Shown in pieces: positions 1-64,000 of a stretch of DNA of 64,000 nt (positions are counted from its first letter, which is position 1; each line of letters starts with the position of its first letter). The DNA is from an uncultured Pelagibacteraceae bacterium (GTDB lineage Bacteria > Pseudomonadota > Alphaproteobacteria > Pelagibacterales > Pelagibacteraceae), in NCBI GenBank assembly GCA_902596185.1, contig CACJSX010000001.1, forward strand, positions 55,183 through 119,182, written 5' to 3'. The position numbers were made by a program, and so were the translations under genes. Under the pieces are notes generated by a model. It was not told the DNA's origin. It saw nothing but the letters and a program-made list of their open reading frames with translations, and made no database searches.

Positions 1-92
1 ATTGTATAAGCTGTAACACCCTGTTCCTCAATTCGAGAAGTATATGGTGTACCTCTAAGTCTTCTTGATTTTGCAATTAAAAAGTTTTTCAT
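1..92 (-). CDS. dmdA: DMSP demethylase, N-terminal fragment (cut by window edge)
   Basis: Not on the ORF track because only the first 30 codons lie in the window. The reverse strand reads [20 protein letters not shown] and continues with an EEQGVTAYT stretch, which I recognise as the start of SAR11 dimethylsulfoniopropionate demethylase, a GcvT-fold tetrahydrofolate enzyme that converts DMSP to 3-methylmercaptopropionate (MMPA). The start ATG overlaps the stop of the upstream hydrolase gene (ATGA), indicating translational coupling. The dmdC-dmdB neighbours upstream support the call, since they encode the next steps for MMPA. A generic aminomethyltransferase paralogue is the main alternative, because only about 30 residues are visible. 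Confidence 0.8.
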
Positions 93-865
93 TTTTTCAA
101 AAATTCTAAAACTTTGTCTCTCATTTCAAATGCTTTTTCAATCATAATCATATGGCCACAACCCTCAATTATGTGTGTGGATGAGTTATTAATTAGACTA
201 GAAAATTTTTTTCCAGCTTCTAGATTTACCATCTTATCTAGAGAGCCAAAAATAAACATTGATGGAAATTCTATTAATTTAGCAGCTTCAGAACCATTTT
301 TGTAATTGTTACATGCAACAAGATCCACCGCCAGTATGTCTCTTATGTCTCGCGGTGATTGTATTATTTTTTCTACTGGGTTACCTCCAATAAATCTTTT
401 TGAACCTTCATAACCCCACTTCATCATTAATTTAACAGCATCAGAGTCCCCATTTTTTGCTAGATCAATTAGATCTGGATGAACTGGCATCTTATTTGAC
501 CCTCCGATAAAAACTAACTTTTTTAATCTATTTTTATATTTATGAGCATATTCAAGTATCTCCAAGCAACCTTGAGAATGACCAATTAAAATTAGATTAT
601 TTAAATTAAGTTTATTAAAAACCTGTTCCAACCAATCAGCTATTTTTTCAATACTATCTAAGCAAGGGCCATCAGAATTACCATGCCCAGGTAAATCAAT
701 AGATAATACGTTAAAATTATTATTTGAAAAAAACTGTTCAGTTAGAGACCAAACAATATGTGAAAGACCACTTCCATGAAGAAATACTATTGTTTCTTTA
801 TTTTGATCAATACCCTGTCCTGCATCAGACGCATAAACATTTTTATTTTCCAATTGAAAATTCAA
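89..865 (-). CDS. alpha/beta hydrolase in the DMSP cluster
   Basis: A 258-aa alpha/beta-hydrolase fold protein. Visible features are the oxyanion region FLHGSGLSH, a DLPGHGNS strand turn, a nucleophile elbow GHSQG (Ser near residue 97) and a late catalytic His in GCGHMIMIE; a likely acid is in FGSLDKM. There is no signal peptide, so it is cytoplasmic. It lies 7 bp after dmdB and overlaps the dmdA start by 4 bp, so it is almost certainly co-expressed with DMSP genes. Family knowledge allows esterase, thioesterase or lyase-type chemistry; a role on an MMPA-CoA or acryloyl/acyl thioester intermediate is inference from position only. Confidence 0.85.
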
Positions 866-872
866 AAATTAC

Positions 873-2489
873 CTAAACTTGTTTTCTCAATTCAAACTTT
901 TGTATTTTTCCTGTCGAAGTTTTTGGCAAATCACAGAACACAACCTTTTTAGGAACTTTAAATCCCGCTAAAGTTTCTTTACAAAAATCAATTAATTCTT
1001 TTTCTGATACCGGCTTATCTTTAACCATTTCAATAAATGCACAAGGAACTTCTCCCCATTTTTCATCTGGTTTTGCAACAACTGCAGCAATTGAAACTGA
1101 TGGATGTTTAGAAAGTGTATTTTCTATTTCAATTGAGGAAATATTTTCTCCTCCAGAAATAATTATATCTTTTGATCTATCTTGTATTTTTACATACCCA
1201 TCAGGATGCATTACAGCTAAATCACCACTATGAAACCATCCATCTTTCATGGCTTTATCAGTAGCATCTTTGTCTTTAAAGTAACCTTTCATTACGACAT
1301 TCCCTCTAATCATAATTTCACCAATTGTTTTTCCATCTTTAGGAACTTCTTTCATTGTTTCTGGATCCAAAACAACGACACCTTCAGTATTTGGATATCT
1401 CACACCTTGCCTAGCCTTAATTTCATTTTGTTTTTCCTCATCGAAATTGTTCCATTCATCATTCCAAGCACACTGAGTAACATGTCCATAAGTTTCCGTT
1501 AAACCGTATACATGCATAACTTCAAAACCTAATGCTCTCATTTTTTTGAAAATTATACTTGGTGGTGGGGCTCCAGCAGTCAAAACATAAACTTTTTGTT
1601 TTAATTTTTTTTTGTCACTTTCAGGAGCTCCTGTAATCATATTTAATACTATTGGGGCACCGCCAAAATGAGTTACTTCATATTTATCGATTAATTCAAA
1701 AATTTTTTTTATATCAATATTTCTTAAACAAATTGTCCTTCCGTTTAACATTGGAACTGTCCATGGATAACACCAACCATTACAATGAAACATTGGAACC
1801 ACTGTTAAAAAATTTAATCTATTTGGCATGTTCCAAGCTACCGAACTTCCTGTAGACATTAAATATGCACCTCTATGATGATAAACTACTCCTTTGGGAT
1901 TTCCTGTAGTACCTGATGTATAGCTTAATGATATTGCTTGCCATTCATCCTCTGGCATTTGCCAATCAAAATTTTCATCACCTGTATTTAAAAAACTTTC
2001 ATATTCTAAATCGCCAATTTTTTCTAATTTCGATTGATCAGCATTTTTATCATCTATATCAATTATTATAATTTTTTTATTTAAAGTTTTTAATGCCTTC
2101 TTAACTTCTCCATGTAATTGTCTATCAACTACTAGTACCTTTGCATCACTGTGATCTAAAATATATGAAATTGTATTTGCATCTAATCTTATATTAATAG
2201 TATTTAATACTGCACCTGCCATAGGTACTGAGTAATGTCCTTCGAAAATCTCTGGTGTATTAAAGGCTAAGAATGAGACAGTGTCTCCTTTTTTAATTCC
2301 AATTTTTGACAGTGCACTAGCAAATTTTACAGCTCTTTTGTAAACTTCATTCCAAGTATATTTCCTATCTTCATAAATTATAGCTTCATAATTTGGATAA
2401 ATTTCTCTTGCTCTTTTAAGAAACGTTAATGGGGTAAGTGGTACGTAGTTAGCTTTATTTTTATCTAAATTTGTCTCGTAATGATTCAT
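873..2489 (-). CDS. dmdB: 3-methylmercaptopropionyl-CoA ligase (acyl-CoA synthetase)
   Basis: A 538-aa ANL-superfamily adenylating enzyme of full family length. The P-loop-like motif SLSYTSGTTGNPKG lies near residue 190, the acid-adenylate motif GLTETYG near residue 335, and the C-terminal catalytic lysine in KTSTGKIQ. It would activate MMPA with ATP and CoA in the cytoplasm. The short-to-medium-chain ligase subfamily has overlapping specificities, so the DmdB assignment rests on being sandwiched between dmdC and dmdA, the order I recall for Pelagibacter. It starts 2 bp after the dmdC stop. Confidence 0.82.
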   Translation of the reverse strand: MNHYETNLDKNKANYVPLTPLTFLKRAREIYPNYEAIIYEDRKYTWNEVYKRAVKFASALSKIGIKKGDTVSFLAFNTPEIFEGHYSVPMAGAVLNTINIRLDANTISYILDHSDAKVLVVDRQLHGEVKKALKTLNKKIIIIDIDDKNADQSKLEKIGDLEYESFLNTGDENFDWQMPEDEWQAISLSYTSGTTGNPKGVVYHHRGAYLMSTGSSVAWNMPNRLNFLTVVPMFHCNGWCYPWTVPMLNGRTICLRNIDIKKIFELIDKYEVTHFGGAPIVLNMITGAPESDKKKLKQKVYVLTAGAPPPSIIFKKMRALGFEVMHVYGLTETYGHVTQCAWNDEWNNFDEEKQNEIKARQGVRYPNTEGVVVLDPETMKEVPKDGKTIGEIMIRGNVVMKGYFKDKDATDKAMKDGWFHSGDLAVMHPDGYVKIQDRSKDIIISGGENISSIEIENTLSKHPSVSIAAVVAKPDEKWGEVPCAFIEMVKDKPVSEKELIDFCKETLAGFKVPKKVVFCDLPKTSTGKIQKFELRKQV

Positions 2490-2491
2490 TA

Positions 2492-4255
2492 TTAATTAAA
2501 CTTAAAATTCATTATATTAGAACTTCCAGAAATAGCAGATTTGTAATGGTACTCAGCTCTAGGCAGTACCTTATCAAAATAAAATTTTGCTGTATTTATT
2601 TTATCACTATAAAATTCTTTATTTTTTTCAAAATCACTAAAACTTACATCTAAAATTTTGATCCAAGCATAAGCAATTGAAACATATCCCAGACTTCTCA
2701 AATAATCATTTGCTGCAGCACTAACATCGTCCTTTTCGATTTTATGTTTATCCTTAATCCAGTCGGTAAACTTAGATAAAATATCTAAATAATGATTTAA
2801 TTCTTTTGAAAATGTTTTTACTTTTTCATTTTTACTATCAGATTCAGATTTAATCATATCTAAAAACTTATTAATAATATCGCCATTTTTATTTGATAAT
2901 TTTCTAAATACTAAATCTGCTGCCTGAACAGAATTTGTTCCTTCATAGATTGGTGTAATACGATTATCTCTATATAATTGCTCTATTCCTTGGTCTTTTG
3001 TGTATCCATATCCACCATGTATTTGCATCGCGTCGTTCGTAATTTCCATAGCTAAATCTGTAAATAATGACTTAACAACTGGTGTCATCAATGAAACATA
3101 ATCCAAAGCTTCTTGTTTAATCTTTTCATCAGGATGATAAAGACTCACCTCAGTTTGTTGTGATAACCAAAAACATAAAGCTCTTTCTCCTTCAATAATT
3201 GACTTCATATTAAGTAAAGATCTTCTAATATCCGCATGATCTATTATAAAGTCTGCACCATTTGTAGATTTTGAATTATTTGTTTTTCCTTGCTTTCTCT
3301 CTTTTGCATAAGCAAGTGAGTTCTGATACGCAATTTCAGAAATTCCTAAACCTTGAATGCCTACCACTATTCTCTCAAGGTTCATCATAGTAAACATAGC
3401 ACTAAGACCTTTATCTTTGTTACCAATCATATAACCAGTTGCTTCATCAAAATTTAATACACATGTTGCTGAACCCTTTATTCCCATTTTACTCTCTATA
3501 GATCCTGTTGAAATTCCATTTCTTTGACCAACACTACCATCTTCATTTACAATAAATTTTGGTACTAAAAATAAACTAATTCCTTTAGTGCCCGCAGGAG
3601 AGTCAGTTGATCTTGCTAAAACTAAATGAATAATATTTTCAGTTAAGTCATGATCACCAGAAGTTATAAAAATCTTTTGACCACTAATTTTATAGGTGTC
3701 ATCAGATTGTTTGACGGCTTTGGTTTTTAACAAACCTAAGTCTGTACCACAGACTGGTTCTGTTAAACACATAGTGCCACTCCATTTGCCTTCAACGATC
3801 TTTGGTAAATATTTATCTTTAATTTCATCTGAAGCATGATGATTAATACAATTATAGGCACCAATACTAAGTTCACTATATAATTTAAATGACAAACTGG
3901 CTGAAGAAAGCATTTCATCAAAGAACGCGCTTACTGTTTTTGGCATTCCTTGGCCTCCATACTTGGGGTCACAAGATAATGACGTCCAACCATCTTCAAT
4001 GTATTTCTGATATGCTTCTTTGTAACCCGGTGGTGTTCTGACAACACCATTTTCTAAAATTGCTGGATTTTCATCACCTGCTTTAGCAAGAGGTAAAATT
4101 AAATTTTGATTTATTTTTGCTGCTTCCTCTAAAATATCTTTAACAAGATCTGCACTCACCTCATTATATTTTTCAAGCTCATTATAATTCTTATTATCTC
4201 TTAATTTTTCAAAGAGAAACATCATGTCTTTTACTGGTGCGGTGTAACTTGGCAT
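2492..4255 (-). CDS. dmdC: 3-methylmercaptopropionyl-CoA dehydrogenase (acyl-CoA dehydrogenase)
   Basis: A 587-aa FAD-dependent acyl-CoA dehydrogenase of the long subfamily (about 590 aa, with an extra C-terminal region) to which DmdC belongs. It has MCLTEPVCGTDLG near residue 160, the Q-x-x-GG-like MQIHGGYGYTKDQG motif, and the catalytic glutamate in PIYEGTNSVQ. It would oxidise MMPA-CoA to methylthioacryloyl-CoA in the DMSP demethylation route. It begins 26 bp after leuB, so it may be read from the leucine/ribosomal operon. A general fatty acyl-CoA dehydrogenase is the alternative; context favours DmdC. Confidence 0.82.
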   Translation of the reverse strand: MPSYTAPVKDMMFLFEKLRDNKNYNELEKYNEVSADLVKDILEEAAKINQNLILPLAKAGDENPAILENGVVRTPPGYKEAYQKYIEDGWTSLSCDPKYGGQGMPKTVSAFFDEMLSSASLSFKLYSELSIGAYNCINHHASDEIKDKYLPKIVEGKWSGTMCLTEPVCGTDLGLLKTKAVKQSDDTYKISGQKIFITSGDHDLTENIIHLVLARSTDSPAGTKGISLFLVPKFIVNEDGSVGQRNGISTGSIESKMGIKGSATCVLNFDEATGYMIGNKDKGLSAMFTMMNLERIVVGIQGLGISEIAYQNSLAYAKERKQGKTNNSKSTNGADFIIDHADIRRSLLNMKSIIEGERALCFWLSQQTEVSLYHPDEKIKQEALDYVSLMTPVVKSLFTDLAMEITNDAMQIHGGYGYTKDQGIEQLYRDNRITPIYEGTNSVQAADLVFRKLSNKNGDIINKFLDMIKSESDSKNEKVKTFSKELNHYLDILSKFTDWIKDKHKIEKDDVSAAANDYLRSLGYVSIAYAWIKILDVSFSDFEKNKEFYSDKINTAKFYFDKVLPRAEYHYKSAISGSSNIMNFKFN

Positions 4256-4281
4256 ATTTAAAGCTTAGAATAATTCTGATT

Positions 4282-5388
4282 TTATTGCAATTTTGAAATT
4301 ATCGCATCACCCATTGCTGACGTGGAAGTCTCTTTCATACCCTCTGACATTATATCTTTAGTTCTTAACCCATCATTTAAAACATCTTGAACTGCTTTTT
4401 CTAAAATATCTGCTTCTTTATCAAGATCTAAAGAATATCTTAGTGCCATAGCAAAGCTCAAAATAGAAGCAATTGGATTTGCTATCCCTTTACCAGCTAT
4501 ATCTGGAGCTGACCCGTGTATAGGCTCATACATCGCTCTCATCTCACCATCTTTATTTTTTGCGCCTAAAGATGCTGATGGTAAAAGACCTAAAGATCCC
4601 GTTAACATTGAAGCTTGGTCTGACAGCATATCTCCAAACAAATTATCTGTTACAATTACATCAAATTGTTTTGGGTTTCTTAAAAGCTGCATAGCACAAT
4701 TGTCTGCTAACATATGACTTAATTCTACATCTTTGTATTCTTTTTCATGAAGTTCTTGGACTTCTTCTTTCCACAATTGTCCTGCTTCCATCACATTTGA
4801 TTTTTCACATGAAGTAACCTTGTTTGATCTTTTTCTAGCTAAATCAAAAGCGATCCTAGCTACTCTAGTAATTTCACTAGTCGTGTAAGTGTGTGTATTA
4901 ATTCCTTTTCTTTCTCCATTTTCAATTGGCTTAATTCCTCTAGGTTCACCAAAATATATACCACCCGTTAACTCTCTTACTATCATTATATCTAGTCCTG
5001 AAACTATTTCTGGCTTTAGGGTTGAAGCATCGACTAATTGTTTAAAACAAATTGCAGGCCTTAAGTTAGCAAAAAGCTTTAATTCTTTTCTAAGTTTCAA
5101 TAATGCTCTTTCTGGTTTTTTGGAAAATTCTAGGTTATCCCATGTAGGACCACCAACTGCTCCAAGCATAATTACTTCACTTTCTAGTGCTTTGTAAAAA
5201 ACCTCATCAGTGATTGGGGTACCGTGTTTATCATAAGAACAACCACCAACTAGCTCCTGATCAATTTCAAAATCTAAAGATTTTTTATCATTAAACCAGT
5301 TAATAATTTTTTTTACCTCAGCTATTACCTCTGGACCAATACCATCACCAGGCAGTAAAAGTATTTTTCTTTTTTTTACTTTAATCAT
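4282..5388 (-). CDS. leuB: 3-isopropylmalate dehydrogenase
   Basis: A 368-aa NAD-dependent decarboxylating dehydrogenase of the isocitrate/isopropylmalate family and of normal length. The N-terminal [11 protein letters not shown] motif, the [11 protein letters not shown] substrate loop and the C-terminal [14 protein letters not shown] nucleotide-binding signature are all present. It oxidises 3-isopropylmalate in leucine synthesis. Its start overlaps the end of leuD by 8 bp, so leuC-leuD-leuB form one coupled unit. leuA is not in this window. Confidence 0.97.
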
Positions 5389-5986
5389 TAAATACCCAAG
5401 GCTTTTCGTTTTTTAAATTTGTTTCAAACTTCTCTATTTTTTCTGATTTTTTTAGTGATAAAGCGATATCATCAAGCCCTTCTAACAAACATTTTTTCTT
5501 AAATGGATCAACTTCAAATTTTAGCTCATTATTTCCATAAACTATTTTTTCCTCTTGCAAATCAATAGAAATTTCTTCTTGTCTATTTGCGTATTCAGAT
5601 AGCTCTTTGATTTTTTCTTCTTCAAGGATTATAGGCAAAATTCCATTTTTAAAACAATTACTAAAAAAAATATCTGCATAACTTGAACTAATTACACAAG
5701 TAATTCCAAAATCTAATAAAGCCCAAGGAGCATGTTCTCTTGATGAACCACATCCAAAGTTTTTTCCAGCAATTAAAATTTTAGATTGATTAAATGGATC
5801 TTTGTTTAACACAAAATCATTTATTTCTTTGCCTTGATCATCATATCTCATTTCAAAAAACAAATTTTTTCCAAGACCGGTTCTTTTGATAGTTTTTAAA
5901 AACTGTTTTGGAATTATCATATCTGTATCAATATTTACAATTGGTAAATAAGCTGGGATACTTTTTAATTTATTAAATTTTTGCAT
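5381..5986 (-). CDS. leuD: 3-isopropylmalate dehydratase small subunit
   Basis: A 201-aa aconitase swivel-domain protein. Signature motifs are [14 protein letters not shown] near the N-terminus and [18 protein letters not shown] near residue 75. It pairs with LeuC to isomerise 2-isopropylmalate to 3-isopropylmalate. The gene abuts leuC with no spacing and overlaps leuB by 8 bp, consistent with equal expression of the subunits. Confidence 0.97.
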
Positions 5987-7390
5987 TTAATTTTGATACT
6001 TTCTTACATCATCTAAATTACCTGAAATTGCTGCTGCTGCGGCCATTCCTGGACTAACCAGATGGGTTCTACCACCTCTACCTTGTCTTCCCTCAAAATT
6101 TCTATTTGATGTAGAGGCGCATCTTTCTTCTGGCTTTAATTTATCGGCATTCATCGCTAAACACATAGAGCAACCTGGTTCTCTCCATTCAAACCCTGAG
6201 CTAACAAAAATTTTATCTAGTCCTTCTTGCTCTGCTTGTTCTTTAACTAAGCCTGAGCCTGGAACTACTATTGCATTAACATGCGATGATACTTTTTTAT
6301 CTTTTACGATTTTTGCTGCTTCTCTCAAATCCTCTATTCTGCCATTAGTACAACTACCAATAAATACTTTATCTATTTTTATATCTGTAGCTGCCATGTC
6401 AGGTTTTAAACCCATATACTTTAAAGCTCTTTCAATTGAATTTTTTTTATCTTCATCAGTCTCATTATTTGGATTTGGAACTTTTCCATCAATTGTTATT
6501 ACATCTTGTGGTGATGTACCCCATGTAATCATTGGTAAAATATCGTTTGCGTTAAGGCTAATTTCTTTATCAAAACTAGCATCAGAGTCTGTTTTTAAAG
6601 TTTCCCAATAGTTCAAAGCTTTATCCCAATTTTCACTTTTTGGTGACATTGGTTTTCCTTTTAAATATTCAAAAATTTTTTCATCTGGTGCAATTAATCC
6701 TGCTCTTGCACCACCTTCAATTGTCATATTGCAAATAGTCATTCTTTGCTCAACACTTAAAGATCTTATTAAATCTCCAGCATATTCCACAACAGATCCT
6801 GTTCCACCTGCTGTACCTATTTTTCCAATTATTTGAAGTATTACATCTTTAGAAGTAACTCCTAAAGGAAGTTCACCATTAACATTAATTCTAAAATTTT
6901 TAGCTTTCTTCTGAACTAGTGTTTGGGTTGCTAAAACATGTTCAACTTCTGAAGTTCCTATTCCAAATGCTAAAGCACCAAATGCTCCATGCGTTGCGGT
7001 ATGACTGTCTCCACAAACAATAACTGTACCTGGTTGAGTAAAACCTTGTTCAGGTCCTATAATATGAACGATACCTTGCCTCTTATCATCCATACCAAAT
7101 AACTTAACACCGAATTCTTTACAATTTGCCTCTAAAGTATCTACTTGAATTTTTGACTCTTCATCTGAAATACCTTTTGATCTGTCAGTTGTTGGAACAT
7201 TATGATCTGCAACTGCTAAAGTTAAATTTGGGTGTCTAACTTTTCTATTAGAATTTCTTAATCCTTCAAAAGCTTGGGGGCTTGTCACCTCATGAATTAA
7301 ATGTCTATCTACAAAAAGTAAAGATGTGCCATCATCTTGTTGATCAACTAGATGATCGTTCCAAATTTTATCGTATAATGTTGTAGACAT
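5987..7390 (-). CDS. leuC: 3-isopropylmalate dehydratase large subunit
   Basis: A 467-aa aconitase-family protein of normal length. The cluster ligands are visible as the single Cys in [11 protein letters not shown] near residue 345 and the pair in GCSMCLAMN near residue 407; [14 protein letters not shown] is the classic substrate motif. It holds the [4Fe-4S] cluster of isopropylmalate isomerase. It lies 11 bp downstream of rplS, so leucine synthesis is physically attached to the ribosomal/tRNA-modification operon here. Confidence 0.97.
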
Positions 7391-7401
7391 TGAAAAAAAA
7401 A

Positions 7402-7959
7402 TTATTTTTTTTCTGTAGAGCTTTCTGATTTTTGTTCTTCTTTAGGAGCCTCTGCTGCTGGGGCCGCCTCTTCTTTAGGTGCTGCTTCTGCTTTAGGAGC
7501 CTCTTCTTTGGTTGCTTCAACTGCAGGAGCTACATTTTCCTCTGTAACTGTCTCTGGTTTTGCCTCGATATCAATACCAATTTTTTTTCTAATTTTTTCT
7601 GCAATCCTAGCTGATTTACCAGTTCTGTCTCTTAGATAATAAAGTTTTGCTCTTCTTACTTTACCTGATCTAATAACCTTAATTGAATCAATTAAGGTTC
7701 CAAATAAAGGAAAAGTTCTCTCAACACCCTCTCCAAATGAAATTTTTCTAACCGTAAAAGATGAGTTTAAGTCTCTGCTTTTTTTAGCAATACATACTCC
7801 CTCAAAATATTGAATTCTTTCTTTTTTACCCTCAGTAATTCTCACACCAACCTTAACTACATCTCCAGGATAAAATTCTGGAATTTTTTTCTCTGAAAGA
7901 ATTTTGTTAACGTTATGCTGGTTTATTTCTTCAATTGTTTTCATGTTAATATTTATCAA
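7402..7959 (-). CDS. rplS: 50S ribosomal protein L19 with long Ala/Glu/Lys/Pro tail
   Basis: A 185-aa protein. Residues about 5-125 are a normal L19: [29 protein letters not shown] and the basic [20 protein letters not shown] end. L19 lies at the 30S-50S interface. Bacterial L19 usually ends near 115-130 residues; here about 55 more residues follow, made of repeated [12 protein letters not shown]-type words. The same composition ends rpsP two genes upstream. The tail is in frame with no sign of a frameshift. rpsP-trmD-rplS is the usual bacterial order. Confidence 0.96.
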
Positions 7960-7960
7960 G

Positions 7961-8647
7961 TTAATTCTTCTTATATTTTTCCCATAAATCTGGTCTTCGG
8001 TCGCGTGTTATAGCCTCAGATTGAGATAAACGCCAGTGTTTAATTTTATTATGATCACCTGATAATAGTACGTCTGGCACAGCTTTTTCCTCCCAAATTT
8101 GAGGTTTTGTATACTGAGGGTACTCTAGAAGACCATTTTCAAAGGTTTCATCTAATTTAGAGTTTTCATTTCCTAATACACCTGGCAGCAATCTTAAAAT
8201 ACTATCTATTACTACATATGCTGCTGACTCCCCGCCTGACAAAACATAATCTCCAATACTAATTTCCTCAATATTTCTTGTTGAAAGTATTCTTTCATCC
8301 ACACCTTCAAAATGACCACAAATTAAAGACAGAGATTTTTCATTAGCTAGCTCTTTTGCTAAATTTTGATCAAATTTTTTTCCTTTTGGTGATAAGTATA
8401 AAATTCTTTCACTCTCATTTTTGTTTTCATCTAAAGACTTTGCAAGAACATCTGCTTTTAACAACATCCCTGATCCACCCCCATAAGGTGTATCATCTAC
8501 TGTTTTATGTTTGTCGTCAGCTGCATCTCTTATGTTTACAACTTTAAGTTTCCATAAATTATTTGATAAAGCTTTTCCATAAAGTCCTTTAGATAAAGGA
8601 CCAGGGAAAATCTCTGGATAAAGTGTAAACACTTGAGCTTGCCACAT
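7961..8647 (-). CDS. trmD: tRNA (guanine-37 N1)-methyltransferase
   Basis: A 228-aa SPOUT-class methyltransferase of normal length. It shows the start [14 protein letters not shown], the knot motifs [13 protein letters not shown] and [13 protein letters not shown], and the C-terminal [12 protein letters not shown] motif. It methylates G37 of certain tRNAs using S-adenosylmethionine, preventing +1 frameshifts. It sits between rpsP and rplS with spacings of 14 bp and 1 bp. Confidence 0.97.
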
Positions 8648-8661
8648 AAATAAGCTTTAAA

Positions 8662-9198
8662 TTATTTTTTTTCCCCTGCTGGAGCTTCTGCTTTTGGAGC
8701 TTCTGCTGCTGGAGCTTCTGCTTTTGGAGCTTCTGCTTTTGGAGCTTCTGCTTTTAGAGCTTCTGCTTTTGGAGCTTCTTCTTTAGGAGCTGCTTCTGCT
8801 TTTGGAGCTTCTTCTTTAGGAGCTTCTGCTGCTGGAGCTGCTTCTGCTTTTGGAGCTTCTTCTTTAGGAGCTTCTTTATTACCCTCTTCTTTTTTATTTC
8901 TCTCTTTTTTTGGCACTGCTTTATTTGGATTATTTCCATTTGCAGGCATAGGCATTAGTTCGTTCTCACCTAAAATTCTTGCTACTCTAGTTGTTGGTTG
9001 AGCTCCTTGACCAAGCCAATATTTAATTCTCTCAGCTTCTAGACCCACTCTTTCTTTTTTCTCTTTTGGTAATAGAGGATTAAAGAAACCAACCTTTTCT
9101 ATAAATCTTCCATCTCTTGCAAAACGACTGTCGGCAACAACAACTTTATAAACAGGACGTTTTTTTGTTCCACCTCTTGATAATCTTAATTTTAGCAT
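8662..9198 (-). CDS. rpsP: 30S ribosomal protein S16 with long low-complexity tail
   Basis: A 178-aa protein. Residues 1 to about 85 are a standard S16: [34 protein letters not shown] and the [16 protein letters not shown] end. S16 binds 16S rRNA and aids 30S assembly. Families usually end at 80-110 residues; here a lysine-rich linker is followed by roughly 70 residues of near-perfect [12 protein letters not shown] repeats. An alternative frame of this repeat gives the 61-aa track ORF at 8754, which is a shadow. The tail resembles that of rplS in the same operon. Confidence 0.96.
8674..8875 (-). repeat. degenerate tandem repeat encoding the S16 tail
   Basis: On the plus strand the words ggagcttctgctttt and ggagcttctgctgct recur many times in phase (units of about 15-24 bp), encoding APKAEA and APAAEA blocks on the minus strand. 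The arrangement is repetitive enough for slippage or unequal recombination to change tail length without breaking frame, because units are multiples of three. Confidence 0.85.
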
Positions 9199-9210
9199 TT
9201 CTTCTCCTTT

Positions 9211-10569
9211 TTACTTTAATTGGTTAAATAGCTCTGGCGGTATACCTTTATCAGACATACCTTTCAGATTTCCTTTTGACATCTTTTTCATCATTTCAGA
9301 CATCATTTTAAATTGCTTAAGCAATTTATTGATAGTGGCCGGATCTGTGCCAGAGCCATTAGCAATTCTTTTTTTTCTAGAACCATCTATTATTTTTGGG
9401 TTCTCTCTTTCTTTTTTTGTCATTGATAAAATAACAGCTTCATTTTTAGTAATTATACTTTCATCAATTCCCGCTGAATCCATTTGAGATTTAATTTTAG
9501 AAACTCCTGGCATAAAAGACATAATTCCCTCAATCCCACCCATTTTTTTCATTTGTCTTAATTGAGATAAATAATCTTCCATAGAGAATTGACCTTTTTT
9601 TAAATTTTCCTCTGCTTTTTTAAGATTTTCTTCTCCTAAATCTTGAGCCGCCTTTTCTACAAGGGATACGATATCCCCCATACCAAGTATTCTGTTTGCA
9701 ATTCTATCTGGATGGAATACTTCAAGATTATCTATTTTTTCTCCTATACCTAAAAATTTAATTGGAACGTTTGAAACATATTTCATACTCACTGCGGCTC
9801 CACCTCTTGCATCACCATCAGCCCTAGTTAAAATAATTCCAGATAAATTAACTGTATTTTTAAATTCTTTTGCCACTGAGGCTGCAACTTGACCTGTTAA
9901 AGAGTCTGCAACTAAGAAAGTTTCTGCTGGATTAATGACAGCTTCAATTTGCTTAATCTCACTCATCATTTGTAAATCAATTTGAGTTCTGCCAGCAGTA
10001 TCAAATAAAATTATTTCAGCTCCATTTAAATTAGCGGCACTTATTGCTCTTCTACAAATATCAGCAGGTTGCTGACCTTCTATAATAGGTAAAGTTGAAA
10101 TATTATTTTGTTCTCCTAAAGATCTAAGTTGTTCTTGTGCAGCTGGTCTGTAAATATCTAGACTGACCATCATTACTTTTTTCTTTTTATTATTTTCTAA
10201 AAATTTTGCTAATTTTGCTGTTGTTGTTGTTTTTCCAGAACCTTGTAACCCAACTAACATCATTGGCACGGGCGGTACTGCGTTTAAGTTTATCTCATTA
10301 TTTGTTGCTCCTAATAAGTCTACAAGCTCATCATAAACAATTTTAACAACCATATCCCCAGGAGAGGTAGACCTTATTATCTCTTGGCCTAATGCTTTTG
10401 GCTTAACTTTTTCAATAAAATCTTTTGCAACATCCAAAGAAACATCTGCTTCAAGTAAGGCTTGCCTAATACCTCTTAAACCTTCATCTACTTGAGCTTC
10501 ATCAAGTGAAGGTGCCTTTTTTAGAGAAGAAAAAATTTCTTCAAATTTATTTGTTAAATTTTCAAACAT
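9211..10569 (-). CDS. ffh: signal recognition particle protein Ffh (corrected start)
   Basis: SRP GTPase. The track ORF starts at 10647, but its first 26 residues (MSLETKRSTLV onward) look unlike any Ffh and come from DNA that folds into RNA hairpins. The family start MFENLTNKFEEIFSSL is at 10569, giving 452 aa, a normal length. The N domain is followed by GTPase motifs GLQGSGKTTTTAK, DTAGRTQ and TRADGDARGG, and then a methionine-rich M domain (QMKKMGGIEGIM, MMSEMMKKM) that binds SRP RNA and signal peptides. It is first in the ffh-rpsP-trmD-rplS run; its receptor gene ftsY lies nearby on the other strand. Confidence 0.96.
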   Translation of the reverse strand: MFENLTNKFEEIFSSLKKAPSLDEAQVDEGLRGIRQALLEADVSLDVAKDFIEKVKPKALGQEIIRSTSPGDMVVKIVYDELVDLLGATNNEINLNAVPPVPMMLVGLQGSGKTTTTAKLAKFLENNKKKKVMMVSLDIYRPAAQEQLRSLGEQNNISTLPIIEGQQPADICRRAISAANLNGAEIILFDTAGRTQIDLQMMSEIKQIEAVINPAETFLVADSLTGQVAASVAKEFKNTVNLSGIILTRADGDARGGAAVSMKYVSNVPIKFLGIGEKIDNLEVFHPDRIANRILGMGDIVSLVEKAAQDLGEENLKKAEENLKKGQFSMEDYLSQLRQMKKMGGIEGIMSFMPGVSKIKSQMDSAGIDESIITKNEAVILSMTKKERENPKIIDGSRKKRIANGSGTDPATINKLLKQFKMMSEMMKKMSKGNLKGMSDKGIPPELFNQLK

Positions 10570-10592
10570 ATTTATTACGCATAGCATCAACG

Positions 10593-10669
10593 CACTAGTG
10601 GGCGAACCCTCGCTGACTAGTGTCGATCTCTTTGTTTCCAAAGACACCGCAAAGTTAATGTTTTTGCGG
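10593..10669 (-). promoter_or_regulatory. structured 5' leader RNA of ffh (resembles the SAR11 'ffh' RNA motif)
   Basis: Read on the minus strand, the gap before ffh holds three consecutive helices: CCGCAAA/TTTGCGG (10663-10669 with 10647-10653), then CTTTG-GAAA-CAAAG (10630-10643) extended by GTGTC/GACAC (10643-10647 with 10620-10624), then CACTAGT/ACTAGTG (10616-10622 with 10593-10599) enclosing a GCGA/TCGC stem. The GAAA loop is a GNRA tetraloop. I recall a published candidate cis-regulatory RNA called 'ffh' from Pelagibacter comparative genomics; I could not verify a match. No U-tract follows, so the control, if any, is probably on translation. Confidence 0.75.
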
Positions 10670-10689
10670 AAACGGCAACAACCTATAAT
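10661..10689 (+). promoter_or_regulatory. probable dapF-ftsY promoter
   Basis: A perfect TATAAT at 10684-10689 lies 40 bp before the dapF ATG. At 17-bp spacing upstream is TTTTTG, a weak -35 match. It overlaps the divergent ffh leader, so both transcription units start in the same 160-bp gap; on the minus strand the same AT block offers TATTAT. Confidence 0.5.
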
Positions 10690-10729
10690 AGAGGTTCAAA
10701 AAGTCAATAAATAAGTTAAATATCTATAT

Positions 10730-11554
10730 ATGGATATTAAAGCTTTTAAAATGGACGGTTTAGGTAATGATTTTGTCATCATAGATAATAGGCAAACAAT
10801 TACAAATTTGACTAAAGAGCAAATAATAAAGATTTGTGACAGAAAATTTATTGGTTGTGACCAACTAATATTGATAAAAAAAAATGATATTTCAGATGCT
10901 TCACTAGAATTTTATAATTCAGATGGAGGAATGTCTGGTGCGTGTGGAAATGGTACGCGATGTATTGCTGATTTATTAGGCAAAGAAAATAACAAAAAAG
11001 AAATTGTCCTAACAACTTTATCTGGCAAATTAAAATCAAATATTGTTGGAGAAAAAATGGTTTCTACAGAATTAGGTGTTGCAAAAACAAAATGGGATGA
11101 GATTCCATTGTCTAAAGAATTAAATACAAATAATTTAGGAATTAAAATTAATGACAAAAATAATAAAGAATTTTCTGGCGGAACTGCTGTAAATGTTGGA
11201 AACCCACATGTAGTTTTTTTTGTTGATAATAACGAAAATTTTGAAATTGAAAAAATTGGACCAAAAATCGAAACCCACTCTCTATTTCCAGAAAAATGTA
11301 ATGTTACTTTAGCAACTGTTGTTAACAAAGAATTGATAAAAGTTAGAGTGTGGGAAAGAGGAGCTGGACTTACCAAAGCTTGTGGAACTGCAGCTTGCGC
11401 AACAGCTTTTGTCGCAAAACAAAACGGACTGGTAAATGATAAAGTTGATATTGAATTTTCTACAGGTAGATTAACAATTTCAATTGATGAAAACAATAGT
11501 ATTCATATGAAAGGACCAGTTTCAGATATCGAGGAGATAAATTTTAAAATTTAA
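10730..11554 (+). CDS. dapF: diaminopimelate epimerase
   Basis: A 274-aa PLP-independent epimerase of normal length. The two catalytic cysteines are in SGACGNGTRC (near residue 70) and KACGTAACA (near residue 221), and the start KMDGLGNDFVIID is typical. It interconverts LL- and meso-diaminopimelate for lysine and peptidoglycan synthesis. Its stop overlaps the ftsY ATG (TAATG), so the pair is coupled. Confidence 0.97.
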   Translation: MDIKAFKMDGLGNDFVIIDNRQTITNLTKEQIIKICDRKFIGCDQLILIKKNDISDASLEFYNSDGGMSGACGNGTRCIADLLGKENNKKEIVLTTLSGKLKSNIVGEKMVSTELGVAKTKWDEIPLSKELNTNNLGIKINDKNNKEFSGGTAVNVGNPHVVFFVDNNENFEIEKIGPKIETHSLFPEKCNVTLATVVNKELIKVRVWERGAGLTKACGTAACATAFVAKQNGLVNDKVDIEFSTGRLTISIDENNSIHMKGPVSDIEEINFKI

Positions 11555-12471
11555 TGGGAATTTTTGAAAAATTTAAATCAGGTTTTAAAAAAAGTGCCTC
11601 AGCTTTTACAACGGGTTTAAGAGATATAGTTGTAAAAAAAGAGATTGATGACAAAACATTAGACAAAATTGAAGATTACTTAATTCAATCCGATGTTGGT
11701 ATTGTTTCTGCTTCAGAAATAAGAGAAATAATTTCTCAAACGAAAATTGATCCCAATAAAGATTTAACCGACGAAATAAATAATATTTTAAAAAATTATA
11801 TTATTTCAATTATGAAACCTTTAGAAAATATTGAATTCTTCAAAAAAAAAGAAAAATTAAATGCAACATTAATTTCAGGTGTCAATGGTGTTGGAAAGAC
11901 AACTACTATTGGAAAAATAAGCAAAATATTAAAGGGTAATGGAAACAAGGTAATGCTAGCTGCATCAGATACTTTTAGAGCAGCAGCTATTGAACAACTA
12001 GAAAATTGGGCAAACAAAGTTGATGTTCAAATTACAAAATCATCTCAAGGTTCTGATCCTGCATCAGTTGCTTACAAGGCTATTGAAGAAGCATTAAACA
12101 ATAATTTTAACCAAGTTTTAATTGATACAGCTGGAAGACTACAAAATAAAAAAAATTTGATGGAAGAATATAAAAAAATTGCAAACGTTACTAAAAAAAT
12201 TGATCCTGATGCTCCACATGATGTTATTTTAGTTTTGGATGCAACTTCTGGCCAAAATGTAATTAATCAAGTTGAAGAATTTAATAAAATTATTCCAATA
12301 ACTGGTCTTATTATGACAAAATTAGATGGCACAGCAAAAGGAGGTATTCTTTTAGCTGTTGCTAAAAAATATAAACTACCAATTATTGCACTTGGATTAG
12401 GTGAAAAAGAAGATGATTTACAAATTTTTGAGGCCGAAAAATTCGCAGAGGCATTTACTCAAATTAATTAA
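11554..12471 (+). CDS. ftsY: signal recognition particle receptor FtsY
   Basis: A 305-aa SRP-receptor GTPase. It has the N domain followed by GVNGVGKTTTIGK (near residue 112), DTFRAAA, DTAGRLQ and TKLDGTAKGG. It docks Ffh-ribosome complexes at the inner membrane. The acidic A domain found in E. coli FtsY is nearly absent, as is common in compact alphaproteobacterial versions. It overlaps the end of the convergent secreted-orphan gene by 8 bp. Confidence 0.97.
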   Translation: MGIFEKFKSGFKKSASAFTTGLRDIVVKKEIDDKTLDKIEDYLIQSDVGIVSASEIREIISQTKIDPNKDLTDEINNILKNYIISIMKPLENIEFFKKKEKLNATLISGVNGVGKTTTIGKISKILKGNGNKVMLAASDTFRAAAIEQLENWANKVDVQITKSSQGSDPASVAYKAIEEALNNNFNQVLIDTAGRLQNKKNLMEEYKKIANVTKKIDPDAPHDVILVLDATSGQNVINQVEEFNKIIPITGLIMTKLDGTAKGGILLAVAKKYKLPIIALGLGEKEDDLQIFEAEKFAEAFTQIN

Positions 12472-13027
12472 TTAAGGTACTGGAAATTAAAGGTTTATAA
12501 AAACTACATTTGTAGCGTTCTTTAAATTCATAATGTCCACAATTTTTAGCTATCGAAGAAATAATAAAATCAAATTTTCCATTTATAGGATAAAGCTCTA
12601 ACTTTTTTTCAACAATATCAAATTTAAAATTAGCTTTTAGACTTTTTACAGCACTAATCATCACCAGAGTTTTGTTATCTTTTAAAAGATAATATGCAAA
12701 ATCATCTGGAAAAACTGGGAAATCATACTCTTGCAAAAAATATTTTGCTGTTTTGGGAAACCATTCATAAGAAATTAATGGCAAAGACTCTTTCGTTTTG
12801 TAGTTATAAATATAAAGATCTTTTGGAAAATCATTAATATAATTTGAATTTTCTCCTCGAGCTAAGACAGCTTTTTCACGAGTTTTAAAATATAATGCAA
12901 AATTTTCATCGTGCGAATTCATTTGATCAATATGAAAAAGGCTGTCTACAGATGCTAAATTTTCTTTGGCATTTGATAAATTATTTAAAGAAAAAAGAAC
13001 AATAAAAAATAAGAAAAAATTTTTCAT
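12464..13027 (-). CDS. secreted protein of unknown function
   Basis: I do not recognise this 187-aa protein. It begins with a clear Sec signal peptide (MKNFFLFFIVLFSLNNLSNA), so the mature part of about 167 residues should be periplasmic. The mature part is rich in Phe, Tyr and Lys. Two cysteines near the C-terminus (KNCGHYEF, YKCSFYKP) are spaced so that they could form a disulfide. It lies 48 bp after the hydrolase gene and converges on ftsY with an 8-bp overlap. Confidence 0.7.
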   Translation of the reverse strand: MKNFFLFFIVLFSLNNLSNAKENLASVDSLFHIDQMNSHDENFALYFKTREKAVLARGENSNYINDFPKDLYIYNYKTKESLPLISYEWFPKTAKYFLQEYDFPVFPDDFAYYLLKDNKTLVMISAVKSLKANFKFDIVEKKLELYPINGKFDFIISSIAKNCGHYEFKERYKCSFYKPLISSTLIN

Positions 13028-13075
13028 AAATTAACTTAAAAAAAAAATTTGAATTATCTTTGTTTAGATTATGGC

Positions 13076-13894
13076 TTAATTTAAACTATCAACAAACGAT
13101 TTAAGAGCTAATACAAGTTTATCATCATATTCCATCATATGATCGTCATATTTTGTAAAATATGAATATTTAGGTTCACTTGCTAAATTAAAAATTTTTT
13201 TACCCATCCAAAATGGAACTATTTGGTCAGCCTCACCATGCATTACTAATACTGGAATATTAATATTTTTAATTTTTTCATTATTTTCATACTTATCTTT
13301 TAAAATTAAACCTACTGGAATATATGGATAAAAATTTTTCGCCGCTTCTATCATTGATGTAAAGGGCGTTTCTAAGATTAATCCTGCAAAATTTTTATTC
13401 TGAGTAATTTCAGTAGCAATGCCAGTTCCTAATGACTCTCCATAAATAATTATATCTTCTTCTTTTAGACCTTTTTCTTTAAGCCAGTTTATTGCACTAG
13501 CACCATCTGTATAAAGACCCTCCTCACTTGGTTTTCCTTTATTGCCGCTAAACCCTCTCCATGCAATAATTAAAAAATTAACATCCATGTCTTTAAAATG
13601 ATTTAACTTATGGATTCTGTTTTCAAGTGTCCCTGCATTTCCATGAAAATAAACTATTGTTTTATAACTTTTTAAATTTTTATTATGAAACCAGCCTAAA
13701 AGATTAATATTATCTGTTGTTTTGATATTAACTTTTTCAATATTAACTTCTAAATTATCTCCAGAATAATTATTCTCATCAGGATGATACATTAAATTTC
13801 TTTGAAAAAAGAATAAGAAAATTAAAACAATTAAGTAAATAGCAACAATACCAATAAATAATTCCAAAAAAAAATTCCTACGTTTTATTTTCAT
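13076..13894 (-). CDS. membrane-anchored alpha/beta hydrolase (ABHD13/Bem46-like)
   Basis: A 272-aa serine hydrolase. An N-terminal membrane helix (about residues 9-31) precedes the hydrolase domain. Motifs are VYFHGNAG (oxyanion), GESLGTGI (nucleophile Ser), GEADQIVP (acid) and DDHMMEYD (His). This set matches the Bem46/ABHD13-type peptidase-like family, whose substrates are mostly unknown. The gene overlaps the upstream MFS gene by 17 bp, so it belongs to the end of the TRAP-MFS operon. Confidence 0.85.
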   Translation of the reverse strand: MKIKRRNFFLELFIGIVAIYLIVLIFLFFFQRNLMYHPDENNYSGDNLEVNIEKVNIKTTDNINLLGWFHNKNLKSYKTIVYFHGNAGTLENRIHKLNHFKDMDVNFLIIAWRGFSGNKGKPSEEGLYTDGASAINWLKEKGLKEEDIIIYGESLGTGIATEITQNKNFAGLILETPFTSMIEAAKNFYPYIPVGLILKDKYENNEKIKNINIPVLVMHGEADQIVPFWMGKKIFNLASEPKYSYFTKYDDHMMEYDDKLVLALKSFVDSLN

Positions 13895-15116
13895 ATTTTT
13901 TTCTATTTAATATTAAAAAAAATATATAAGAAATAATACTTAAGATTAAGAAAACTGAAAAAGCTGATTTAAACGCAAATATTTCTGTGTGACCCATACT
14001 TTTAACAATATCTATCACTAAGCCCATTAGCCATTGCATTATGAATGTTCCTGCAAATATTAATAAATTGAATGAAGTTAGTGCTTTACCAGCAGAGTAA
14101 CCTGAAAAAGAAAGGCCCACAGCTGGCTGTGTAACTGATAAAAAAATTGAACTTAAAATAAATAAAGTTATGTAGAATGCACCCGCTTTTGGGCCTAGCA
14201 ATATAATCACAAACATTACAGAAAAACTAATTGGTAAACCTAATTTAAGTATTCTTTTTGCAGTAAAACCTATACCTGAAATTTTCGGTAAAAAATAACC
14301 CCATAAGAAAAAAGATACCAACATAGTTACATTGATCCAAAACAATCCTGTAGCGCTTTGAAGTGGTGTATAACCAGCAACTCTAGTCATCCATGGGCCT
14401 GCCCATAAAGTTTGTATAGCCATTAAGCCCCCATAATTAAATAAACCCATTGGAATTACACTTATAAAAAATCTATTTTTCCAAACTTCTGATAAAGTTC
14501 CAGTATTACTTGGCTCTTCTGACTCTTTATTTTTAGTTAAATTCCATTTTGGAATGAAAACTAACATTAAAAAAATACTAATTAAAATTAAGATAGCGAT
14601 ACCACCAAATATCCATCTCCATCCGAAACTAGGCAATAAAAGTTGTACAGGCAATGTAGATGACAAAAAACCTAATGATGCAATCATTAGCATCCATGAG
14701 TTTGCTCTTTGTTGTTGATTTTCTGCATACCATATTCTGTAACCAGTTAATGGAGCCATTAAACAAGCACTTACACCAACACCAATTAGAATTCGCGAAA
14801 CTAACAATCCAGAAAAACTTTCAGCTAAAGCAAATGATCCTGTTCCAACTAATGCAATTAATAAAAAAGAAGAGACAATTTTTTTTGGTCCATATTTATC
14901 TAACAAATATCCAAGGGGTATTTGCATACAAGCAAAACCTAAAAAATAACCCCCAGCTAACAATCCTAAATCAGCTGCTAACAAATTAAATTCTGAGGTT
15001 AATACCGGGGAAAGTGTTGCAGTAATTGCACGCAACAAACATGATAAAAAATAACCAAATGCAAATACAAAAAAAACAACAATAGCCTGTTTTTTTGGTA
15101 AAATATAATTTTCCAT
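13878..15116 (-). CDS. major facilitator superfamily transporter
   Basis: A 412-aa inner-membrane carrier with about 12 predicted helices and the MFS loop motif GYLLDKYGPKK between helices 2 and 3. Substrate cannot be read from the sequence; nitrate/sialate-type and organic-anion MFS members look similar. It begins 3 bp after the giant TRAP permease stop, so it is likely co-transcribed with the TRAP system. Confidence 0.88.
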   Translation of the reverse strand: MENYILPKKQAIVVFFVFAFGYFLSCLLRAITATLSPVLTSEFNLLAADLGLLAGGYFLGFACMQIPLGYLLDKYGPKKIVSSFLLIALVGTGSFALAESFSGLLVSRILIGVGVSACLMAPLTGYRIWYAENQQQRANSWMLMIASLGFLSSTLPVQLLLPSFGWRWIFGGIAILILISIFLMLVFIPKWNLTKNKESEEPSNTGTLSEVWKNRFFISVIPMGLFNYGGLMAIQTLWAGPWMTRVAGYTPLQSATGLFWINVTMLVSFFLWGYFLPKISGIGFTAKRILKLGLPISFSVMFVIILLGPKAGAFYITLFILSSIFLSVTQPAVGLSFSGYSAGKALTSFNLLIFAGTFIMQWLMGLVIDIVKSMGHTEIFAFKSAFSVFLILSIISYIFFLILNRKKYENKT

Positions 15117-15119
15117 TAA

Positions 15120-17771
15120 TTAAAAGTTTAAAGATATATCTCTATGAACTGAGTTACACCTTGCAACAAATTTAGCTTGTTCTTTCGTCAATCTTGACTG
15201 AAGTCTTAATCCAATATTATTTTTGATAACTTCATTATATTTTATTAACTGAGGTAATAAATTTTTATTAGCATCTTCTCTCCATGAAACTTCATTATCA
15301 AATAAATTAAAGGTTTCTGAGCTGGCAAGTAATAATTTTTGTTCATCTACTTCATCGTTATCTATAACAGTTATTAAATCATCTAATTTATTAGCAAATT
15401 CTTCTGTACCTGAAATTTCGCTTAATTTTTCAAAAAGACTGTCGATTATTGAAATTGAATTTTCATAGTCTTTATTATCTATTAAATATTTTAATTCTTT
15501 TATTTCAGATGAAAGATTTTTTAACTTTTCATGATCATTAATAAACAATGCTATTTGATCTAAGTTATCATATGCTTCATCAACATTTTTTCTATAACGT
15601 TTTGTTCTAGTATTTTTTGACTTTTGAAGTATTTCAAATTCTTTATTTCGAGATTCCCAAGTTTCAGGTATTTGGTTTTTTAGTTCGGTTATTTCTAATT
15701 TATAATTTTCTATTTTAAGTTCTAATTTATTTTTATTTGATGCATCATCCTTGTCTAGATTTCTGATTTCTGATTTTAACTTTTTAATTTTATTATCAAT
15801 TTTTCGAATTTTCTTCTGTTTTTTTCTAACAGCAAAATGGAGATCTCTATAATCCTCTGCAAATAAATTATATTCCTCCTCAGTTTTTTGAAGTTTTTTA
15901 ACTATTGCAAAAGTTCCAAGTGCATTATCAAAATGTTCTTCAAATATATCTAATTTATCTACTGGTAAATTTGCAGGCATTAGTTTTTGAAAATTATTTA
16001 TGGCACTTTTAATTTGACTCTCATTATTCTTGTAAATATCAAATTTATACTCTTGTAGGCAGTATTGTAATTTTGGATTCATTGGTGGTGGAGCAACATT
16101 GGAGGTCAAATACGTTCGTGCTGGCAAATAATTTACTAATGATGGATAAAAACCAACTATCCCAAGACCAATAAGTTGAAGAATTATAAAAGGAACAACT
16201 CCTTTCCAGATATTTAATGTGGTGACTAATTTTGATGCAACCCCTTTTAAGTAAAATAATGCAAACCCAAATGGTGGTGTTAAAAAAGATGTTTGTAAAT
16301 TAACTCCTATCATAACTCCTAGCCAAATTGCACTTACATTTGCACCTGGTTCGGCTAATAATATTGGTGCAATAATTGGAACAACAACTACCGCAATTTC
16401 AATAAAATCAAGAAAGAAACCTAATAAAAAGATTACAGCCATTACAACAATAAACTGCGTCCAAAATCCACCTGGTAAATCTTGTAAAAAATCTCTTACT
16501 AACTCTTCACCTCCAAAAGCTCTAAAACCAGAAGTTAACATTGCTGCACCCAAAAGAATTATGAATACCATTGAAGTAGTTACGCATGTTTCTGTAACAA
16601 CTTCTTTCAAGACATTGTCTATCTTATAAGATCTCCAAAAACTCCATATAATTCCAATTAAAAACGTGAATGTGAAAAATCCTGTAATCAATATTGCTGT
16701 TAAATCTCTCGTATCAACAGCTTTAATATTTAAATTATAATTCTTTGCGAGAAAAAATATAGGTATTACCGAAGCAACTGAAATTATTATTGGGTAATAT
16801 GCATCTTTCCTACCCTTATGAAGACGGTAACCTGCCATCATAGTTGCTCCAATTGCTCCAATAGAACCAGCTTGATTCACTGTGGCAATACCCATCAATA
16901 TAGATCCAAGCACAGCAAATATTAAGGCAAGAGGTGGAATTATTACCCCGACAACTTTTATCCAAAATTTAAAATCAAAGCTTCCTTTAAATGTTACTGG
17001 TGGTGCAGCTTTTGGATTTATTCTTGCATAAACAAAAACATATAACATATATAAGCCAACTAAAACTAATCCAGGTAACAATGCTCCTAAAAACATATCG
17101 CCAGCACTAGTAGAACCTACTCTGAACTCTCCAGGCATATTAAATTCACCTGTTAAAATTTTATAATCCGTCTGTCGAATTGTATTAGCTACATCAGCCG
17201 CACTAGCTAATTGGTCAGCAATTATAATTAAAACAATCGATGGAGGTATTATTTGACCCAAAGTTCCTGATGAACAAACGATACCACTTGCAAGACTTTT
17301 ATCATATTTATTATTTAACATGGTTGGTAATGAAATTAGCCCCATGGCGATAACCGTTGCTCCAACTATACCTGTAGTTGCTGCAAGTAATGCTCCAACA
17401 AAAATTACTGAAATACCCAACCCTCCCGGAATTGGACCAAACAGTTGCCCCATTGTAACTAAAAGATCCTCTGCAATCTTAGATTTTTGCAGCATAATCC
17501 CCATAAAAATAAATAACGGGATAGCAATTAAAGTATCTGTTTCTACATCCCAATAATTACTCCTGAAATTAGTAATCCCAGCAGTCAGCCATTCTTTTGG
17601 ACCATCGGTTGCGAAATAAGAGCTTACATCTCCTTCAAAAAGATATCCGAAAAAAGCTGCAAGACCTATTGAAATAATTGCTGAACCAGGTAAAGCGAAA
17701 GCTACAGGAAAACCTGAAGCCAATGCTCCTATCATTATAATTACAAGTAAAGCTAAAAATAAATGTTCCAT
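15120..17771 (-). CDS. TRAP transporter large permease with C-terminal coiled-coil domain
   Basis: An 883-aa protein. Residues 1 to about 565 are a DctM-type permease: GFPVAFALPGSA, AIPLFIFMG, GAVATGI-like LLAATTGIVGATV and the NLQTSFLTPPFGFALFYLKG signature. This part is longer than the usual 430 aa, with extra helices near 315-385 as in the mannitol/chloroaromatic-type TRAP family. About 310 residues follow with no membrane helix, containing heptad-like charged stretches (VRKKQKKIRKIDNKIKKL). The tail should face the cytoplasm or periplasm depending on helix count. It starts 3 bp after the small permease. I know no standard TRAP family with such a tail. Confidence 0.93.
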   Translation of the reverse strand: MEHLFLALLVIIMIGALASGFPVAFALPGSAIISIGLAAFFGYLFEGDVSSYFATDGPKEWLTAGITNFRSNYWDVETDTLIAIPLFIFMGIMLQKSKIAEDLLVTMGQLFGPIPGGLGISVIFVGALLAATTGIVGATVIAMGLISLPTMLNNKYDKSLASGIVCSSGTLGQIIPPSIVLIIIADQLASAADVANTIRQTDYKILTGEFNMPGEFRVGSTSAGDMFLGALLPGLVLVGLYMLYVFVYARINPKAAPPVTFKGSFDFKFWIKVVGVIIPPLALIFAVLGSILMGIATVNQAGSIGAIGATMMAGYRLHKGRKDAYYPIIISVASVIPIFFLAKNYNLNIKAVDTRDLTAILITGFFTFTFLIGIIWSFWRSYKIDNVLKEVVTETCVTTSMVFIILLGAAMLTSGFRAFGGEELVRDFLQDLPGGFWTQFIVVMAVIFLLGFFLDFIEIAVVVVPIIAPILLAEPGANVSAIWLGVMIGVNLQTSFLTPPFGFALFYLKGVASKLVTTLNIWKGVVPFIILQLIGLGIVGFYPSLVNYLPARTYLTSNVAPPPMNPKLQYCLQEYKFDIYKNNESQIKSAINNFQKLMPANLPVDKLDIFEEHFDNALGTFAIVKKLQKTEEEYNLFAEDYRDLHFAVRKKQKKIRKIDNKIKKLKSEIRNLDKDDASNKNKLELKIENYKLEITELKNQIPETWESRNKEFEILQKSKNTRTKRYRKNVDEAYDNLDQIALFINDHEKLKNLSSEIKELKYLIDNKDYENSISIIDSLFEKLSEISGTEEFANKLDDLITVIDNDEVDEQKLLLASSETFNLFDNEVSWREDANKNLLPQLIKYNEVIKNNIGLRLQSRLTKEQAKFVARCNSVHRDISLNF

Positions 17772-17774
17772 AAT

Positions 17775-18758
17775 TTAATTTTTCAAAAGTTTGTCGCTAC
17801 TGCTCATAAAATAACTTGTAAATTGAATTAACATTGAGACGGCAAATACAGCCAAATATACCGCCATCAAATAAAGCAAATATAATCCATTAGATCCTTG
17901 CTGGGTAATTTCAAAAGAAATAACCGGACCATTAATAATGCTTGCTTTTCCTCCCATACCTAAAAATAAAACTATGAGACATAAAGGTATGCCTAAAATC
18001 AATGACCCTATTGAATTAGTCCATGCTTTTTTACGTTCACTGAAACCTGTATATAAAACATCAACCCTGACATGTCCCTCATGAATTAAAGCATAGGCAC
18101 TGGCAAAAAGATAAAGGGCAGAATACCAAAATCGAACTAGATCTCCTTGAAATGCTTGTTCATACTCAAAAATAAATCTCGATAAAACTATAAAAAATTC
18201 ACTTCCTACAACAAGTACCGCTAACCAAATAAAACCTACAGATCTAGTAAAATATCCAACTACAAATGAAAGTAATATTAACGGAAAATGAACAAATGTA
18301 ATCCTAAAAGCTGGAACTACTAATTTAATTTTTAAATATTCCCCTAGTAATGGTTCAAGTAATTTTTCAACAACTAAAAAAGAAATTATTAAATCTGCAA
18401 GTCCAACAATTAAAACTGCCCAAAAAGATGAACGAATTATATATGCAGTAAATTTATTTAAAATTTCTGAATCTGCTGTCAATGTTTGTTTTATTGATCT
18501 ATTTACATAGAAAATTGACAAAAATATTGAAGCTAAATAAAAAAACAGTTGTAAGTATGCAAAAGTCAAAACTGTGTCTTCCAATGGTTTACTTAATTTT
18601 TTAAATCCAAACAATCCATAATGAGAAAATAAACTTTTTACACCAGGCCAATCAAACCAAACTGTTAAAACGTTATTAAATAAAAAAACAAAAGTAGTAG
18701 CTAATATTGAGTAGCTAAATATTCTAATTATTATAGGTAAATTGTTTTTTAAATACAT
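17775..18758 (-). CDS. TRAP transporter small permease (extended)
   Basis: A 327-aa DctQ-type membrane protein. The typical DctQ core is in the C-terminal half, with the signature ALIHEGHVRVDVLY. The family is usually 160-200 aa, so about 120 residues with extra helices are added at the N-terminus (residues about 12-130). It would bridge the binding protein and the large permease. It follows the dctP-type gene after a GC-rich hairpin and precedes the large permease by 3 bp. Confidence 0.9.
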   Translation of the reverse strand: MYLKNNLPIIIRIFSYSILATTFVFLFNNVLTVWFDWPGVKSLFSHYGLFGFKKLSKPLEDTVLTFAYLQLFFYLASIFLSIFYVNRSIKQTLTADSEILNKFTAYIIRSSFWAVLIVGLADLIISFLVVEKLLEPLLGEYLKIKLVVPAFRITFVHFPLILLSFVVGYFTRSVGFIWLAVLVVGSEFFIVLSRFIFEYEQAFQGDLVRFWYSALYLFASAYALIHEGHVRVDVLYTGFSERKKAWTNSIGSLILGIPLCLIVLFLGMGGKASIINGPVISFEITQQGSNGLYLLYLMAVYLAVFAVSMLIQFTSYFMSSSDKLLKN

Positions 18759-18787
18759 AACTTAAATGAATTTCTAATTTATTAAAA

Positions 18788-18807
18788 AGGGCCCTAAAAA
18801 GGGCCCT
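18788..18807 (-). terminator. hairpin between TRAP-1 binding protein and permease genes
   Basis: AGGGCCCT-AAAA-AGGGCCCT forms an 8-bp, GC-rich stem with a 4-nt loop. On the minus strand it is followed by a short T-rich run (TTTTTAAT). Position inside the operon suggests partial termination or 3'-end protection of the binding-protein mRNA. Confidence 0.8.
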
Positions 18808-18834
18808 AATTTTTAATTAATTATAAATATTACT

Positions 18835-19971
18835 TTAGCTAATTCCTAAAGCTCTATTTCTTTGACTGATGTATGGAGAGTCTGACAAGTTAGTCCAAGC
18901 ACCAATTTCTTTTCTTGCTTTAATAAATGCTTTGTGCACTCTTGCAGCAAGTTCGCTGTGTTGTTGAACTTCGTCATACACCTCTTCTGCACCTTTAGCA
19001 AAAGCATCATAAACTTTGTCATTAAACTTCTCAAGTTTAACACCATTTTCATTTACTAGTCTTGCTAGTGCAGCACCGTTCTTAGCATTGTACTCAGCCA
19101 TTGTAATTTCATCTGCCCATGCACAAGCAGTTTTAATTATTGTCTGGTCTGATTTTGTTAAACTTGTAAACCAAGATTTATTGACACCACATGCTAACAT
19201 TGAACCAGGTTCATGCATACCAGGGTAGTAATAGTACTTAGCTGCTTCATGGAACTTCATAGCTTCATCATTCCATGGACCTACCCATTCAGTTGCATCA
19301 ATTGCACCTGAAACAAGGTTTTCGTAAATTTGTCCACCAGGAAGTGAGATTGGGGAACCACCTAGTTTTCCTAGAACTTGTCCGCCTAATCCTGGCATAC
19401 GCATTTTTAAACCTTTTAGGTCATTAGCTGATCTAATTTTTTTATTAAACCAACCACCCATTTGTACTCCAGTATTTCCAGCTATAAAACTTTGAGTACC
19501 AAAATCATCAGTCAACTCATCCCAAAGTTCTTGCCCACCACCATGGTGTATCCACGCATTAATTTCAGAATACGTGAAACCAAAAGGACAAGCAGTAAAG
19601 TATCCAAAAGCTGGGTGTTTTTTAACCCAATAATAATCTGCACCATGATACATTTGTGAATTACCAGAAGCAACTTCATCAAATGAGTCAAATGCTTTAA
19701 CTCTTTCGTTTGCAGCATAATAAGTAACTTGGATTCTACCATCACTCATATCAGCTATTCTTTTTGCAAGTCTTTGTGCACCAGTACCTAGCCCTGGAAA
19801 ATCTCTCGGCCAAGTAGCTACCATTGCTGCTTCCACTCTTTCTGCAGCGACAGCTGGAGCAGCTAAAGATGATGCAGCTACAGCAGCAACTCCAGTTGCA
19901 GCAGCAGTTTTAAAGAACTTACGTCTTGAAGGCGACTTAGAAGCCTTCAATGATTTTTTTTCTTTAATCAT
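18835..19971 (-). CDS. TRAP transporter substrate-binding protein (TakP-like), Tat-exported
   Basis: A 378-aa DctP-family periplasmic binding protein. The N-terminus carries a twin-arginine signal SRRKFFK followed by an Ala-rich hydrophobic stretch ending in APAVAA. The motif GAIDATEWVGPWND, with a conserved acidic/Trp pocket, is typical of the TakP/mannitol-chloroaromatic TRAP group, some of which bind 2-oxo acids or lactate; the substrate here is inference. A strong ribosome site AAGAGGAG lies 6 bp before the ATG. The leader and signal-peptide DNA resemble those of the second TRAP binding protein. Confidence 0.92.
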   Translation of the reverse strand: MIKEKKSLKASKSPSRRKFFKTAAATGVAAVAASSLAAPAVAAERVEAAMVATWPRDFPGLGTGAQRLAKRIADMSDGRIQVTYYAANERVKAFDSFDEVASGNSQMYHGADYYWVKKHPAFGYFTACPFGFTYSEINAWIHHGGGQELWDELTDDFGTQSFIAGNTGVQMGGWFNKKIRSANDLKGLKMRMPGLGGQVLGKLGGSPISLPGGQIYENLVSGAIDATEWVGPWNDEAMKFHEAAKYYYYPGMHEPGSMLACGVNKSWFTSLTKSDQTIIKTACAWADEITMAEYNAKNGAALARLVNENGVKLEKFNDKVYDAFAKGAEEVYDEVQQHSELAARVHKAFIKARKEIGAWTNLSDSPYISQRNRALGIS

Positions 19972-20098
19972 TAGTATCTCCTCTTCTTTGTTAATTAACT
20001 GTACAGAGTAAATTACAAATGAGCGTTTGAGTCTAGATTAAAATAACTTTAAAATATTGTATTACAATCTGAGGTGGTAAATTAAAGATCAATTAAAA
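19972..20098 (-). promoter_or_regulatory. upstream leader/promoter region of TRAP-1 operon
   Basis: This 127-bp gap contains no ORF. On the minus strand it holds a weak TTGTAA element, a TAATCTA box, and CAGTTAATTAAC (19990-20001) shortly before the AAGAGGAG ribosome site. The CAGTTAATTAAC and TAATCTA words recur upstream of the second TRAP binding-protein gene, so this is likely a shared promoter/leader type. Exact -35/-10 boxes are uncertain. Confidence 0.45.
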
Positions 20099-20275
20099 TT
20101 ATTTTTTATCAAAAAAGGCCTCATAGACCATCATAAAGATGGCGATTGCCATCAATATATAAACCGGCAGGACATCAAAAAAACCAATCATAGTTGATCT
20201 TGTTAATGTAGTTGCTAAACCAACTAAAAAAGCTGTAGCAAGTAAAGTTCCTAAAAATGTTGTGAATTTTTGCAT
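20099..20275 (-). CDS. small membrane protein, 58 aa (missing from ORF track)
   Basis: I translated this ORF from the reverse strand: it starts MQKFTTFLGTLLATAFLVGL and ends YEAFFDKK, with 58 codons, just under the track cut-off. Two hydrophobic segments (about residues 5-22 and 35-53) predict a small inner-membrane protein. The ATG at 20275 directly abuts the amidase stop at 20276, so it is the last gene of the TRAP-2/amidase operon. No function recognised; it could be an accessory subunit of the transporter. Confidence 0.65.
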   Translation of the reverse strand: MQKFTTFLGTLLATAFLVGLATTLTRSTMIGFFDVLPVYILMAIAIFMMVYEAFFDKK

Positions 20276-21604
20276 TTAGTTATTACATTCCTTTTCTAAC
20301 CAATTGGCAATACCTAAAAATCTATGATCATCGTACTTAGCACCAGTTAATTGGACGCCTAGAGGCATATTTGCATCACCTTGTAATAATGGAAGTGATA
20401 TACAAGGAGTTCCAAGATAAGACCAGACTTTATTAAATTCTGCAGAACCTGTTGTCTTTAAACTTTTGGGAGCAACACCGGGACTGGCAGGTGATAAAAC
20501 TCCATGATAATCTTCAAATACTTCTTCATAAGACTCGTAACTTCTTTTCATGAAATCCAAAGCTTCAGCATACTCTTTTGCTGAATGTTTATTGCCTTTA
20601 ACAATTGCATCTTGCATTGGCTTAGATAATTTTTTTTTATACTTTTTAAAATATAATCCGAAATTATTTGCTAAATCAGTTTCATACATAATTTGATGAT
20701 ATTTATGAATATCTTTAAAATAAGAAGGGTTGTCAAAAACCTCAATATTTTTTTTAAAAGATTTGATAAAATATTCAAAAGCTTCTCTGGATTTTTTTTC
20801 AATATTTTTCCAATAATCTGTTTTGTAAAAGATAAATTTAGGTTCAAACAAAGGACCTTTTTTTGTTTCTGCAAGCATATTCTCAGCTGAATAATGAACA
20901 GTTGCAGGATCAAAATTATCTTTTTTAATTAAAACTTTTGAAAGTAATGCAACGTCTTCTACTGATCTTCCAAATACACCTATGTGATCTAATTTTTCTG
21001 AAGTTTTAAGTACACCATTTCTTGAAATTAACCCGTAAGTTGGTTTGTAACCTACAACCCCACAATATGATGCTGGTCTTATTATTGAACCACCTGTTTG
21101 AGAACCTATTGATAAAGGCGCCATAAACGAAGCAACAGCTGCTGCAGATCCACTTGAAGAACCACCTGGAGTTCTTGAATGATCATGTGGATTAGTTGTT
21201 TTAGGAGGGCCAAGATATGCTAATTCAGCTGTAGCTGTTTTGCCCATTACAATTGCACCGGCTGCTAATAATAAATCAACAATTTCTGCATTCTGTGAAT
21301 AAGATTTTCCCTTTCTAATTACAGTTCCACATTCGGTTGGCATATCAAGAGTTCCAACAATATCTTTCACAGCCACTGGAACACCATGCAATAGTCCTAA
21401 AGGTTTACCTGACCTTCTATATTCGTCAGCTTCTGCTGCTTTTTCTAGTAGAAGTTTTTTATCAAAATGTGCCCAAGCCTTTACATCTTTTTCAAATTTA
21501 TTAATTCTTTCTATATACTTTTCACATATTTCTACTGAAGTTAATTGAGCATCTTTTATTTTTAAAGCAAGCTCTTCAGCTTTAAGAGAAAAAATATCTA
21601 TCAT
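20276..21604 (-). CDS. amidase (amidase-signature family)
   Basis: A 442-aa amidase-signature hydrolase. The Ser-cisSer-Lys triad is visible: Lys in VPVAVKDIVG (near 79), the cis-Ser in GGSSSGSAAA (near 152) and the nucleophile in QTGGSIIRPAS (near 178). The family also contains GatA, but no GatB/GatC neighbours are present, so a catabolic amidase is more likely. It sits 5 bp after the TRAP-2 large permease, which suggests that the imported compound, or a product of it, has an amide bond. No signal peptide. Confidence 0.9.
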   Translation of the reverse strand: MIDIFSLKAEELALKIKDAQLTSVEICEKYIERINKFEKDVKAWAHFDKKLLLEKAAEADEYRRSGKPLGLLHGVPVAVKDIVGTLDMPTECGTVIRKGKSYSQNAEIVDLLLAAGAIVMGKTATAELAYLGPPKTTNPHDHSRTPGGSSSGSAAAVASFMAPLSIGSQTGGSIIRPASYCGVVGYKPTYGLISRNGVLKTSEKLDHIGVFGRSVEDVALLSKVLIKKDNFDPATVHYSAENMLAETKKGPLFEPKFIFYKTDYWKNIEKKSREAFEYFIKSFKKNIEVFDNPSYFKDIHKYHQIMYETDLANNFGLYFKKYKKKLSKPMQDAIVKGNKHSAKEYAEALDFMKRSYESYEEVFEDYHGVLSPASPGVAPKSLKTTGSAEFNKVWSYLGTPCISLPLLQGDANMPLGVQLTGAKYDDHRFLGIANWLEKECNN

Positions 21605-21609
21605 TTCTT

Positions 21610-22971
21610 TTAGTTAGCAAATAACGTTTCTGGTAACCATAAAGCAATTGCAGGAAACATATACATTAAAAACATGGCAAAAATCACAATTGCTAAAAAC
21701 GGCATAATACCTCTAAAAATATCCATTAATTCTACGTTAGTTTTTTGAACTCCTTTTAAATAATAAGCCGACATTGCCATTGGTGGCGTTAAAAAAGAGG
21801 TTTGCAAATTTAAAGCTATTAACATTGCAAAAAAATATGGGTTAACTCCAAAAATTTCTAATAAGGGTAAAAAAATTGGAACAAAAATAATTAAAATTTC
21901 AGTCCACTCTAATGGCCAACCTAAAAGAAAAATTATAATTTGTGTAATTACTAGAAATTGCCAAGTTGAAATATTTATAGAAGTAAAAAAATGTTCGAAA
22001 ACTTCATGTCCACCTAGGTAAGAAAACACTGAAGAAAAAGTCCAAGATCCAATAAATAACCACATAATCATAGCTGTTGTTTTAGCAGTTAAAAAAACAG
22101 ACTCTTTAAAGTTTTGCCATTTAAGGGTTTTATAGAACCAAGATAAAATCAATGCTCCAAAGGCTCCTGCTGCTGCGGCCTCCGCTGGTGTTGCTATTCC
22201 AGCTAAAATTGTTCCAAGCACTAACATAATTAATCCAAAGAGAGGTACAAAAGAAACTAATACCTCTTTTAAAATTTCTGCACGAGGTGGGATGTCCTCT
22301 TTTGGAGGTCTAGGTGCTATTGATGGATTCAACCATGCTCTTATAACCGCATAGCCAATGTATAATCCTGCTAAAAGTAAACCTGGAAAGATAGCAGCTG
22401 CAAAAAGTCTTAAAGGTGATAATTGAGCAATAACTGAGTAAACAATCAACATAATGCTTGGTGGTATTAGAATACCCAAACATCCTCCGGAACATATAAT
22501 GCCAGATGCAAATTTTTTATCATAACCAGCTTTTACCATTGCTGGCCAAGCTAATAATCCCATCAACGTCACTACTGCACCAATAATTCCTGTTGCTGTA
22601 GAGAATAGTGTACAAGTAATTAATGCAGCAACAGCCATTGATGCTGGAAGCCTATGTGCGGCTAATCTTATAGCAAAAAATAATTTTGCAACAATTCCTG
22701 CTCTCTCAACTAAATATCCCATAAACAAAAACAAGGGTACAGCTGTCAGAACATTATTATCCATAACAGTATAAGTATTTTGAACAAATAGTTGAAAAAT
22801 TCTATTATCAAAAATGTGTTCCATCATGGTCGCGTCGTAGTAAGCGTAATATCCAAACGCGATACCCATCGCCATCAATGTAAATGCAATTGGAAAACCT
22901 AAAAGAACTGCAAATAGAAATATACCCATCATTAAAATTGCAACTTCTGGATTTGAAAGACTAAATAACAT
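21610..22971 (-). CDS. TRAP transporter large permease
   Basis: A 453-aa DctM-type inner-membrane protein of normal length. Motifs are GFPIAFTLMAMG, AVPLFLFMGYLVE, STATGIIGAVV and NLQTSFLTPPMAMSAYYLKG. It forms the ion-coupled channel of the second TRAP system. It overlaps the small permease gene by 11 bp and precedes the amidase by 5 bp. Confidence 0.95.
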   Translation of the reverse strand: MLFSLSNPEVAILMMGIFLFAVLLGFPIAFTLMAMGIAFGYYAYYDATMMEHIFDNRIFQLFVQNTYTVMDNNVLTAVPLFLFMGYLVERAGIVAKLFFAIRLAAHRLPASMAVAALITCTLFSTATGIIGAVVTLMGLLAWPAMVKAGYDKKFASGIICSGGCLGILIPPSIMLIVYSVIAQLSPLRLFAAAIFPGLLLAGLYIGYAVIRAWLNPSIAPRPPKEDIPPRAEILKEVLVSFVPLFGLIMLVLGTILAGIATPAEAAAAGAFGALILSWFYKTLKWQNFKESVFLTAKTTAMIMWLFIGSWTFSSVFSYLGGHEVFEHFFTSINISTWQFLVITQIIIFLLGWPLEWTEILIIFVPIFLPLLEIFGVNPYFFAMLIALNLQTSFLTPPMAMSAYYLKGVQKTNVELMDIFRGIMPFLAIVIFAMFLMYMFPAIALWLPETLFAN

Positions 22972-23548
22972 TTGATTTGTCTTCCTGTTGCGATGTTCTC
23001 ATTAACATTTGTTCTGTTTCTTCAGCAACTACCATTCTCATAGGCCATTGTCCTGTTTTGATACAAATGATTGATCTAAAAACTTCTGCAATTCCTTGAA
23101 TAACTAATAATGTACCTGCAGCAGGTATCATAGATTTAACCATGTAAATCTGTATTTGAGCTGGACTACTCCAACTTGTTTCTTTTATTTTCCAAGCTAT
23201 TGCAGCGTATTCATATCCGTAAAAAGCTAAAGCAACGACACCTGGAAAAAAGAAGACAAAATAAAGAACTAAATCTATCCAAGCTTGAGTTCTTTGATTA
23301 AATAATCGATAAATTACATCACCTCTTACATGAGCCTCAGTCGCTAAACAATATGCTCCCGACATCATTAGTATTGCCCCATACATTTGCATACTAAAAT
23401 CAAAATTCCATAAAGTTGGCTTGTTAAAAACATAAGCCATAACAACTTCATAAACTGTTCCACCCATTAAAATCACAATACACCAAGAAAATGCTTTACC
23501 CATTGAAGTGCTAAGTGTATCTGCAAATTTAATGAAAGTTTCCATCAT
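22961..23548 (-). CDS. TRAP transporter small permease
   Basis: A 195-aa DctQ-type protein with four predicted membrane helices and the family motif CLATEAHVRGDVIYR. It is of normal size, unlike the small permease of the first TRAP operon. The second methionine is an equally possible start. It follows the binding-protein gene after a poly-G/poly-C hairpin. Confidence 0.93.
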   Translation of the reverse strand: MMETFIKFADTLSTSMGKAFSWCIVILMGGTVYEVVMAYVFNKPTLWNFDFSMQMYGAILMMSGAYCLATEAHVRGDVIYRLFNQRTQAWIDLVLYFVFFFPGVVALAFYGYEYAAIAWKIKETSWSSPAQIQIYMVKSMIPAAGTLLVIQGIAEVFRSIICIKTGQWPMRMVVAEETEQMLMRTSQQEDKSNVI

Positions 23549-23580
23549 TAAAAAGTATATTAAATTAAACTAAAAAAAAA

Positions 23581-23598
23581 GGGGGTTTTTAAACCCCC
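23581..23598 (-). terminator. hairpin between TRAP-2 binding protein and permease genes
   Basis: GGGGGTTT-TT-AAACCCCC is flanked by A9 on the left and T6 on the right, so it can work as an intrinsic terminator in either direction. On the minus strand the U-tract is nine bases. It lies inside the operon, between the binding-protein stop and the small-permease start. Confidence 0.88.
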
Positions 23599-23621
23599 TT
23601 TTTTGAATTTACTAAAGTTAA

Positions 23622-24779
23622 TTAGATTTTAACTTTCTCAATTGGTCCAAACTCATTTTCATAAGCTAATTTGTAGTTCGGTTGATTCATCAACAGATAC
23701 TTCATAGTTCTCTTAGCGTATGCTTTTTGTGAGTCTACAACTTTCTTAAAGAAAGCATCCTTACCAGAAAACTCACCAATAACTTTATCCCAACCTTTTA
23801 ATTGCTCTGCTAGGATAGCGTCTGATGTTTGGTAAACATTAACTTTATGCTCGTTCATCAATTTAGCTAAGTCAGTTGAATATCTAACTAATGCTTTAAA
23901 GTAGTTATCTGAATTTGCAGCATAAGCAGCATTCTTCAAGATAGCTTGATGAGCAGGCGATAAGCTATTTAGTCTCTTTGTATTCACTGGAATTTCAAAC
24001 ATTTCCTGAGATTGGTGGAAACTTCCTAAGTGATAGTGTTTAGAGACATCCTGCATTCCAAACTGTGAGTCTGATGTAGGGTTGTTAAACTCTGCAGCAT
24101 CAATCAAACCAGTTTTCATTGCTGGTTGGATTTCACCACCTGGCAATTGTCTCACGACCATTCCCATAGCAGTTAAAACGTTAGTCGCTAGACCAACAGT
24201 TCTATACTTCATACCTTTAACATCAGATACTTTTGTTACATTCTTTTTAAACCAACCAAATGGTTGAGCTGGCATTGGCATATGGAAGAAGCCTGTGTAA
24301 TTAAATCCAACACTTTTTACTGCTTCTTCATATAATGCTCTTCCTCCACCGTACTCCATCCATCCCATAACTTCTTGAGATGACATTCCGTATGATGGTC
24401 CAGTTCCAAAAAGAGACGCAGCAGCATTTTTACCATACCAATATGCAGTCACCCAGTGACCCATATCAACTACACCTGAACTTACTGCTTGTCCAATTTC
24501 TGAAGTCTTGACAACAGCTCCAACTGGTTGAACATCAATTTTAAGTTCTCCAGCTGACATGTCGCTTACCATTTTTGCGTAATCTCCCGCCATTTCAAAA
24601 AAGATATTAGCGCCTGATGGCCAAGCCGCTTGCATCTTTAATGTTAGTGGTGCACCAAATGCAACATTTGGCATTGCTACTGCTGTAGCTGCCGCCGCTC
24701 CTGTTGCTGCCGCTGCTTTGAAGAACTTTCTTCTTGAAGGAGTTTTAGAACCCTTCAATGATTTTTTATTTTTAATCAT
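23622..24779 (-). CDS. TRAP transporter substrate-binding protein, Tat-exported
   Basis: A 385-aa DctP-family periplasmic protein. The twin-arginine signal SRRKFFKAAAATG closely matches that of the first TRAP binding protein. The mature part has the TakP-group pattern GLIDAAEFNNPTSD at the ligand pocket. Substrate unknown; the linked amidase hints at an amide- or nitrogen-containing acid. A TAGAGGAG ribosome site lies 7 bp upstream of the ATG. Confidence 0.92.
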   Translation of the reverse strand: MIKNKKSLKGSKTPSRRKFFKAAAATGAAAATAVAMPNVAFGAPLTLKMQAAWPSGANIFFEMAGDYAKMVSDMSAGELKIDVQPVGAVVKTSEIGQAVSSGVVDMGHWVTAYWYGKNAAASLFGTGPSYGMSSQEVMGWMEYGGGRALYEEAVKSVGFNYTGFFHMPMPAQPFGWFKKNVTKVSDVKGMKYRTVGLATNVLTAMGMVVRQLPGGEIQPAMKTGLIDAAEFNNPTSDSQFGMQDVSKHYHLGSFHQSQEMFEIPVNTKRLNSLSPAHQAILKNAAYAANSDNYFKALVRYSTDLAKLMNEHKVNVYQTSDAILAEQLKGWDKVIGEFSGKDAFFKKVVDSQKAYAKRTMKYLLMNQPNYKLAYENEFGPIEKVKI

Positions 24780-24905
24780 TATATTCTCCTCTAGTTAATT
24801 AACTGGGCAGAAATAAAACATAGATTTAGATTAGAGTCTTTCTAAATAATTGCACAGATTGTCACAATAAAACTATAGATAGAAATTTTCTATCTTTGGT
24901 TGAGT

Positions 24906-25979
24906 TTAAATTAATTTATTGTCCTTGTAAACACAGCATTTTTCGGCGGGTATGTGAAGTTTTACATTCTGATTAGGTATTTCGGTTTCTCTTGTAACTT
25001 TTGATTTAATTGTAAAATCTCCCATTTTGGCAGTGATCAATTTATAGTTTCCTAGATCCTCAACCTTTTCAACATTAACATCAATTAAGTTTTCATTTTG
25101 GTTTTGTGCAATTTTAATAAATTCAGATCTAATTCCTAATTTAATATTTTTTGTTTTTAAATTAGATAAATTTGTATGGGTTTTAATTAAAGTGTTATTT
25201 ATTTTTACACTATCATTTGAAGAGATTTCACTTTCAAACAGGTTCATAGCTGGCGATCCAATAAAGTACCCAACAAATGTTGTATTAGGTCTTTCAAAAA
25301 GTTCTTTAGGGGAACCGGTTTGAACCACCTCTCCTTCACTCATTACTATTATATTATCTGCAAAAGTCATCGCTTCGTTTTGATCATGAGTTACATAAAC
25401 TAATGTTGTTTTATATTGCTCATTAATTTCTTTAAGATTTCTTCTTAATCTAAATTTTAAATCTGGATCGATAACAGTTAGAGGCTCATCCATTAGAACA
25501 GCAGCTACGTCCTCTCTTACAAGGCCTCTTCCTAAAGATATTAATTGCTTTTGATCTGCTGTTAATTTTCTTGCAGGAGAATTTAAAAAAGATTTTAAAT
25601 TTAAAGTTTCAGCAACTGAATTAACTCTTTCATCAGTTTTACTTTTAGAAAAATCTCTACATTTAAGTGGGAAAGCTAAATTTTCATAAACAGTCATTGT
25701 ATTATAAATAACTGGAAATTGAAAAACTTGGGCAATATTTCTATCTTCTGTTTTTAAATCTGTAACATCTTTATCATCAAATAATATTCTTCCAGCAGAA
25801 GGCCTTACTAAGCCAGAAACAATATTTAACATTGTGGTTTTTCCACATCCAGAAGGACCTAAGATCGCATATCGATTTCCATTTTCCCATGTCATTGAGA
25901 AAGGATTTAAGGCATAAACTGGGTTTTGATCGTTTGGATTGTATGAGTGAGATACGTTGCTTAAATCAATTTTAGCCAT
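24906..25979 (-). CDS. ABC transporter ATP-binding protein with degenerate signature motif
   Basis: A 357-aa MalK/UgpC-type ATPase with a C-terminal TOBE-like domain. Walker A is GPSGCGKTTML, Walker B is VLMDEPL, and the H-loop is YVTHDQNE. The signature that is normally LSGGQ reads LTADQ here. Its partner, the next gene upstream, has an intact signature, so the pair probably forms a heterodimer with one consensus and one altered site. The same two-ATPase layout exists in the rhizobial glycerol importer GlpSTPQV. It overlaps its partner by 8 bp. Confidence 0.93.
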   Translation of the reverse strand: MAKIDLSNVSHSYNPNDQNPVYALNPFSMTWENGNRYAILGPSGCGKTTMLNIVSGLVRPSAGRILFDDKDVTDLKTEDRNIAQVFQFPVIYNTMTVYENLAFPLKCRDFSKSKTDERVNSVAETLNLKSFLNSPARKLTADQKQLISLGRGLVREDVAAVLMDEPLTVIDPDLKFRLRRNLKEINEQYKTTLVYVTHDQNEAMTFADNIIVMSEGEVVQTGSPKELFERPNTTFVGYFIGSPAMNLFESEISSNDSVKINNTLIKTHTNLSNLKTKNIKLGIRSEFIKIAQNQNENLIDVNVEKVEDLGNYKLITAKMGDFTIKSKVTRETEIPNQNVKLHIPAEKCCVYKDNKLI

Positions 25980-27051
25980 TCAAACCTCCAAAAGGTGAGG
26001 ATGCTAATTTTCCATCAGCATGAAAAGCATAAGCTCTATCAATTTTAAAATTAATTTTAACTTTATCGTGTATCTTAAAGTTTAGAACTTCTTCTATTGA
26101 AACTATAATTTTTGTATCTCCTCTTTTTAAATGTAGTAAAGTTTCTGAACCACTAATTTCTGCAAGCTCAACTTCAAATTCGTATCCATTTTCGTTTAAT
26201 TCAATATCAGAAGATCTTAATCCGATTTTTAAACCATCTTCGGTTAATTTAGATAAATGTTGTGGAGCCTCTACATCTATGCCTTCAAATCTAATCTGAT
26301 TATCTGAAATTTTAGCTTCAATAATATTCATTGGGGGGTCATTAGAAATTTCTGCAACTTTTAAAGAGTTAGGGTTTTCAAATATTTCTTTTGCTGGACC
26401 AACTTGTAAGACCTTGCCTTCATCTAAGACTATAACTTCACCATTTAATTCCATAGTCTCCCTTGGATCTGTGGTTGAATAAATTAAAATTGTTTCATCT
26501 GCTAACCCTTTAGAAAATAAGTTTTTAAACTCCTCTCTAAGTTGCTCTCTCAATTTGTAGTCTAAGTTTACTAAAGGCTCATCTAGTAACAATATTTTAG
26601 CGTTTTTGACTAAAGATCTTGCAAGCGAAACCCTTTGTTGCTGCCCTCCAGAAAGCTCTTGAATCTTTCTATTTTCATAACCCAACAAGCCTACAGACTT
26701 TAAAGCATCCATTACTTTTTCATTAATTATGCTTTGATCTATTTTTCTTTGTTTTAAAGGAAAGGCTATGTTTTCAAAAACATTCAAATGAGGATAATTT
26801 ATAAATTGCTGATAAACCATTGCTACATTTCTTTCCCAGACTGGAACTTTTAAAAAATTTTTACCATCAAATTCAATTTCACCACTATCTGGTGTTAAAA
26901 GACCAGCTATTGTTTTTAATAAAGTCGTCTTTCCAGATAGTGTTCTTCCTAGAATTGTATAGAGATTTCCTTCTTTAAAATTAAAAGATACTTCGTCTAA
27001 ATGATATTGATCATCAGGTTTATAACTTAAATTGTTAGCAACTAAATCCAT
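25972..27051 (-). CDS. ABC transporter ATP-binding protein (intact signature)
   Basis: A 359-aa MalK/UgpC-type ATPase. Walker A is GRTLSGKTTLL, the signature is LSGGQQQRVSLARSL and Walker B is ILLLDEPL. The H-loop region reads IYSTTDPRE, where the usual His of the THD motif is Thr, so the switch residue is altered in this subunit. It starts where the MalG-type permease ends (1-bp overlap). With its partner it would power uptake of a carbohydrate- or polyol-type solute. Confidence 0.93.
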   Translation of the reverse strand: MDLVANNLSYKPDDQYHLDEVSFNFKEGNLYTILGRTLSGKTTLLKTIAGLLTPDSGEIEFDGKNFLKVPVWERNVAMVYQQFINYPHLNVFENIAFPLKQRKIDQSIINEKVMDALKSVGLLGYENRKIQELSGGQQQRVSLARSLVKNAKILLLDEPLVNLDYKLREQLREEFKNLFSKGLADETILIYSTTDPRETMELNGEVIVLDEGKVLQVGPAKEIFENPNSLKVAEISNDPPMNIIEAKISDNQIRFEGIDVEAPQHLSKLTEDGLKIGLRSSDIELNENGYEFEVELAEISGSETLLHLKRGDTKIIVSIEEVLNFKIHDKVKINFKIDRAYAFHADGKLASSPFGGLNG

Positions 27052-27899
27052 TATTTGATAGCTCCTGATAAATTTCCTTTTGATAAATATCTTTCAACTA
27101 TGAACGCGACAATAATTAATGGTGCTACTGAAACTAAAGCTGATGCTGACAAACTCCACCAAGGAGTTACCGATGAATTTAATGCAACAATCTTAACTGG
27201 CAACAATTGAACTTCAGTAAAAGTTAAAATAAAAGCAAAGAAGAAATCAATCCATCCAAATATTATACAAAACATTCCAGCTACAATTAATCCCGGTATT
27301 GAATTTGGTAACACCACTTTTAAAAAAGCTTGATAAGGATTACAACCATCAATTAGAGCTGTCTCATCAATTTCTCTTGGAACTTTATTAAAAAAGTCAA
27401 CCATAATCCAAACTGCTATTGGCATTAATAAAACAATATAAACTACAATTAACCCCGTTAGACTATCTAATAAATTTATCGAACTTAAAAATAAAAAAAA
27501 CGGAATTGATAAAACAATTGGAGGCATAATTCTTTGAGAAATAAAGAAAAAAGTAATATCATTATTTTTTACAAAACCTGCCTTGAATGTATATCTTGAT
27601 AACGCATATGCAGACAAAGTTCCAAGAATAATGCTAATTAAACTTGCGGTACAAGTTACAAACAAACTATTAAAATAAGGTTCAATTATATCTACTCCTC
27701 CTTTGGCTGGCGATTTAATTAAAACCTTCCACCCTTCTAAATTAGGTTCAAAATCTACCCATGGAATATATGTTACTCCACCATTAACAGACTGGAAGTC
27801 TTTAAAGGATGTTGTTAAAGCCCAAAGAAAAGGTGCTACAACAAATACTGTCCAAACAACAATAAAGAAATATTTTAAAAAAATATATAATTTATTCAT
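27051..27899 (-). CDS. ABC transporter permease (MalG type)
   Basis: A 282-aa inner-membrane permease with about six helices and the EAA loop DETALIDGCNPYQAFLKVVLP that docks the ATPase. The family is the MalG branch of the carbohydrate-uptake-1 importers. It lies 3 bp after the MalF-type gene. Confidence 0.95.
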   Translation of the reverse strand: MNKLYIFLKYFFIVVWTVFVVAPFLWALTTSFKDFQSVNGGVTYIPWVDFEPNLEGWKVLIKSPAKGGVDIIEPYFNSLFVTCTASLISIILGTLSAYALSRYTFKAGFVKNNDITFFFISQRIMPPIVLSIPFFLFLSSINLLDSLTGLIVVYIVLLMPIAVWIMVDFFNKVPREIDETALIDGCNPYQAFLKVVLPNSIPGLIVAGMFCIIFGWIDFFFAFILTFTEVQLLPVKIVALNSSVTPWWSLSASALVSVAPLIIVAFIVERYLSKGNLSGAIK

Positions 27900-27902
27900 A
27901 CT

Positions 27903-28766
27903 CTACTCTTTCAATAAAACTTTAGTTAAGACCTTTGCTATTATTGTTAAACTTATGATCATAATTATTAAGTATGTGAATGACATTGATGCTGCATAAC
28001 CCATCTGAAATTCCCTTAACCCTTTTATGAAAATGTAAAAACTTGATGTTTCAGTAGAAGTTCCTGGGCCACCAGAGGTTAAAACGTAAACTGTATCCAT
28101 TATCTTTGAAGCCTCAATTAACCTTATAATTATTGCTCCAATTGATATTGGAGCCATCAATGGAAATGTTACGTAAATAAATTTTCGGACTGGACTAGCA
28201 CCATCAATCGCTGCGGCCAAAAATGGTTCTTTAGGCAATGATAATAAGCCTGCTAATAAAAGCAGAAACATAAAAGGTGTCCATTGCCATACCTCCACTA
28301 TAATGACTGTAAATTTTGCAATAACTGGATCTGTTAACCACTTTGGAGCTACACCAAAAACTGATAACATATCATTTACTGGTCCTAAAGATTCATGAAA
28401 AAAAGTTCTCCAAATAACTGTCATGATTACTGGTGTTGTCATCATTGGAACTAAAAAAAGAACTCTAAAAAATCTTTTAAATTTAATATCTTTCCAAACC
28501 ATGTGTGCCAATGCAAAACCGATCACATATTGCAGGATAACTGTTGTAACTGACAAAAAACTCAATCTAAAAAATGATTCCCAGAATCTCGGGTCATCAG
28601 TAAATAATCTTATATAATTTTCTAAACCTATGTAATCTAAACCAGGATTATAACTATTCCATCCTGACAAACTTAATCTAACTACGAAAATAATTGGAAA
28701 AATTAATATGCCTATCAACACAAATAGACCTGGAAATAGGAAAAAATATTTGTGTTTAAAATTCAT
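27903..28766 (-). CDS. ABC transporter permease (MalF type)
   Basis: A 287-aa permease with about six helices and the EAA loop AAAIDGASPVRKFIYVTFPL. It pairs with the MalG-type permease. The gene follows the binding-protein gene after a long hairpin. Confidence 0.95.
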   Translation of the reverse strand: MNFKHKYFFLFPGLFVLIGILIFPIIFVVRLSLSGWNSYNPGLDYIGLENYIRLFTDDPRFWESFFRLSFLSVTTVILQYVIGFALAHMVWKDIKFKRFFRVLFLVPMMTTPVIMTVIWRTFFHESLGPVNDMLSVFGVAPKWLTDPVIAKFTVIIVEVWQWTPFMFLLLLAGLLSLPKEPFLAAAIDGASPVRKFIYVTFPLMAPISIGAIIIRLIEASKIMDTVYVLTSGGPGTSTETSSFYIFIKGLREFQMGYAASMSFTYLIIMIISLTIIAKVLTKVLLKE

Positions 28767-28798
28767 TTGTAAAAAAGGATTATATTAATTTTATATAA

Positions 28799-28824
28799 TG
28801 TGGCCATTTAAAAAAATGGCCACA
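28799..28824 (-). terminator. hairpin between ABC binding protein and permease genes
   Basis: TGTGGCCATTT-AAAA-AAATGGCCACA is a perfect 11-bp stem with a 4-nt loop. No good U-tract follows on the minus strand, so it may stabilise the 3' end of the binding-protein mRNA rather than terminate strongly. Confidence 0.75.
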
Positions 28825-28839
28825 TAAAGTATTTTTTAA

Positions 28840-30378
28840 TTATAGTTTGTTGTCTTCCATTTTAACACCAACAGCGTAAGCATCTTGAACTGCTTTTTTA
28901 CCTACTCTGCCTACAATTGCTTCCCACTCTTTAGCAACTTCATCTAAAGCTTCTTGAGGAGATAATTGTCCTGCTAAAGCTTTTGAAGTTCCAGTAGCAA
29001 CAGCACTTGTAAATTCAAATACACCTGGAACTCTTAGAGGGAAAACTCTGTTATTACTTTTTTCCATATCTAAAAGAGTCTTAGTGTAACTGTTAGCGAT
29101 CTCTGGATCCCAACCCATACTATTAATGTAAATGTTAGGGTCAAAGTCTGAGTTTTTAAATGGGTTAACACCAAATCTACCAATTGCTAAGTCAGCTTGG
29201 TGATTTGCTCCGTTAGAAAAGAAACATAGATAATCAAACGCCATATCTTTTACTTTACTTTTCTTAGCAACACCTACTGCCCAACCCCAAACAATGTAAG
29301 GAGCTTGGTTGTATTGGTTTTCCCAGCTATTAGATACTCTATTCCAAACTTTGTTTGCGCCTGGAAGTGGAGCTGCACCAACTTTATTTTTAATTGGACT
29401 GTCATCTTGCATCGCTGCAATAAATGCATCATCCCAAGAGAAACTAAATAAAGTTTGTCCACCACCAAATGATCCGATTTCATCACCTAGACCAAAGTTA
29501 GTTCCTCCTGGAGGAACATATTTAGTAGCTTCAACCCAATCAGTTAATGCCTCTACAAACCCAGGGTTATTGATGTTTGGTTTCATAGTTTCTAAATCAA
29601 AAAAGAAACCACCTGGAGTTCTTGGATTTTTAGCGTACGCTACTGATCTACTGAAAAAAGCTGCAAACATTAAATCATCTTTTTTCATAACTTCAGCTGA
29701 ACCGTATTCTTTTTCACCGTCTCCATCCCAGTCCCAACCATTGAAATATTTAGCCATTTCGCCATATTCTTTCCATGTTGTAGGAACTTTTAGCTCTTTT
29801 CCTGTATCTGCTTTATATTTTTTCTGCATTTCAGGATTATCTATTACGTCTTTTCTATATTTTAGATAATGTCTGTCACCATCAACTGGGTATTGATACA
29901 TAGTTCCATCCCAAGATGATACACCCATGTGAGATTTAGTTACGTCTTTCATCTCAGGTGAGTTCATGTACTTCTTAGGTACTGGTGCTAAATATCTTTT
30001 CCAGTCATTAATGAAGTTAGAAAATCCAAACACAATATCGTAAGGTGCTTGTCCAGCTTGGAAAGGAACCATTGCTTTTGAGTACAAATCACCTGCTGGT
30101 GTATGTGTAACTTCAACTTTTGCGCCAGTTAATTTCTCAAACTGCTCAGCATGTAGAGCTGTTGGCTCTCCCATTACAGGAATTGCGTGAGTATTTATTT
30201 TAAGAGTTTTTCCTTTGTAATTTTTCTTAGACATCTTCTCATAAGAACAATCACCAGGAATATCTCCTGTAGCTTTGATATGTGGAAACTGATCGCTCCA
30301 CTTATCAGCATATGCCATAGGACTAAATATCATCAAACTTGATATAATAGCCGTCAAGCAAGTTTTCATTAGTTTCAT
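28840..30378 (-). CDS. ABC transporter substrate-binding protein (family 1)
   Basis: A 512-aa periplasmic binding protein, longer than the usual 400-430, with a Sec signal peptide ending PMAYA. It contains WDWDGDGEKEYG, a DxDxDG-type loop that could bind calcium. Trp- and Tyr-rich segments (FSFSWDDAFIA, YIVWGWAVGV) suit a ring- or polyol-stacking pocket. The five-gene transporter resembles sugar/polyol importers. With an alcohol dehydrogenase next door, an alcohol, polyol or sugar is the best guess for the ligand. It lies 27 bp after the dehydrogenase. Confidence 0.92.
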   Translation of the reverse strand: MKLMKTCLTAIISSLMIFSPMAYADKWSDQFPHIKATGDIPGDCSYEKMSKKNYKGKTLKINTHAIPVMGEPTALHAEQFEKLTGAKVEVTHTPAGDLYSKAMVPFQAGQAPYDIVFGFSNFINDWKRYLAPVPKKYMNSPEMKDVTKSHMGVSSWDGTMYQYPVDGDRHYLKYRKDVIDNPEMQKKYKADTGKELKVPTTWKEYGEMAKYFNGWDWDGDGEKEYGSAEVMKKDDLMFAAFFSRSVAYAKNPRTPGGFFFDLETMKPNINNPGFVEALTDWVEATKYVPPGGTNFGLGDEIGSFGGGQTLFSFSWDDAFIAAMQDDSPIKNKVGAAPLPGANKVWNRVSNSWENQYNQAPYIVWGWAVGVAKKSKVKDMAFDYLCFFSNGANHQADLAIGRFGVNPFKNSDFDPNIYINSMGWDPEIANSYTKTLLDMEKSNNRVFPLRVPGVFEFTSAVATGTSKALAGQLSPQEALDEVAKEWEAIVGRVGKKAVQDAYAVGVKMEDNKL

Positions 30379-30405
30379 TATTACCTCTCTCTTCCTTTAC
30401 TTAAA

Positions 30406-31467
30406 TTATGGAACTAAAACAGCTCGTCCCTTAACTTTACCGTCGTTAAGATCATGAAGTGCTTTATTAGCATCGTCCAATTTATATTCTTGCATGGATA
30501 GCTTAACTTTTCCTCGATCAGCTAACTCCATCAATTCATATAATTCAGACCACGTTCCCACTAAATTACCTACAATTGTTTTCTCAGAAATAATCAAATC
30601 AACTGCAAGTGATTTAATTTCTTCCCCGTATCCAACAATGTAGTAAAAACCACCATTGGAAGTCATTTGAATTCCCATGGCAGTAGATCCTTTTTCACCT
30701 ACGAAATCGATAACCGCTTCTGAACCTTTTCCTTTAGTTAGTTCTTGGACTTTTTCGATTTCATTTCCATCAATTAAAACTCCATGATCACCACCAAGTT
30801 CCATTGCATGTTTTAAAGCTGCTTCAGATTTCTCAACTATAATAATGTCAGCTGCACACATTGCTTTCAAACATTGAATAGCGATATGTCCTAAACCTCC
30901 AGCACCAATTATTGTACAGCTTTGACCTGGCAATAAATGTCTAGTTGCTTTTTTAACAACTCTGTAGGCTGTAAGACCTGCATCTGAAAAAGGAGCAACA
31001 TCTTTAGGTGCTAACACTTTTGGAAGCTTAATTAAATTTCTAACACTTGTTTTTAATAGCTCAGAGTAACCTCCCTCTTTAATACTTAATCCAGGAAATG
31101 CTCCAGCTTCAGCATGCATATCATTACCTCTTCTGCAATCTAAACAGGTACCACCTGTTCCTGAAATTAATGGGTGTAAAATAACTGGGTCACCTTTTTT
31201 GTATTCGGTAACATCCTTACCTACTTCTTCTACCCATCCTGCATTCTCATGTCCCATTACACATGGTAACAAAGTTCCATCTGGATCTTGAATGTGTTTC
31301 CACACTCCTTCAATTATATGTAAATCTGTTCTGCAAACTCCCGCAGCACCAATCTTAACAATTACATCTGATGCTTTTTCAATTTTTGGATTTGGTAATT
31401 CTTCACCTGTAACCCATACTTTTTCTTTCATTTCTGGGTCATACTTATGCAAAACTTGTGCTTTCAT
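30406..31467 (-). CDS. zinc-dependent alcohol dehydrogenase
   Basis: A 353-aa medium-chain dehydrogenase. Catalytic-zinc ligands are the Cys in GVCRTDLH (near 43) and the GHENAGWVEE motif; the Rossmann fingerprint is IIGAGGLGHIAI (near 180). The structural-zinc lobe GGTCLDCRRGNDMHAE keeps only two obvious cysteines instead of four. It would oxidise a primary or secondary alcohol with NAD(P). First gene of the ABC-transporter operon and divergent from the regulator at 31612, so it likely processes the imported compound. Confidence 0.93.
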   Translation of the reverse strand: MKAQVLHKYDPEMKEKVWVTGEELPNPKIEKASDVIVKIGAAGVCRTDLHIIEGVWKHIQDPDGTLLPCVMGHENAGWVEEVGKDVTEYKKGDPVILHPLISGTGGTCLDCRRGNDMHAEAGAFPGLSIKEGGYSELLKTSVRNLIKLPKVLAPKDVAPFSDAGLTAYRVVKKATRHLLPGQSCTIIGAGGLGHIAIQCLKAMCAADIIIVEKSEAALKHAMELGGDHGVLIDGNEIEKVQELTKGKGSEAVIDFVGEKGSTAMGIQMTSNGGFYYIVGYGEEIKSLAVDLIISEKTIVGNLVGTWSELYELMELADRGKVKLSMQEYKLDDANKALHDLNDGKVKGRAVLVP

Positions 31468-31499
31468 CGTTTTCTCTCCCTTTTAATTTCTAAAACCCT

Positions 31500-31528
31500 A
31501 TTAAAAAATTGAAGTCAGATGGAGTCAA
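31500..31528 (-). promoter_or_regulatory. promoter of the alcohol dehydrogenase-ABC operon
   Basis: On the minus strand TTGACT (31523-31528) is followed after exactly 17 bp by TTTAAT (31500-31505), 32 bp before the dehydrogenase ATG. Both boxes are 5/6 matches to the vegetative consensus. Confidence 0.65.
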
Positions 31529-31543
31529 TGTCGCTTTTAAGTG

Positions 31544-31584
31544 TTCAATTAGTTTACAAATACAACCTGTGGTTAGTTGTTGAA
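31544..31584. promoter_or_regulatory. candidate operator between regulator and dehydrogenase
   Basis: Two nested inverted repeats lie just upstream of the dehydrogenase -35 box: TTCAA (31544-31548)/TTGAA (31580-31584) and ACAAC (31562-31566)/GTTGT (31576-31580). The location suits an activator site for the divergent AcoR-like regulator. The arms are short, so chance occurrence in AT-rich DNA is possible. Confidence 0.35.
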
Positions 31585-31611
31585 TACATCATTTTTATTT
31601 ATCTTTTAGGT

Positions 31612-32700
31612 ATGGGAAACTTATCTTCGAAAAGCATAGAATTTAAAAATATCCTTAAGAAAAGAGGAATGATGTCCTATGAGATGGGCAAGGAGATTTC
31701 AGACAGTTGGTCGAGATGTATTGCAGAGGGTCTTGATCCATTTAAAGATCCAAAACAAAGCGTAATATCATCTCTTGAATTAAAAGAGATTAAAGAAAAA
31801 AATGAAGCTCTTAGAAAAATAGTTCTCCCAGAATTGGAACTTTTATACTCACAAATTGCTGGAACTAATTTTATGGTCGCATATTCAGATGAGAATGGGT
31901 TGGTACTTGATACAATTTATGACAAAACTTGTCTTCAAACAGATGTTGGTAAAAGCGTGATACCTGGATCTATTTGGACTGAAAAGGTTTGTGGCACAAA
32001 CGGTCTAGGGTTATCTGTTGAATTAAAAAAACCAACAATAGTTTCTGGTAAAGAACATTTTTTTATAGCACATGAAAATATATCTTGTTTCGCAAGTCCA
32101 ATTATTAATTATGATGGTAAGACTATTGGAATTATAGATGCTTCAACTGACTATATGTCTAGAGAGCAACACACTCTAGCTTTAGTGAAACTAGCAACCA
32201 GAAGTATAGAAACTAAATTATTTTTAAAAAAGTTTGAACATGAATTAATTTTATCGTTTCATCCTCGACAAGAATATCTATCTACAACCAGCGTAGGTTT
32301 ATTAGCTATTAATGGAGATGGTCTAATTGTAGGTGCTAATAGTAATGCAAGAATTATGCTTAATGGACTAGAAGATCTTAAAAATGAAAATTTTAATAAA
32401 ATTTTTACTAATTCATTTTCATCTATTGCATCTGATTTATTAAATAATAAAACATTAAAAATTACCGATCATTTAGGTTCATCCGTTTTTGTAGTAAAAA
32501 GTCAAATTTTTAAAGAAAATAAATTTGTAGAGACAAAAAAAGAAAAGAAAAAAAGTACTTGTAAAAATTGTGAAGATACAAAAATCAAAAGAGAAAAATG
32601 TACTTTGATAAGATCAACTTTTAATGAAACAAATAATATCTCCGCCACTTCTAGAAAACTAGGTGTTTCAAGGACAACAATTTATAAGCACCTACAATAA
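31612..32700 (+). CDS. AcoR-like GAF/Fis transcription regulator lacking the AAA+ domain
   Basis: I place the start at MGNLSSKSIEF (31612; 362 aa), because the 31 residues added by the track ORF read as translated promoter DNA. The order is an N-terminal SWSRC helix typical of AcoR, a GAF domain with CGTNGLG and CFASPIINYDGKTIGIIDAS, a PAS-like segment (TSVGLLAINGDGLIVGANSNA), a Cys cluster STCKNCEDTKIKREKC, and a Fis-type helix-turn-helix (ISATSRKLGVSRTTIYKHL). The sigma-54 AAA+ ATPase found in AcoR is absent, so it should act on normal sigma-70 promoters. It is divergent from the dehydrogenase operon and likely controls it. Confidence 0.88.
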   Translation: MGNLSSKSIEFKNILKKRGMMSYEMGKEISDSWSRCIAEGLDPFKDPKQSVISSLELKEIKEKNEALRKIVLPELELLYSQIAGTNFMVAYSDENGLVLDTIYDKTCLQTDVGKSVIPGSIWTEKVCGTNGLGLSVELKKPTIVSGKEHFFIAHENISCFASPIINYDGKTIGIIDASTDYMSREQHTLALVKLATRSIETKLFLKKFEHELILSFHPRQEYLSTTSVGLLAINGDGLIVGANSNARIMLNGLEDLKNENFNKIFTNSFSSIASDLLNNKTLKITDHLGSSVFVVKSQIFKENKFVETKKEKKKSTCKNCEDTKIKREKCTLIRSTFNETNNISATSRKLGVSRTTIYKHLQ

Positions 32701-32706
32701 ATTTAT

Positions 32707-33621
32707 TTAATCAATTGGATAATCCCAAGCACTACCACCTATAACTTTGGAAATAGCTGAAAAGTCTTTAGTTTCGTTTCCATCTTTACAAAATTGGTCA
32801 TAAATTTCTAAAGCCATTTTTCCTAATGGTGTTTCCGCGTTTACGCTTTTGGCACAATCATTTGCAAGTTTAAGATCTTTATTCATCATTCCTGCAGAAA
32901 AACCTGGGCGATAATTGTTATTAGAGGGTGTTCCATCAATTAAACCAGGTAAAGGTGGATATACAGAAATTGGCCAACTATTACCTGATGCATTTTTCAT
33001 AATTTCATGAACTTTTTTGATATCTATGTTTAATCTTTTTGCTAACATTAATGACTCAGAAGCAGCAATCATCGCAATTCCTAAAGCCATATTGTTACAA
33101 ATTTTGGCACCATTCCCACTACCTAAATCACCTGCATGAAATATATTTTTTCCCATAATTTTTAATAAAGGAAGCGCTTTTTCAAATGATTCTTTTGATC
33201 CACCAACCATTATATTTAAAATTGCTTTTTGGGCTCCCATTACTCCGCCACTAACGGGTGCATCAATCATATTAATACCTTTTTCTGAAGCTTTTTTTCC
33301 AATCTCAATAGAAGTTTGAATGTCAATTGTTGAACAATCAATGAGTAAACAATTTTTTGAAACTTTATTTATTATTCCACTTTCTCCTAAATAAACTTCC
33401 TTAGAATGCTTACCCTCTGGAAGCATAGTTATAACCGTTTCAATATCAGCTGTAATTAAATCGTTTAAATTCGAAATCGTTTCAAGATTTTTTGCTTTTG
33501 CAAGCTCTAGCATTTTTTTTGAGACATCAAAAACTTTTACAGTTTTACCCGCCTTCATTAAATTTTCAGCCATTGGACAACCCATGTTGCCAACGCCAAT
33601 GAAAGCTATCGATTGTGACAT
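32707..33621 (-). CDS. 3-hydroxyisobutyrate/2-hydroxy-3-oxopropionate reductase family protein
   Basis: A 304-aa beta-hydroxyacid dehydrogenase. It has the dinucleotide motif FIGVGNMGCPMAENLMKAG at the start, the substrate motif DAPVSGGVMGAQ, and the catalytic lysine in GNGAKICNN. Members reduce tartronate semialdehyde or oxidise 3-hydroxyisobutyrate. Neighbouring glyoxylate-type enzymes slightly favour tartronate semialdehyde reductase, but specificity cannot be read. It starts 1 bp after the next gene's stop. Confidence 0.9.
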   Translation of the reverse strand: MSQSIAFIGVGNMGCPMAENLMKAGKTVKVFDVSKKMLELAKAKNLETISNLNDLITADIETVITMLPEGKHSKEVYLGESGIINKVSKNCLLIDCSTIDIQTSIEIGKKASEKGINMIDAPVSGGVMGAQKAILNIMVGGSKESFEKALPLLKIMGKNIFHAGDLGSGNGAKICNNMALGIAMIAASESLMLAKRLNIDIKKVHEIMKNASGNSWPISVYPPLPGLIDGTPSNNNYRPGFSAGMMNKDLKLANDCAKSVNAETPLGKMALEIYDQFCKDGNETKDFSAISKVIGGSAWDYPID

Positions 33622-33622
33622 T

Positions 33623-34576
33623 TTAATTTACTTTATTGATACAGTTTCCTGTTCTAAAAAACTCATCAAGGTTATCTATAGCTAAGTTAGCCATAGCCGT
33701 ACGAGTATCTTTAGTTGCACTACCTAGATGTGGAAGTATAAATGCACTTTTATGCTTTAGATAACCTGGATTTAAATTAGGTTCATTTTTATAAACATCT
33801 AATCCCACAGCATAAATTTTTCTTCTTTCTAGAGCATCTATCATTGCATCATCATCGACAATATCTCCCCTGGCTACGTTTGTAACAACAGCACCTTTCG
33901 GCAAATATTCTAATGTCTCTTTATTAATCATATCAATAGTTTCTTTAGAAGCTGGACAACAAATTGACAAAACATCAGATACTGATAGCAAACTTTTTAA
34001 TGTATCATGATAAGTTGCACCTTGCTCTTTATCTTCATTTAGTTTTGATCGATTGTGATAGTGAATTATCATTCCTAAAGATTTAGCAATTTTAGCAATT
34101 TTTTGACCAATTCTTCCCATTCCTAAAATTCCTAATCTAGATCCTGTCAGTTGTTTACCAATTAAATAATCTGCTGACCATTTCCAGCCTCCTTGTCTTG
34201 CACTTTCAATTCCCTCGGAAGCTCTTCTACATGCTCCAAGTATTAAAAGAATTCCAATTTCTGCTGTTGCATCTGTCAAAACATCAGGAGTATTTGTAAC
34301 TGCTATACCCTTATTCTTTGCAGCATCTAAATCTATATTTCCAAACCCAACAGCAAAATTTGAAATTATTTTTACACTCTCGGGTAATTTATTAATTGTT
34401 TCAGCATCCATTTTATCTGTTAAAGAGGTTAAAATTCCATCACAACCATGACTCATTTCTACTAACTTATTTTGAGAATACAGCTCATCATTATCATTGA
34501 AATTTACTTGAAAAATTTTTGATGCTTTTTCTTCGCAAGATTTAAGCAACCTTCTAGTGATCAGAATTTTTTTCAT
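33623..34576 (-). CDS. D-2-hydroxyacid dehydrogenase (glyoxylate reductase-like)
   Basis: A 317-aa NAD(P)-dependent D-isomer dehydrogenase. It shows the cofactor motif LGILGMGRIGQKIAK (near 148), TNVARGDIVDDDAM with the catalytic Arg region, and the catalytic His in ILPHLGSAT. The family includes glyoxylate/hydroxypyruvate reductases. It sits between a beta-hydroxyacid reductase and a GlcD-like flavoenzyme, which supports two-carbon or lactate-type 2-hydroxyacid metabolism. Confidence 0.9.
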   Translation of the reverse strand: MKKILITRRLLKSCEEKASKIFQVNFNDNDELYSQNKLVEMSHGCDGILTSLTDKMDAETINKLPESVKIISNFAVGFGNIDLDAAKNKGIAVTNTPDVLTDATAEIGILLILGACRRASEGIESARQGGWKWSADYLIGKQLTGSRLGILGMGRIGQKIAKIAKSLGMIIHYHNRSKLNEDKEQGATYHDTLKSLLSVSDVLSICCPASKETIDMINKETLEYLPKGAVVTNVARGDIVDDDAMIDALERRKIYAVGLDVYKNEPNLNPGYLKHKSAFILPHLGSATKDTRTAMANLAIDNLDEFFRTGNCINKVN

Positions 34577-34585
34577 ATTTTAAGA

Positions 34586-35959
34586 TTAGTTTAAATCAAA
34601 GATTTTTCCAGGATTCATTATGTTATTTGGATCTATAGTTCTTTTGATCGATTTCATAACTGGAATATTGTCAGGATGTTGTTCAAGCAGGTACTCTTTT
34701 TTGTGAAGTCCTACTCCATGTTCACCAGTGATAGTTCCCTCAAGTTCCAAAGCTTTCCTAATTAACGTACCATTAAAAGCTCTAAGCTGCTTATACATTT
34801 CTTTTTTTGTAGGATCATAAGGTAAAACTACGTGAAAATTTCCATCACCCATGTGACCTACCATTGGAGCTCTAACTCCAAATTCTTTTGCTTTTTCTTC
34901 TGCAAATTTTACACACTCTGTAATCTTTGAAATTGGAACACATACATCTGTTGAATAAACCCTTCCATTATTATTTAAAGCTTTAACAGAATAATATACG
35001 TCCCATCTTGCTTGCCAAAGTTTGTTTCTCTCCTCTAAATCCTTGGCCCATTTAAATGAACTTCCATTGTTATCTTTTGATAATTCTTCTACAATTTTTA
35101 TATTCTCATTGTTTGAAGTCTCTGATCCGTGAAATTCAAAAAATAAAGTTGGTACTGCTTCAATATCTTTTAATTTAGAGTAATTTATAGAAATACCCAT
35201 CTGATCTGCATTAAGCATTTCAATTCTAGCAATTGGGACACCATACTGAATAACCTGTTGAGCTGTCATTACAGCATCTTCTAGAGAAGAAAAATGACAT
35301 ACAGCACTCATAATACTTTCTGGTATAGGAGATAATCTTAAGTGAACTTCAGTGATAATACCTAGAGTCCCTTCTGATCCAATAAATAAATTTGTTAAAT
35401 TGTAACCTGCTGAGGTTTTTTTAGTTCTGCCACCTGTATTAATAATATCGCCATTTGGTAGTACTACTGTTAGACCAGATATAACTGTCTTCATAGTTCC
35501 ATATTTCACAGCCATAGTTCCTGAAGCAGAAGTTGAGGCCATTCCTCCTAATGCAGCGTTTGCTCCTGGATCAATTGGGAAAAAAACTCCATCTTCCCGT
35601 AAATACTCATTTAATTGCTCTTTTGTTACACATGCCTGAACTCTGCAATCAAAATCTTCAGCATTTACAGTTAAAATTTTATTCATTTTTTCTAAACAAA
35701 TAGTAATACCATTTTCATTTCCTACAACATTTCCTTCTAAAGATGTGCCTGTACCAAAGGGAACCACAGGAATTTTATGTTCATTACAAAGTTTTAATAT
35801 TTTTGATACCTCTTCATTAGTCTCTGGAAAAACTACAGCTTTTGATAGAACTGGATCATAAGTATCCTCACCTCTTGCATAATTTCCACGAGCAGACTCT
35901 GAAGTCGAGAATCTATTGTTTAAAAGATTTTTTAATTCTATCTCAACTTGTTGGTTCAT
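34586..35959 (-). CDS. GlcD/D-lactate dehydrogenase-like FAD oxidase
   Basis: A 457-aa FAD-linked oxidase of the VAO fold. The FAD-binding segment is PVVPFGTGTSLEGNVVG (near 65) with GGMASTSASGTMAVKYG, and the C-terminal cap has MVGHMGDGNFHVVLPYD and TGEHGVGLHKKEYL. Candidates are D-lactate dehydrogenase (cytochrome acceptor) and glycolate oxidase GlcD. No GlcE or GlcF genes adjoin, which favours a stand-alone D-lactate/D-2-hydroxyacid dehydrogenase. Confidence 0.9.
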   Translation of the reverse strand: MNQQVEIELKNLLNNRFSTSESARGNYARGEDTYDPVLSKAVVFPETNEEVSKILKLCNEHKIPVVPFGTGTSLEGNVVGNENGITICLEKMNKILTVNAEDFDCRVQACVTKEQLNEYLREDGVFFPIDPGANAALGGMASTSASGTMAVKYGTMKTVISGLTVVLPNGDIINTGGRTKKTSAGYNLTNLFIGSEGTLGIITEVHLRLSPIPESIMSAVCHFSSLEDAVMTAQQVIQYGVPIARIEMLNADQMGISINYSKLKDIEAVPTLFFEFHGSETSNNENIKIVEELSKDNNGSSFKWAKDLEERNKLWQARWDVYYSVKALNNNGRVYSTDVCVPISKITECVKFAEEKAKEFGVRAPMVGHMGDGNFHVVLPYDPTKKEMYKQLRAFNGTLIRKALELEGTITGEHGVGLHKKEYLLEQHPDNIPVMKSIKRTIDPNNIMNPGKIFDLN

Positions 35960-36004
35960 AATTCTAAATTTTGATATTAATAAAAAAAAATATGAAAATA
36001 CAGC

Positions 36005-37171
36005 TTATTTAGTAAGCATTTTTTTTATGTTCTCTAGTGCATTAGAGATGTTGTCTTGTGAAGCTGCAAAGCTAAATCTGACATAATCATTGCAAGTTTT
36101 ACCAAAAGCAGTCCCTGGAACTATTGCTACACCAGCCTCGTGCATAGCTTTTTTACAAAATTCAGAACCGTTCATTCCGGTCCCTATTACTTTGGGAAAT
36201 GCATAAAAAGCACCTCCGGGTAAACTACATTCAACACCTGGTAAACTATTTAAGCCCTCATAAATCAATTTTCTTCTTTGTGTAAATTTTTCCATCATAG
36301 CATGAATTGAATCATCAGGCCCATCAAGGGCTGCGATACCAGCAAATTGTGCTGCTGCGTTTACACATGAAACACTGTTGATAAGTAATTTATTAACGTG
36401 CTCAACTAAATGCTCTGGCCAAAAACTCCAACCTAATCTCCATCCTGTCATCGAATAAGCCTTACTCCAACCCTCTAGTACAATCAATCTACCTCTTAAT
36501 TCAGGATAATTAAAAAAAGTAGGCATTTCTTTTCCATCAAAGATTTGTCTACTATAAATCTCATCACTTAGAATTGTTACATGAGGATGTTTTTTTAATC
36601 CCTCTGCTAATTTATCAATCTCTGGTTTTTCAACAAAACTTCCTGTTGGATTATTTGGATTAATTAAAATTAACAATCTAGTTTTATCAGTAATCAAAGA
36701 TAAAATTTTGTCTGCATTAAATTTTAAATCTTTATCCTCTGTTAGATCATAAGGAACTGCTGTTGAACCAGTATAATTAATCATAGACTCATAAATTGGA
36801 AATGCAGGTGTAGGATGAATTATTTCAGCACCTGGCTCACCGAAACATTGTATTGCATAATGCATTGTCGGTTTACCACCGGGCATAATAAGAATTCTTT
36901 CAAAATCAACATCAGCGTTATATCTTTTTTTGATCCATCTTGTTACCGCTTGTCTGCATTCAGGTATACCATTAGACATAACATAACCATGGTGACCATC
37001 GTCTAATGCTTTTTTAGCTGCCTCAACTACATGTTTTGGGGTTTTAAAATCTGGCTGACCTAATCCAAGGTGTATCATTGGATGACCTTGAGCTTCAAGT
37101 TTTTTTGCCTCTGCTAGAACTGAGAAAGCACTCTCTGTTCCTAATCTGTTTAATGACTCTGCTAATTTCAT
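36005..37171 (-). CDS. class I/II PLP aminotransferase
   Basis: A 388-aa fold-type I aminotransferase, aspartate/alanine-aminotransferase branch. It has the start GLGQPDFKTPKHV, the cofactor motif INPNNPTGSF, and the PLP-lysine in LEGWSKAYSMTGWRLGW (near 235). It lies among 2-hydroxyacid/2-oxoacid enzymes, so amination of glyoxylate or pyruvate is plausible but unproven. A gap of 45 bp separates it from the GlcD-like gene. Confidence 0.92.
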   Translation of the reverse strand: MKLAESLNRLGTESAFSVLAEAKKLEAQGHPMIHLGLGQPDFKTPKHVVEAAKKALDDGHHGYVMSNGIPECRQAVTRWIKKRYNADVDFERILIMPGGKPTMHYAIQCFGEPGAEIIHPTPAFPIYESMINYTGSTAVPYDLTEDKDLKFNADKILSLITDKTRLLILINPNNPTGSFVEKPEIDKLAEGLKKHPHVTILSDEIYSRQIFDGKEMPTFFNYPELRGRLIVLEGWSKAYSMTGWRLGWSFWPEHLVEHVNKLLINSVSCVNAAAQFAGIAALDGPDDSIHAMMEKFTQRRKLIYEGLNSLPGVECSLPGGAFYAFPKVIGTGMNGSEFCKKAMHEAGVAIVPGTAFGKTCNDYVRFSFAASQDNISNALENIKKMLTK

Positions 37172-37259
37172 AATAAATAAAATCGGAAAACTAAACGAAA
37201 AATAGTTTTTTGTCTATTCTGTTTTCAAAATAAATTAAAGTATAATTATAAATAATTAG

Positions 37260-37279
37260 CTAAAATTGTGAGATTTTAG
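37260..37279 (-). terminator. weak hairpin at the end of the FMN-oxidase gene
   Basis: On the minus strand CTAAAAT-CTCACA-ATTTTAG overlaps the stop codon of the FMN oxidase gene and is followed by an AT-rich run without a clear U-tract. It may separate the oxidase pair from the aminotransferase gene downstream. The stem is AT-rich, so support is modest. Confidence 0.35.
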
Positions 37280-38427
37280 TTTCGATATATTATTTTTGAC
37301 GCATCAAGATCTTTAACAGATTTACATCCCATAAGAACCATATTTCTTCTAATTTCTTTTTGCATGTTTTCTAACAATCTCTCAACTCCTTTTTGTCCAC
37401 CGGCACCTAAACTAAAAAGAAACGCTTTTCCAAAACTACATGCTGTTGCACCTGCAGCTAATGCCTTTAACACATGTGTGCCTCTTCTTACTCCACCATC
37501 TAAAATTATTTCTAATTTATCACCGACTGCATCTGAAATTGCCTTTACTTGATCGAACGGAGACCTAGACCCATCTAACTGTCTTCCTCCATGGTTTGAA
37601 ATCATTATTGCTGTACAACCAATATCAATTGCTTTTTTTGCATCCTCAACTGACATAACTCCTTTAAGCGCCATTGGTTTGTTCCATTTTTTTATACAAT
37701 ATTCAGCGTCTTTCCAATTCATGGCAGGATCATATTGCTCATTAATATATTCCATTACTGATTTTGCAATATTTGTGCCTTTGTCGGTTTTATTTTTTAT
37801 GTTTGCTAACTCAAATTTTTTATTCGTAAAATACTTAAAAACCCACCCAGGTCTCAGTGCAAAACTTAATAAACTATCCAAAGTAAATTTGGGCGGTGTT
37901 GTAAATCCAGTTCTATGATCACGTTCTCGATTTCCAGCTACAAGAGTATCAACTGTGATACACATTCCATCAAAATTTGCTCTCGAACATCGTTCAATTA
38001 AATCATCTGTGATTGATTTATCTTTATGAATATAAAGCTGAAAAAGTTTTGGACCACTTGAAATATTTGCCACCTCCTCAATTGAAAAAGAGGCCATAGT
38101 TGACATACTGTAAATAGTATCAAACTTTTCAGCAGCTCTTGCAGATGCTTTGTCACCCTCTGGATCATACAAACTTTGCATTGCTGTTGGTGATAAAAAT
38201 AATGGCATGCTAATTTTTCTTCCAAAAACTGTGGTTGATAAATCTGGCTCTCCAACACTATTAAGAATATTTGGAACTAAATCACAATCATTAAACGCCT
38301 CGGTATTTCTATTTAGCGTAACCTCATCATCTGCACCACCATCAATGTAATGAAAAATTGGAGCTGGTAATTTTTTTTTTGCTAATTTTCTAAAATCTTC
38401 AAAATTATAACAATCATTTATGTTCAT
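37276..38427 (-). CDS. FMN-dependent alpha-hydroxyacid oxidase/dehydrogenase (copy 1)
   Basis: A 383-aa TIM-barrel flavoenzyme of the L-lactate dehydrogenase/glycolate oxidase family. The FMN/substrate motif MISNHGGRQLDGSRSP carries the catalytic His; FHYIDGGADDE and MPLFLSPTAMQ lie near the N-terminus and ILDGGVRRGTHVLKAL near residue 310. It would oxidise an L-2-hydroxyacid such as L-lactate or glycolate to the 2-oxoacid, probably at the inner membrane. It is 5 bp from a close paralogue. Confidence 0.93.
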   Translation of the reverse strand: MNINDCYNFEDFRKLAKKKLPAPIFHYIDGGADDEVTLNRNTEAFNDCDLVPNILNSVGEPDLSTTVFGRKISMPLFLSPTAMQSLYDPEGDKASARAAEKFDTIYSMSTMASFSIEEVANISSGPKLFQLYIHKDKSITDDLIERCSRANFDGMCITVDTLVAGNRERDHRTGFTTPPKFTLDSLLSFALRPGWVFKYFTNKKFELANIKNKTDKGTNIAKSVMEYINEQYDPAMNWKDAEYCIKKWNKPMALKGVMSVEDAKKAIDIGCTAIMISNHGGRQLDGSRSPFDQVKAISDAVGDKLEIILDGGVRRGTHVLKALAAGATACSFGKAFLFSLGAGGQKGVERLLENMQKEIRRNMVLMGCKSVKDLDASKIIYRN

Positions 38428-38432
38428 GATTA

Positions 38433-39584
38433 CTATCTTCTGAATCTTAAATTACTTCTGTTTAAATCACTAATTTTAGTGCAACCCATTAACTTCATAT
38501 CTCTTACTAATTCAGATTTATACTTCTCTAAAGCTCTTTCTACACCTGCTTGTCCAGCTGCAGCTAAAGCATATAAATAAAGTCTACCACCAGAACATGC
38601 TTTTGCACCCAAAGATAGAGCTTTAAGCATATGGGTGCCTCTATGTATACCACCCTCACAAATGACATCTAGTTTATCTCCAACCGCATCAACAATTTCT
38701 GCAAGTTGATCGAAAGGAGATCTCGATCCATCAAGTTGTCTTCCACCATGGTTTGAAACCATTATTCCTGTACATCCAATATCTACTGCTCTCTTAGCAT
38801 CTTCAACACTCATAACTCCTTTTAAAGCAAAATGGCCTCCCCATTTAGAGCAAAGTTGTTCAGCATCTTTCCAGTTCATTGACTGATCCAACATTGTAGA
38901 GAAATAATTTCCTATTGAAGAATTTGTGCTTGTACCCTCTTTTACAAAATCTTGAAGATGAGGTAATTCAAACTTACCTTTTGTTAAATAATTTATTCCC
39001 CACATTGGCTTTGTTGCAAAACTAAATAAACTTGATAGTGTTAGTTTAGGTGGTGAAGTAAATCCAGTTCTCAAATCTCTTTCGCGATTTCCACCTGTTA
39101 TAGTATCAACAGTTAATGCCATCACATCAAACTTTGCAGCCTTAGCTCTTTCTAAACAAGAATCATTTAATCCTCTATCTTTATGAAAGTAAAATTGAAA
39201 CATTTTTGGAGTATCAATCATAGAAGAAATTTCTTCTACGCTAACAGTAGCCAAAGCAGAAACTCCGAACATTGTATTAAATTTTTTTGCTGCTTTACCC
39301 ACAGCTCTTTCACCATCATAATGAAATAATCTCTGTAAAGCAGTAGGAGCTAAGTAAAAAGGTAAATCCAGTTTTTTACCAAAAATAGTTGTAGATAAAT
39401 CAACATGCTCTACACCCCTTAATACATTGGGTACCAAATCAACATCATCAAATGCAGAAGTATTTCTCGCATAAGTTATTTCATCGTCCGCTGCACCATC
39501 AATATAATGAAATATGGGTGAAGGTAATTTTTTTTTTGCTAATTTTTTAAAATCACTAAAATTATGACAGTCTTTTAAATTCAT
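38433..39584 (-). CDS. FMN-dependent alpha-hydroxyacid oxidase/dehydrogenase (copy 2)
   Basis: A 383-aa paralogue of exactly the same length as copy 1, with matching motifs MVSNHGGRQLDGSRSP and FHYIDGAADDE. The two align end to end without obvious gaps, which indicates tandem duplication. Differences lie in the substrate side (LPFYLAPTALQ versus MPLFLSPTAMQ; ICEGGIHRGTHMLKAL versus ILDGGVRRGTHVLKAL), so the copies may handle different 2-hydroxyacids or form a heteromer. Confidence 0.93.
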   Translation of the reverse strand: MNLKDCHNFSDFKKLAKKKLPSPIFHYIDGAADDEITYARNTSAFDDVDLVPNVLRGVEHVDLSTTIFGKKLDLPFYLAPTALQRLFHYDGERAVGKAAKKFNTMFGVSALATVSVEEISSMIDTPKMFQFYFHKDRGLNDSCLERAKAAKFDVMALTVDTITGGNRERDLRTGFTSPPKLTLSSLFSFATKPMWGINYLTKGKFELPHLQDFVKEGTSTNSSIGNYFSTMLDQSMNWKDAEQLCSKWGGHFALKGVMSVEDAKRAVDIGCTGIMVSNHGGRQLDGSRSPFDQLAEIVDAVGDKLDVICEGGIHRGTHMLKALSLGAKACSGGRLYLYALAAAGQAGVERALEKYKSELVRDMKLMGCTKISDLNRSNLRFRR

Positions 39585-39592
39585 AAATTAAT

Positions 39593-40093
39593 TTAAAAGT
39601 TTTTCAAAAAATTGAACATATAACTATTTGCCCCAGGATTCTTGTCTCCTAAACTAGCATTAGATACATGATTATAAGATATTCCCAAACTGGAAGTTTT
39701 CGAGAGTTCATAAGATAGTTGAACTTCAGACTTAAATTCAAGAACATGACCTAAATCTTTACCGTCACCTTTATGATAAAGACCAGGTGCAAAACTTGGC
39801 GTAAAAGTTAAAGCTCCCATATCTATGTTCCATTCAAATCCAGTATAAATATATACTGCAGAATTTTCTGTTATAAATCCTCCAGTTATTGGAGAAATAT
39901 TACCAATAAAAGTGTTTCTTTCCAAAGTTTCATTTTGATGTTGAAAACCTACTAAGAGCGCTGACTGTTTGTCATCACTGAAATCAAAATTTCCTGTAAA
40001 AAAATTATATTGATGAGAGCTATTTTCTGAAGCTAAAAGCTTAGTGCAAAAAAATAATGTAAAAAAAAATATATTAAATTTTTTTAAATTCAT
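39593..40093 (-). CDS. PagL-like lipid A 3-O-deacylase family outer membrane protein
   Basis: A 166-aa beta-barrel protein with a signal peptide ending KLLASE. The C-terminal half has the PagL pattern LGISYNHVSNASLGDKNPGANSY and ends in Phe, typical of outer-membrane barrels. PagL uses a His-Ser-Glu triad. Here the His and Ser are in NHVSN, but the position 14 residues after the His, Glu in PagL, is Asn (codon at 39626-39628). It may be inactive, use another acid, or serve another role. It lies 8 bp after the oxidase pair and 16 bp before ccmH. Confidence 0.8.
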   Translation of the reverse strand: MNLKKFNIFFFTLFFCTKLLASENSSHQYNFFTGNFDFSDDKQSALLVGFQHQNETLERNTFIGNISPITGGFITENSAVYIYTGFEWNIDMGALTFTPSFAPGLYHKGDGKDLGHVLEFKSEVQLSYELSKTSSLGISYNHVSNASLGDKNPGANSYMFNFLKNF

Positions 40094-40109
40094 AACTCTT
40101 ATTACCAGA

Positions 40110-40475
40110 TTAATTATGTTTTTTTTTAAGTTTTTTAAAGATTATTGCACCACCTAAAAGGAAGATCAATAGAGGCATAAACCAAAGAATATAGGTGTTT
40201 TTATTTAATTTAGGATCATACAATATCCATTCCCCATACTTATTTTTAAAATATTCATAAATTTCAGCATCAGTCAATCCTTCATCAATTTTTCTATCAA
40301 CTAAAATTTTCAAGCTATTTGCAAACTCAGAGTCAGAATCGTAAATTGACTGACCTTGACAAACCAAACAACGTAGGTTTTTAGTTATATTATTTCTTTT
40401 ATCTAATTCATTAGCTTTAAGCGCACTAGATGTATAAAATAAAATAACAACTAAAAAAAAACTTAAAATTTTCAT
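40110..40475 (-). CDS. ccmH: cytochrome c maturation protein CcmH
   Basis: A 121-aa thiol-disulfide protein with a signal peptide, the redox motif LRCLVCQGQSI near residue 35, and one C-terminal membrane helix. It reduces apocytochrome c cysteines for haem ligation. It is the short alphaproteobacterial form, without the TPR (CcmI) domain fused in E. coli. It overlaps ccmG by 4 bp. Confidence 0.95.
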   Translation of the reverse strand: MKILSFFLVVILFYTSSALKANELDKRNNITKNLRCLVCQGQSIYDSDSEFANSLKILVDRKIDEGLTDAEIYEYFKNKYGEWILYDPKLNKNTYILWFMPLLIFLLGGAIIFKKLKKKHN

Positions 40476-40990
40476 TTTATCAATAAATTAATTTCATTAA
40501 CTAATTCTTGGTTAAGAGGCCCAATATATTTTTTAATAATTTCATTATTATAAATTAAAAATGATTCAGGAACCCCATAAGCTCCCCACTCAATTGCAAT
40601 TGTGCCATCAAAATCAATAAAGATTTCTTTATAAGGGTTTCCTAGTTCTTTTAAAAAATTTTCTGCATTTTTTAAATTATCTTTATAATTCATCCCAATA
40701 ATATTTACTTCATTATCTAAATTTAAATTCATTAAAAAAGGATGCTCTTGTCGACATGGAACACACCAAGATGACCAAATATTTAATAAATAAAACTTAT
40801 CTAACTCAAAGATACTTAATGATTTCACATTTTCTCCAGAAAAAAATTCTTTAGAATTAAACACTGGTATTTCTTTTTTTTTACTAACATCTGGAGTGTA
40901 TATTTTTGAATCTTCTAGACCTTTATAAAAAATAAAAAATATTATCCCAAAAATAATAATGACTGAAAAAGGTAATATTTTATTTTTCAT
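40472..40990 (-). CDS. ccmG: thiol:disulfide interchange protein CcmG/DsbE
   Basis: A 172-aa membrane-anchored thioredoxin-like protein with an N-terminal helix and the active site NIWSSWCVPCRQEHPF. The GAYGVPESFLI loop with the cis-proline is present. It passes electrons to CcmH in the periplasm. It overlaps both neighbours by 4 bp. Confidence 0.95.
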   Translation of the reverse strand: MKNKILPFSVIIIFGIIFFIFYKGLEDSKIYTPDVSKKKEIPVFNSKEFFSGENVKSLSIFELDKFYLLNIWSSWCVPCRQEHPFLMNLNLDNEVNIIGMNYKDNLKNAENFLKELGNPYKEIFIDFDGTIAIEWGAYGVPESFLIYNNEIIKKYIGPLNQELVNEINLLIK

Positions 40991-42861
40991 GATCTTTTTT
41001 GTAAAAAGCTAACAATTCCTCCAAGTGATATTAAAATTACTGATAACCAAATCCATAACATAAATGGTTTAACTTGATATCTTACATTGAAAAAATCTTG
41101 ATTTTGAACCAGATTAATTACAATAAATTTGTCTGACATAAGAGTTGTTTTTATATCTGCTTCACTTGTGGCAATTACGGGTTGATTATAAATTCTCATC
41201 TCTGGCGAAAGTCTATCTTCTTCACCATTCTGATTGCTTATGAAAAAATTTGCAATAATGGCATTATAATTTTGTTCTTTTTTCTGATCAACACTTTCAA
41301 ATACTATTTTTGTTTTTGAATTTTCAAAAGTTTCACCAACCTTAAGATTTGTTATAATTTCAGTTGCAAATAAATTGTTAAACAAAATACTTAGGATTAA
41401 TAAACTAAATCCAAAATGAGCGATATTTTGTGAAATATTTTTATATTTTTTTACAAAAAAATCTCTCAGCGTCATAAAGAATAAATAAAGTGCACTCGAT
41501 ATCAAAATTGTATTTATTAAAACATTTTGATTAAAATTTTTTAATACTAGAAATGCTAATAAAATTGAGATAATCAAAAAAGAAACTAAATATATTTTGT
41601 CTTCTAGTTGAGATTTGATCCATTTTAACTTTGGACCAATCGCCATCATAAATAAAAATGGAATTAAAAATGGAATTATCAATTTATGATAAAATGGTGG
41701 TCCGACAGATATTTTTTGAGAAGAAACTACATCTAAAAAAATTGGATAAACGGTACCTATTAATATAACTGATAAGAAATACATCATAAACCAGTTATTA
41801 ATTAATATTGAAGTCTCTTTGCTCAACCAAAAAAAACTATAAGATTTTTTGTCATTATCTTTGTGAAAAAAGAAAAAAATTATAATTGATAAAAAAATTA
41901 AAACGAATAAGAAAACAAGAATGAATAAACCTCTTTCAGGATCATTAGCAAAGGTGTGAACTGAATTCAAAATTCCTGATCTAACTAAAAATGTTCCACA
42001 CATACTTAATGTAAATGTTGCTATAGAAAGAATTATTACCCATGAAGTTAAAATATATTTTTTCTCTAAAACTAAAATGCAATGCAAAAGAGTAGTTAAT
42101 GCAAGCCAAGGCATTAAAGAAACATTCTCTACTGGATCCCAAAACCAAAAACCTCCCCAGCCTAATTCATAGTAAGCCCAAATTGATCCAAGCAATATTC
42201 CTAAAGTCAAAAATATCCATGAAATTAAAATCCATTTTTTTATATGAATTGCCCAATTGCTAGAAATAATTTTTAAACTCGTTGCTGCTAAAACTGAAGA
42301 AAATATAATTGAAGAACCTACATAACCTAAATATAAAATTGGTGGATGAATTGCTAAAGCTGGGTCTTGTAAAATTGGATTTAATCCAAGTCCTTCTGTA
42401 GGTATTGGAAAAATATAATTAAATGGATTTGATGTTAGGATTAAAAATAAAAAAAAACCAACAATTATTATTTGTTGAAAAACTAAAGTTAAAATTTTGT
42501 ATTTAACTGGTTGATTTTTTGTCCGTACTAAAAATAAGAAAATAAATAAAGTTAAAACAAGTAACCATAACAATAAACTTCCTTCATGATTCCCCCAGGT
42601 TCCACTTATTTTGTAAAATAATGGTTTGGTGGTATGAGAATTATTAAATACTGTTTCATTGCTAAAATCTGAAACAATAAATGAAAAGATCAAACACAAA
42701 AAACTAATGACAACAAAAAATAATTGCAAAAATGTAAATGATAATATTTTGGTATCTAATATGTTCGAATTATTAAAATTTTTGTATGAAAAATAAAATA
42801 ATGATAATCCAATAACTAATCCTATGATTAACGAATAATATCCAACAAGACTATAGATCAA
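40987..42861 (-). CDS. ccmF: haem lyase CcmF
   Basis: A 624-aa polytopic membrane protein. The tryptophan-rich haem-handling motif GWGGFWFWDPVENVSLMPW is near residue 235, and GTWGNHEGSLLLW is near residue 88. With CcmH it attaches haem to apocytochrome c. It starts 1 bp after the ccmE stop, in the usual ccmE-ccmF order. Confidence 0.97.
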   Translation of the reverse strand: MIYSLVGYYSLIIGLVIGLSLFYFSYKNFNNSNILDTKILSFTFLQLFFVVISFLCLIFSFIVSDFSNETVFNNSHTTKPLFYKISGTWGNHEGSLLLWLLVLTLFIFLFLVRTKNQPVKYKILTLVFQQIIIVGFFLFLILTSNPFNYIFPIPTEGLGLNPILQDPALAIHPPILYLGYVGSSIIFSSVLAATSLKIISSNWAIHIKKWILISWIFLTLGILLGSIWAYYELGWGGFWFWDPVENVSLMPWLALTTLLHCILVLEKKYILTSWVIILSIATFTLSMCGTFLVRSGILNSVHTFANDPERGLFILVFLFVLIFLSIIIFFFFHKDNDKKSYSFFWLSKETSILINNWFMMYFLSVILIGTVYPIFLDVVSSQKISVGPPFYHKLIIPFLIPFLFMMAIGPKLKWIKSQLEDKIYLVSFLIISILLAFLVLKNFNQNVLINTILISSALYLFFMTLRDFFVKKYKNISQNIAHFGFSLLILSILFNNLFATEIITNLKVGETFENSKTKIVFESVDQKKEQNYNAIIANFFISNQNGEEDRLSPEMRIYNQPVIATSEADIKTTLMSDKFIVINLVQNQDFFNVRYQVKPFMLWIWLSVILISLGGIVSFLQKRS

Positions 42862-42862
42862 T

Positions 42863-43282
42863 TTATTTTTCTCCTAATGCTTCTTTTACTTCCGGTGGCA
42901 TATAATTTTCATCATGCTTAGCTAAAATTTTTGTTGCTGAGAAAAAGTTTCTATCTTTCAAAAAACCTTCTGCAACAACCCCTTTTCCTTCAGCAAATAA
43001 ATTTGGTACTGCTCCCAAGTAAGTAACATTTATTTCATTTTTAAAGTCTGTAATTATGAAGTTAACTTCATTTGAATTCATGGAAATAGAATTTTTTTTA
43101 ACCATTCCTCCAACTCTTATTTTGCTTTTATCTATTTCAGTAAGTGATTTTATTTCGGAAGGCGACTGAAAATATATAACATTTTCCTCTAATGATTTTA
43201 AAATCAAAAATGTTGTTAAAATTAAAGTAATTAAGATTAATATTACAAACAGAAATCTTAATTTAACTTTTCGACCATACAT
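42863..43282 (-). CDS. ccmE: haem chaperone CcmE
   Basis: A 139-aa protein with an N-terminal membrane helix and a beta-barrel (OB-like) periplasmic domain. The haem-binding motif HxxxY is present as [12 protein letters not shown]. It receives haem from CcmC and hands it to CcmF. Confidence 0.96.
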
Positions 43283-43292
43283 GGTTTAAAAG

Positions 43293-43520
43293 TTAATTAT
43301 TTATTACGTTTGCTAAAATTTCTTTATTTATTCTTTGTGATTTTGCAGAATTAGCTTGTTCAGTTGTAAGTGATCCAAATTTAGCGACAAATTTGTTTTG
43401 CTCTTTAACAAATTGCATTTTAGTAACCAAATATAAACCTAGGAAACTTAATAAAGTAAAGCTAAAAGCTGATAACACATACACCGCATATCCATTCATA
43501 AAAAGTAATTCATTTATCAT
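43293..43520 (-). CDS. ccmD: haem exporter accessory protein CcmD
   Basis: A 75-aa protein with one membrane helix (about residues 11-33) and a charged C-terminal tail. CcmD families are short and poorly conserved; the call rests on size, topology and its place between ccmC and ccmE. It overlaps ccmC by 4 bp. Confidence 0.85.
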   Translation of the reverse strand: MINELLFMNGYAVYVLSAFSFTLLSFLGLYLVTKMQFVKEQNKFVAKFGSLTTEQANSAKSQRINKEILANVINN

Positions 43521-44224
43521 AATCTATCTAAGCCTTTATTTTTAATTTTTATCAGTTCTGTATTATATTTCATTAAGAAAATTAACAATGAAAAAAGAGC
43601 AAATGCCGCAGTCATTATCAATAATGGGTAAAGCATTGATGAATGAATTGAACTTTTTGACAAAATATTAATAGATGCAGGTTGATGGAGTGTATTCCAC
43701 CAATCAACTGAATATTTTATTATTGGAACATTAATAATTCCTAAAATAGTTATAAAAGTTGAAATCTTATAGACTTTTTCTTCCTTGTCATAAATTCTCC
43801 ATGCAATTAAATACATTGCATAGAACAAAGCTAATATTAACATTGAAGTAATTCTTGCATCCCAAGCCCACCATGTTCCCCAAGTTGGTTTTCCCCAAAT
43901 TGATCCAGTAACTAAAGCTATAATATTAAAAACAAATCCCGAAGGAGCTAAACTTTTAGAAATTAAAAAAAAGTTTTTGTTTCTAAATACGAAACCACAA
44001 ATAGATAACAAAGTTATAGAAGAAAATATTCCAAGTGAAATCCAAGCAGCAGGAACATGAACATACATAATCCTAACTGCATCACTTTGTTTGTAATCTT
44101 CAGGAGACATAACTAATGCTTCAAGTAAACCAACACTTAATACAACAATAAACAAAAATAAAACGTACTTAGGTGCTTTTGACGTAATTTTGAAAATCTT
44201 GTTAGGTTCAAAAAGTTTAAACAT
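43517..44224 (-). CDS. ccmC: haem transporter/CcmC
   Basis: A 235-aa six-helix membrane protein with the tryptophan-rich motif WGTWWAWDARITSMLIL near residue 118 and conserved histidines in YVHVPAAW and TLHQPAS. It loads haem onto CcmE. It is the first gene of the ccmCDEFGH run; ccmA and ccmB are not in the window. Confidence 0.96.
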   Translation of the reverse strand: MFKLFEPNKIFKITSKAPKYVLFLFIVVLSVGLLEALVMSPEDYKQSDAVRIMYVHVPAAWISLGIFSSITLLSICGFVFRNKNFFLISKSLAPSGFVFNIIALVTGSIWGKPTWGTWWAWDARITSMLILALFYAMYLIAWRIYDKEEKVYKISTFITILGIINVPIIKYSVDWWNTLHQPASINILSKSSIHSSMLYPLLIMTAAFALFSLLIFLMKYNTELIKIKNKGLDRL

Positions 44225-44270
44225 ATTTTAATTTAGAATTTTTTTTGGTGATTTCTATTATGAAATAGTT

Positions 44271-44335
44271 TTCTGATCAAGAATGCAGAGGGGAGATAAT
44301 GAGATTGAATTAACGTTTAACACTCTTGACCAGAA
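44271..44335 (-). ncRNA. candidate hairpin RNA between hspQ and ccmC
   Basis: On the minus strand TTCTGGTCAAGAGTG (44321-44335) can pair fully, using two G-U pairs, with CATTCTTGATCAGAA (44271-44285): a 15-bp stem with a 35-nt loop. On the plus strand the same two positions become A-C mismatches, so the minus strand is the likelier RNA. The loop carries ATCTCCCCTC, which can pair with purine-rich ribosome sites, and a short hairpin CTATT/AATAG follows. It may be a small RNA or a ccmC leader. AT-rich TATATT-like boxes lie upstream. No family recognised. Confidence 0.5.
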
Positions 44336-44402
44336 GATACTAAATATATAGCTAATTTATATGGCCTAGATTTGAGCATAATGTGGTTGAATGATGGTTG
44401 CC

Positions 44403-44723
44403 TTAATTAGAAAGCTTGAAATAACTAGAGCCTTTTTTTCCCGAAAAAATCTCTTCAATTAAAGGGTGTTTTATTGGTTCATCAGAGTCGTCCATTAGCA
44501 AATTTTGCTCAGAAACATAAGCTTCATAAGTTATCTCATCATTTTCTGCTAATAGGTGATAAAATGGTTGATCTTTTCTTGGTCTCACATTTTTTGGAAT
44601 AGATTGATACCATTCTTCAGAGTTATTAAATTCAAAATCAACATCATAAATCACACCTCTAAATTCAAAGTGTTTATGCTTTACGATGTCTCCAATTGAA
44701 AATTTGGCTTTTTGAACTGGCAT
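44403..44723 (-). CDS. hspQ: heat shock protein HspQ
   Basis: A 106-aa cytoplasmic protein of the HspQ/YccV family (hemimethylated-DNA-binding/Lon-modulator fold). Motifs are FSIGDIVKHKHFEFRGVIYDVD and RPRKDQPFYHLLAEN; the family is known as a Lon protease specificity factor in enterobacteria. Length is normal. It is divergent from yciB across an 84-bp gap. Confidence 0.93.
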   Translation of the reverse strand: MPVQKAKFSIGDIVKHKHFEFRGVIYDVDFEFNNSEEWYQSIPKNVRPRKDQPFYHLLAENDEITYEAYVSEQNLLMDDSDEPIKHPLIEEIFSGKKGSSYFKLSN

Positions 44724-44810
44724 TAATCTTAGTATGGGTATTTAGAAATAAAAATCAATGCTAAAAATATAAATGTTTTGTGATGTGGCAAATATGTTAA
44801 TATCTTTTTG

Positions 44811-45362
44811 GTGAATAAATCTTTTTTAAAATTTGTTACTGATTTCGGTCCTTTAGCAATATTTTTTTTCTATTATTACAATAGTGGTAAAAATTTATCA
44901 GTAGCAATACCTCCACTGATAGTTGCAACTTTAGTTGCATTAGCAGTAGTTTGGTTTTTTGAAAAAAAAATTCCTCCAATGCCTTTGGTAAGTGGAATTT
45001 TAATTACTTTTTTTGGTGGATTAACAATCTACTTTAATGATCCTATATTTATTTATGTAAAACCAACAATCATCAATATTATGTTTGCTCTTGCATTATT
45101 TTTTGGGAAATATTTTACCAATGAACCTATTCTTAAAAAAATTATGGGTAAATCTATTCCTCTAACCGATATTGGATGGGAAATTCTTAATAAACGATGG
45201 ATGTATTTTTTCTTTGGCCTTGCTTTATTAAATGAATTTATTTGGAGAACACAAACAGAAGAATTTTGGGTTAATTTTAAAGTGTGGGGAATGCTTCCAA
45301 TCACAATAATATTCACAGGGTTCCAAGTACCATTAATTAATAAACATAAGATTGATGCGTAG
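44811..45362 (+). CDS. yciB: YciB family inner membrane protein (septation protein A)
   Basis: A 183-184-aa polytopic membrane protein. Hallmarks of YciB are FVTDFGPLAIFFFYYY at the start, GKSIPLTDIGWEILNKRWM in the middle, and WRTQTEEFWVNFKVWG near the C-terminus. The family is linked to cell-envelope and septum formation. The track starts at a TTG (44808); the adjacent GTG at 44811 is the more usual start, and I use it. It overlaps the next gene. Confidence 0.93.
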   Translation: MNKSFLKFVTDFGPLAIFFFYYYNSGKNLSVAIPPLIVATLVALAVVWFFEKKIPPMPLVSGILITFFGGLTIYFNDPIFIYVKPTIINIMFALALFFGKYFTNEPILKKIMGKSIPLTDIGWEILNKRWMYFFFGLALLNEFIWRTQTEEFWVNFKVWGMLPITIIFTGFQVPLINKHKIDA

Positions 45363-45699
45363 TAATTTAAAATTAGTAGTAAATAATCCTCATAATAAAA
45401 TTGAAGAAAAACACTTTTTTGAAAAAGATGAGCTAAAAATTATATTAGACTTATATGCTAAGATGGTTTCTGAAGGATCTTGGAAAGATTATGGTTTAAG
45501 TATATCAAGTAAACAAGTGGGGTTTAGTGTTTTTAGAAATGCTACTGAAAATGCCCTATATAAAATTTGTAAAAATTTTAAGCCTAAAAATAAAAATCTT
45601 AAATATTTGATTACTGATACGAGTGGTAAAATACTAAAAAATTCTTACGATCTTAGAATTTTATTAAAAAATACCAACTGGAAGAAACTTCAAAAATAA
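45355..45699 (+). CDS. DUF2794 family protein
   Basis: A 114-aa protein. The pattern FFEKDELKIILDLYAKMVSEGSWKDYGLS and ALYKICKNFKP is typical of the alphaproteobacterial DUF2794 family of unknown function. I start it at the ATG 45355 rather than the preceding TTG; the ATG overlaps the yciB stop region by 8 bp. It is cytoplasmic, without a signal peptide. Confidence 0.85.
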   Translation: MRSNLKLVVNNPHNKIEEKHFFEKDELKIILDLYAKMVSEGSWKDYGLSISSKQVGFSVFRNATENALYKICKNFKPKNKNLKYLITDTSGKILKNSYDLRILLKNTNWKKLQK

Positions 45700-45701
45700 A
45701 T

Positions 45702-46463
45702 TTATCTTCTTTGACCAAACAATCTTAATAACATTATAAATAGATTGATAAAATCTAGGTATAAAGTTAAAGCGCCCATAACAGCTTTCTTACCCATTAA
45801 CTCACCTGAATCTGACGCAACATACATATTTTTGATTTTCTGAGTGTCATAAGCTGTTAAACCAACAAATATTAAAACACCTAAAATTGAAATCACAAAA
45901 TACATCATAGAAGATTTCATAAAGATATTAACAATTGAAGCTATAATTATTCCAATTAGACCCATCATTAAAAAAGATCCTAACTTTGTAAGATCTCTTT
46001 TAGTTGTGTATCCGTAGATACTCATCGCTCCAAATGTTGCAGATGTAATGAAGAAAACTCTTGTTACACTCATTCCAGTATAAACCAATAATATTGAAGA
46101 TAATGATAGACCCATCAAAGCTGCAAAAACCCAAAACGTAGTTTGTGCCTTTGATGCACTCATCTTGTTAATTCCAAAACTCATGTAAAAAACGATACCT
46201 AGAGGTGCTAACATTACAAGCCATTTAAGACCTGATAAATAAATTGCATTCCCCATCTGCGTTAGACCAACGATTGAACCCGCATCATTAGTAACAACAG
46301 ACATTTTAAATGTTAATAGTGCTACTATTCCAGTTAGCAATATACCTGTTGCCATGTAATTATAAACTTTTAACATGTAGGCTCTTAAGCCTTCATCCAT
46401 TACAGCAGCCGATTGTTGTGCTGCTTTAGCTCTATTTAGTATTCCGTTTTTATCAAATTCCAT
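45702..46463 (-). CDS. Bax inhibitor-1/YccA family membrane protein
   Basis: A 253-aa protein with about seven membrane helices. The family pattern is visible in YMLKVYNYMATGILLTG at the N-terminus, and GLTAYDTQKIK with ALTLYLDFINLFIMLLRL near the end, containing the conserved Asp residues. Bacterial members (YccA, YbhL) are linked to FtsH control or calcium leak. It is transcribed away from tas. Confidence 0.93.
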   Translation of the reverse strand: MEFDKNGILNRAKAAQQSAAVMDEGLRAYMLKVYNYMATGILLTGIVALLTFKMSVVTNDAGSIVGLTQMGNAIYLSGLKWLVMLAPLGIVFYMSFGINKMSASKAQTTFWVFAALMGLSLSSILLVYTGMSVTRVFFITSATFGAMSIYGYTTKRDLTKLGSFLMMGLIGIIIASIVNIFMKSSMMYFVISILGVLIFVGLTAYDTQKIKNMYVASDSGELMGKKAVMGALTLYLDFINLFIMLLRLFGQRR

Positions 46464-46542
46464 AATGACTAATATATATATTCTTTTACTAATTATTCAA
46501 GATACCTTAAAAGATTAACAAAAATTTAACTTAATATTTCTA

Positions 46543-47577
46543 ATGAATTACAAAAATTTAGGTAATACCGATATTAAAGTAAGTACAATTTGTCTCGGTA
46601 CTATGACTTGGGGAGAACAAAATACTGAACTTGAAGCATTTGAACAAATGGATTTTGCATTAGATCAAGGAGTAAACTTTTGGGACACTGCTGAATTATA
46701 TGCAGTACCACCTAGAAAAGAAACCTACGGTGATACAGAAGAAATTATTGGGAACTGGTTTGAAAAAACAAAGAAAAGAGACAAAGTTATTCTTGCAACA
46801 AAAGTTGCTGGTCCAGCAAGAAATTATTTAAGAAGCGGAGAAAATAGTTTTACAGGTCCAAACTTGGAATCTGCTTTAAATGACAGTCTCAAAAGACTTA
46901 AAACAGATTATATAGATTTATATCAACTTCATTGGCCAGAAAGAAATGTAAATAATTTTGGAAGACTTGGTTATGTTCATAAAGAAAATGAATGGAATAA
47001 ATTTGAAGATGTTCTTGCAGAGTTAAATAAATATATTGATCAGGGAAAAATAAGATACGTTGGTTTATCAAATGAGACCCCTTGGGGAGTTTTAAATTAT
47101 CTTCAGTTATCCAAAGATAAAAAGTTGCCAAGAATGATGTCAATCCAAAATCCTTATAGTTTATTAAATAGATCTTACGAAGTTGGACTAGCTGAAGTTT
47201 CTATAAGAGAAAACATTGGCTGCTTAGCTTACTCTCCACTTGGAAGCGGGTATTTAAGTGGAAAGTATAGAAACAAGAATTTTCCAAAAGGATCAAGAAT
47301 GGAGAGAGATTTCGATTTCTGGACAAGGTATAGAAAGCCAAATACTGAGGATGCCGTTGAACATTATTATAAAATTAGTGAAAAATTTGATCTAGATATG
47401 AGTCAGATGGCGATAAAATTTTGTGAAATCCAAGACTTTATGACTAGTGTAATAATTGGAGCAACTACAATGGAGCAGTTGAAAACAAATATAGAAAGTG
47501 TAAATGTAAACTTATCTGATGATGTCATTAAAGAAATTAACCACGTACAAGCAATTTATCCAAATCCATGTCCATAA
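46543..47577 (+). CDS. tas: aldo/keto reductase, Tas type
   Basis: A 344-aa NADP(H)-dependent aldo/keto reductase. It follows E. coli Tas closely (LGTMTWGEQNTE, FWDTAELYAVPPRKET, IQNPYSLLNRSYEVGLAEVS, GATTMEQLKTNIES). Catalytic Tyr is in AELYAVP and the His in YQLHWPERN. It is cytoplasmic; physiological substrate unknown. Its end overlaps the ialB start by 10 bp. Confidence 0.92.
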   Translation: MNYKNLGNTDIKVSTICLGTMTWGEQNTELEAFEQMDFALDQGVNFWDTAELYAVPPRKETYGDTEEIIGNWFEKTKKRDKVILATKVAGPARNYLRSGENSFTGPNLESALNDSLKRLKTDYIDLYQLHWPERNVNNFGRLGYVHKENEWNKFEDVLAELNKYIDQGKIRYVGLSNETPWGVLNYLQLSKDKKLPRMMSIQNPYSLLNRSYEVGLAEVSIRENIGCLAYSPLGSGYLSGKYRNKNFPKGSRMERDFDFWTRYRKPNTEDAVEHYYKISEKFDLDMSQMAIKFCEIQDFMTSVIIGATTMEQLKTNIESVNVNLSDDVIKEINHVQAIYPNPCP

Positions 47578-48059
47578 TTAAAAAAATTACAATATTGTTA
47601 GGAATATTTTTTATAAGTGGTGTTGCTCAAGTTTCAGCTCAAGAAATTAAAAAAATTGGTAAATATAAAGATTGGGAGGCAATGGTCGTTATGGATGCTG
47701 ACGGTAAAGTATGCTTTGCGCAATCTTTACCTATTTTACAAGCTCCAAAAACAAACAAAAGAGATGCAAAATTATTTGTAGCATTCAGACCAAACGACAA
47801 TATAAAAAATGAAGTAAGTGTTACCCCAGGTTATGAATTCAACAAAAATAATTCTGTAACAGCTGCTTCGGGGAAGAATAAATTTAAATTTGATATTAAA
47901 GAACAAGGTTTTGCGTGGATTGCAGATAATAAAATCGAATTAAAAATGATCAAACAAATGAGAAAAGGATCTAGAATTATGATCACTGGATACAATCAAC
48001 AAGGTTCTCAAACAATTGATCATTACTCATTATTAGGATTTAAAAGATATTTTTGTTAA
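47568..48059 (+). CDS. invasion-associated locus B (IalB) family protein, altered C-terminus
   Basis: A 163-aa periplasmic protein with a signal peptide ending QVSAQ. The core GKYKDWEAMVVMDADGKVCFAQS and ending DHYSLLGF match IalB-domain proteins. The final residues FKRYFC do not fit the usual IalB end; the same bases in another frame encode argininosuccinate synthase sequence (DLKDIFVKDYV). It therefore looks as if the last few codons of ialB were replaced at a deletion junction. Most of the fold is intact, so it may still work. Confidence 0.85.
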   Translation: MSIIKKITILLGIFFISGVAQVSAQEIKKIGKYKDWEAMVVMDADGKVCFAQSLPILQAPKTNKRDAKLFVAFRPNDNIKNEVSVTPGYEFNKNNSVTAASGKNKFKFDIKEQGFAWIADNKIELKMIKQMRKGSRIMITGYNQQGSQTIDHYSLLGFKRYFC

Positions 48060-49035
48060 GGATTATGTTTATCCCATGATCAGAGGACACGCGATCTATG
48101 AGGGTGTTTATTTATTAGGGACATCAATAGCAAGACCTCTTATTGCAAAAGATCAAATAAGAGTAGCCAAAAAATTTAAAGCCTATGCAGTTTCGCATGG
48201 AGCAACTGGTAAAGGCAATGACCAAGTTAGATTTGAATTAGGCTATCATTATTTTGGTCCCAAAATTAAAATTATAGCCCCGTGGAGAATTTGGAAATTA
48301 AAATCAAGAACAGACTTAATTAATTATGCAAAAAAACATGGCATAGCTATTCCTAAAGATAAAAAAGGTGCACCTCCCTTTTCAGTAGATGATAATTTAT
48401 TTCATACATCAACTGAAGGTAAGGTTTTAGAAAATCCAAAAAATTCAGCACCAGAATTTATTTTCCAGCGAACAATTTCTCCAGAAAAGGCACCAAACAA
48501 ATCATCGTTTATTACTATCAATTTTAAAAACGGTGATCCTTTTGGAATAAATGGAAAAAAAATGTCTCCGGCTAAATTATTAACAAAGCTCAATGACATT
48601 GCAGGTAAAAATGGAATTGGAAGAGTTGACTTAGTAGAGAATAGATTTTTAGGTATCAAATCTAGAGGTGTATATGAAACACCCGGTGGAACTCTTTTAA
48701 TCAATGCTCATAGAGCAATTGAGTCTGTTACTTTAGACAAAGAAACAATGCATAAAAAAGATCAGGTAATGTCTAGATATGCTGAATTAATTTACAATGG
48801 TTATTGGTATTCAAAAGAAAGATTTAAACTTCAAAAAATTGTAGATTTAAAAAGAAGTAAAGTTAATGGCTCAGTTAAACTTAAATTGTACAAAGGAAAT
48901 ATTACAATTCAATCAAGAGTTACTACTAGTAGTGCTTATTCAATGAAGAAGGTTTCATTTGAAGAAAATAAGTCATTTAATAAATCTAACGTTGAAAGAT
49001 TTATCAATTTTCACAAAAAAAAGCTTCGTTCATAG
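48037..49035 (+). pseudogene. argG: argininosuccinate synthase lacking its ATP-binding N-terminus
   Basis: From DLKDIFVKDYVYPMIRGHAIYEG onward this matches argininosuccinate synthase to its natural end ([38 protein letters not shown]). ArgG is about 400 aa; roughly the first 60 residues, with the AYSGGLDTS ATP loop, are absent. An in-frame TAG at 48034-48036 sits immediately before the homology, and the first ATG (48076; track ORF, 319 aa) is 13 codons further in. Without the P-loop, ligation of citrulline and aspartate should fail. It is either a real deletion product joined to ialB or an assembly join; the remaining reading frame is uninterrupted, so the event is recent or the fragment is retained. 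Confidence 0.85.
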
Positions 49036-49092
49036 GTAGGTTTAGGACAAATTGACATTTGTTTAAATCACCAAAAATTATATCCTCATTAT

Positions 49093-49551
49093 ATGGAATC
49101 AATAAAGAACTGGATGAAAGATGCTGCAAATATTTTATTTGACGATAGTAAAAATGATCTGCGTGCACTTCCGAAAACAGTAAGACTACAAATTTTATTA
49201 GTTTTAAGTTTTATTTGGACCACAGTTTTTAGTTTATATATTTTTTCGTACACAACTTTTGCATTTGGATGGGCTGGACTTTTTTTAGCTCATATTGGTT
49301 TAATATTTGCTGTCTACATGACATTTAAACAATTTCATAAAGCAGAAGCAAAATCAGCTAGTGTTTTTCAAACAAAAAATTTTGATCCTTTTAAAATCAT
49401 GGTAATCGTTTTTGTAATAGTATTTATATTTGTATTTTCAAAAGGAATTGAAGTTTTAACTAGTCCAAATCCAAACTCTTATTCAATCCCTTATGATGGT
49501 CCCTTAAAATCTGCAATTGAAAAATGGTTACCTTTTAGTAAAGATAAATAA
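49093..49551 (+). CDS. membrane protein of unknown function
   Basis: I do not recognise this 152-aa protein. Three hydrophobic segments (about residues 33-52, 57-76 and 102-121) follow a charged N-terminal stretch DDSKNDLRALPK. It overlaps the PsiE-like gene by 1 bp (TAATGG), so the two are probably co-translated and may form a complex. Confidence 0.7.
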   Translation: MESIKNWMKDAANILFDDSKNDLRALPKTVRLQILLVLSFIWTTVFSLYIFSYTTFAFGWAGLFLAHIGLIFAVYMTFKQFHKAEAKSASVFQTKNFDPFKIMVIVFVIVFIFVFSKGIEVLTSPNPNSYSIPYDGPLKSAIEKWLPFSKDK

Positions 49552-49931
49552 TGGATAAGATAGCAAAAAACTTACAGTTAGCATTAATGGTTATTATTTT
49601 AATCAGCACTGTTATCGCTGTTGGGATTGAAATGAAAAACATGTTCTTAAATCAATCTGTTACATTAGCAGATTTGCTTTTAATGTTTCTATATTTAGAA
49701 GTTCTAGCAATGGTTAGGGTTTTTTGGAACCAACAATCTATTAGTATTACCCTACCACTTCTTATTGCGATTACCGCCCTTGCACGATTTATTATTCTAC
49801 AAGGCAAAGAAATGGATCCTACTGCACTTGTTTATGAAGCAGTAGCTATTTTGTTAATAGCTGGAGCAATTGTTGTTTTAAGATTAAGACATAGTGACAA
49901 ATTAGGTCTTAAGAAAAAAAAATCAAAATAA
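49551..49931 (+). CDS. PsiE-like phosphate-starvation membrane protein
   Basis: A 126-aa protein with four predicted helices. The stretch DLLLMFLYLEVLAMVRVFW and TALARFIILQGKEMDP match the PsiE family, named for phosphate-starvation induction in E. coli; molecular role unknown. It ends in a lysine-rich tail. No Pho box was identified upstream. Confidence 0.8.
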   Translation: MDKIAKNLQLALMVIILISTVIAVGIEMKNMFLNQSVTLADLLLMFLYLEVLAMVRVFWNQQSISITLPLLIAITALARFIILQGKEMDPTALVYEAVAILLIAGAIVVLRLRHSDKLGLKKKKSK

Positions 49932-49937
49932 TTTAAA

Positions 49938-51077
49938 ATGATATTTGAAGCTTCAAGGGCAAAGGCCTTAAATCAATTAAATAATTTTGTTGAGAATAAT
50001 CTTGGAGAATATTCAAAATTAAGAAATTTTGATTTTGGACCTGAAAAAAGATCTAATATATCTTGCTTATCACCATATATAACTCATGGAATAATTAATG
50101 AACAAGAAGTCATTCAGAAAGCTCTAAGTAAATTTTCTTTTTCAAAAAATGAAAAGTTTATTCAAGAAGTTCTATGGCGAACTTATTGGAAAGGTTGGTT
50201 AGAACTAAGACCAAATGTTTGGGCGGATTATCTTATCGAATTAAATCAAATCAAAAATGAATTTAAAGATAATAAAAATTATATTGCAGCAATCGAAGGA
50301 AAAACAAAAGTAGATTGCTTTAATGAGTGGGTGAAAGAGCTTAAAGAAAAAAATTATTTGCATAATCACACAAGAATGTGGTTTGCTAGTATTTGGATTT
50401 TTACTTTAGAATTGCCTTGGCAATTAGGTGCAGAATTTTTTATGCAACATCTTTATGATGGAGATGCTGCATCAAATACTCTTGGGTGGCGATGGGTTGC
50501 GGGTGTTCAAACTCAAGGAAAACATTACCTTGCAAGTGAATGGAATATTAAAAAATTCACTAACAATAGATTTCAAAATATAAAATTAAATGAAAATGCT
50601 CCTCCAAAAGTATCAGAAAAAACTTATCAAATAATTAAACAGGATTTCAATAACCCACAAAAGATTGAGAATAAGAATCTTTTAATTTTTGAAAATAATC
50701 TCTCGTTTGAAATCACTGACTTTAAGGAAAACAACTTTAAGAAAATTTACTTAGTTTCTAATAAAAATGAAAATAGAGCAATAAAACTCAGTGAAAAGTT
50801 AGTGAAATTTAAATCTCATTTAATAGAAGACCAAGAACAAAGATTAAAAAATCAATCTATTGATTGTCAAATCATAGATATAAGTGAATTAACAAATAAT
50901 GAAAATTATTACGGTTTGTATCCAACAGTAGGTGAAAATTTAGATTTTTTAAATTCTAATAATTTAAAGATAGATTATTTATATAGAAATCTTGATCAAT
51001 TAGCTTGGCAATACTGCAATAAAGGTTTCTTTAATTTTAAAAATTATATTCCCAAAATAGCTTCAAGCTTTAATTAA
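49938..51077 (+). CDS. photolyase/cryptochrome FAD-domain protein without N-terminal antenna domain
   Basis: A 379-aa protein. Residues about 1-195 are the helical FAD-binding domain of DNA photolyases: CLSPYITHGIINEQEVI, FIQEVLWRTYWKGW, YLHNHTRMWFASIW and LYDGDAASNTLGWRWVAG. The usual N-terminal alpha/beta antenna domain is absent; the protein begins directly at the linker. Instead, about 150 residues of alternating strand/helix character follow at the C-terminus (KKIYLVSNKNENRAIKLSEK), raising the possibility of a rearranged domain order. Light-driven DNA repair is plausible. It is 6 bp after the PsiE-like gene. Confidence 0.85.
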   Translation: MIFEASRAKALNQLNNFVENNLGEYSKLRNFDFGPEKRSNISCLSPYITHGIINEQEVIQKALSKFSFSKNEKFIQEVLWRTYWKGWLELRPNVWADYLIELNQIKNEFKDNKNYIAAIEGKTKVDCFNEWVKELKEKNYLHNHTRMWFASIWIFTLELPWQLGAEFFMQHLYDGDAASNTLGWRWVAGVQTQGKHYLASEWNIKKFTNNRFQNIKLNENAPPKVSEKTYQIIKQDFNNPQKIENKNLLIFENNLSFEITDFKENNFKKIYLVSNKNENRAIKLSEKLVKFKSHLIEDQEQRLKNQSIDCQIIDISELTNNENYYGLYPTVGENLDFLNSNNLKIDYLYRNLDQLAWQYCNKGFFNFKNYIPKIASSFN

Positions 51078-51295
51078 AACCAACGAACCATTCCAATAAT
51101 TCCAGCGGTTGCATAAAAAAATTGCAAAAATAAAATTCCTTTATGACCACCTCTATAGGCCCAAATTCCAATTAAAATGGCTGACAATAACAGTAGACAA
51201 AACCCAAAAAATTCTATGCCTATATTTAAAGCAACAAACAAAGAATACAATATTGCAGTTATAACTCCTGCCCATTCAAAAATTTTATTATTCAT
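51074..51295 (-). CDS. small membrane protein
   Basis: A 73-aa protein with two or three hydrophobic segments (about residues 8-25, 27-46 and 52-70) and little else. I do not recognise a family with confidence; small PnuC-like hypothetical proteins have this look. It overlaps the glutamine amidotransferase gene by 4 bp and converges on the photolyase-like gene with a 4-bp overlap. Confidence 0.7.
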   Translation of the reverse strand: MNNKIFEWAGVITAILYSLFVALNIGIEFFGFCLLLLSAILIGIWAYRGGHKGILFLQFFYATAGIIGMVRWF

Positions 51296-52011
51296 AAAAG
51301 TTTTTTAAAATTATTATAAAGGATTGTAGAGTAGTTATTCATATCTTTCATGTTATCTTTTGCAGATTGATCAAACTTTTCTAACGCACCATTACCAAGC
51401 TGATCTTCCAAAGCTTTTTTATACTCCGGGACACACCCCCATTCATTAACAGTAGAATCTTTTATTTCTATATGAAATTGAATTCCATAAGCATGTTTTT
51501 GATATTTAAAGATTTGATACTTGGTGATTGGGGACGAAGCTAATAAAGTTACATCTTTATTATTTTCAATGCCTTGAACCTCATAAGAATGCCATTGTAA
51601 ACTTTTAATCGTATTAGGAAATTTTGAAAATAATTTATCTTCATCTTTTTCATTAGAAAAATTAATATCCATAATTCCTATTTCTGCTGGTTTAGATTTA
51701 ACCACTTTTCCACCAACTACTTCTCCTAAAAGCTGACAACCTAAACAAAAACCTAAATAAGGTTTTTTTAAATTCACAACAAATTCTTTAATTCTTTTCT
51801 TTTCTTCTATTAACCAAGGATATTCTTGTTCCATATAGGTATCCATTGGACCTCCCATACAAAACATACCATCAAATTTACTTAAATCGTCTGGTATTTT
51901 TTCACCTTCATCTAACTCAATGGTAGTTAAGTTAAATCCATCAGCTAACATTAAATCTTTAATGTAACCTGGATCTTCTATTTTGATATGTTGTAATACT
52001 ATTATATTCAC
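51292..52011 (-). CDS. class I glutamine amidotransferase-like protein
   Basis: A 239-aa stand-alone GATase. The nucleophile Cys is in YLGFCLGCQLLGE (near residue 93) and the His/Glu pair in YGIQFHIEIKDS (near residue 175). Such GMP-synthase-like proteins hydrolyse gamma-glutamyl or glutamine substrates; the target here is unknown. The start is a GTG at 52011, 5 bp after the DUF2256 stop. Confidence 0.9.
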   Translation of the reverse strand: MNIIVLQHIKIEDPGYIKDLMLADGFNLTTIELDEGEKIPDDLSKFDGMFCMGGPMDTYMEQEYPWLIEEKKRIKEFVVNLKKPYLGFCLGCQLLGEVVGGKVVKSKPAEIGIMDINFSNEKDEDKLFSKFPNTIKSLQWHSYEVQGIENNKDVTLLASSPITKYQIFKYQKHAYGIQFHIEIKDSTVNEWGCVPEYKKALEDQLGNGALEKFDQSAKDNMKDMNNYSTILYNNFKKLL

Positions 52012-52030
52012 TAAGCTTAGCTTAGCTTAG
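52011..52030. repeat. short CTTAG tandem repeat
   Basis: The stretch ctaagcttagcttagcttag contains three perfect CTTAG units plus a degenerate one. It spans the stop codon of the DUF2256 ORF and reaches the GTG start of the amidotransferase gene, so slippage would change the end of one protein and the spacing to the next. Confidence 0.7.
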
Positions 52031-52145
52031 AACACTTCTTGGAACAATATTTTACTCTATCCCAATTTAACTTCCATTTTTTTCGCCAAGTAAATGGTCT
52101 TTTACAAACTGGACAAATTTTTGTTGGTAAATTTTCTTTTTTCAT
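52017..52145 (-). CDS. DUF2256 zinc-ribbon protein, 42 aa (missing from ORF track)
   Basis: Translated from the reverse strand: [20 protein letters not shown] followed by [18 protein letters not shown] and a short end. Two CxxC/CxxxC-type pairs predict a zinc ribbon, and the sequence fits the DUF2256 family, which is often found beside photolyase-related genes. Its ATG overlaps the stop of the cryptochrome-like gene (TGATG), so the two are coupled. Function unknown. Confidence 0.85.
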
Positions 52146-53635
52146 CAAATTGTATTTAGTTTAATAAATTTATCAGCTTCAGATAAAATTAATTTTTTTC
52201 TATCAGATTTCATTTTATCAAATATTCTTACCATCATTGAAAGACGAGGATTTTTTAAAAAAAATTTTCTATTTCGGTCAATAAATCTCCAATAAAGACC
52301 ATCCATAGTGTTACACCACTCACCTTTTTTAAAATCCATCATTTTCATAAAATATGCAGATCCACAAATATAAGGTTTGGTCGCAAAAATTCCTCCATCA
52401 CTAAATAATCCCATTCCATAAACATTAGGAACCATCACCCAATCTGAAGAGTCTACGAACATTTCCATGAACCATTTGTAAACAATTGTTGGCTTAATTT
52501 CACAAAGGTTCATAATGTTGGATAAGATCATTAACCTTTCAATGTGGTGTGACCAACCATGATTAACGGCATTTTTAATTGCATAATCCAAAGGTGGAAG
52601 ACCAGTGGTCCCATCATACCAAGAGCTTTTCATTTTTCTATTTTGTTTAAAAAAATTTCCAGTTTCCATTTCTTGAGAATAGGACTGATAAATTCCACGC
52701 ATAAATTCTCGCCAACCAATCACCTGGCGAATGTAGCCCTCTAAAGAATTCATTCTAATTTTATTTTTTTTATGAAAATCTAAAATTTTTTGGATAACAA
52801 GTTCAGGAGTAATTAAACCTAAATTTATATAAGGACTTAATGCACTATGAAATAGAATATTATCTTTTTGATCAACTGCATCCTCATAATCACCAAATAA
52901 GTTTGATTTTTCTTTTATAAAAAAATTTAAAAGTTTAATAACGTCCTCGTATTCAGTTGCAAACCAAAAATTATTTGTACTCCCTGGGTGATTTTTAAAT
53001 TCCTTTTCAATAATAGGCTTGAGTTTTTTTGTATGACTGGTTTCATTTATTTTTGGAAATTTAGGAATTGAAATATTTTTAGGTAATTTATTTCTGTTAT
53101 CTTCGTCAAAGCTCCATTTCCCCCCGATTGGGTTACCATCTGAACCCATCAATATCCCTGATTTTTTTCTAACATCTTTATAGAAAGTTGCCATAAAAGG
53201 TTTTTTTGATTTTGATAAATAATTTTTAAATTCAGCTCTTGAATTTAAAAACATAGGAGTTTGAACAATATTCCAGTGTATTTTTTCTTTTTTTAAAAAT
53301 TGTGAAATTTTTTTTTCAAAAAATTTATCCTCTACTTCAAAACTTGAAATTTCTTTTACTTTTTTTTGTGTAATTATTTTTTTTAATTTTTTTAAATAAT
53401 CATCATTAAATTCTTTGTCTTCAATTTTAAAATAATCTAATTTAAATTTGTTTTTTCTTAACTCGTCAGCATAAGAACGCATTGAAGATAAAAATAATAA
53501 AATTTTTTGTTTATGATGCTTTTCATAAGTGCATAAACCCTTATCTTCAGCCATAAAAAATAGGTGGTCTTTTTTGAAGCGGTCTAGGTATTTTATTGGA
53601 AATAATTGATTACCAAGTATAAAAAATAACTTCAT
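52145..53635 (-). CDS. deoxyribodipyrimidine photolyase-related protein (bacterial cryptochrome/6-4 photolyase family)
   Basis: A 496-aa protein of the DPRP/FeS-BCP family. The start [44 protein letters not shown], and [17 protein letters not shown] with [11 protein letters not shown] are characteristic. Well-studied members carry a [4Fe-4S] cluster bound by four cysteines, including a CxxC after the SDY-type motif. Here that region is shortened to DFKKGEWC with no CxxC, so the cluster is probably absent. It likely repairs UV damage or senses light. It is divergent from the SDR gene. Confidence 0.87.
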
Positions 53636-53662
53636 AATTAAATATAACTAATAAAATTTTTT

Positions 53663-54373
53663 ATGTCAGAAAAATATGTAATTTTTGGTGCGACAGGTTC
53701 TATTGGATCAAGTTTAGCGGAACAATTAAAAAACTCTGGAAACAATATTCATTTAGTTGGAAGAAATGAAAGTGAACTTAGTTCTATCTCTGAAAAACTT
53801 GGATGCTCACATACAGTTGCAGATGTTTTAGAGGATGGGTTTATAGAAAAAGTTAAATCAGATATTTCTGAAATTAAAGGCCTAGCTTATTGCGTGGGTT
53901 CAATTGATTTAAAACCATTAAGAATGGTGAGTGAACAAGACTTTCAAAAATGCATGAAACTTAATCTTTATTCTGCTGTAGAAGCTATTAAAGGATTTCA
54001 AGAAAGTTTAAAAAAAAATAAAGGTTCGATAGTATTATTTTCAACCGTTGCTGCTCAAAGAGGTTTTACTAACCATGCAATCATAGCCTCAGCAAAAGCT
54101 GCTGTTGAAGGATTGACGGTTTCTCTTGCGGCAGAATTTGCTCCGAACATAAGAGTAAATTGTGTGGCACCAAGTTTAACAAAATCTAAAATAGCAGAAC
54201 CAATGTTAAAAAATACTGCTATAGCCGAAGGTATTGCAAAAGCACACCCACTTAAAAGATTAGGCGAAGGTAAAGACTCTGCTGCTCTTGCTAAATTCTT
54301 ACTAACAGAAGCTAGTTCTTGGGTTACAGGCCAAATAATTGCTGTAGATGGTGGTAGATCTAAACTTTCATAA
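53663..54373 (+). CDS. short-chain dehydrogenase/reductase-like protein without catalytic Tyr
   Basis: A 236-aa Rossmann-fold SDR. The cofactor motif is FGATGSIGSS (near residue 8), and a C-terminal GQIIAVDGGR is typical. The catalytic Ser is in LFSTVAAQRG, but the YxxxK tyrosine is Ile (IASAK; codon 54083-54085), while the Lys remains. This predicts loss or change of the classic reductase chemistry, as in some atypical SDRs. It is divergent from the cryptochrome-like gene by 27 bp. Confidence 0.88.
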   Translation: MSEKYVIFGATGSIGSSLAEQLKNSGNNIHLVGRNESELSSISEKLGCSHTVADVLEDGFIEKVKSDISEIKGLAYCVGSIDLKPLRMVSEQDFQKCMKLNLYSAVEAIKGFQESLKKNKGSIVLFSTVAAQRGFTNHAIIASAKAAVEGLTVSLAAEFAPNIRVNCVAPSLTKSKIAEPMLKNTAIAEGIAKAHPLKRLGEGKDSAALAKFLLTEASSWVTGQIIAVDGGRSKLS

Positions 54374-54374
54374 A

Positions 54375-55442
54375 GTGGTCAAATATTTTATATCGATATT
54401 TTTCTTTTTAATATTTTCATCGAAAAGTTTTTCTGAAAATTTTACTTTTAAAAAATTGGCAGATTTAAACGAGCCATGGGGATCGTCTTTTATAAATAAT
54501 GAAGAGCTTATTATCACTGAAAAAACCGGAAAAATAAAAATAGTAAATATTATTTCTGAAGAAGTTTATGAAGTTGAACATAACTTAAATTATTTTGTTC
54601 ACGGACAAGGAGGTTTATTAGATATTATTTACCAAAATAATTACTTATGGATTTCTTATTCAGAAAATAGAGGGGATTGGAAAACTAGTACATCAATTGC
54701 AAAAGCTAAATTAAGTAAAAAAAATTTAGATTTCAAAAATATATTTCAAGCTGAACCACCAATAGAGTCTGGTTATCATTTCGGTTCAAGACTAGCTATA
54801 AAAGACAATTATCTTTTTGCGTCTACTGGAGAAAGAGGTGGTGGTATGATTGCTCAAGATCCGACAAATCATCCTGGAAGTATTATCAGAATTTATTTAG
54901 ATGGTAGTATTCCAAAAGATAACCCTAAGTTTGAAGGTAAATCAAATTGGTTACCAGAAATTTATCAAATTGGTGTTCGAAATCCTCAAGGTCTAACTCA
55001 TTCCTCTTTTGATGGAAAAATTTATGCAAGTAACCATGGTGCAAAAGGTGGTGATTGGTTTGGTGAAATAAAAAAAGGAGAAAATTATGGTTGGAAAATT
55101 TTAGGTTGGGGTGGAACAAATTATTCAGGCTTAAAGATTGGACCTAAATGGAAACAAGGTTTTACCAAGGCAATTCAATACTGGGTACCTTCAATAGCAG
55201 CAAGTGCTATAACTATTTATAAGGGAAAAGAATTTAGTGAATGGAATGGCGAAGCGTTAATTACTTCTTTAAAAGATAAATCAATGAGAAAATTAAACTT
55301 TAAAAATTCATTTAAGATTGAAGAAACAATTATTTTCAAAGATAAAATTGGGAGAATAAGAGATATACAGGTTCACCCAGTTAATGGAAAAATATATTTT
55401 CTTGCGGGAAACAGTTTATGGTTAATGGAGAAAAAAAAATAA
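54375..55442 (+). CDS. PQQ-dependent sugar dehydrogenase-like protein (soluble GDH type)
   Basis: A beta-propeller protein of the glucose/sorbosone dehydrogenase family, about 355 aa. The signatures ADLNEPWGSSF, HGQGGLLDI, HFGSRLA, GERGGG and GVRNPQGLTH are present. I choose the GTG at 54375, 1 bp after the SDR stop, because it gives a clean signal peptide (MVKYFISIFFFLIFSSKSFS); the track start at 54348 would overlap the SDR gene by 26 bp. It is expected in the periplasm, oxidising a sugar or aldehyde. No PQQ synthesis genes are in the window. Confidence 0.87.
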   Translation: MVKYFISIFFFLIFSSKSFSENFTFKKLADLNEPWGSSFINNEELIITEKTGKIKIVNIISEEVYEVEHNLNYFVHGQGGLLDIIYQNNYLWISYSENRGDWKTSTSIAKAKLSKKNLDFKNIFQAEPPIESGYHFGSRLAIKDNYLFASTGERGGGMIAQDPTNHPGSIIRIYLDGSIPKDNPKFEGKSNWLPEIYQIGVRNPQGLTHSSFDGKIYASNHGAKGGDWFGEIKKGENYGWKILGWGGTNYSGLKIGPKWKQGFTKAIQYWVPSIAASAITIYKGKEFSEWNGEALITSLKDKSMRKLNFKNSFKIEETIIFKDKIGRIRDIQVHPVNGKIYFLAGNSLWLMEKKK

Positions 55443-55443
55443 T

Positions 55444-56427
55444 ATGAAAGAAAGACCTTATCATCATTTACCTGATGGTACTTTCAGGAATCCAAAAGGA
55501 TCTCCAGTAATAATATCCAGATCAGGAAAATTTTCTTATAGAACTTTCAGTAAATTAAGAAAAAAAGTTGATTTATCTTATCCAAAAGAACATGTTATTG
55601 AAAAAGAAAAAGTATTAGCTAATTTAGAAAAATATAAAGATAATGATTATATTGCTTGGATAGGTCACGCAACATACCTTATAAAATTAGGTCGAACTAC
55701 AATTATAACAGATCCTGTATTTTCAAAGAATGCTGGACCACTTATCTTTGGTCCAAAAAGATTTACTAATCCTGCAGTAAAATTAAACGAGATACCTAAA
55801 ACGGATATATTTTTACTCACTCATAATCATTACGATCATCAGGACATGTCAACAATTAGAAATTTTCCTTTTAAGAGTGCAAAAGTATTAACACCTCTAA
55901 ATCTTGGTAAATATTTTAAAGGATATAGAGATGTAAATGAAATGGATTGGTATGATCAAATAATTATAAATGAGAATTTGAAAATTTCTTTACTTCCTGC
56001 AGTTCATTGGTCAAAGAGAAGTTTAACAGACACTAATAAAACTTTGTGGGGTAATTTTCTTATAGAATATAAAAATAAAAAAATTTTATTCGCATGTGAC
56101 ACTGGATATGGAGAAATCTACAAAAAACTAGGAGAAAAATACGGTCCTATAGATCTGACAATGATTAATATTGGAGCTTATAATTTCAAACCAATGTTTG
56201 ATAAAACAATTTATCATACTACACCAGAAGAAGCCTTGAATGTTGCACAGGACCTAAAAAGTAAAAAAGTATTAGGAATGCATTGGGGAACATTTGTTTT
56301 GTCATTGGAGCCAATTATGGAACCCCCAATTAGATTTAAAAATAGTGCTGAAAAATATGGTTTTAATAAAGAAGATGCAATTATTTTTAAAATTGGAGAA
56401 GTTAGTCCTCTAGATAAATTTTTATAG
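55444..56427 (+). CDS. MBL-fold metallohydrolase (NAPE-PLD/UlaG-like)
   Basis: A 327-aa metallo-beta-lactamase-fold hydrolase. The metal motif is LLTHNHYDHQD (near residue 124), with WIGHATYLIKLG before it, and later ligands in AVHWS, FACDTGYG and LGMHWGTF. This layout matches the NAPE-PLD/UlaG-type branch. It is cytoplasmic and probably cleaves a phosphodiester or lactone; no specific substrate can be read. It begins 1 bp after the dehydrogenase stop. Confidence 0.9.
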   Translation: MKERPYHHLPDGTFRNPKGSPVIISRSGKFSYRTFSKLRKKVDLSYPKEHVIEKEKVLANLEKYKDNDYIAWIGHATYLIKLGRTTIITDPVFSKNAGPLIFGPKRFTNPAVKLNEIPKTDIFLLTHNHYDHQDMSTIRNFPFKSAKVLTPLNLGKYFKGYRDVNEMDWYDQIIINENLKISLLPAVHWSKRSLTDTNKTLWGNFLIEYKNKKILFACDTGYGEIYKKLGEKYGPIDLTMINIGAYNFKPMFDKTIYHTTPEEALNVAQDLKSKKVLGMHWGTFVLSLEPIMEPPIRFKNSAEKYGFNKEDAIIFKIGEVSPLDKFL

Positions 56428-57348
56428 AGTTAAATACTCAATTGCAAAAAATATAGTCCCTATAGATGCAATAGTAGATACAAAAATTGCTTTTATTATA
56501 TTTTCGGGACTTACATTATAAGCGGCACATAAAACTATAGAAGTAACTCCACAAGGTGCAACACTCACAAAGAAAGCACCCGGTATTTCAGCAGGCAATC
56601 CTGCATTAAAAAAAACTAATCCAATTAACAGTAAAATAATCGGGGAAATGACTAATTTTAAAACTGAAATAGAAACAGATAATTTGTTAATTACATTTTT
56701 AGTATAAAATGAGAGAGTTATGCCAATTGCAAACAATCCAACTGGTGAAACACATGCTGCAAGTTTAGACAAAGTGTATTCAATCGGTGTTTGATCAATA
56801 TTAAAATTTAATAATAAAAATAATAGACCTATAATTATTGAGAGAATAAATGGGTTAGAAAATAAATTTTTAATAAAATTAAATAAATTTACATTTTTTT
56901 TTGTAGATAATTCTAGAAAAAAAGCAATTACAGATAATAAAATTATCCCATCCATTAATATGATGCTTGCAACTTGTGTAATTACATCTTGTTGAAAATA
57001 TATTTCTGTTATTGGCAAAAGCAAAGTCACATGGTTTGATAATGCAACTGTTAAAGCCCAAATAATTGACTCTGGGATTGATCTTTTAAAATATTTTGAG
57101 GTAATTAAGTAAGCGATAATTCCACATATCGATTGCATAATTAAATAAGAAAAAATTTGTTTGAAATCTACTTGTCCAATTTCATTTTGTGCTATTAGTT
57201 TAATTATTAATGCCGGAACTGCAATATAGAACAAAAAAAGATTTAAAATTTTAGCATGACTAAGGTCTAAGACTTTTAACTTACCAAATACAAACCCTAA
57301 AAAAGTAATAAATATAAATGGAGTTAGTCCTAAAAAAATTGTGAACAT
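56422..57348 (-). CDS. AEC family transporter
   Basis: A 308-aa membrane protein with about ten helices, of the auxin efflux carrier family, whose bacterial members move malate, malonate and similar acids. The N-terminal LTPFIFITFLGFVFGKL and the C-terminal PCGVTSIVLCAAYNVSPE motif are typical. It overlaps the MBL gene end by 6 bp and lies 3 bp after the TauD-like gene, so it likely shares transcription with it. Confidence 0.88.
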   Translation of the reverse strand: MFTIFLGLTPFIFITFLGFVFGKLKVLDLSHAKILNLFLFYIAVPALIIKLIAQNEIGQVDFKQIFSYLIMQSICGIIAYLITSKYFKRSIPESIIWALTVALSNHVTLLLPITEIYFQQDVITQVASIILMDGIILLSVIAFFLELSTKKNVNLFNFIKNLFSNPFILSIIIGLLFLLLNFNIDQTPIEYTLSKLAACVSPVGLFAIGITLSFYTKNVINKLSVSISVLKLVISPIILLLIGLVFFNAGLPAEIPGAFFVSVAPCGVTSIVLCAAYNVSPENIIKAIFVSTIASIGTIFFAIEYLTL

Positions 57349-57351
57349 AAA

Positions 57352-58143
57352 TTATTTAATCGTTATTCTATGCATTATTCTATTTCCTTTGAAGGGTGTT
57401 GCCTGATGGAGCATAGATCTGTTATCCCATATAGCCAATTGATTTTTTTCCCAAGGCAATGAAAATTGAAACTTCTTCTTAATTTGATGATTAAATAAAA
57501 ATTTTTTGAACTTTTCTTGATTTTTTATCTTTGAACTAAAACCAACAAAATGTCCTGGACTGCAATAAATCGAATAATTTGTACTGATTTTCCTAATTAT
57601 TTTATGTGAAGATTTAAGTTCTTTAATATTTTTTCCTTTTTCTTTTACTCTTTCTTTTGTTGTAACCGAAATCGGACCCTCAGAGGAATATTTACCTTTA
57701 ATATTTTTAAATTTTTTTTTTATTGGATTTGGTAATTCTTTATAAGCAAGATATTGAGAACAAAATTCTGTATTAGCTTTTCCTTTTTTTGGCACAAGTT
57801 TTGAAAGCAACATTGTAAATCTTGGTGGCTTTTTTGTATAAATGGAGTCTGTATGAAATTGTTCACCAAAACTTGGTCCTTTATCTGTTGATTTTCTTTG
57901 CACTACCGTAATTTGATGAAATTTTTTATTTAAACCTTTTAGTCTTGGATAGTTGGCTAAATTTCCAAAATATTTTGCAAACTTAATGAAAAGTTTAGAA
58001 GTTAATTTTTGTTCCTTAAAATATAACATTCCATATTTGTTCAGTGCTTTTTTGATTTTTGGAATATCTTTATTTGAAATATCTTTTAAGTTTACAATTA
58101 TTTCTGCTCCAATATTTTTTTTATTTGGAATTATTTTAAACAT
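57352..58143 (-). CDS. TauD/TfdA-family Fe(II)/2-oxoglutarate dioxygenase
   Basis: A 263-aa dioxygenase. The iron ligands are His and Asp in EQFHTDSIY (near residue 98) and a distal His in MHRITI at the C-terminus; ENQLAIWDNRSMLHQ-like text (residues about 230-245) precedes it and includes the 2-oxoglutarate-binding region. Members hydroxylate taurine, aryloxyacids, betaines or other small acids. The substrate is not readable. It overlaps the dehalogenase-like gene by 8 bp, suggesting a shared pathway. Confidence 0.88.
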   Translation of the reverse strand: MFKIIPNKKNIGAEIIVNLKDISNKDIPKIKKALNKYGMLYFKEQKLTSKLFIKFAKYFGNLANYPRLKGLNKKFHQITVVQRKSTDKGPSFGEQFHTDSIYTKKPPRFTMLLSKLVPKKGKANTEFCSQYLAYKELPNPIKKKFKNIKGKYSSEGPISVTTKERVKEKGKNIKELKSSHKIIRKISTNYSIYCSPGHFVGFSSKIKNQEKFKKFLFNHQIKKKFQFSLPWEKNQLAIWDNRSMLHQATPFKGNRIMHRITIK

Positions 58144-59008
58144 TTTTGAGAAAAAATTTTTTTAGGTGATTAATAGTTTGTTTAGGACTTTCCTCTGGAA
58201 TGAAATGATCTGAATTAATTTCTGCACCATAAATTTTTTTATTTGTATATTTTTGCCAAATTTTAATCGAATTAAATTGCTTTCCAACTACTCCTTTTTT
58301 TCCCCACAAAACTTGGATAGGAATATTTAATTTTTTATTTCTATCTTTTTTATCGTGCTCTAAGTCTATAGTGGCCGCAGCTCTATAATCTTCACATGTT
58401 GCATGAATTCTTTTACTTTGTTTAAAGGCTCTAAAATATTCATCTTCAACTCTTCCAATCGCACGTTTAGATGACCTATTAAACCGACTATGTAACCATC
58501 TTTTAGGGTCTGCCATTATCATTTTCTCTGGTAAAGGTGCGGACTGTATTAAATAAAACCAATGAAAATATCCTTTTGCAAATTTCATATCTGTATGCTC
58601 GTACATATCTAGAGTTGGACAAATATCTAATACACTTAAAGCCATAATTTTATTTCTATAATCTCTTGCCATTCTGTGTGCAACTCTCCCACCTCTATCA
58701 TGTCCTGCAACAAAAAATTTTTTAAAATTTAATTTGCTCATCAATTGAACCATATCTTTAGCCATTTCTCTTTTAGAATAATTTTTATGATTAATTCCAC
58801 CAGGCAAAACCAAACTGTCCCCGTATCCTCTAAGATCAGCAACTATTACTGTGAAATATTTACTAAGTTCAGGGGCAGTCTTGTGCCACATTACATGTGA
58901 TTGTGGATATCCGTGAAGTAGCAATAAAGGAGGACCATTACCTTTAAATCTACAAAATATTTTACCCTTGTTTACCTTAACAAATTTTTTTTTAAAACCA
59001 TTAAACAT
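58136..59008 (-). CDS. haloacetate (fluoroacetate-type) dehalogenase-like alpha/beta hydrolase
   Basis: A 290-aa hydrolase. The pattern LLLHGYPQSHVMWH, ADLRGYGDS, AGHDRGGRVAHRMA (nucleophile Asp with two Arg), LDICPTLDMYE (second Asp), YFHWFYLIQSAPLPE (His-Trp) and DHFIPEE (His) matches every motif of fluoroacetate dehalogenase that I remember, including the His-Trp halide pocket. Epoxide hydrolases share the fold. It is cytoplasmic. It is followed by a TauD-type dioxygenase and an AEC carrier, a set that could degrade a small substituted acid. Confidence 0.85.
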   Translation of the reverse strand: MFNGFKKKFVKVNKGKIFCRFKGNGPPLLLLHGYPQSHVMWHKTAPELSKYFTVIVADLRGYGDSLVLPGGINHKNYSKREMAKDMVQLMSKLNFKKFFVAGHDRGGRVAHRMARDYRNKIMALSVLDICPTLDMYEHTDMKFAKGYFHWFYLIQSAPLPEKMIMADPKRWLHSRFNRSSKRAIGRVEDEYFRAFKQSKRIHATCEDYRAAATIDLEHDKKDRNKKLNIPIQVLWGKKGVVGKQFNSIKIWQKYTNKKIYGAEINSDHFIPEESPKQTINHLKKFFLKNV

Positions 59009-59019
59009 GATTAAACTAT

Positions 59020-59295
59020 TTAATTATTTAATAGTTTATTTTTCGCCTTTTCAAATTCCTCTTGAGAAATAATTCCTTTTTCTTTTAAATCATTCAATTT
59101 AGTAAGTTCATCACTTAAATTGCTGCTTTGTTCATCAGAAGTCTCACTTATCTCCCTACCCTCACTTTCAGCTTCCTCTTTCTCAGCTCTATTAGCTTCC
59201 TTAGACTTAAAACCATTCATAATTGCCATTCCGCCTAAGTATAAAACATAAGCCATAATAGGAATAACCAATCCAAAAAAAATTATTTTTTCCAT
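59020..59295 (-). CDS. small membrane protein with SHOCT domain
   Basis: A 91-aa protein: one N-terminal membrane helix (about residues 4-26), an acidic linker (EEAESEGREISE), and a C-terminal SHOCT-type helical pair (LTKLNDLKEKGIISQEEFEK). SHOCT domains are short oligomerisation modules. Function unknown. It lies 3 bp after the 67-aa membrane protein and 11 bp before the dehalogenase-like gene. Confidence 0.85.
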   Translation of the reverse strand: MEKIIFFGLVIPIMAYVLYLGGMAIMNGFKSKEANRAEKEEAESEGREISETSDEQSSNLSDELTKLNDLKEKGIISQEEFEKAKNKLLNN

Positions 59296-59298
59296 AAT

Positions 59299-59502
59299 TT
59301 AATCTTCATCTTCTTCACGCCAGTTTTTTTCATACATTAAATATGCAGCGTATATTACTGATACAGTACCTACAATCATACCATAATCAAAACCAGTTTG
59401 CTTGTCATGCAAATACCAACCTAACTGAGTTGCCCCAATAGGTGGAACTGTAAGAAGCAAAAAAATTATACCAAATCTGTATGGTCTTTTAGGTTTTTTC
59501 AT
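59299..59502 (-). CDS. small membrane protein, 67 aa
   Basis: A 67-aa protein with two hydrophobic segments (about residues 11-27 and 38-56) between basic (MKKPKRPYR) and acidic (REEDED) ends. It is not recognised. The coding reading is supported by tight spacing (3 bp) to the SHOCT gene. Confidence 0.7.
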   Translation of the reverse strand: MKKPKRPYRFGIIFLLLTVPPIGATQLGWYLHDKQTGFDYGMIVGTVSVIYAAYLMYEKNWREEDED

Positions 59503-59540
59503 CCTAATAAATTAACAGATTACAGCTTATGGTTTAATTA

Positions 59541-60386
59541 TTAAATTTGCGATCTTTTGAAACAGTCAATCGTATTTTTAAGCAAACATGCAATGGTCAT
59601 TGGACCTACACCGCCTGGAACTGGTGTAAGTGCTTTTGCATTTTTTGAAACTTCATCAAAATGAACATCACCAACTATACCGTTGTCAGTTTTATTTATA
59701 CCAACATCAATAACAATAGCATCTTTTTTAACCCAATCTCCTCTAACAAGTTCGGGTATACCTACAGCTGCAACAATTATATCTGCCTCTAAACATTCAG
59801 CTTTTAAATCTTTAGTTTTTGAATGAGTTATAGTTACGGTGCAATTTTCTTTTAAAAGAAGTTGTGTCATTGGTTTACCATTTAAATTTGATCTACCCAC
59901 AACCACAGCTTTTTTACCACTTAAATTAGGTTCAATCTTTTTTATCAACAAATAACATCCAAGCGGAGTACAAGGTATCGAACTTTCATAACCAGATGAA
60001 AGATTGCCTACATTCATTGGATGAAATCCATCTACGTCCTTTGAGGGAACAATAGCTTCTATTACCTTCTGCTTATCAATATGCTTAGGTAAAGGAAGTT
60101 GAACTAAAATTCCTGATACAGTTTCATCGCTGTTTAGTTCTTGAATTTTTTCTAGAACAGTCTTTTCTTCAACTGAGTCTGGATATTTAATAACTTCAGA
60201 TTTTAATCCTACCTCATTTGCTGACTTCTCTTTATTTCTTACATAAATCTGACTAGGTGTTAAATCACCAATAAGTATTACTGTTAAACCTGGTACTTTA
60301 TTATGTTTTGATTTTAACTCTGCAACTTCTTCCCTTAACTCTGCTCTTAATTCTGCGGCTGCTTTTTTTCCATCAATTAAAATCAT
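59541..60386 (-). CDS. folD: bifunctional methylenetetrahydrofolate dehydrogenase/cyclohydrolase
   Basis: A 281-aa enzyme of normal length. It has the catalytic lysine in YVRNKEKSANEVG (near 56), QLPLPKHID, DGFHPMNVGNL and the NADP motif VVGRSNLNGKPM. It interconverts one-carbon units on tetrahydrofolate in the cytoplasm, which also serves DMSP demethylation (methyl-THF product). It is 9 bp after the YggT-type gene. Confidence 0.97.
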   Translation of the reverse strand: MILIDGKKAAAELRAELREEVAELKSKHNKVPGLTVILIGDLTPSQIYVRNKEKSANEVGLKSEVIKYPDSVEEKTVLEKIQELNSDETVSGILVQLPLPKHIDKQKVIEAIVPSKDVDGFHPMNVGNLSSGYESSIPCTPLGCYLLIKKIEPNLSGKKAVVVGRSNLNGKPMTQLLLKENCTVTITHSKTKDLKAECLEADIIVAAVGIPELVRGDWVKKDAIVIDVGINKTDNGIVGDVHFDEVSKNAKALTPVPGGVGPMTIACLLKNTIDCFKRSQI

Positions 60387-60395
60387 ATTTCTCTC

Positions 60396-60686
60396 TTAAA
60401 AAATCATTGGTGCGATGTACAGCTTCATACACATTTCGATAAACCAAATCAATAAAAGAAGAATGATTGGAGAAATATCTAGTGAACCTAAATTTGGCAA
60501 AAAACGTCTAATTTTATTCAGAAATGGCTCGGTTAATTTGTAACTCAACTCTAAAATTGCATACACAAACCTATTTTGAGTATTAAGAACGTTAAAAGCT
60601 ATTAACCAACTTACAATAACATTGGCGATTACAACATAAGAGTACAATTTTAAAATTTGTAAAACTAAATAAAAAATAGCTATCAT
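60396..60686 (-). CDS. YggT family membrane protein
   Basis: A 96-aa protein with two or three helices. The family pattern VSWLIAFNVLNTQNRFVYAI, LTEPFLNKIRRFLPNLGSLDISPIILLLLI is clear. YggT proteins are linked to cell division or osmotic adaptation. It overlaps the MscS-type gene by 4 bp. Confidence 0.93.
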   Translation of the reverse strand: MIAIFYLVLQILKLYSYVVIANVIVSWLIAFNVLNTQNRFVYAILELSYKLTEPFLNKIRRFLPNLGSLDISPIILLLLIWFIEMCMKLYIAPMIF

Positions 60687-61768
60687 TTTTTCTCAACGTA
60701 AATCGACTGACTTGGGAAAGCAAATGAAGCACCATTTTTTTCTACAATTTCTTTAATCGCAATCGCTAATCTTTCTTTTACATCAAGCCAATTATTCCAA
60801 CTTCCTGTTTTTGTAAAGCATCTTACATACATATCTATTGAACTATCAGAAAATTTATCAACTCTTACCGCAACACCAATTGAGGTATTATAATCTTCGC
60901 TTGAATTAATATGACTTTCGATTTCATCTCTAATTTTTTTTAACTGATCTACAGTAGTGTCGTATTGAAGCGTAATAATCCAACTGATTAACCAATTTGA
61001 AGTTTCACTTACATTTACAACTGCGTTCTCTGCAAATTGAAAATTTGGAATAATAGCAAGAGATTTGTCAAACTTTCTAATTGTTGTTGATCTAAATCCA
61101 ATCTTTTCTACTACACCTTCAATAATACCCTCGACAGCTATCCAGTCTCCAATTTTAAATCTCTTTTCAACTAAAACTAAAATTCCTGAAATTAAATTTT
61201 TGAATAAATCTTGTGCCCCTAATGCTACAGCAACACCAAACAATCCAAGACCTGCAATGATTGGACCTATTTTAATTCCCCACAATTCTAAAACTGCTGC
61301 TAAACCTAAAATAAAAATTAAAATTTTTAGCGATTTAATTATCCAGCCAATAAGTTCTCTTGTTAACAATTTGTCTAAACCACTAAGTATGTATGAGATT
61401 GGTTCTATGATTTGGTGAATTACCCAAAAAATTAAAATAGTGATCAACGTTCTATTAATTGTATCTACCGCTTCTCTTCCTTCTAATGAGAAAGTCATGT
61501 AGTAACTTGCAATAAAAAATCCTAATACAATTGGTAAAAATCTTGCTGGACCTACAAGTGATTGAACAAAAGTATCATCTAATTTATTTGTTGTTCTTTT
61601 CGAGATAATTTCTAATTTTTTAATAACTAATTTGCTTATTAGACCTCTAAAAATTAAAAACAGTAAAAATATTCCAATACCAATTAAGATTTGAAAAATA
61701 TCAACACCAAGAATTCCTTTATTCCATACTGATAAAAATATCTCTGAAAAATTATTAATTAATTCCAT
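60683..61768 (-). CDS. small-conductance mechanosensitive channel (MscS family)
   Basis: A 361-aa protein with about five helices. The pore helix GLFGVAVALGAQDLFKNLISG and the beta domain IGDWIAVEGIIEGVVEKIGFRSTTIR are typical of MscS. It releases solutes on osmotic downshock. Two more N-terminal helices than E. coli MscS. It lies 2 bp after hemD. Confidence 0.94.
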   Translation of the reverse strand: MELINNFSEIFLSVWNKGILGVDIFQILIGIGIFLLFLIFRGLISKLVIKKLEIISKRTTNKLDDTFVQSLVGPARFLPIVLGFFIASYYMTFSLEGREAVDTINRTLITILIFWVIHQIIEPISYILSGLDKLLTRELIGWIIKSLKILIFILGLAAVLELWGIKIGPIIAGLGLFGVAVALGAQDLFKNLISGILVLVEKRFKIGDWIAVEGIIEGVVEKIGFRSTTIRKFDKSLAIIPNFQFAENAVVNVSETSNWLISWIITLQYDTTVDQLKKIRDEIESHINSSEDYNTSIGVAVRVDKFSDSSIDMYVRCFTKTGSWNNWLDVKERLAIAIKEIVEKNGASFAFPSQSIYVEKK

Positions 61769-61770
61769 TT

Positions 61771-62469
61771 CTAAATTTTATATAACAAAAACTCTTCTTC
61801 TCCAGGGTTAAAAAGAAAAATCTTTTTCCATTTGATTTCGTTCAGTATTGACGAGGTTTTTTCGCCTATACACATCAAATTTGTATTCATCCATAAATTT
61901 TCGGTTTGGTAAATCTTTATGAAATTTAAGAAACTTGACGCACTATTTTGAGAGTAAACATAGACCATATCAGGCATATTTAATTTTAATTCATTAACAA
62001 ATTTCTCATCAAATTTTTGATTATGATCTACTCTATAATTAATAATTCTTTTTACCTTAAAACCTTCGCTTAATAACTGTTGATCTAAATCAACCGATAT
62101 TGTTTCACCACTTACGTAAAGTAATTCTTTATTTTTGGACTCATAACTTTGTATAATTAACTCCTTTAAGTTTGTAACATTTCCTTCAGCCACAATTGTA
62201 TTTTGAAAACCAACACTTCTTGCTTTGTTTTCTGTAGCGTTTCCAACACAAAAGCATTTAATATTTTTATCTAATTTTACTGTGTTTAAAAATTTTACTG
62301 CATTTGCACTAGTAAAAACAATTCCACCATATTTAGAAAAGTTAATTTCTTCATAATTAACCTTTTCAATTCTTATTAATGGAAGATGAGAAACTTGATG
62401 TCCTAATGATTGAAATTTTAGTATCATTTCAGAACAATCCTCCAGTGGTCTAGTTAACAAAATATGCAT
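61771..62469 (-). CDS. hemD: uroporphyrinogen-III synthase
   Basis: A 232-aa two-domain protein. Sequence conservation in this family is low, but ILLTRPLEDC at the start, GGIVFTSANAVKFL (near 56), and VYVYSQNSASSFLNF near residue 170 fit it. It closes the tetrapyrrole ring of uroporphyrinogen III. The gene starts 1 bp after hemC, its functional partner. Confidence 0.92.
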   Translation of the reverse strand: MHILLTRPLEDCSEMILKFQSLGHQVSHLPLIRIEKVNYEEINFSKYGGIVFTSANAVKFLNTVKLDKNIKCFCVGNATENKARSVGFQNTIVAEGNVTNLKELIIQSYESKNKELLYVSGETISVDLDQQLLSEGFKVKRIINYRVDHNQKFDEKFVNELKLNMPDMVYVYSQNSASSFLNFIKIYQTENLWMNTNLMCIGEKTSSILNEIKWKKIFLFNPGEEEFLLYKI

Positions 62470-62470
62470 A

Positions 62471-63388
62471 TTATCTTTTATATGAATTATTTGATTTTGT
62501 TTTTAAAAGTATTCCAATCTCTTTACCAATTTCTTTAAACTCATTTAAATTACCAACTTTTTTTTCATAAAACCTTTGTTTACCATCTAAAGAAAAAAGT
62601 TCAGCCTCCACTATAATCTTATCTCCATCAACCACTGAATGAGCACCAATTGCTGTTTCACAATCTCCATCTAAAACTTTTAAAATATTTCTCTCAAGAT
62701 GAGCTCTTTTATGTGTTTCCTCATGATTAATTTTGTTTAAAATAGAAATTGTCTCATCATCATTTTCCCTGCACTGAAGAGCAATTACGCCTTGTCCAGC
62801 ACTAGGAATTATTTCTTCAGCTGAAAAAATTTCTGAGATTTCATTTTCAAATTTTAAAAATTTGATACCAGCATAAGACAAAATAATTGCATCATACATC
62901 CCTTCATTCAATTTTCTAATTCTAGTATCTACATTTCCTCTAATTAGTTTACAGTTCAAATCTTGTCTAATTTTTTTTATTTGAAATTCTCTTCTATATG
63001 ATGAGGTACCAACAATTGACTTTTGATCTAAGTCTTTAAGTTTTTTTTTGTTCTTTGTAATTAAAATCTCTCTAGGGTCATTTCTTTCAAGAAAAGAATC
63101 TGTCCTTAATCCTTCTGTCTCATTCGCGGGCATATCTTTCAGCGCGTGAACTGCGATATCAATATTTTTTAACTGAAGTTCTTTTTCAATATTACTAGAA
63201 AACAAACCTTTGCCACCAAGCTCAGATAATCTTATATCCTGTACTTCGTCACCTTTAGTTGTAATTGATTTAATTAAAATATCTTCATTACCAAGGTCGG
63301 TATTTTCAATAATCTTATCTTTAGCTTGTTGAGCATAAAGTAAGGCAAGCTTACTACCCCTAGATCCAATTATTATTTTTTTTCTCAT
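62471..63388 (-). CDS. hemC: hydroxymethylbilane synthase (porphobilinogen deaminase)
   Basis: A 305-aa enzyme of normal length. Motifs are GSRGSKLALLYAQQ, VHALKDMPANE, GTSSYRREFQIK, LIRGNVDTRIRKL and the dipyrromethane-carrying Cys in LDGDCETAIGAH. It polymerises porphobilinogen. It is divergent from tsaD across 54 bp, the common alphaproteobacterial arrangement. Confidence 0.97.
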   Translation of the reverse strand: MRKKIIIGSRGSKLALLYAQQAKDKIIENTDLGNEDILIKSITTKGDEVQDIRLSELGGKGLFSSNIEKELQLKNIDIAVHALKDMPANETEGLRTDSFLERNDPREILITKNKKKLKDLDQKSIVGTSSYRREFQIKKIRQDLNCKLIRGNVDTRIRKLNEGMYDAIILSYAGIKFLKFENEISEIFSAEEIIPSAGQGVIALQCRENDDETISILNKINHEETHKRAHLERNILKVLDGDCETAIGAHSVVDGDKIIVEAELFSLDGKQRFYEKKVGNLNEFKEIGKEIGILLKTKSNNSYKR

Positions 63389-63442
63389 AAAAAATTATTT
63401 CTTACTTGTATAAAGATTGTACAATTATTAAAAACTATTTGA

Positions 63443-64000
63443 ATGAGCAAAAAACCCTTAATTCTTGGAATAGAGTCTAGTTGTGATGAAACAGCAGCTT
63501 CTTTAATAACTGAAAATGAAGAAGGATTCCCAGTAGTTTTATCCAACATTGTTTCAAGCCAAGTGGAAGTTCATAAGGAGTTTGGTGGTGTAGTTCCTGA
63601 ACTAGCAGCACGTTCACACATTGAAAAAATTGATTGGATCGTCAAAAAAGCTATTGATGAAAGTGGAAGAAAAATTGAAGAAATAGATGCGGTTGCTTCT
63701 ACCGCTGGTCCTGGATTAATTGTTTGTTTATCAGTTGGGTTAAGTTTTGGTAAAGCTTTCGCAACAGCAATGAATAAACCTTTTATTGCTGTTAATCATT
63801 TAGAGGGACATGCTTTAAGTCCAAAAATAAATACAAATTTAAATTATCCATATTTACTTCTTTTAATTTCAGGTGGTCACTCACAATATTTAAGTGTTCA
63901 GAACCTTGGTAAATATAAAAGATTAGGAACAACTATTGATGATGCATTAGGTGAGGCGTTTGACAAAACGGCAAAGCTTTTAGGAATAGAATTTCCAGGA
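63443..64000 (+). CDS. tsaD: tRNA threonylcarbamoyladenosine synthase subunit TsaD, N-terminal 186 codons (cut by window edge)
   Basis: Not on the ORF track because no stop lies in the window. From the ATG at 63443 it reads [20 protein letters not shown], then [13 protein letters not shown] and NHLEGHAL with the two metal-binding histidines, and LISGGHSQ: all TsaD (Gcp/YgjD) hallmarks. It transfers threonylcarbamoyl to A37 of tRNAs that read ANN codons. The frame stays open to base 64000, about half of the usual 340-350 residues. Confidence 0.95.

Follow-up and report, generated by a model that had tools for sequence, protein, structure and literature searches.

What does a long extra domain at the end of a TRAP large permease do, and is it a genuine part of the protein? 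The question is raised by a 64,000-nucleotide stretch of DNA from an uncultured Pelagibacteraceae bacterium (the window), in which a DctM-type permease of 883 residues continues beyond its membrane part into a tail of about 319 residues. The first-pass annotation, made from the letters alone, had described a reading frame that runs without a stop into a charged, helix-rich domain lacking membrane segments, with an oversized small permease in the same operon. Each of these points is borne out, as are the coordinates given: the frame is uninterrupted, the tail is modelled as helices by AlphaFold2 (AF2), 35% of its residues are K, R, D, or E, and hydropathy places the end of the last hydrophobic segment at about residue 542, with none after it. 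The small permease has 327 residues, of which only 188–312 match DctQ. We regard the fusion as real, old, and widespread, and apparently undescribed.

Organisation of the operon

The genes are arranged in the order P (binding protein), Q (small permease), and M (large permease; Table 1). The PF06808 (DctM) match is confined to roughly the first 555 residues of M, and its score passes the Pfam cut-off. Against TIGR00786 (dctM subfamily), M is a near miss, scoring 258 bits, below the curated cut-off of 268.45 despite a strong E-value; that cut-off is a model threshold and no defining trait of TRAP transporters. The traits of a DctP-type TRAP system are all present by Pfam (DctM, an adjoining DctQ, and a DctP-family P in the operon). 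By its sequence, M is assigned to a DctP-type TRAP transporter, as its large subunit, within a distinct, widespread subfamily. Residues 319–385 of the permease part (16617–16817, minus strand) are poorly conserved; they include two hydrophobic segments (330–341 and 361–373) that are extra relative to DctM proteins of about 430 residues.

Table 1. Positions in the window of the tailed TRAP operon and its parts
Feature	Position	Strand	Evidence
DctM-type large permease (M) ORF, 883 aa	17771-15120	(-)	Window ORF
DctM permease part, residues 1-555	16107..17771	(-)	Pfam PF06808 5e-60, NCBIfam TIGR00786 1.3e-76, hydropathy
C-terminal helical tail domain, residues 565-883	15123..16079	(-)	Conserved fusion; AF2 pLDDT 92.2, pTM 0.80
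68-residue helix 604-671, heptad-like hydrophobic period	15759..15962	(-)	DSSP of AF2 models; periodicity test
Cys571 (tail residue 7), invariant	16059..16061	(-)	129/129 distinct complete tails
Cys872 (12 residues from end), invariant	15156..15158	(-)	129/129 distinct complete tails
C-terminal end CxSxHRDISLNF, most conserved tail stretch	15123..15158	(-)	Alignments
Small permease Q, 327 aa; DctQ at about 188-312	17775..18758	(-)	Pfam PF04290 2.2e-8
Q N-terminal extension, residues about 1-160	18279..18758	(-)	Unmatched in Qs of untailed sisters
DctP-type binding protein P, Tat-like signal, TakP/SmoM-like	18835..19971	(-)	Pfam PF03480 1.6e-52; PDB 4pet, 7ug8, 2hzk matches

Immediately upstream of the tailed operon is a second TRAP operon (20276–24779, minus strand), accompanied by an amidase-like gene; its P, Q, and M have 385, 195, and 453 residues, and its M is tail-less. 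The Tat-like leaders of the two P proteins are similar. On the other side, an MFS-like gene starts 3 bases past the stop codon of the tailed permease and is followed by an alpha/beta-hydrolase-like gene (13076–15116, minus strand; both judged by eye). Given the shared strand and the 3-base spacing, these two genes may be co-transcribed with the tailed permease.

Distribution and authenticity of the fusion

The tail region was found in 23 of 61 congeneric genomes (the window genome counted among the 61). Leaving aside the window's own genome, the congeners show 59–99% identity over the matched stretch; the region is incomplete in three of them (G038, G010, and G013). The tailed gene is also present in 30 other genomes of the same class, spread over 16 families, with about 50% identity through the tail; in one of these (G184), the match stops at query residue 739. 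A tail-only search of public genomes, built from ten tails and with the CxSxHRDISLNF end serving as a search pattern, returned at least 574 stretches encoding a relative, and the matches span Alpha- and Gammaproteobacteria, SAR324, and Desulfobacterota. The same tail gave no match in plasmids. The tailed permeases form one clade (100/99 branch), with uneven rates and an unsettled bootstrap. One genome (G207) holds two tailed permeases (L044 and L185), the second of which branches outside all other tailed ones.

Between congeners, dN/dS is 0.11–0.16 for the tail and 0.03–0.05 for the permease; the tail changes more quickly than the permease but is under purifying selection. The first-pass annotation had named two observations that would speak against a true fusion, namely, homologues in which the tail is a separate gene and a sequencing error that removed a stop codon. 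Neither was encountered. Among the loci listed, every tail shares its ORF with a permease, save two (L028 and L029), which start at the very edge of a contig. A sequencing error is contradicted by a reading frame and a length that hundreds of genomes preserve, and by a dN/dS well below 1. That an assembly or sequencing artefact joined two genes is scarcely credible, as its only argument is how short ordinary DctM proteins are by comparison, and the identical fusion recurs in hundreds of independent genomes with the tail under the selection just described. At the end of one congener's contig (L020:1–190, contig G038:C14), the tail is interrupted by a frame break, and its last residues (843–883) lie on the opposite strand, an arrangement that looks like an assembly inversion at the contig end.

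Structure of the tail

The length of the tail is near-constant (298–325 residues, mostly 317–325, in 129 distinct complete tails). Compared with distant relatives, the tail is 27% identical and the permease 66%. Across 41 aligned members, N565, L568, C571, R649, W705, W830, R831, G854, C872, and F883 are invariant. Every one of the 129 tails contains exactly two cysteines, in the same two columns; the number of cysteines in the permease part varies from 0 to 5.

AF2, run on the tail alignment, gave a confident all-helical structure (scores in Table 1). The tail had been read at first as a heptad-like coiled coil, and this stands for one helix: the averaged hydrophobicity of residues 604–671 has a 3.5-residue period stronger than in all 2000 shuffles, so that "heptad-like" is apt there. 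The description does not extend to the remainder; as modelled, the whole tail is a folded bundle of about 11 helices and no simple coiled coil. In the full-length AF2 model, the permease half is poor, and the model gives no reliable placement of the tail on the permease.

Comparison of the window tail with Pfam, NCBIfam, and PHROGs gave nothing above cut-off and only generic coiled-coil-like matches; for Pfam, both the single window tail and the 41 members were used. Foldseek searches of the tail against the PDB and viral structures gave no hit at E ≤ 0.001, and the best query TM-score among the matches listed was at most 0.28. We found no description of this permease tail in the literature.

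Location of the tail

The structure of PpSiaM, which is not fused, is N-out/C-out (PMC9971032). In the tailed permeases, the loop that leads into the last membrane segment (residues 489–526) is rich in lysine and arginine, with 3.1 K+R versus 0.5 D+E per sequence. The C-out topology of SiaM and the charge of this loop would place the tail outside the inner membrane, and the lone invariant cysteine pair is in keeping with disulfide formation in an oxidising environment. From homology, loop charge, and cysteine pattern together, the tail is likely to be on the periplasmic side, and a Cys571–Cys872 disulfide joining both ends of the tail is strongly predicted. DsbB was found in four of the seven tailed congeners tested, which are all four with completeness of at least 90%; it was not found in the window genome, which is 70% complete. 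A DsbA-like Thioredoxin_4 protein is present in six of the seven, the window genome among them.

The small permease and the binding protein

Beside a tailed M, Q has 317–386 residues and carries the N-terminal extension in all 109 distinct complete sequences; these were gathered with a length filter of 300–400 residues, and nearly all the loci listed agree. The untailed Qs sampled start at about position 167–185 of the 347-position Q profile, with one exception (L171). Among relatives of the same class that have no tail, P is TakP-like, Q mostly has about 160–240 residues, and M mostly about 520–600. Going by the untailed sisters sampled, the Q extension appears specific to tailed systems. The exception, L171:4913–7957, is another TRAP variant, with a 700-residue M that contains an internal membrane-like insert of about 130 residues and a 306-residue Q with a different N-terminus. 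We considered it as an intermediate between untailed and tailed M and rejected it, its extra length being internal and without a tail match.

The binding protein P is closest to structures of the TakP type, among them TakP itself, the P component of the Rhodobacter sphaeroides alpha-keto acid transporter TakPQM (2HZK/2HZL), with homology over the full length; the alignment to 2hzk reaches chain residue 352 of 365. In TakP, pyruvate and sodium are bound by Tyr100, Gln156, Arg177, Glu214, Trp215, and Glu240 (PMC1839085), and all six residues are identical in P. P is likely to bind a 2-oxo acid or a related carboxylate together with a cation, and P itself is probably a homodimer, perhaps a helix-swapped one. 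The recurrent gene neighbours (topoisomerase IV A-like, BioY-like, and a probable leucyl-tRNA–protein transferase, assigned by eye) are housekeeping-like and thus suggest no functional link and no clue to the substrate.

Comparison with known TRAP systems

Operons related to that of TakPQM have a TakP-like P, a Q of about 180 residues, and an M of about 525 residues, without a tail. The sialic acid transporters HiSiaQM and PpSiaQM share with the tailed system the DctM elevator fold, a membrane component made of Q and M, and a periplasmic C-terminus (a predicted one in the tailed M); they differ in that M ends just past the last membrane helix, and they have neither tail nor Q extension. The closest analogy is the TAXI transporter VcGluQM, whose membrane component also has a C-terminal extension with a periplasmic domain (in our case, probably periplasmic). 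This domain, the DUF3394 claw, touches the binding protein in a published model (PMC11574862). The claw is mostly β-sheet, is flanked by extra membrane helices, and is part of a TAXI system, whereas the tail consists of helices alone, comes after the last membrane helix, and belongs to a DctP-type system; Pfam gave no DUF3394 match in the C-terminal extension of M up to E = 1. With its different fold and position, the tail may work like the claw but is not the claw. A 2024 paper states that no such extension has been reported for DctP-type TRAPs (PMC11574862). This agrees with the first impression that the tail is not standard in TRAP families; it is, however, the standard form of a widespread subfamily and no local oddity.

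Possible role of the tail

Our best explanation, to which we give an even chance, is that the tail and the Q extension form a periplasmic docking or stator module. The disulfide-closed tail would sit in the periplasm, after the last membrane segment of M. The Cys571–Cys872 bond would keep HRDISLNF, the conserved peptide that ends the tail, close to where the tail begins, beside the permease, with the more variable long helices reaching outward. Tail and Q extension together would position P over the elevator domain, P being probably a homodimer that carries a cation and a 2-oxo acid or related carboxylate. Counting against a docking role, the untailed sisters have no tail and yet use a P of the same type; docking therefore does not require a tail. 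We only tentatively propose that the new periplasmic domain and the matching Q extension make a DctP-type TRAP dock or hold its binding protein actively. Within that proposal, the module could, by analogy and with equal caution, be an independent DctP-type counterpart of both the TAXI claw and the periplasmic domain found in the maltose ABC transporter.

Linked evolution of the parts was assessed by mirror-distance analysis, that is, by partial correlation of evolutionary distances in 61 non-redundant systems. The highest partial correlation of the tail is with the Q extension (0.35, bootstrap 0.20–0.48), equal to that of the known contact pair Q core–M (0.35); for tail and P, it is lower (0.21, interval 0.01–0.40), and for Q extension and P, it is 0.27. 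Shared history confounds correlations of this kind, and the result is no more than suggestive. The main rival reading, which we think rather improbable, makes use of the same result: the tail would mainly brace the Q extension and stabilise an unusual Q–M assembly, with no direct handling of P. The co-occurrence of tail and Q extension and the top rank of their correlation are in its favour, but the Q extension correlates with P too, and its hydropathy gives no clear topology.

The tail might instead be a stalk in the periplasm, through which transporters oligomerise or are anchored to peptidoglycan or the outer membrane. The 68-residue helix, about 100 Å long by helix geometry, with its heptad-like periodicity, and a sequence that changes fast at constant length would suit a stalk. 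However, Pfam, NCBIfam, and fold searches gave no match to domains that bind peptidoglycan or the envelope, and the very end of the tail is its most conserved part, which the disulfide would hold near the membrane and not at a distal tip. We consider this reading unlikely, and less likely than docking or a Q–M brace. Tethering of the transporter and the formation of arrays, both raised in the first-pass annotation, are speculative. In the cytoplasm, charged helical domains are nothing unusual, and the first-pass annotation had suggested that the tail binds a regulator; a cytoplasmic regulatory domain is very improbable given the inferred periplasmic side, as the C-out topology of SiaM, the K/R-rich loop before the last helix, and the lone cysteine pair, invariant in 129/129 tails, stand against it.

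Significance

The annotation "TRAP large permease" conceals a distinct subfamily, and the tail domain fills a gap in the family libraries. The extra domain is conserved, has sharply defined invariant residues, and is spread over hundreds of species in a subfamily rich in marine members. Recruitment and release of the binding protein by the membrane component of a TRAP transporter are still unsettled in mechanism, and the tail offers a direct handle on them.
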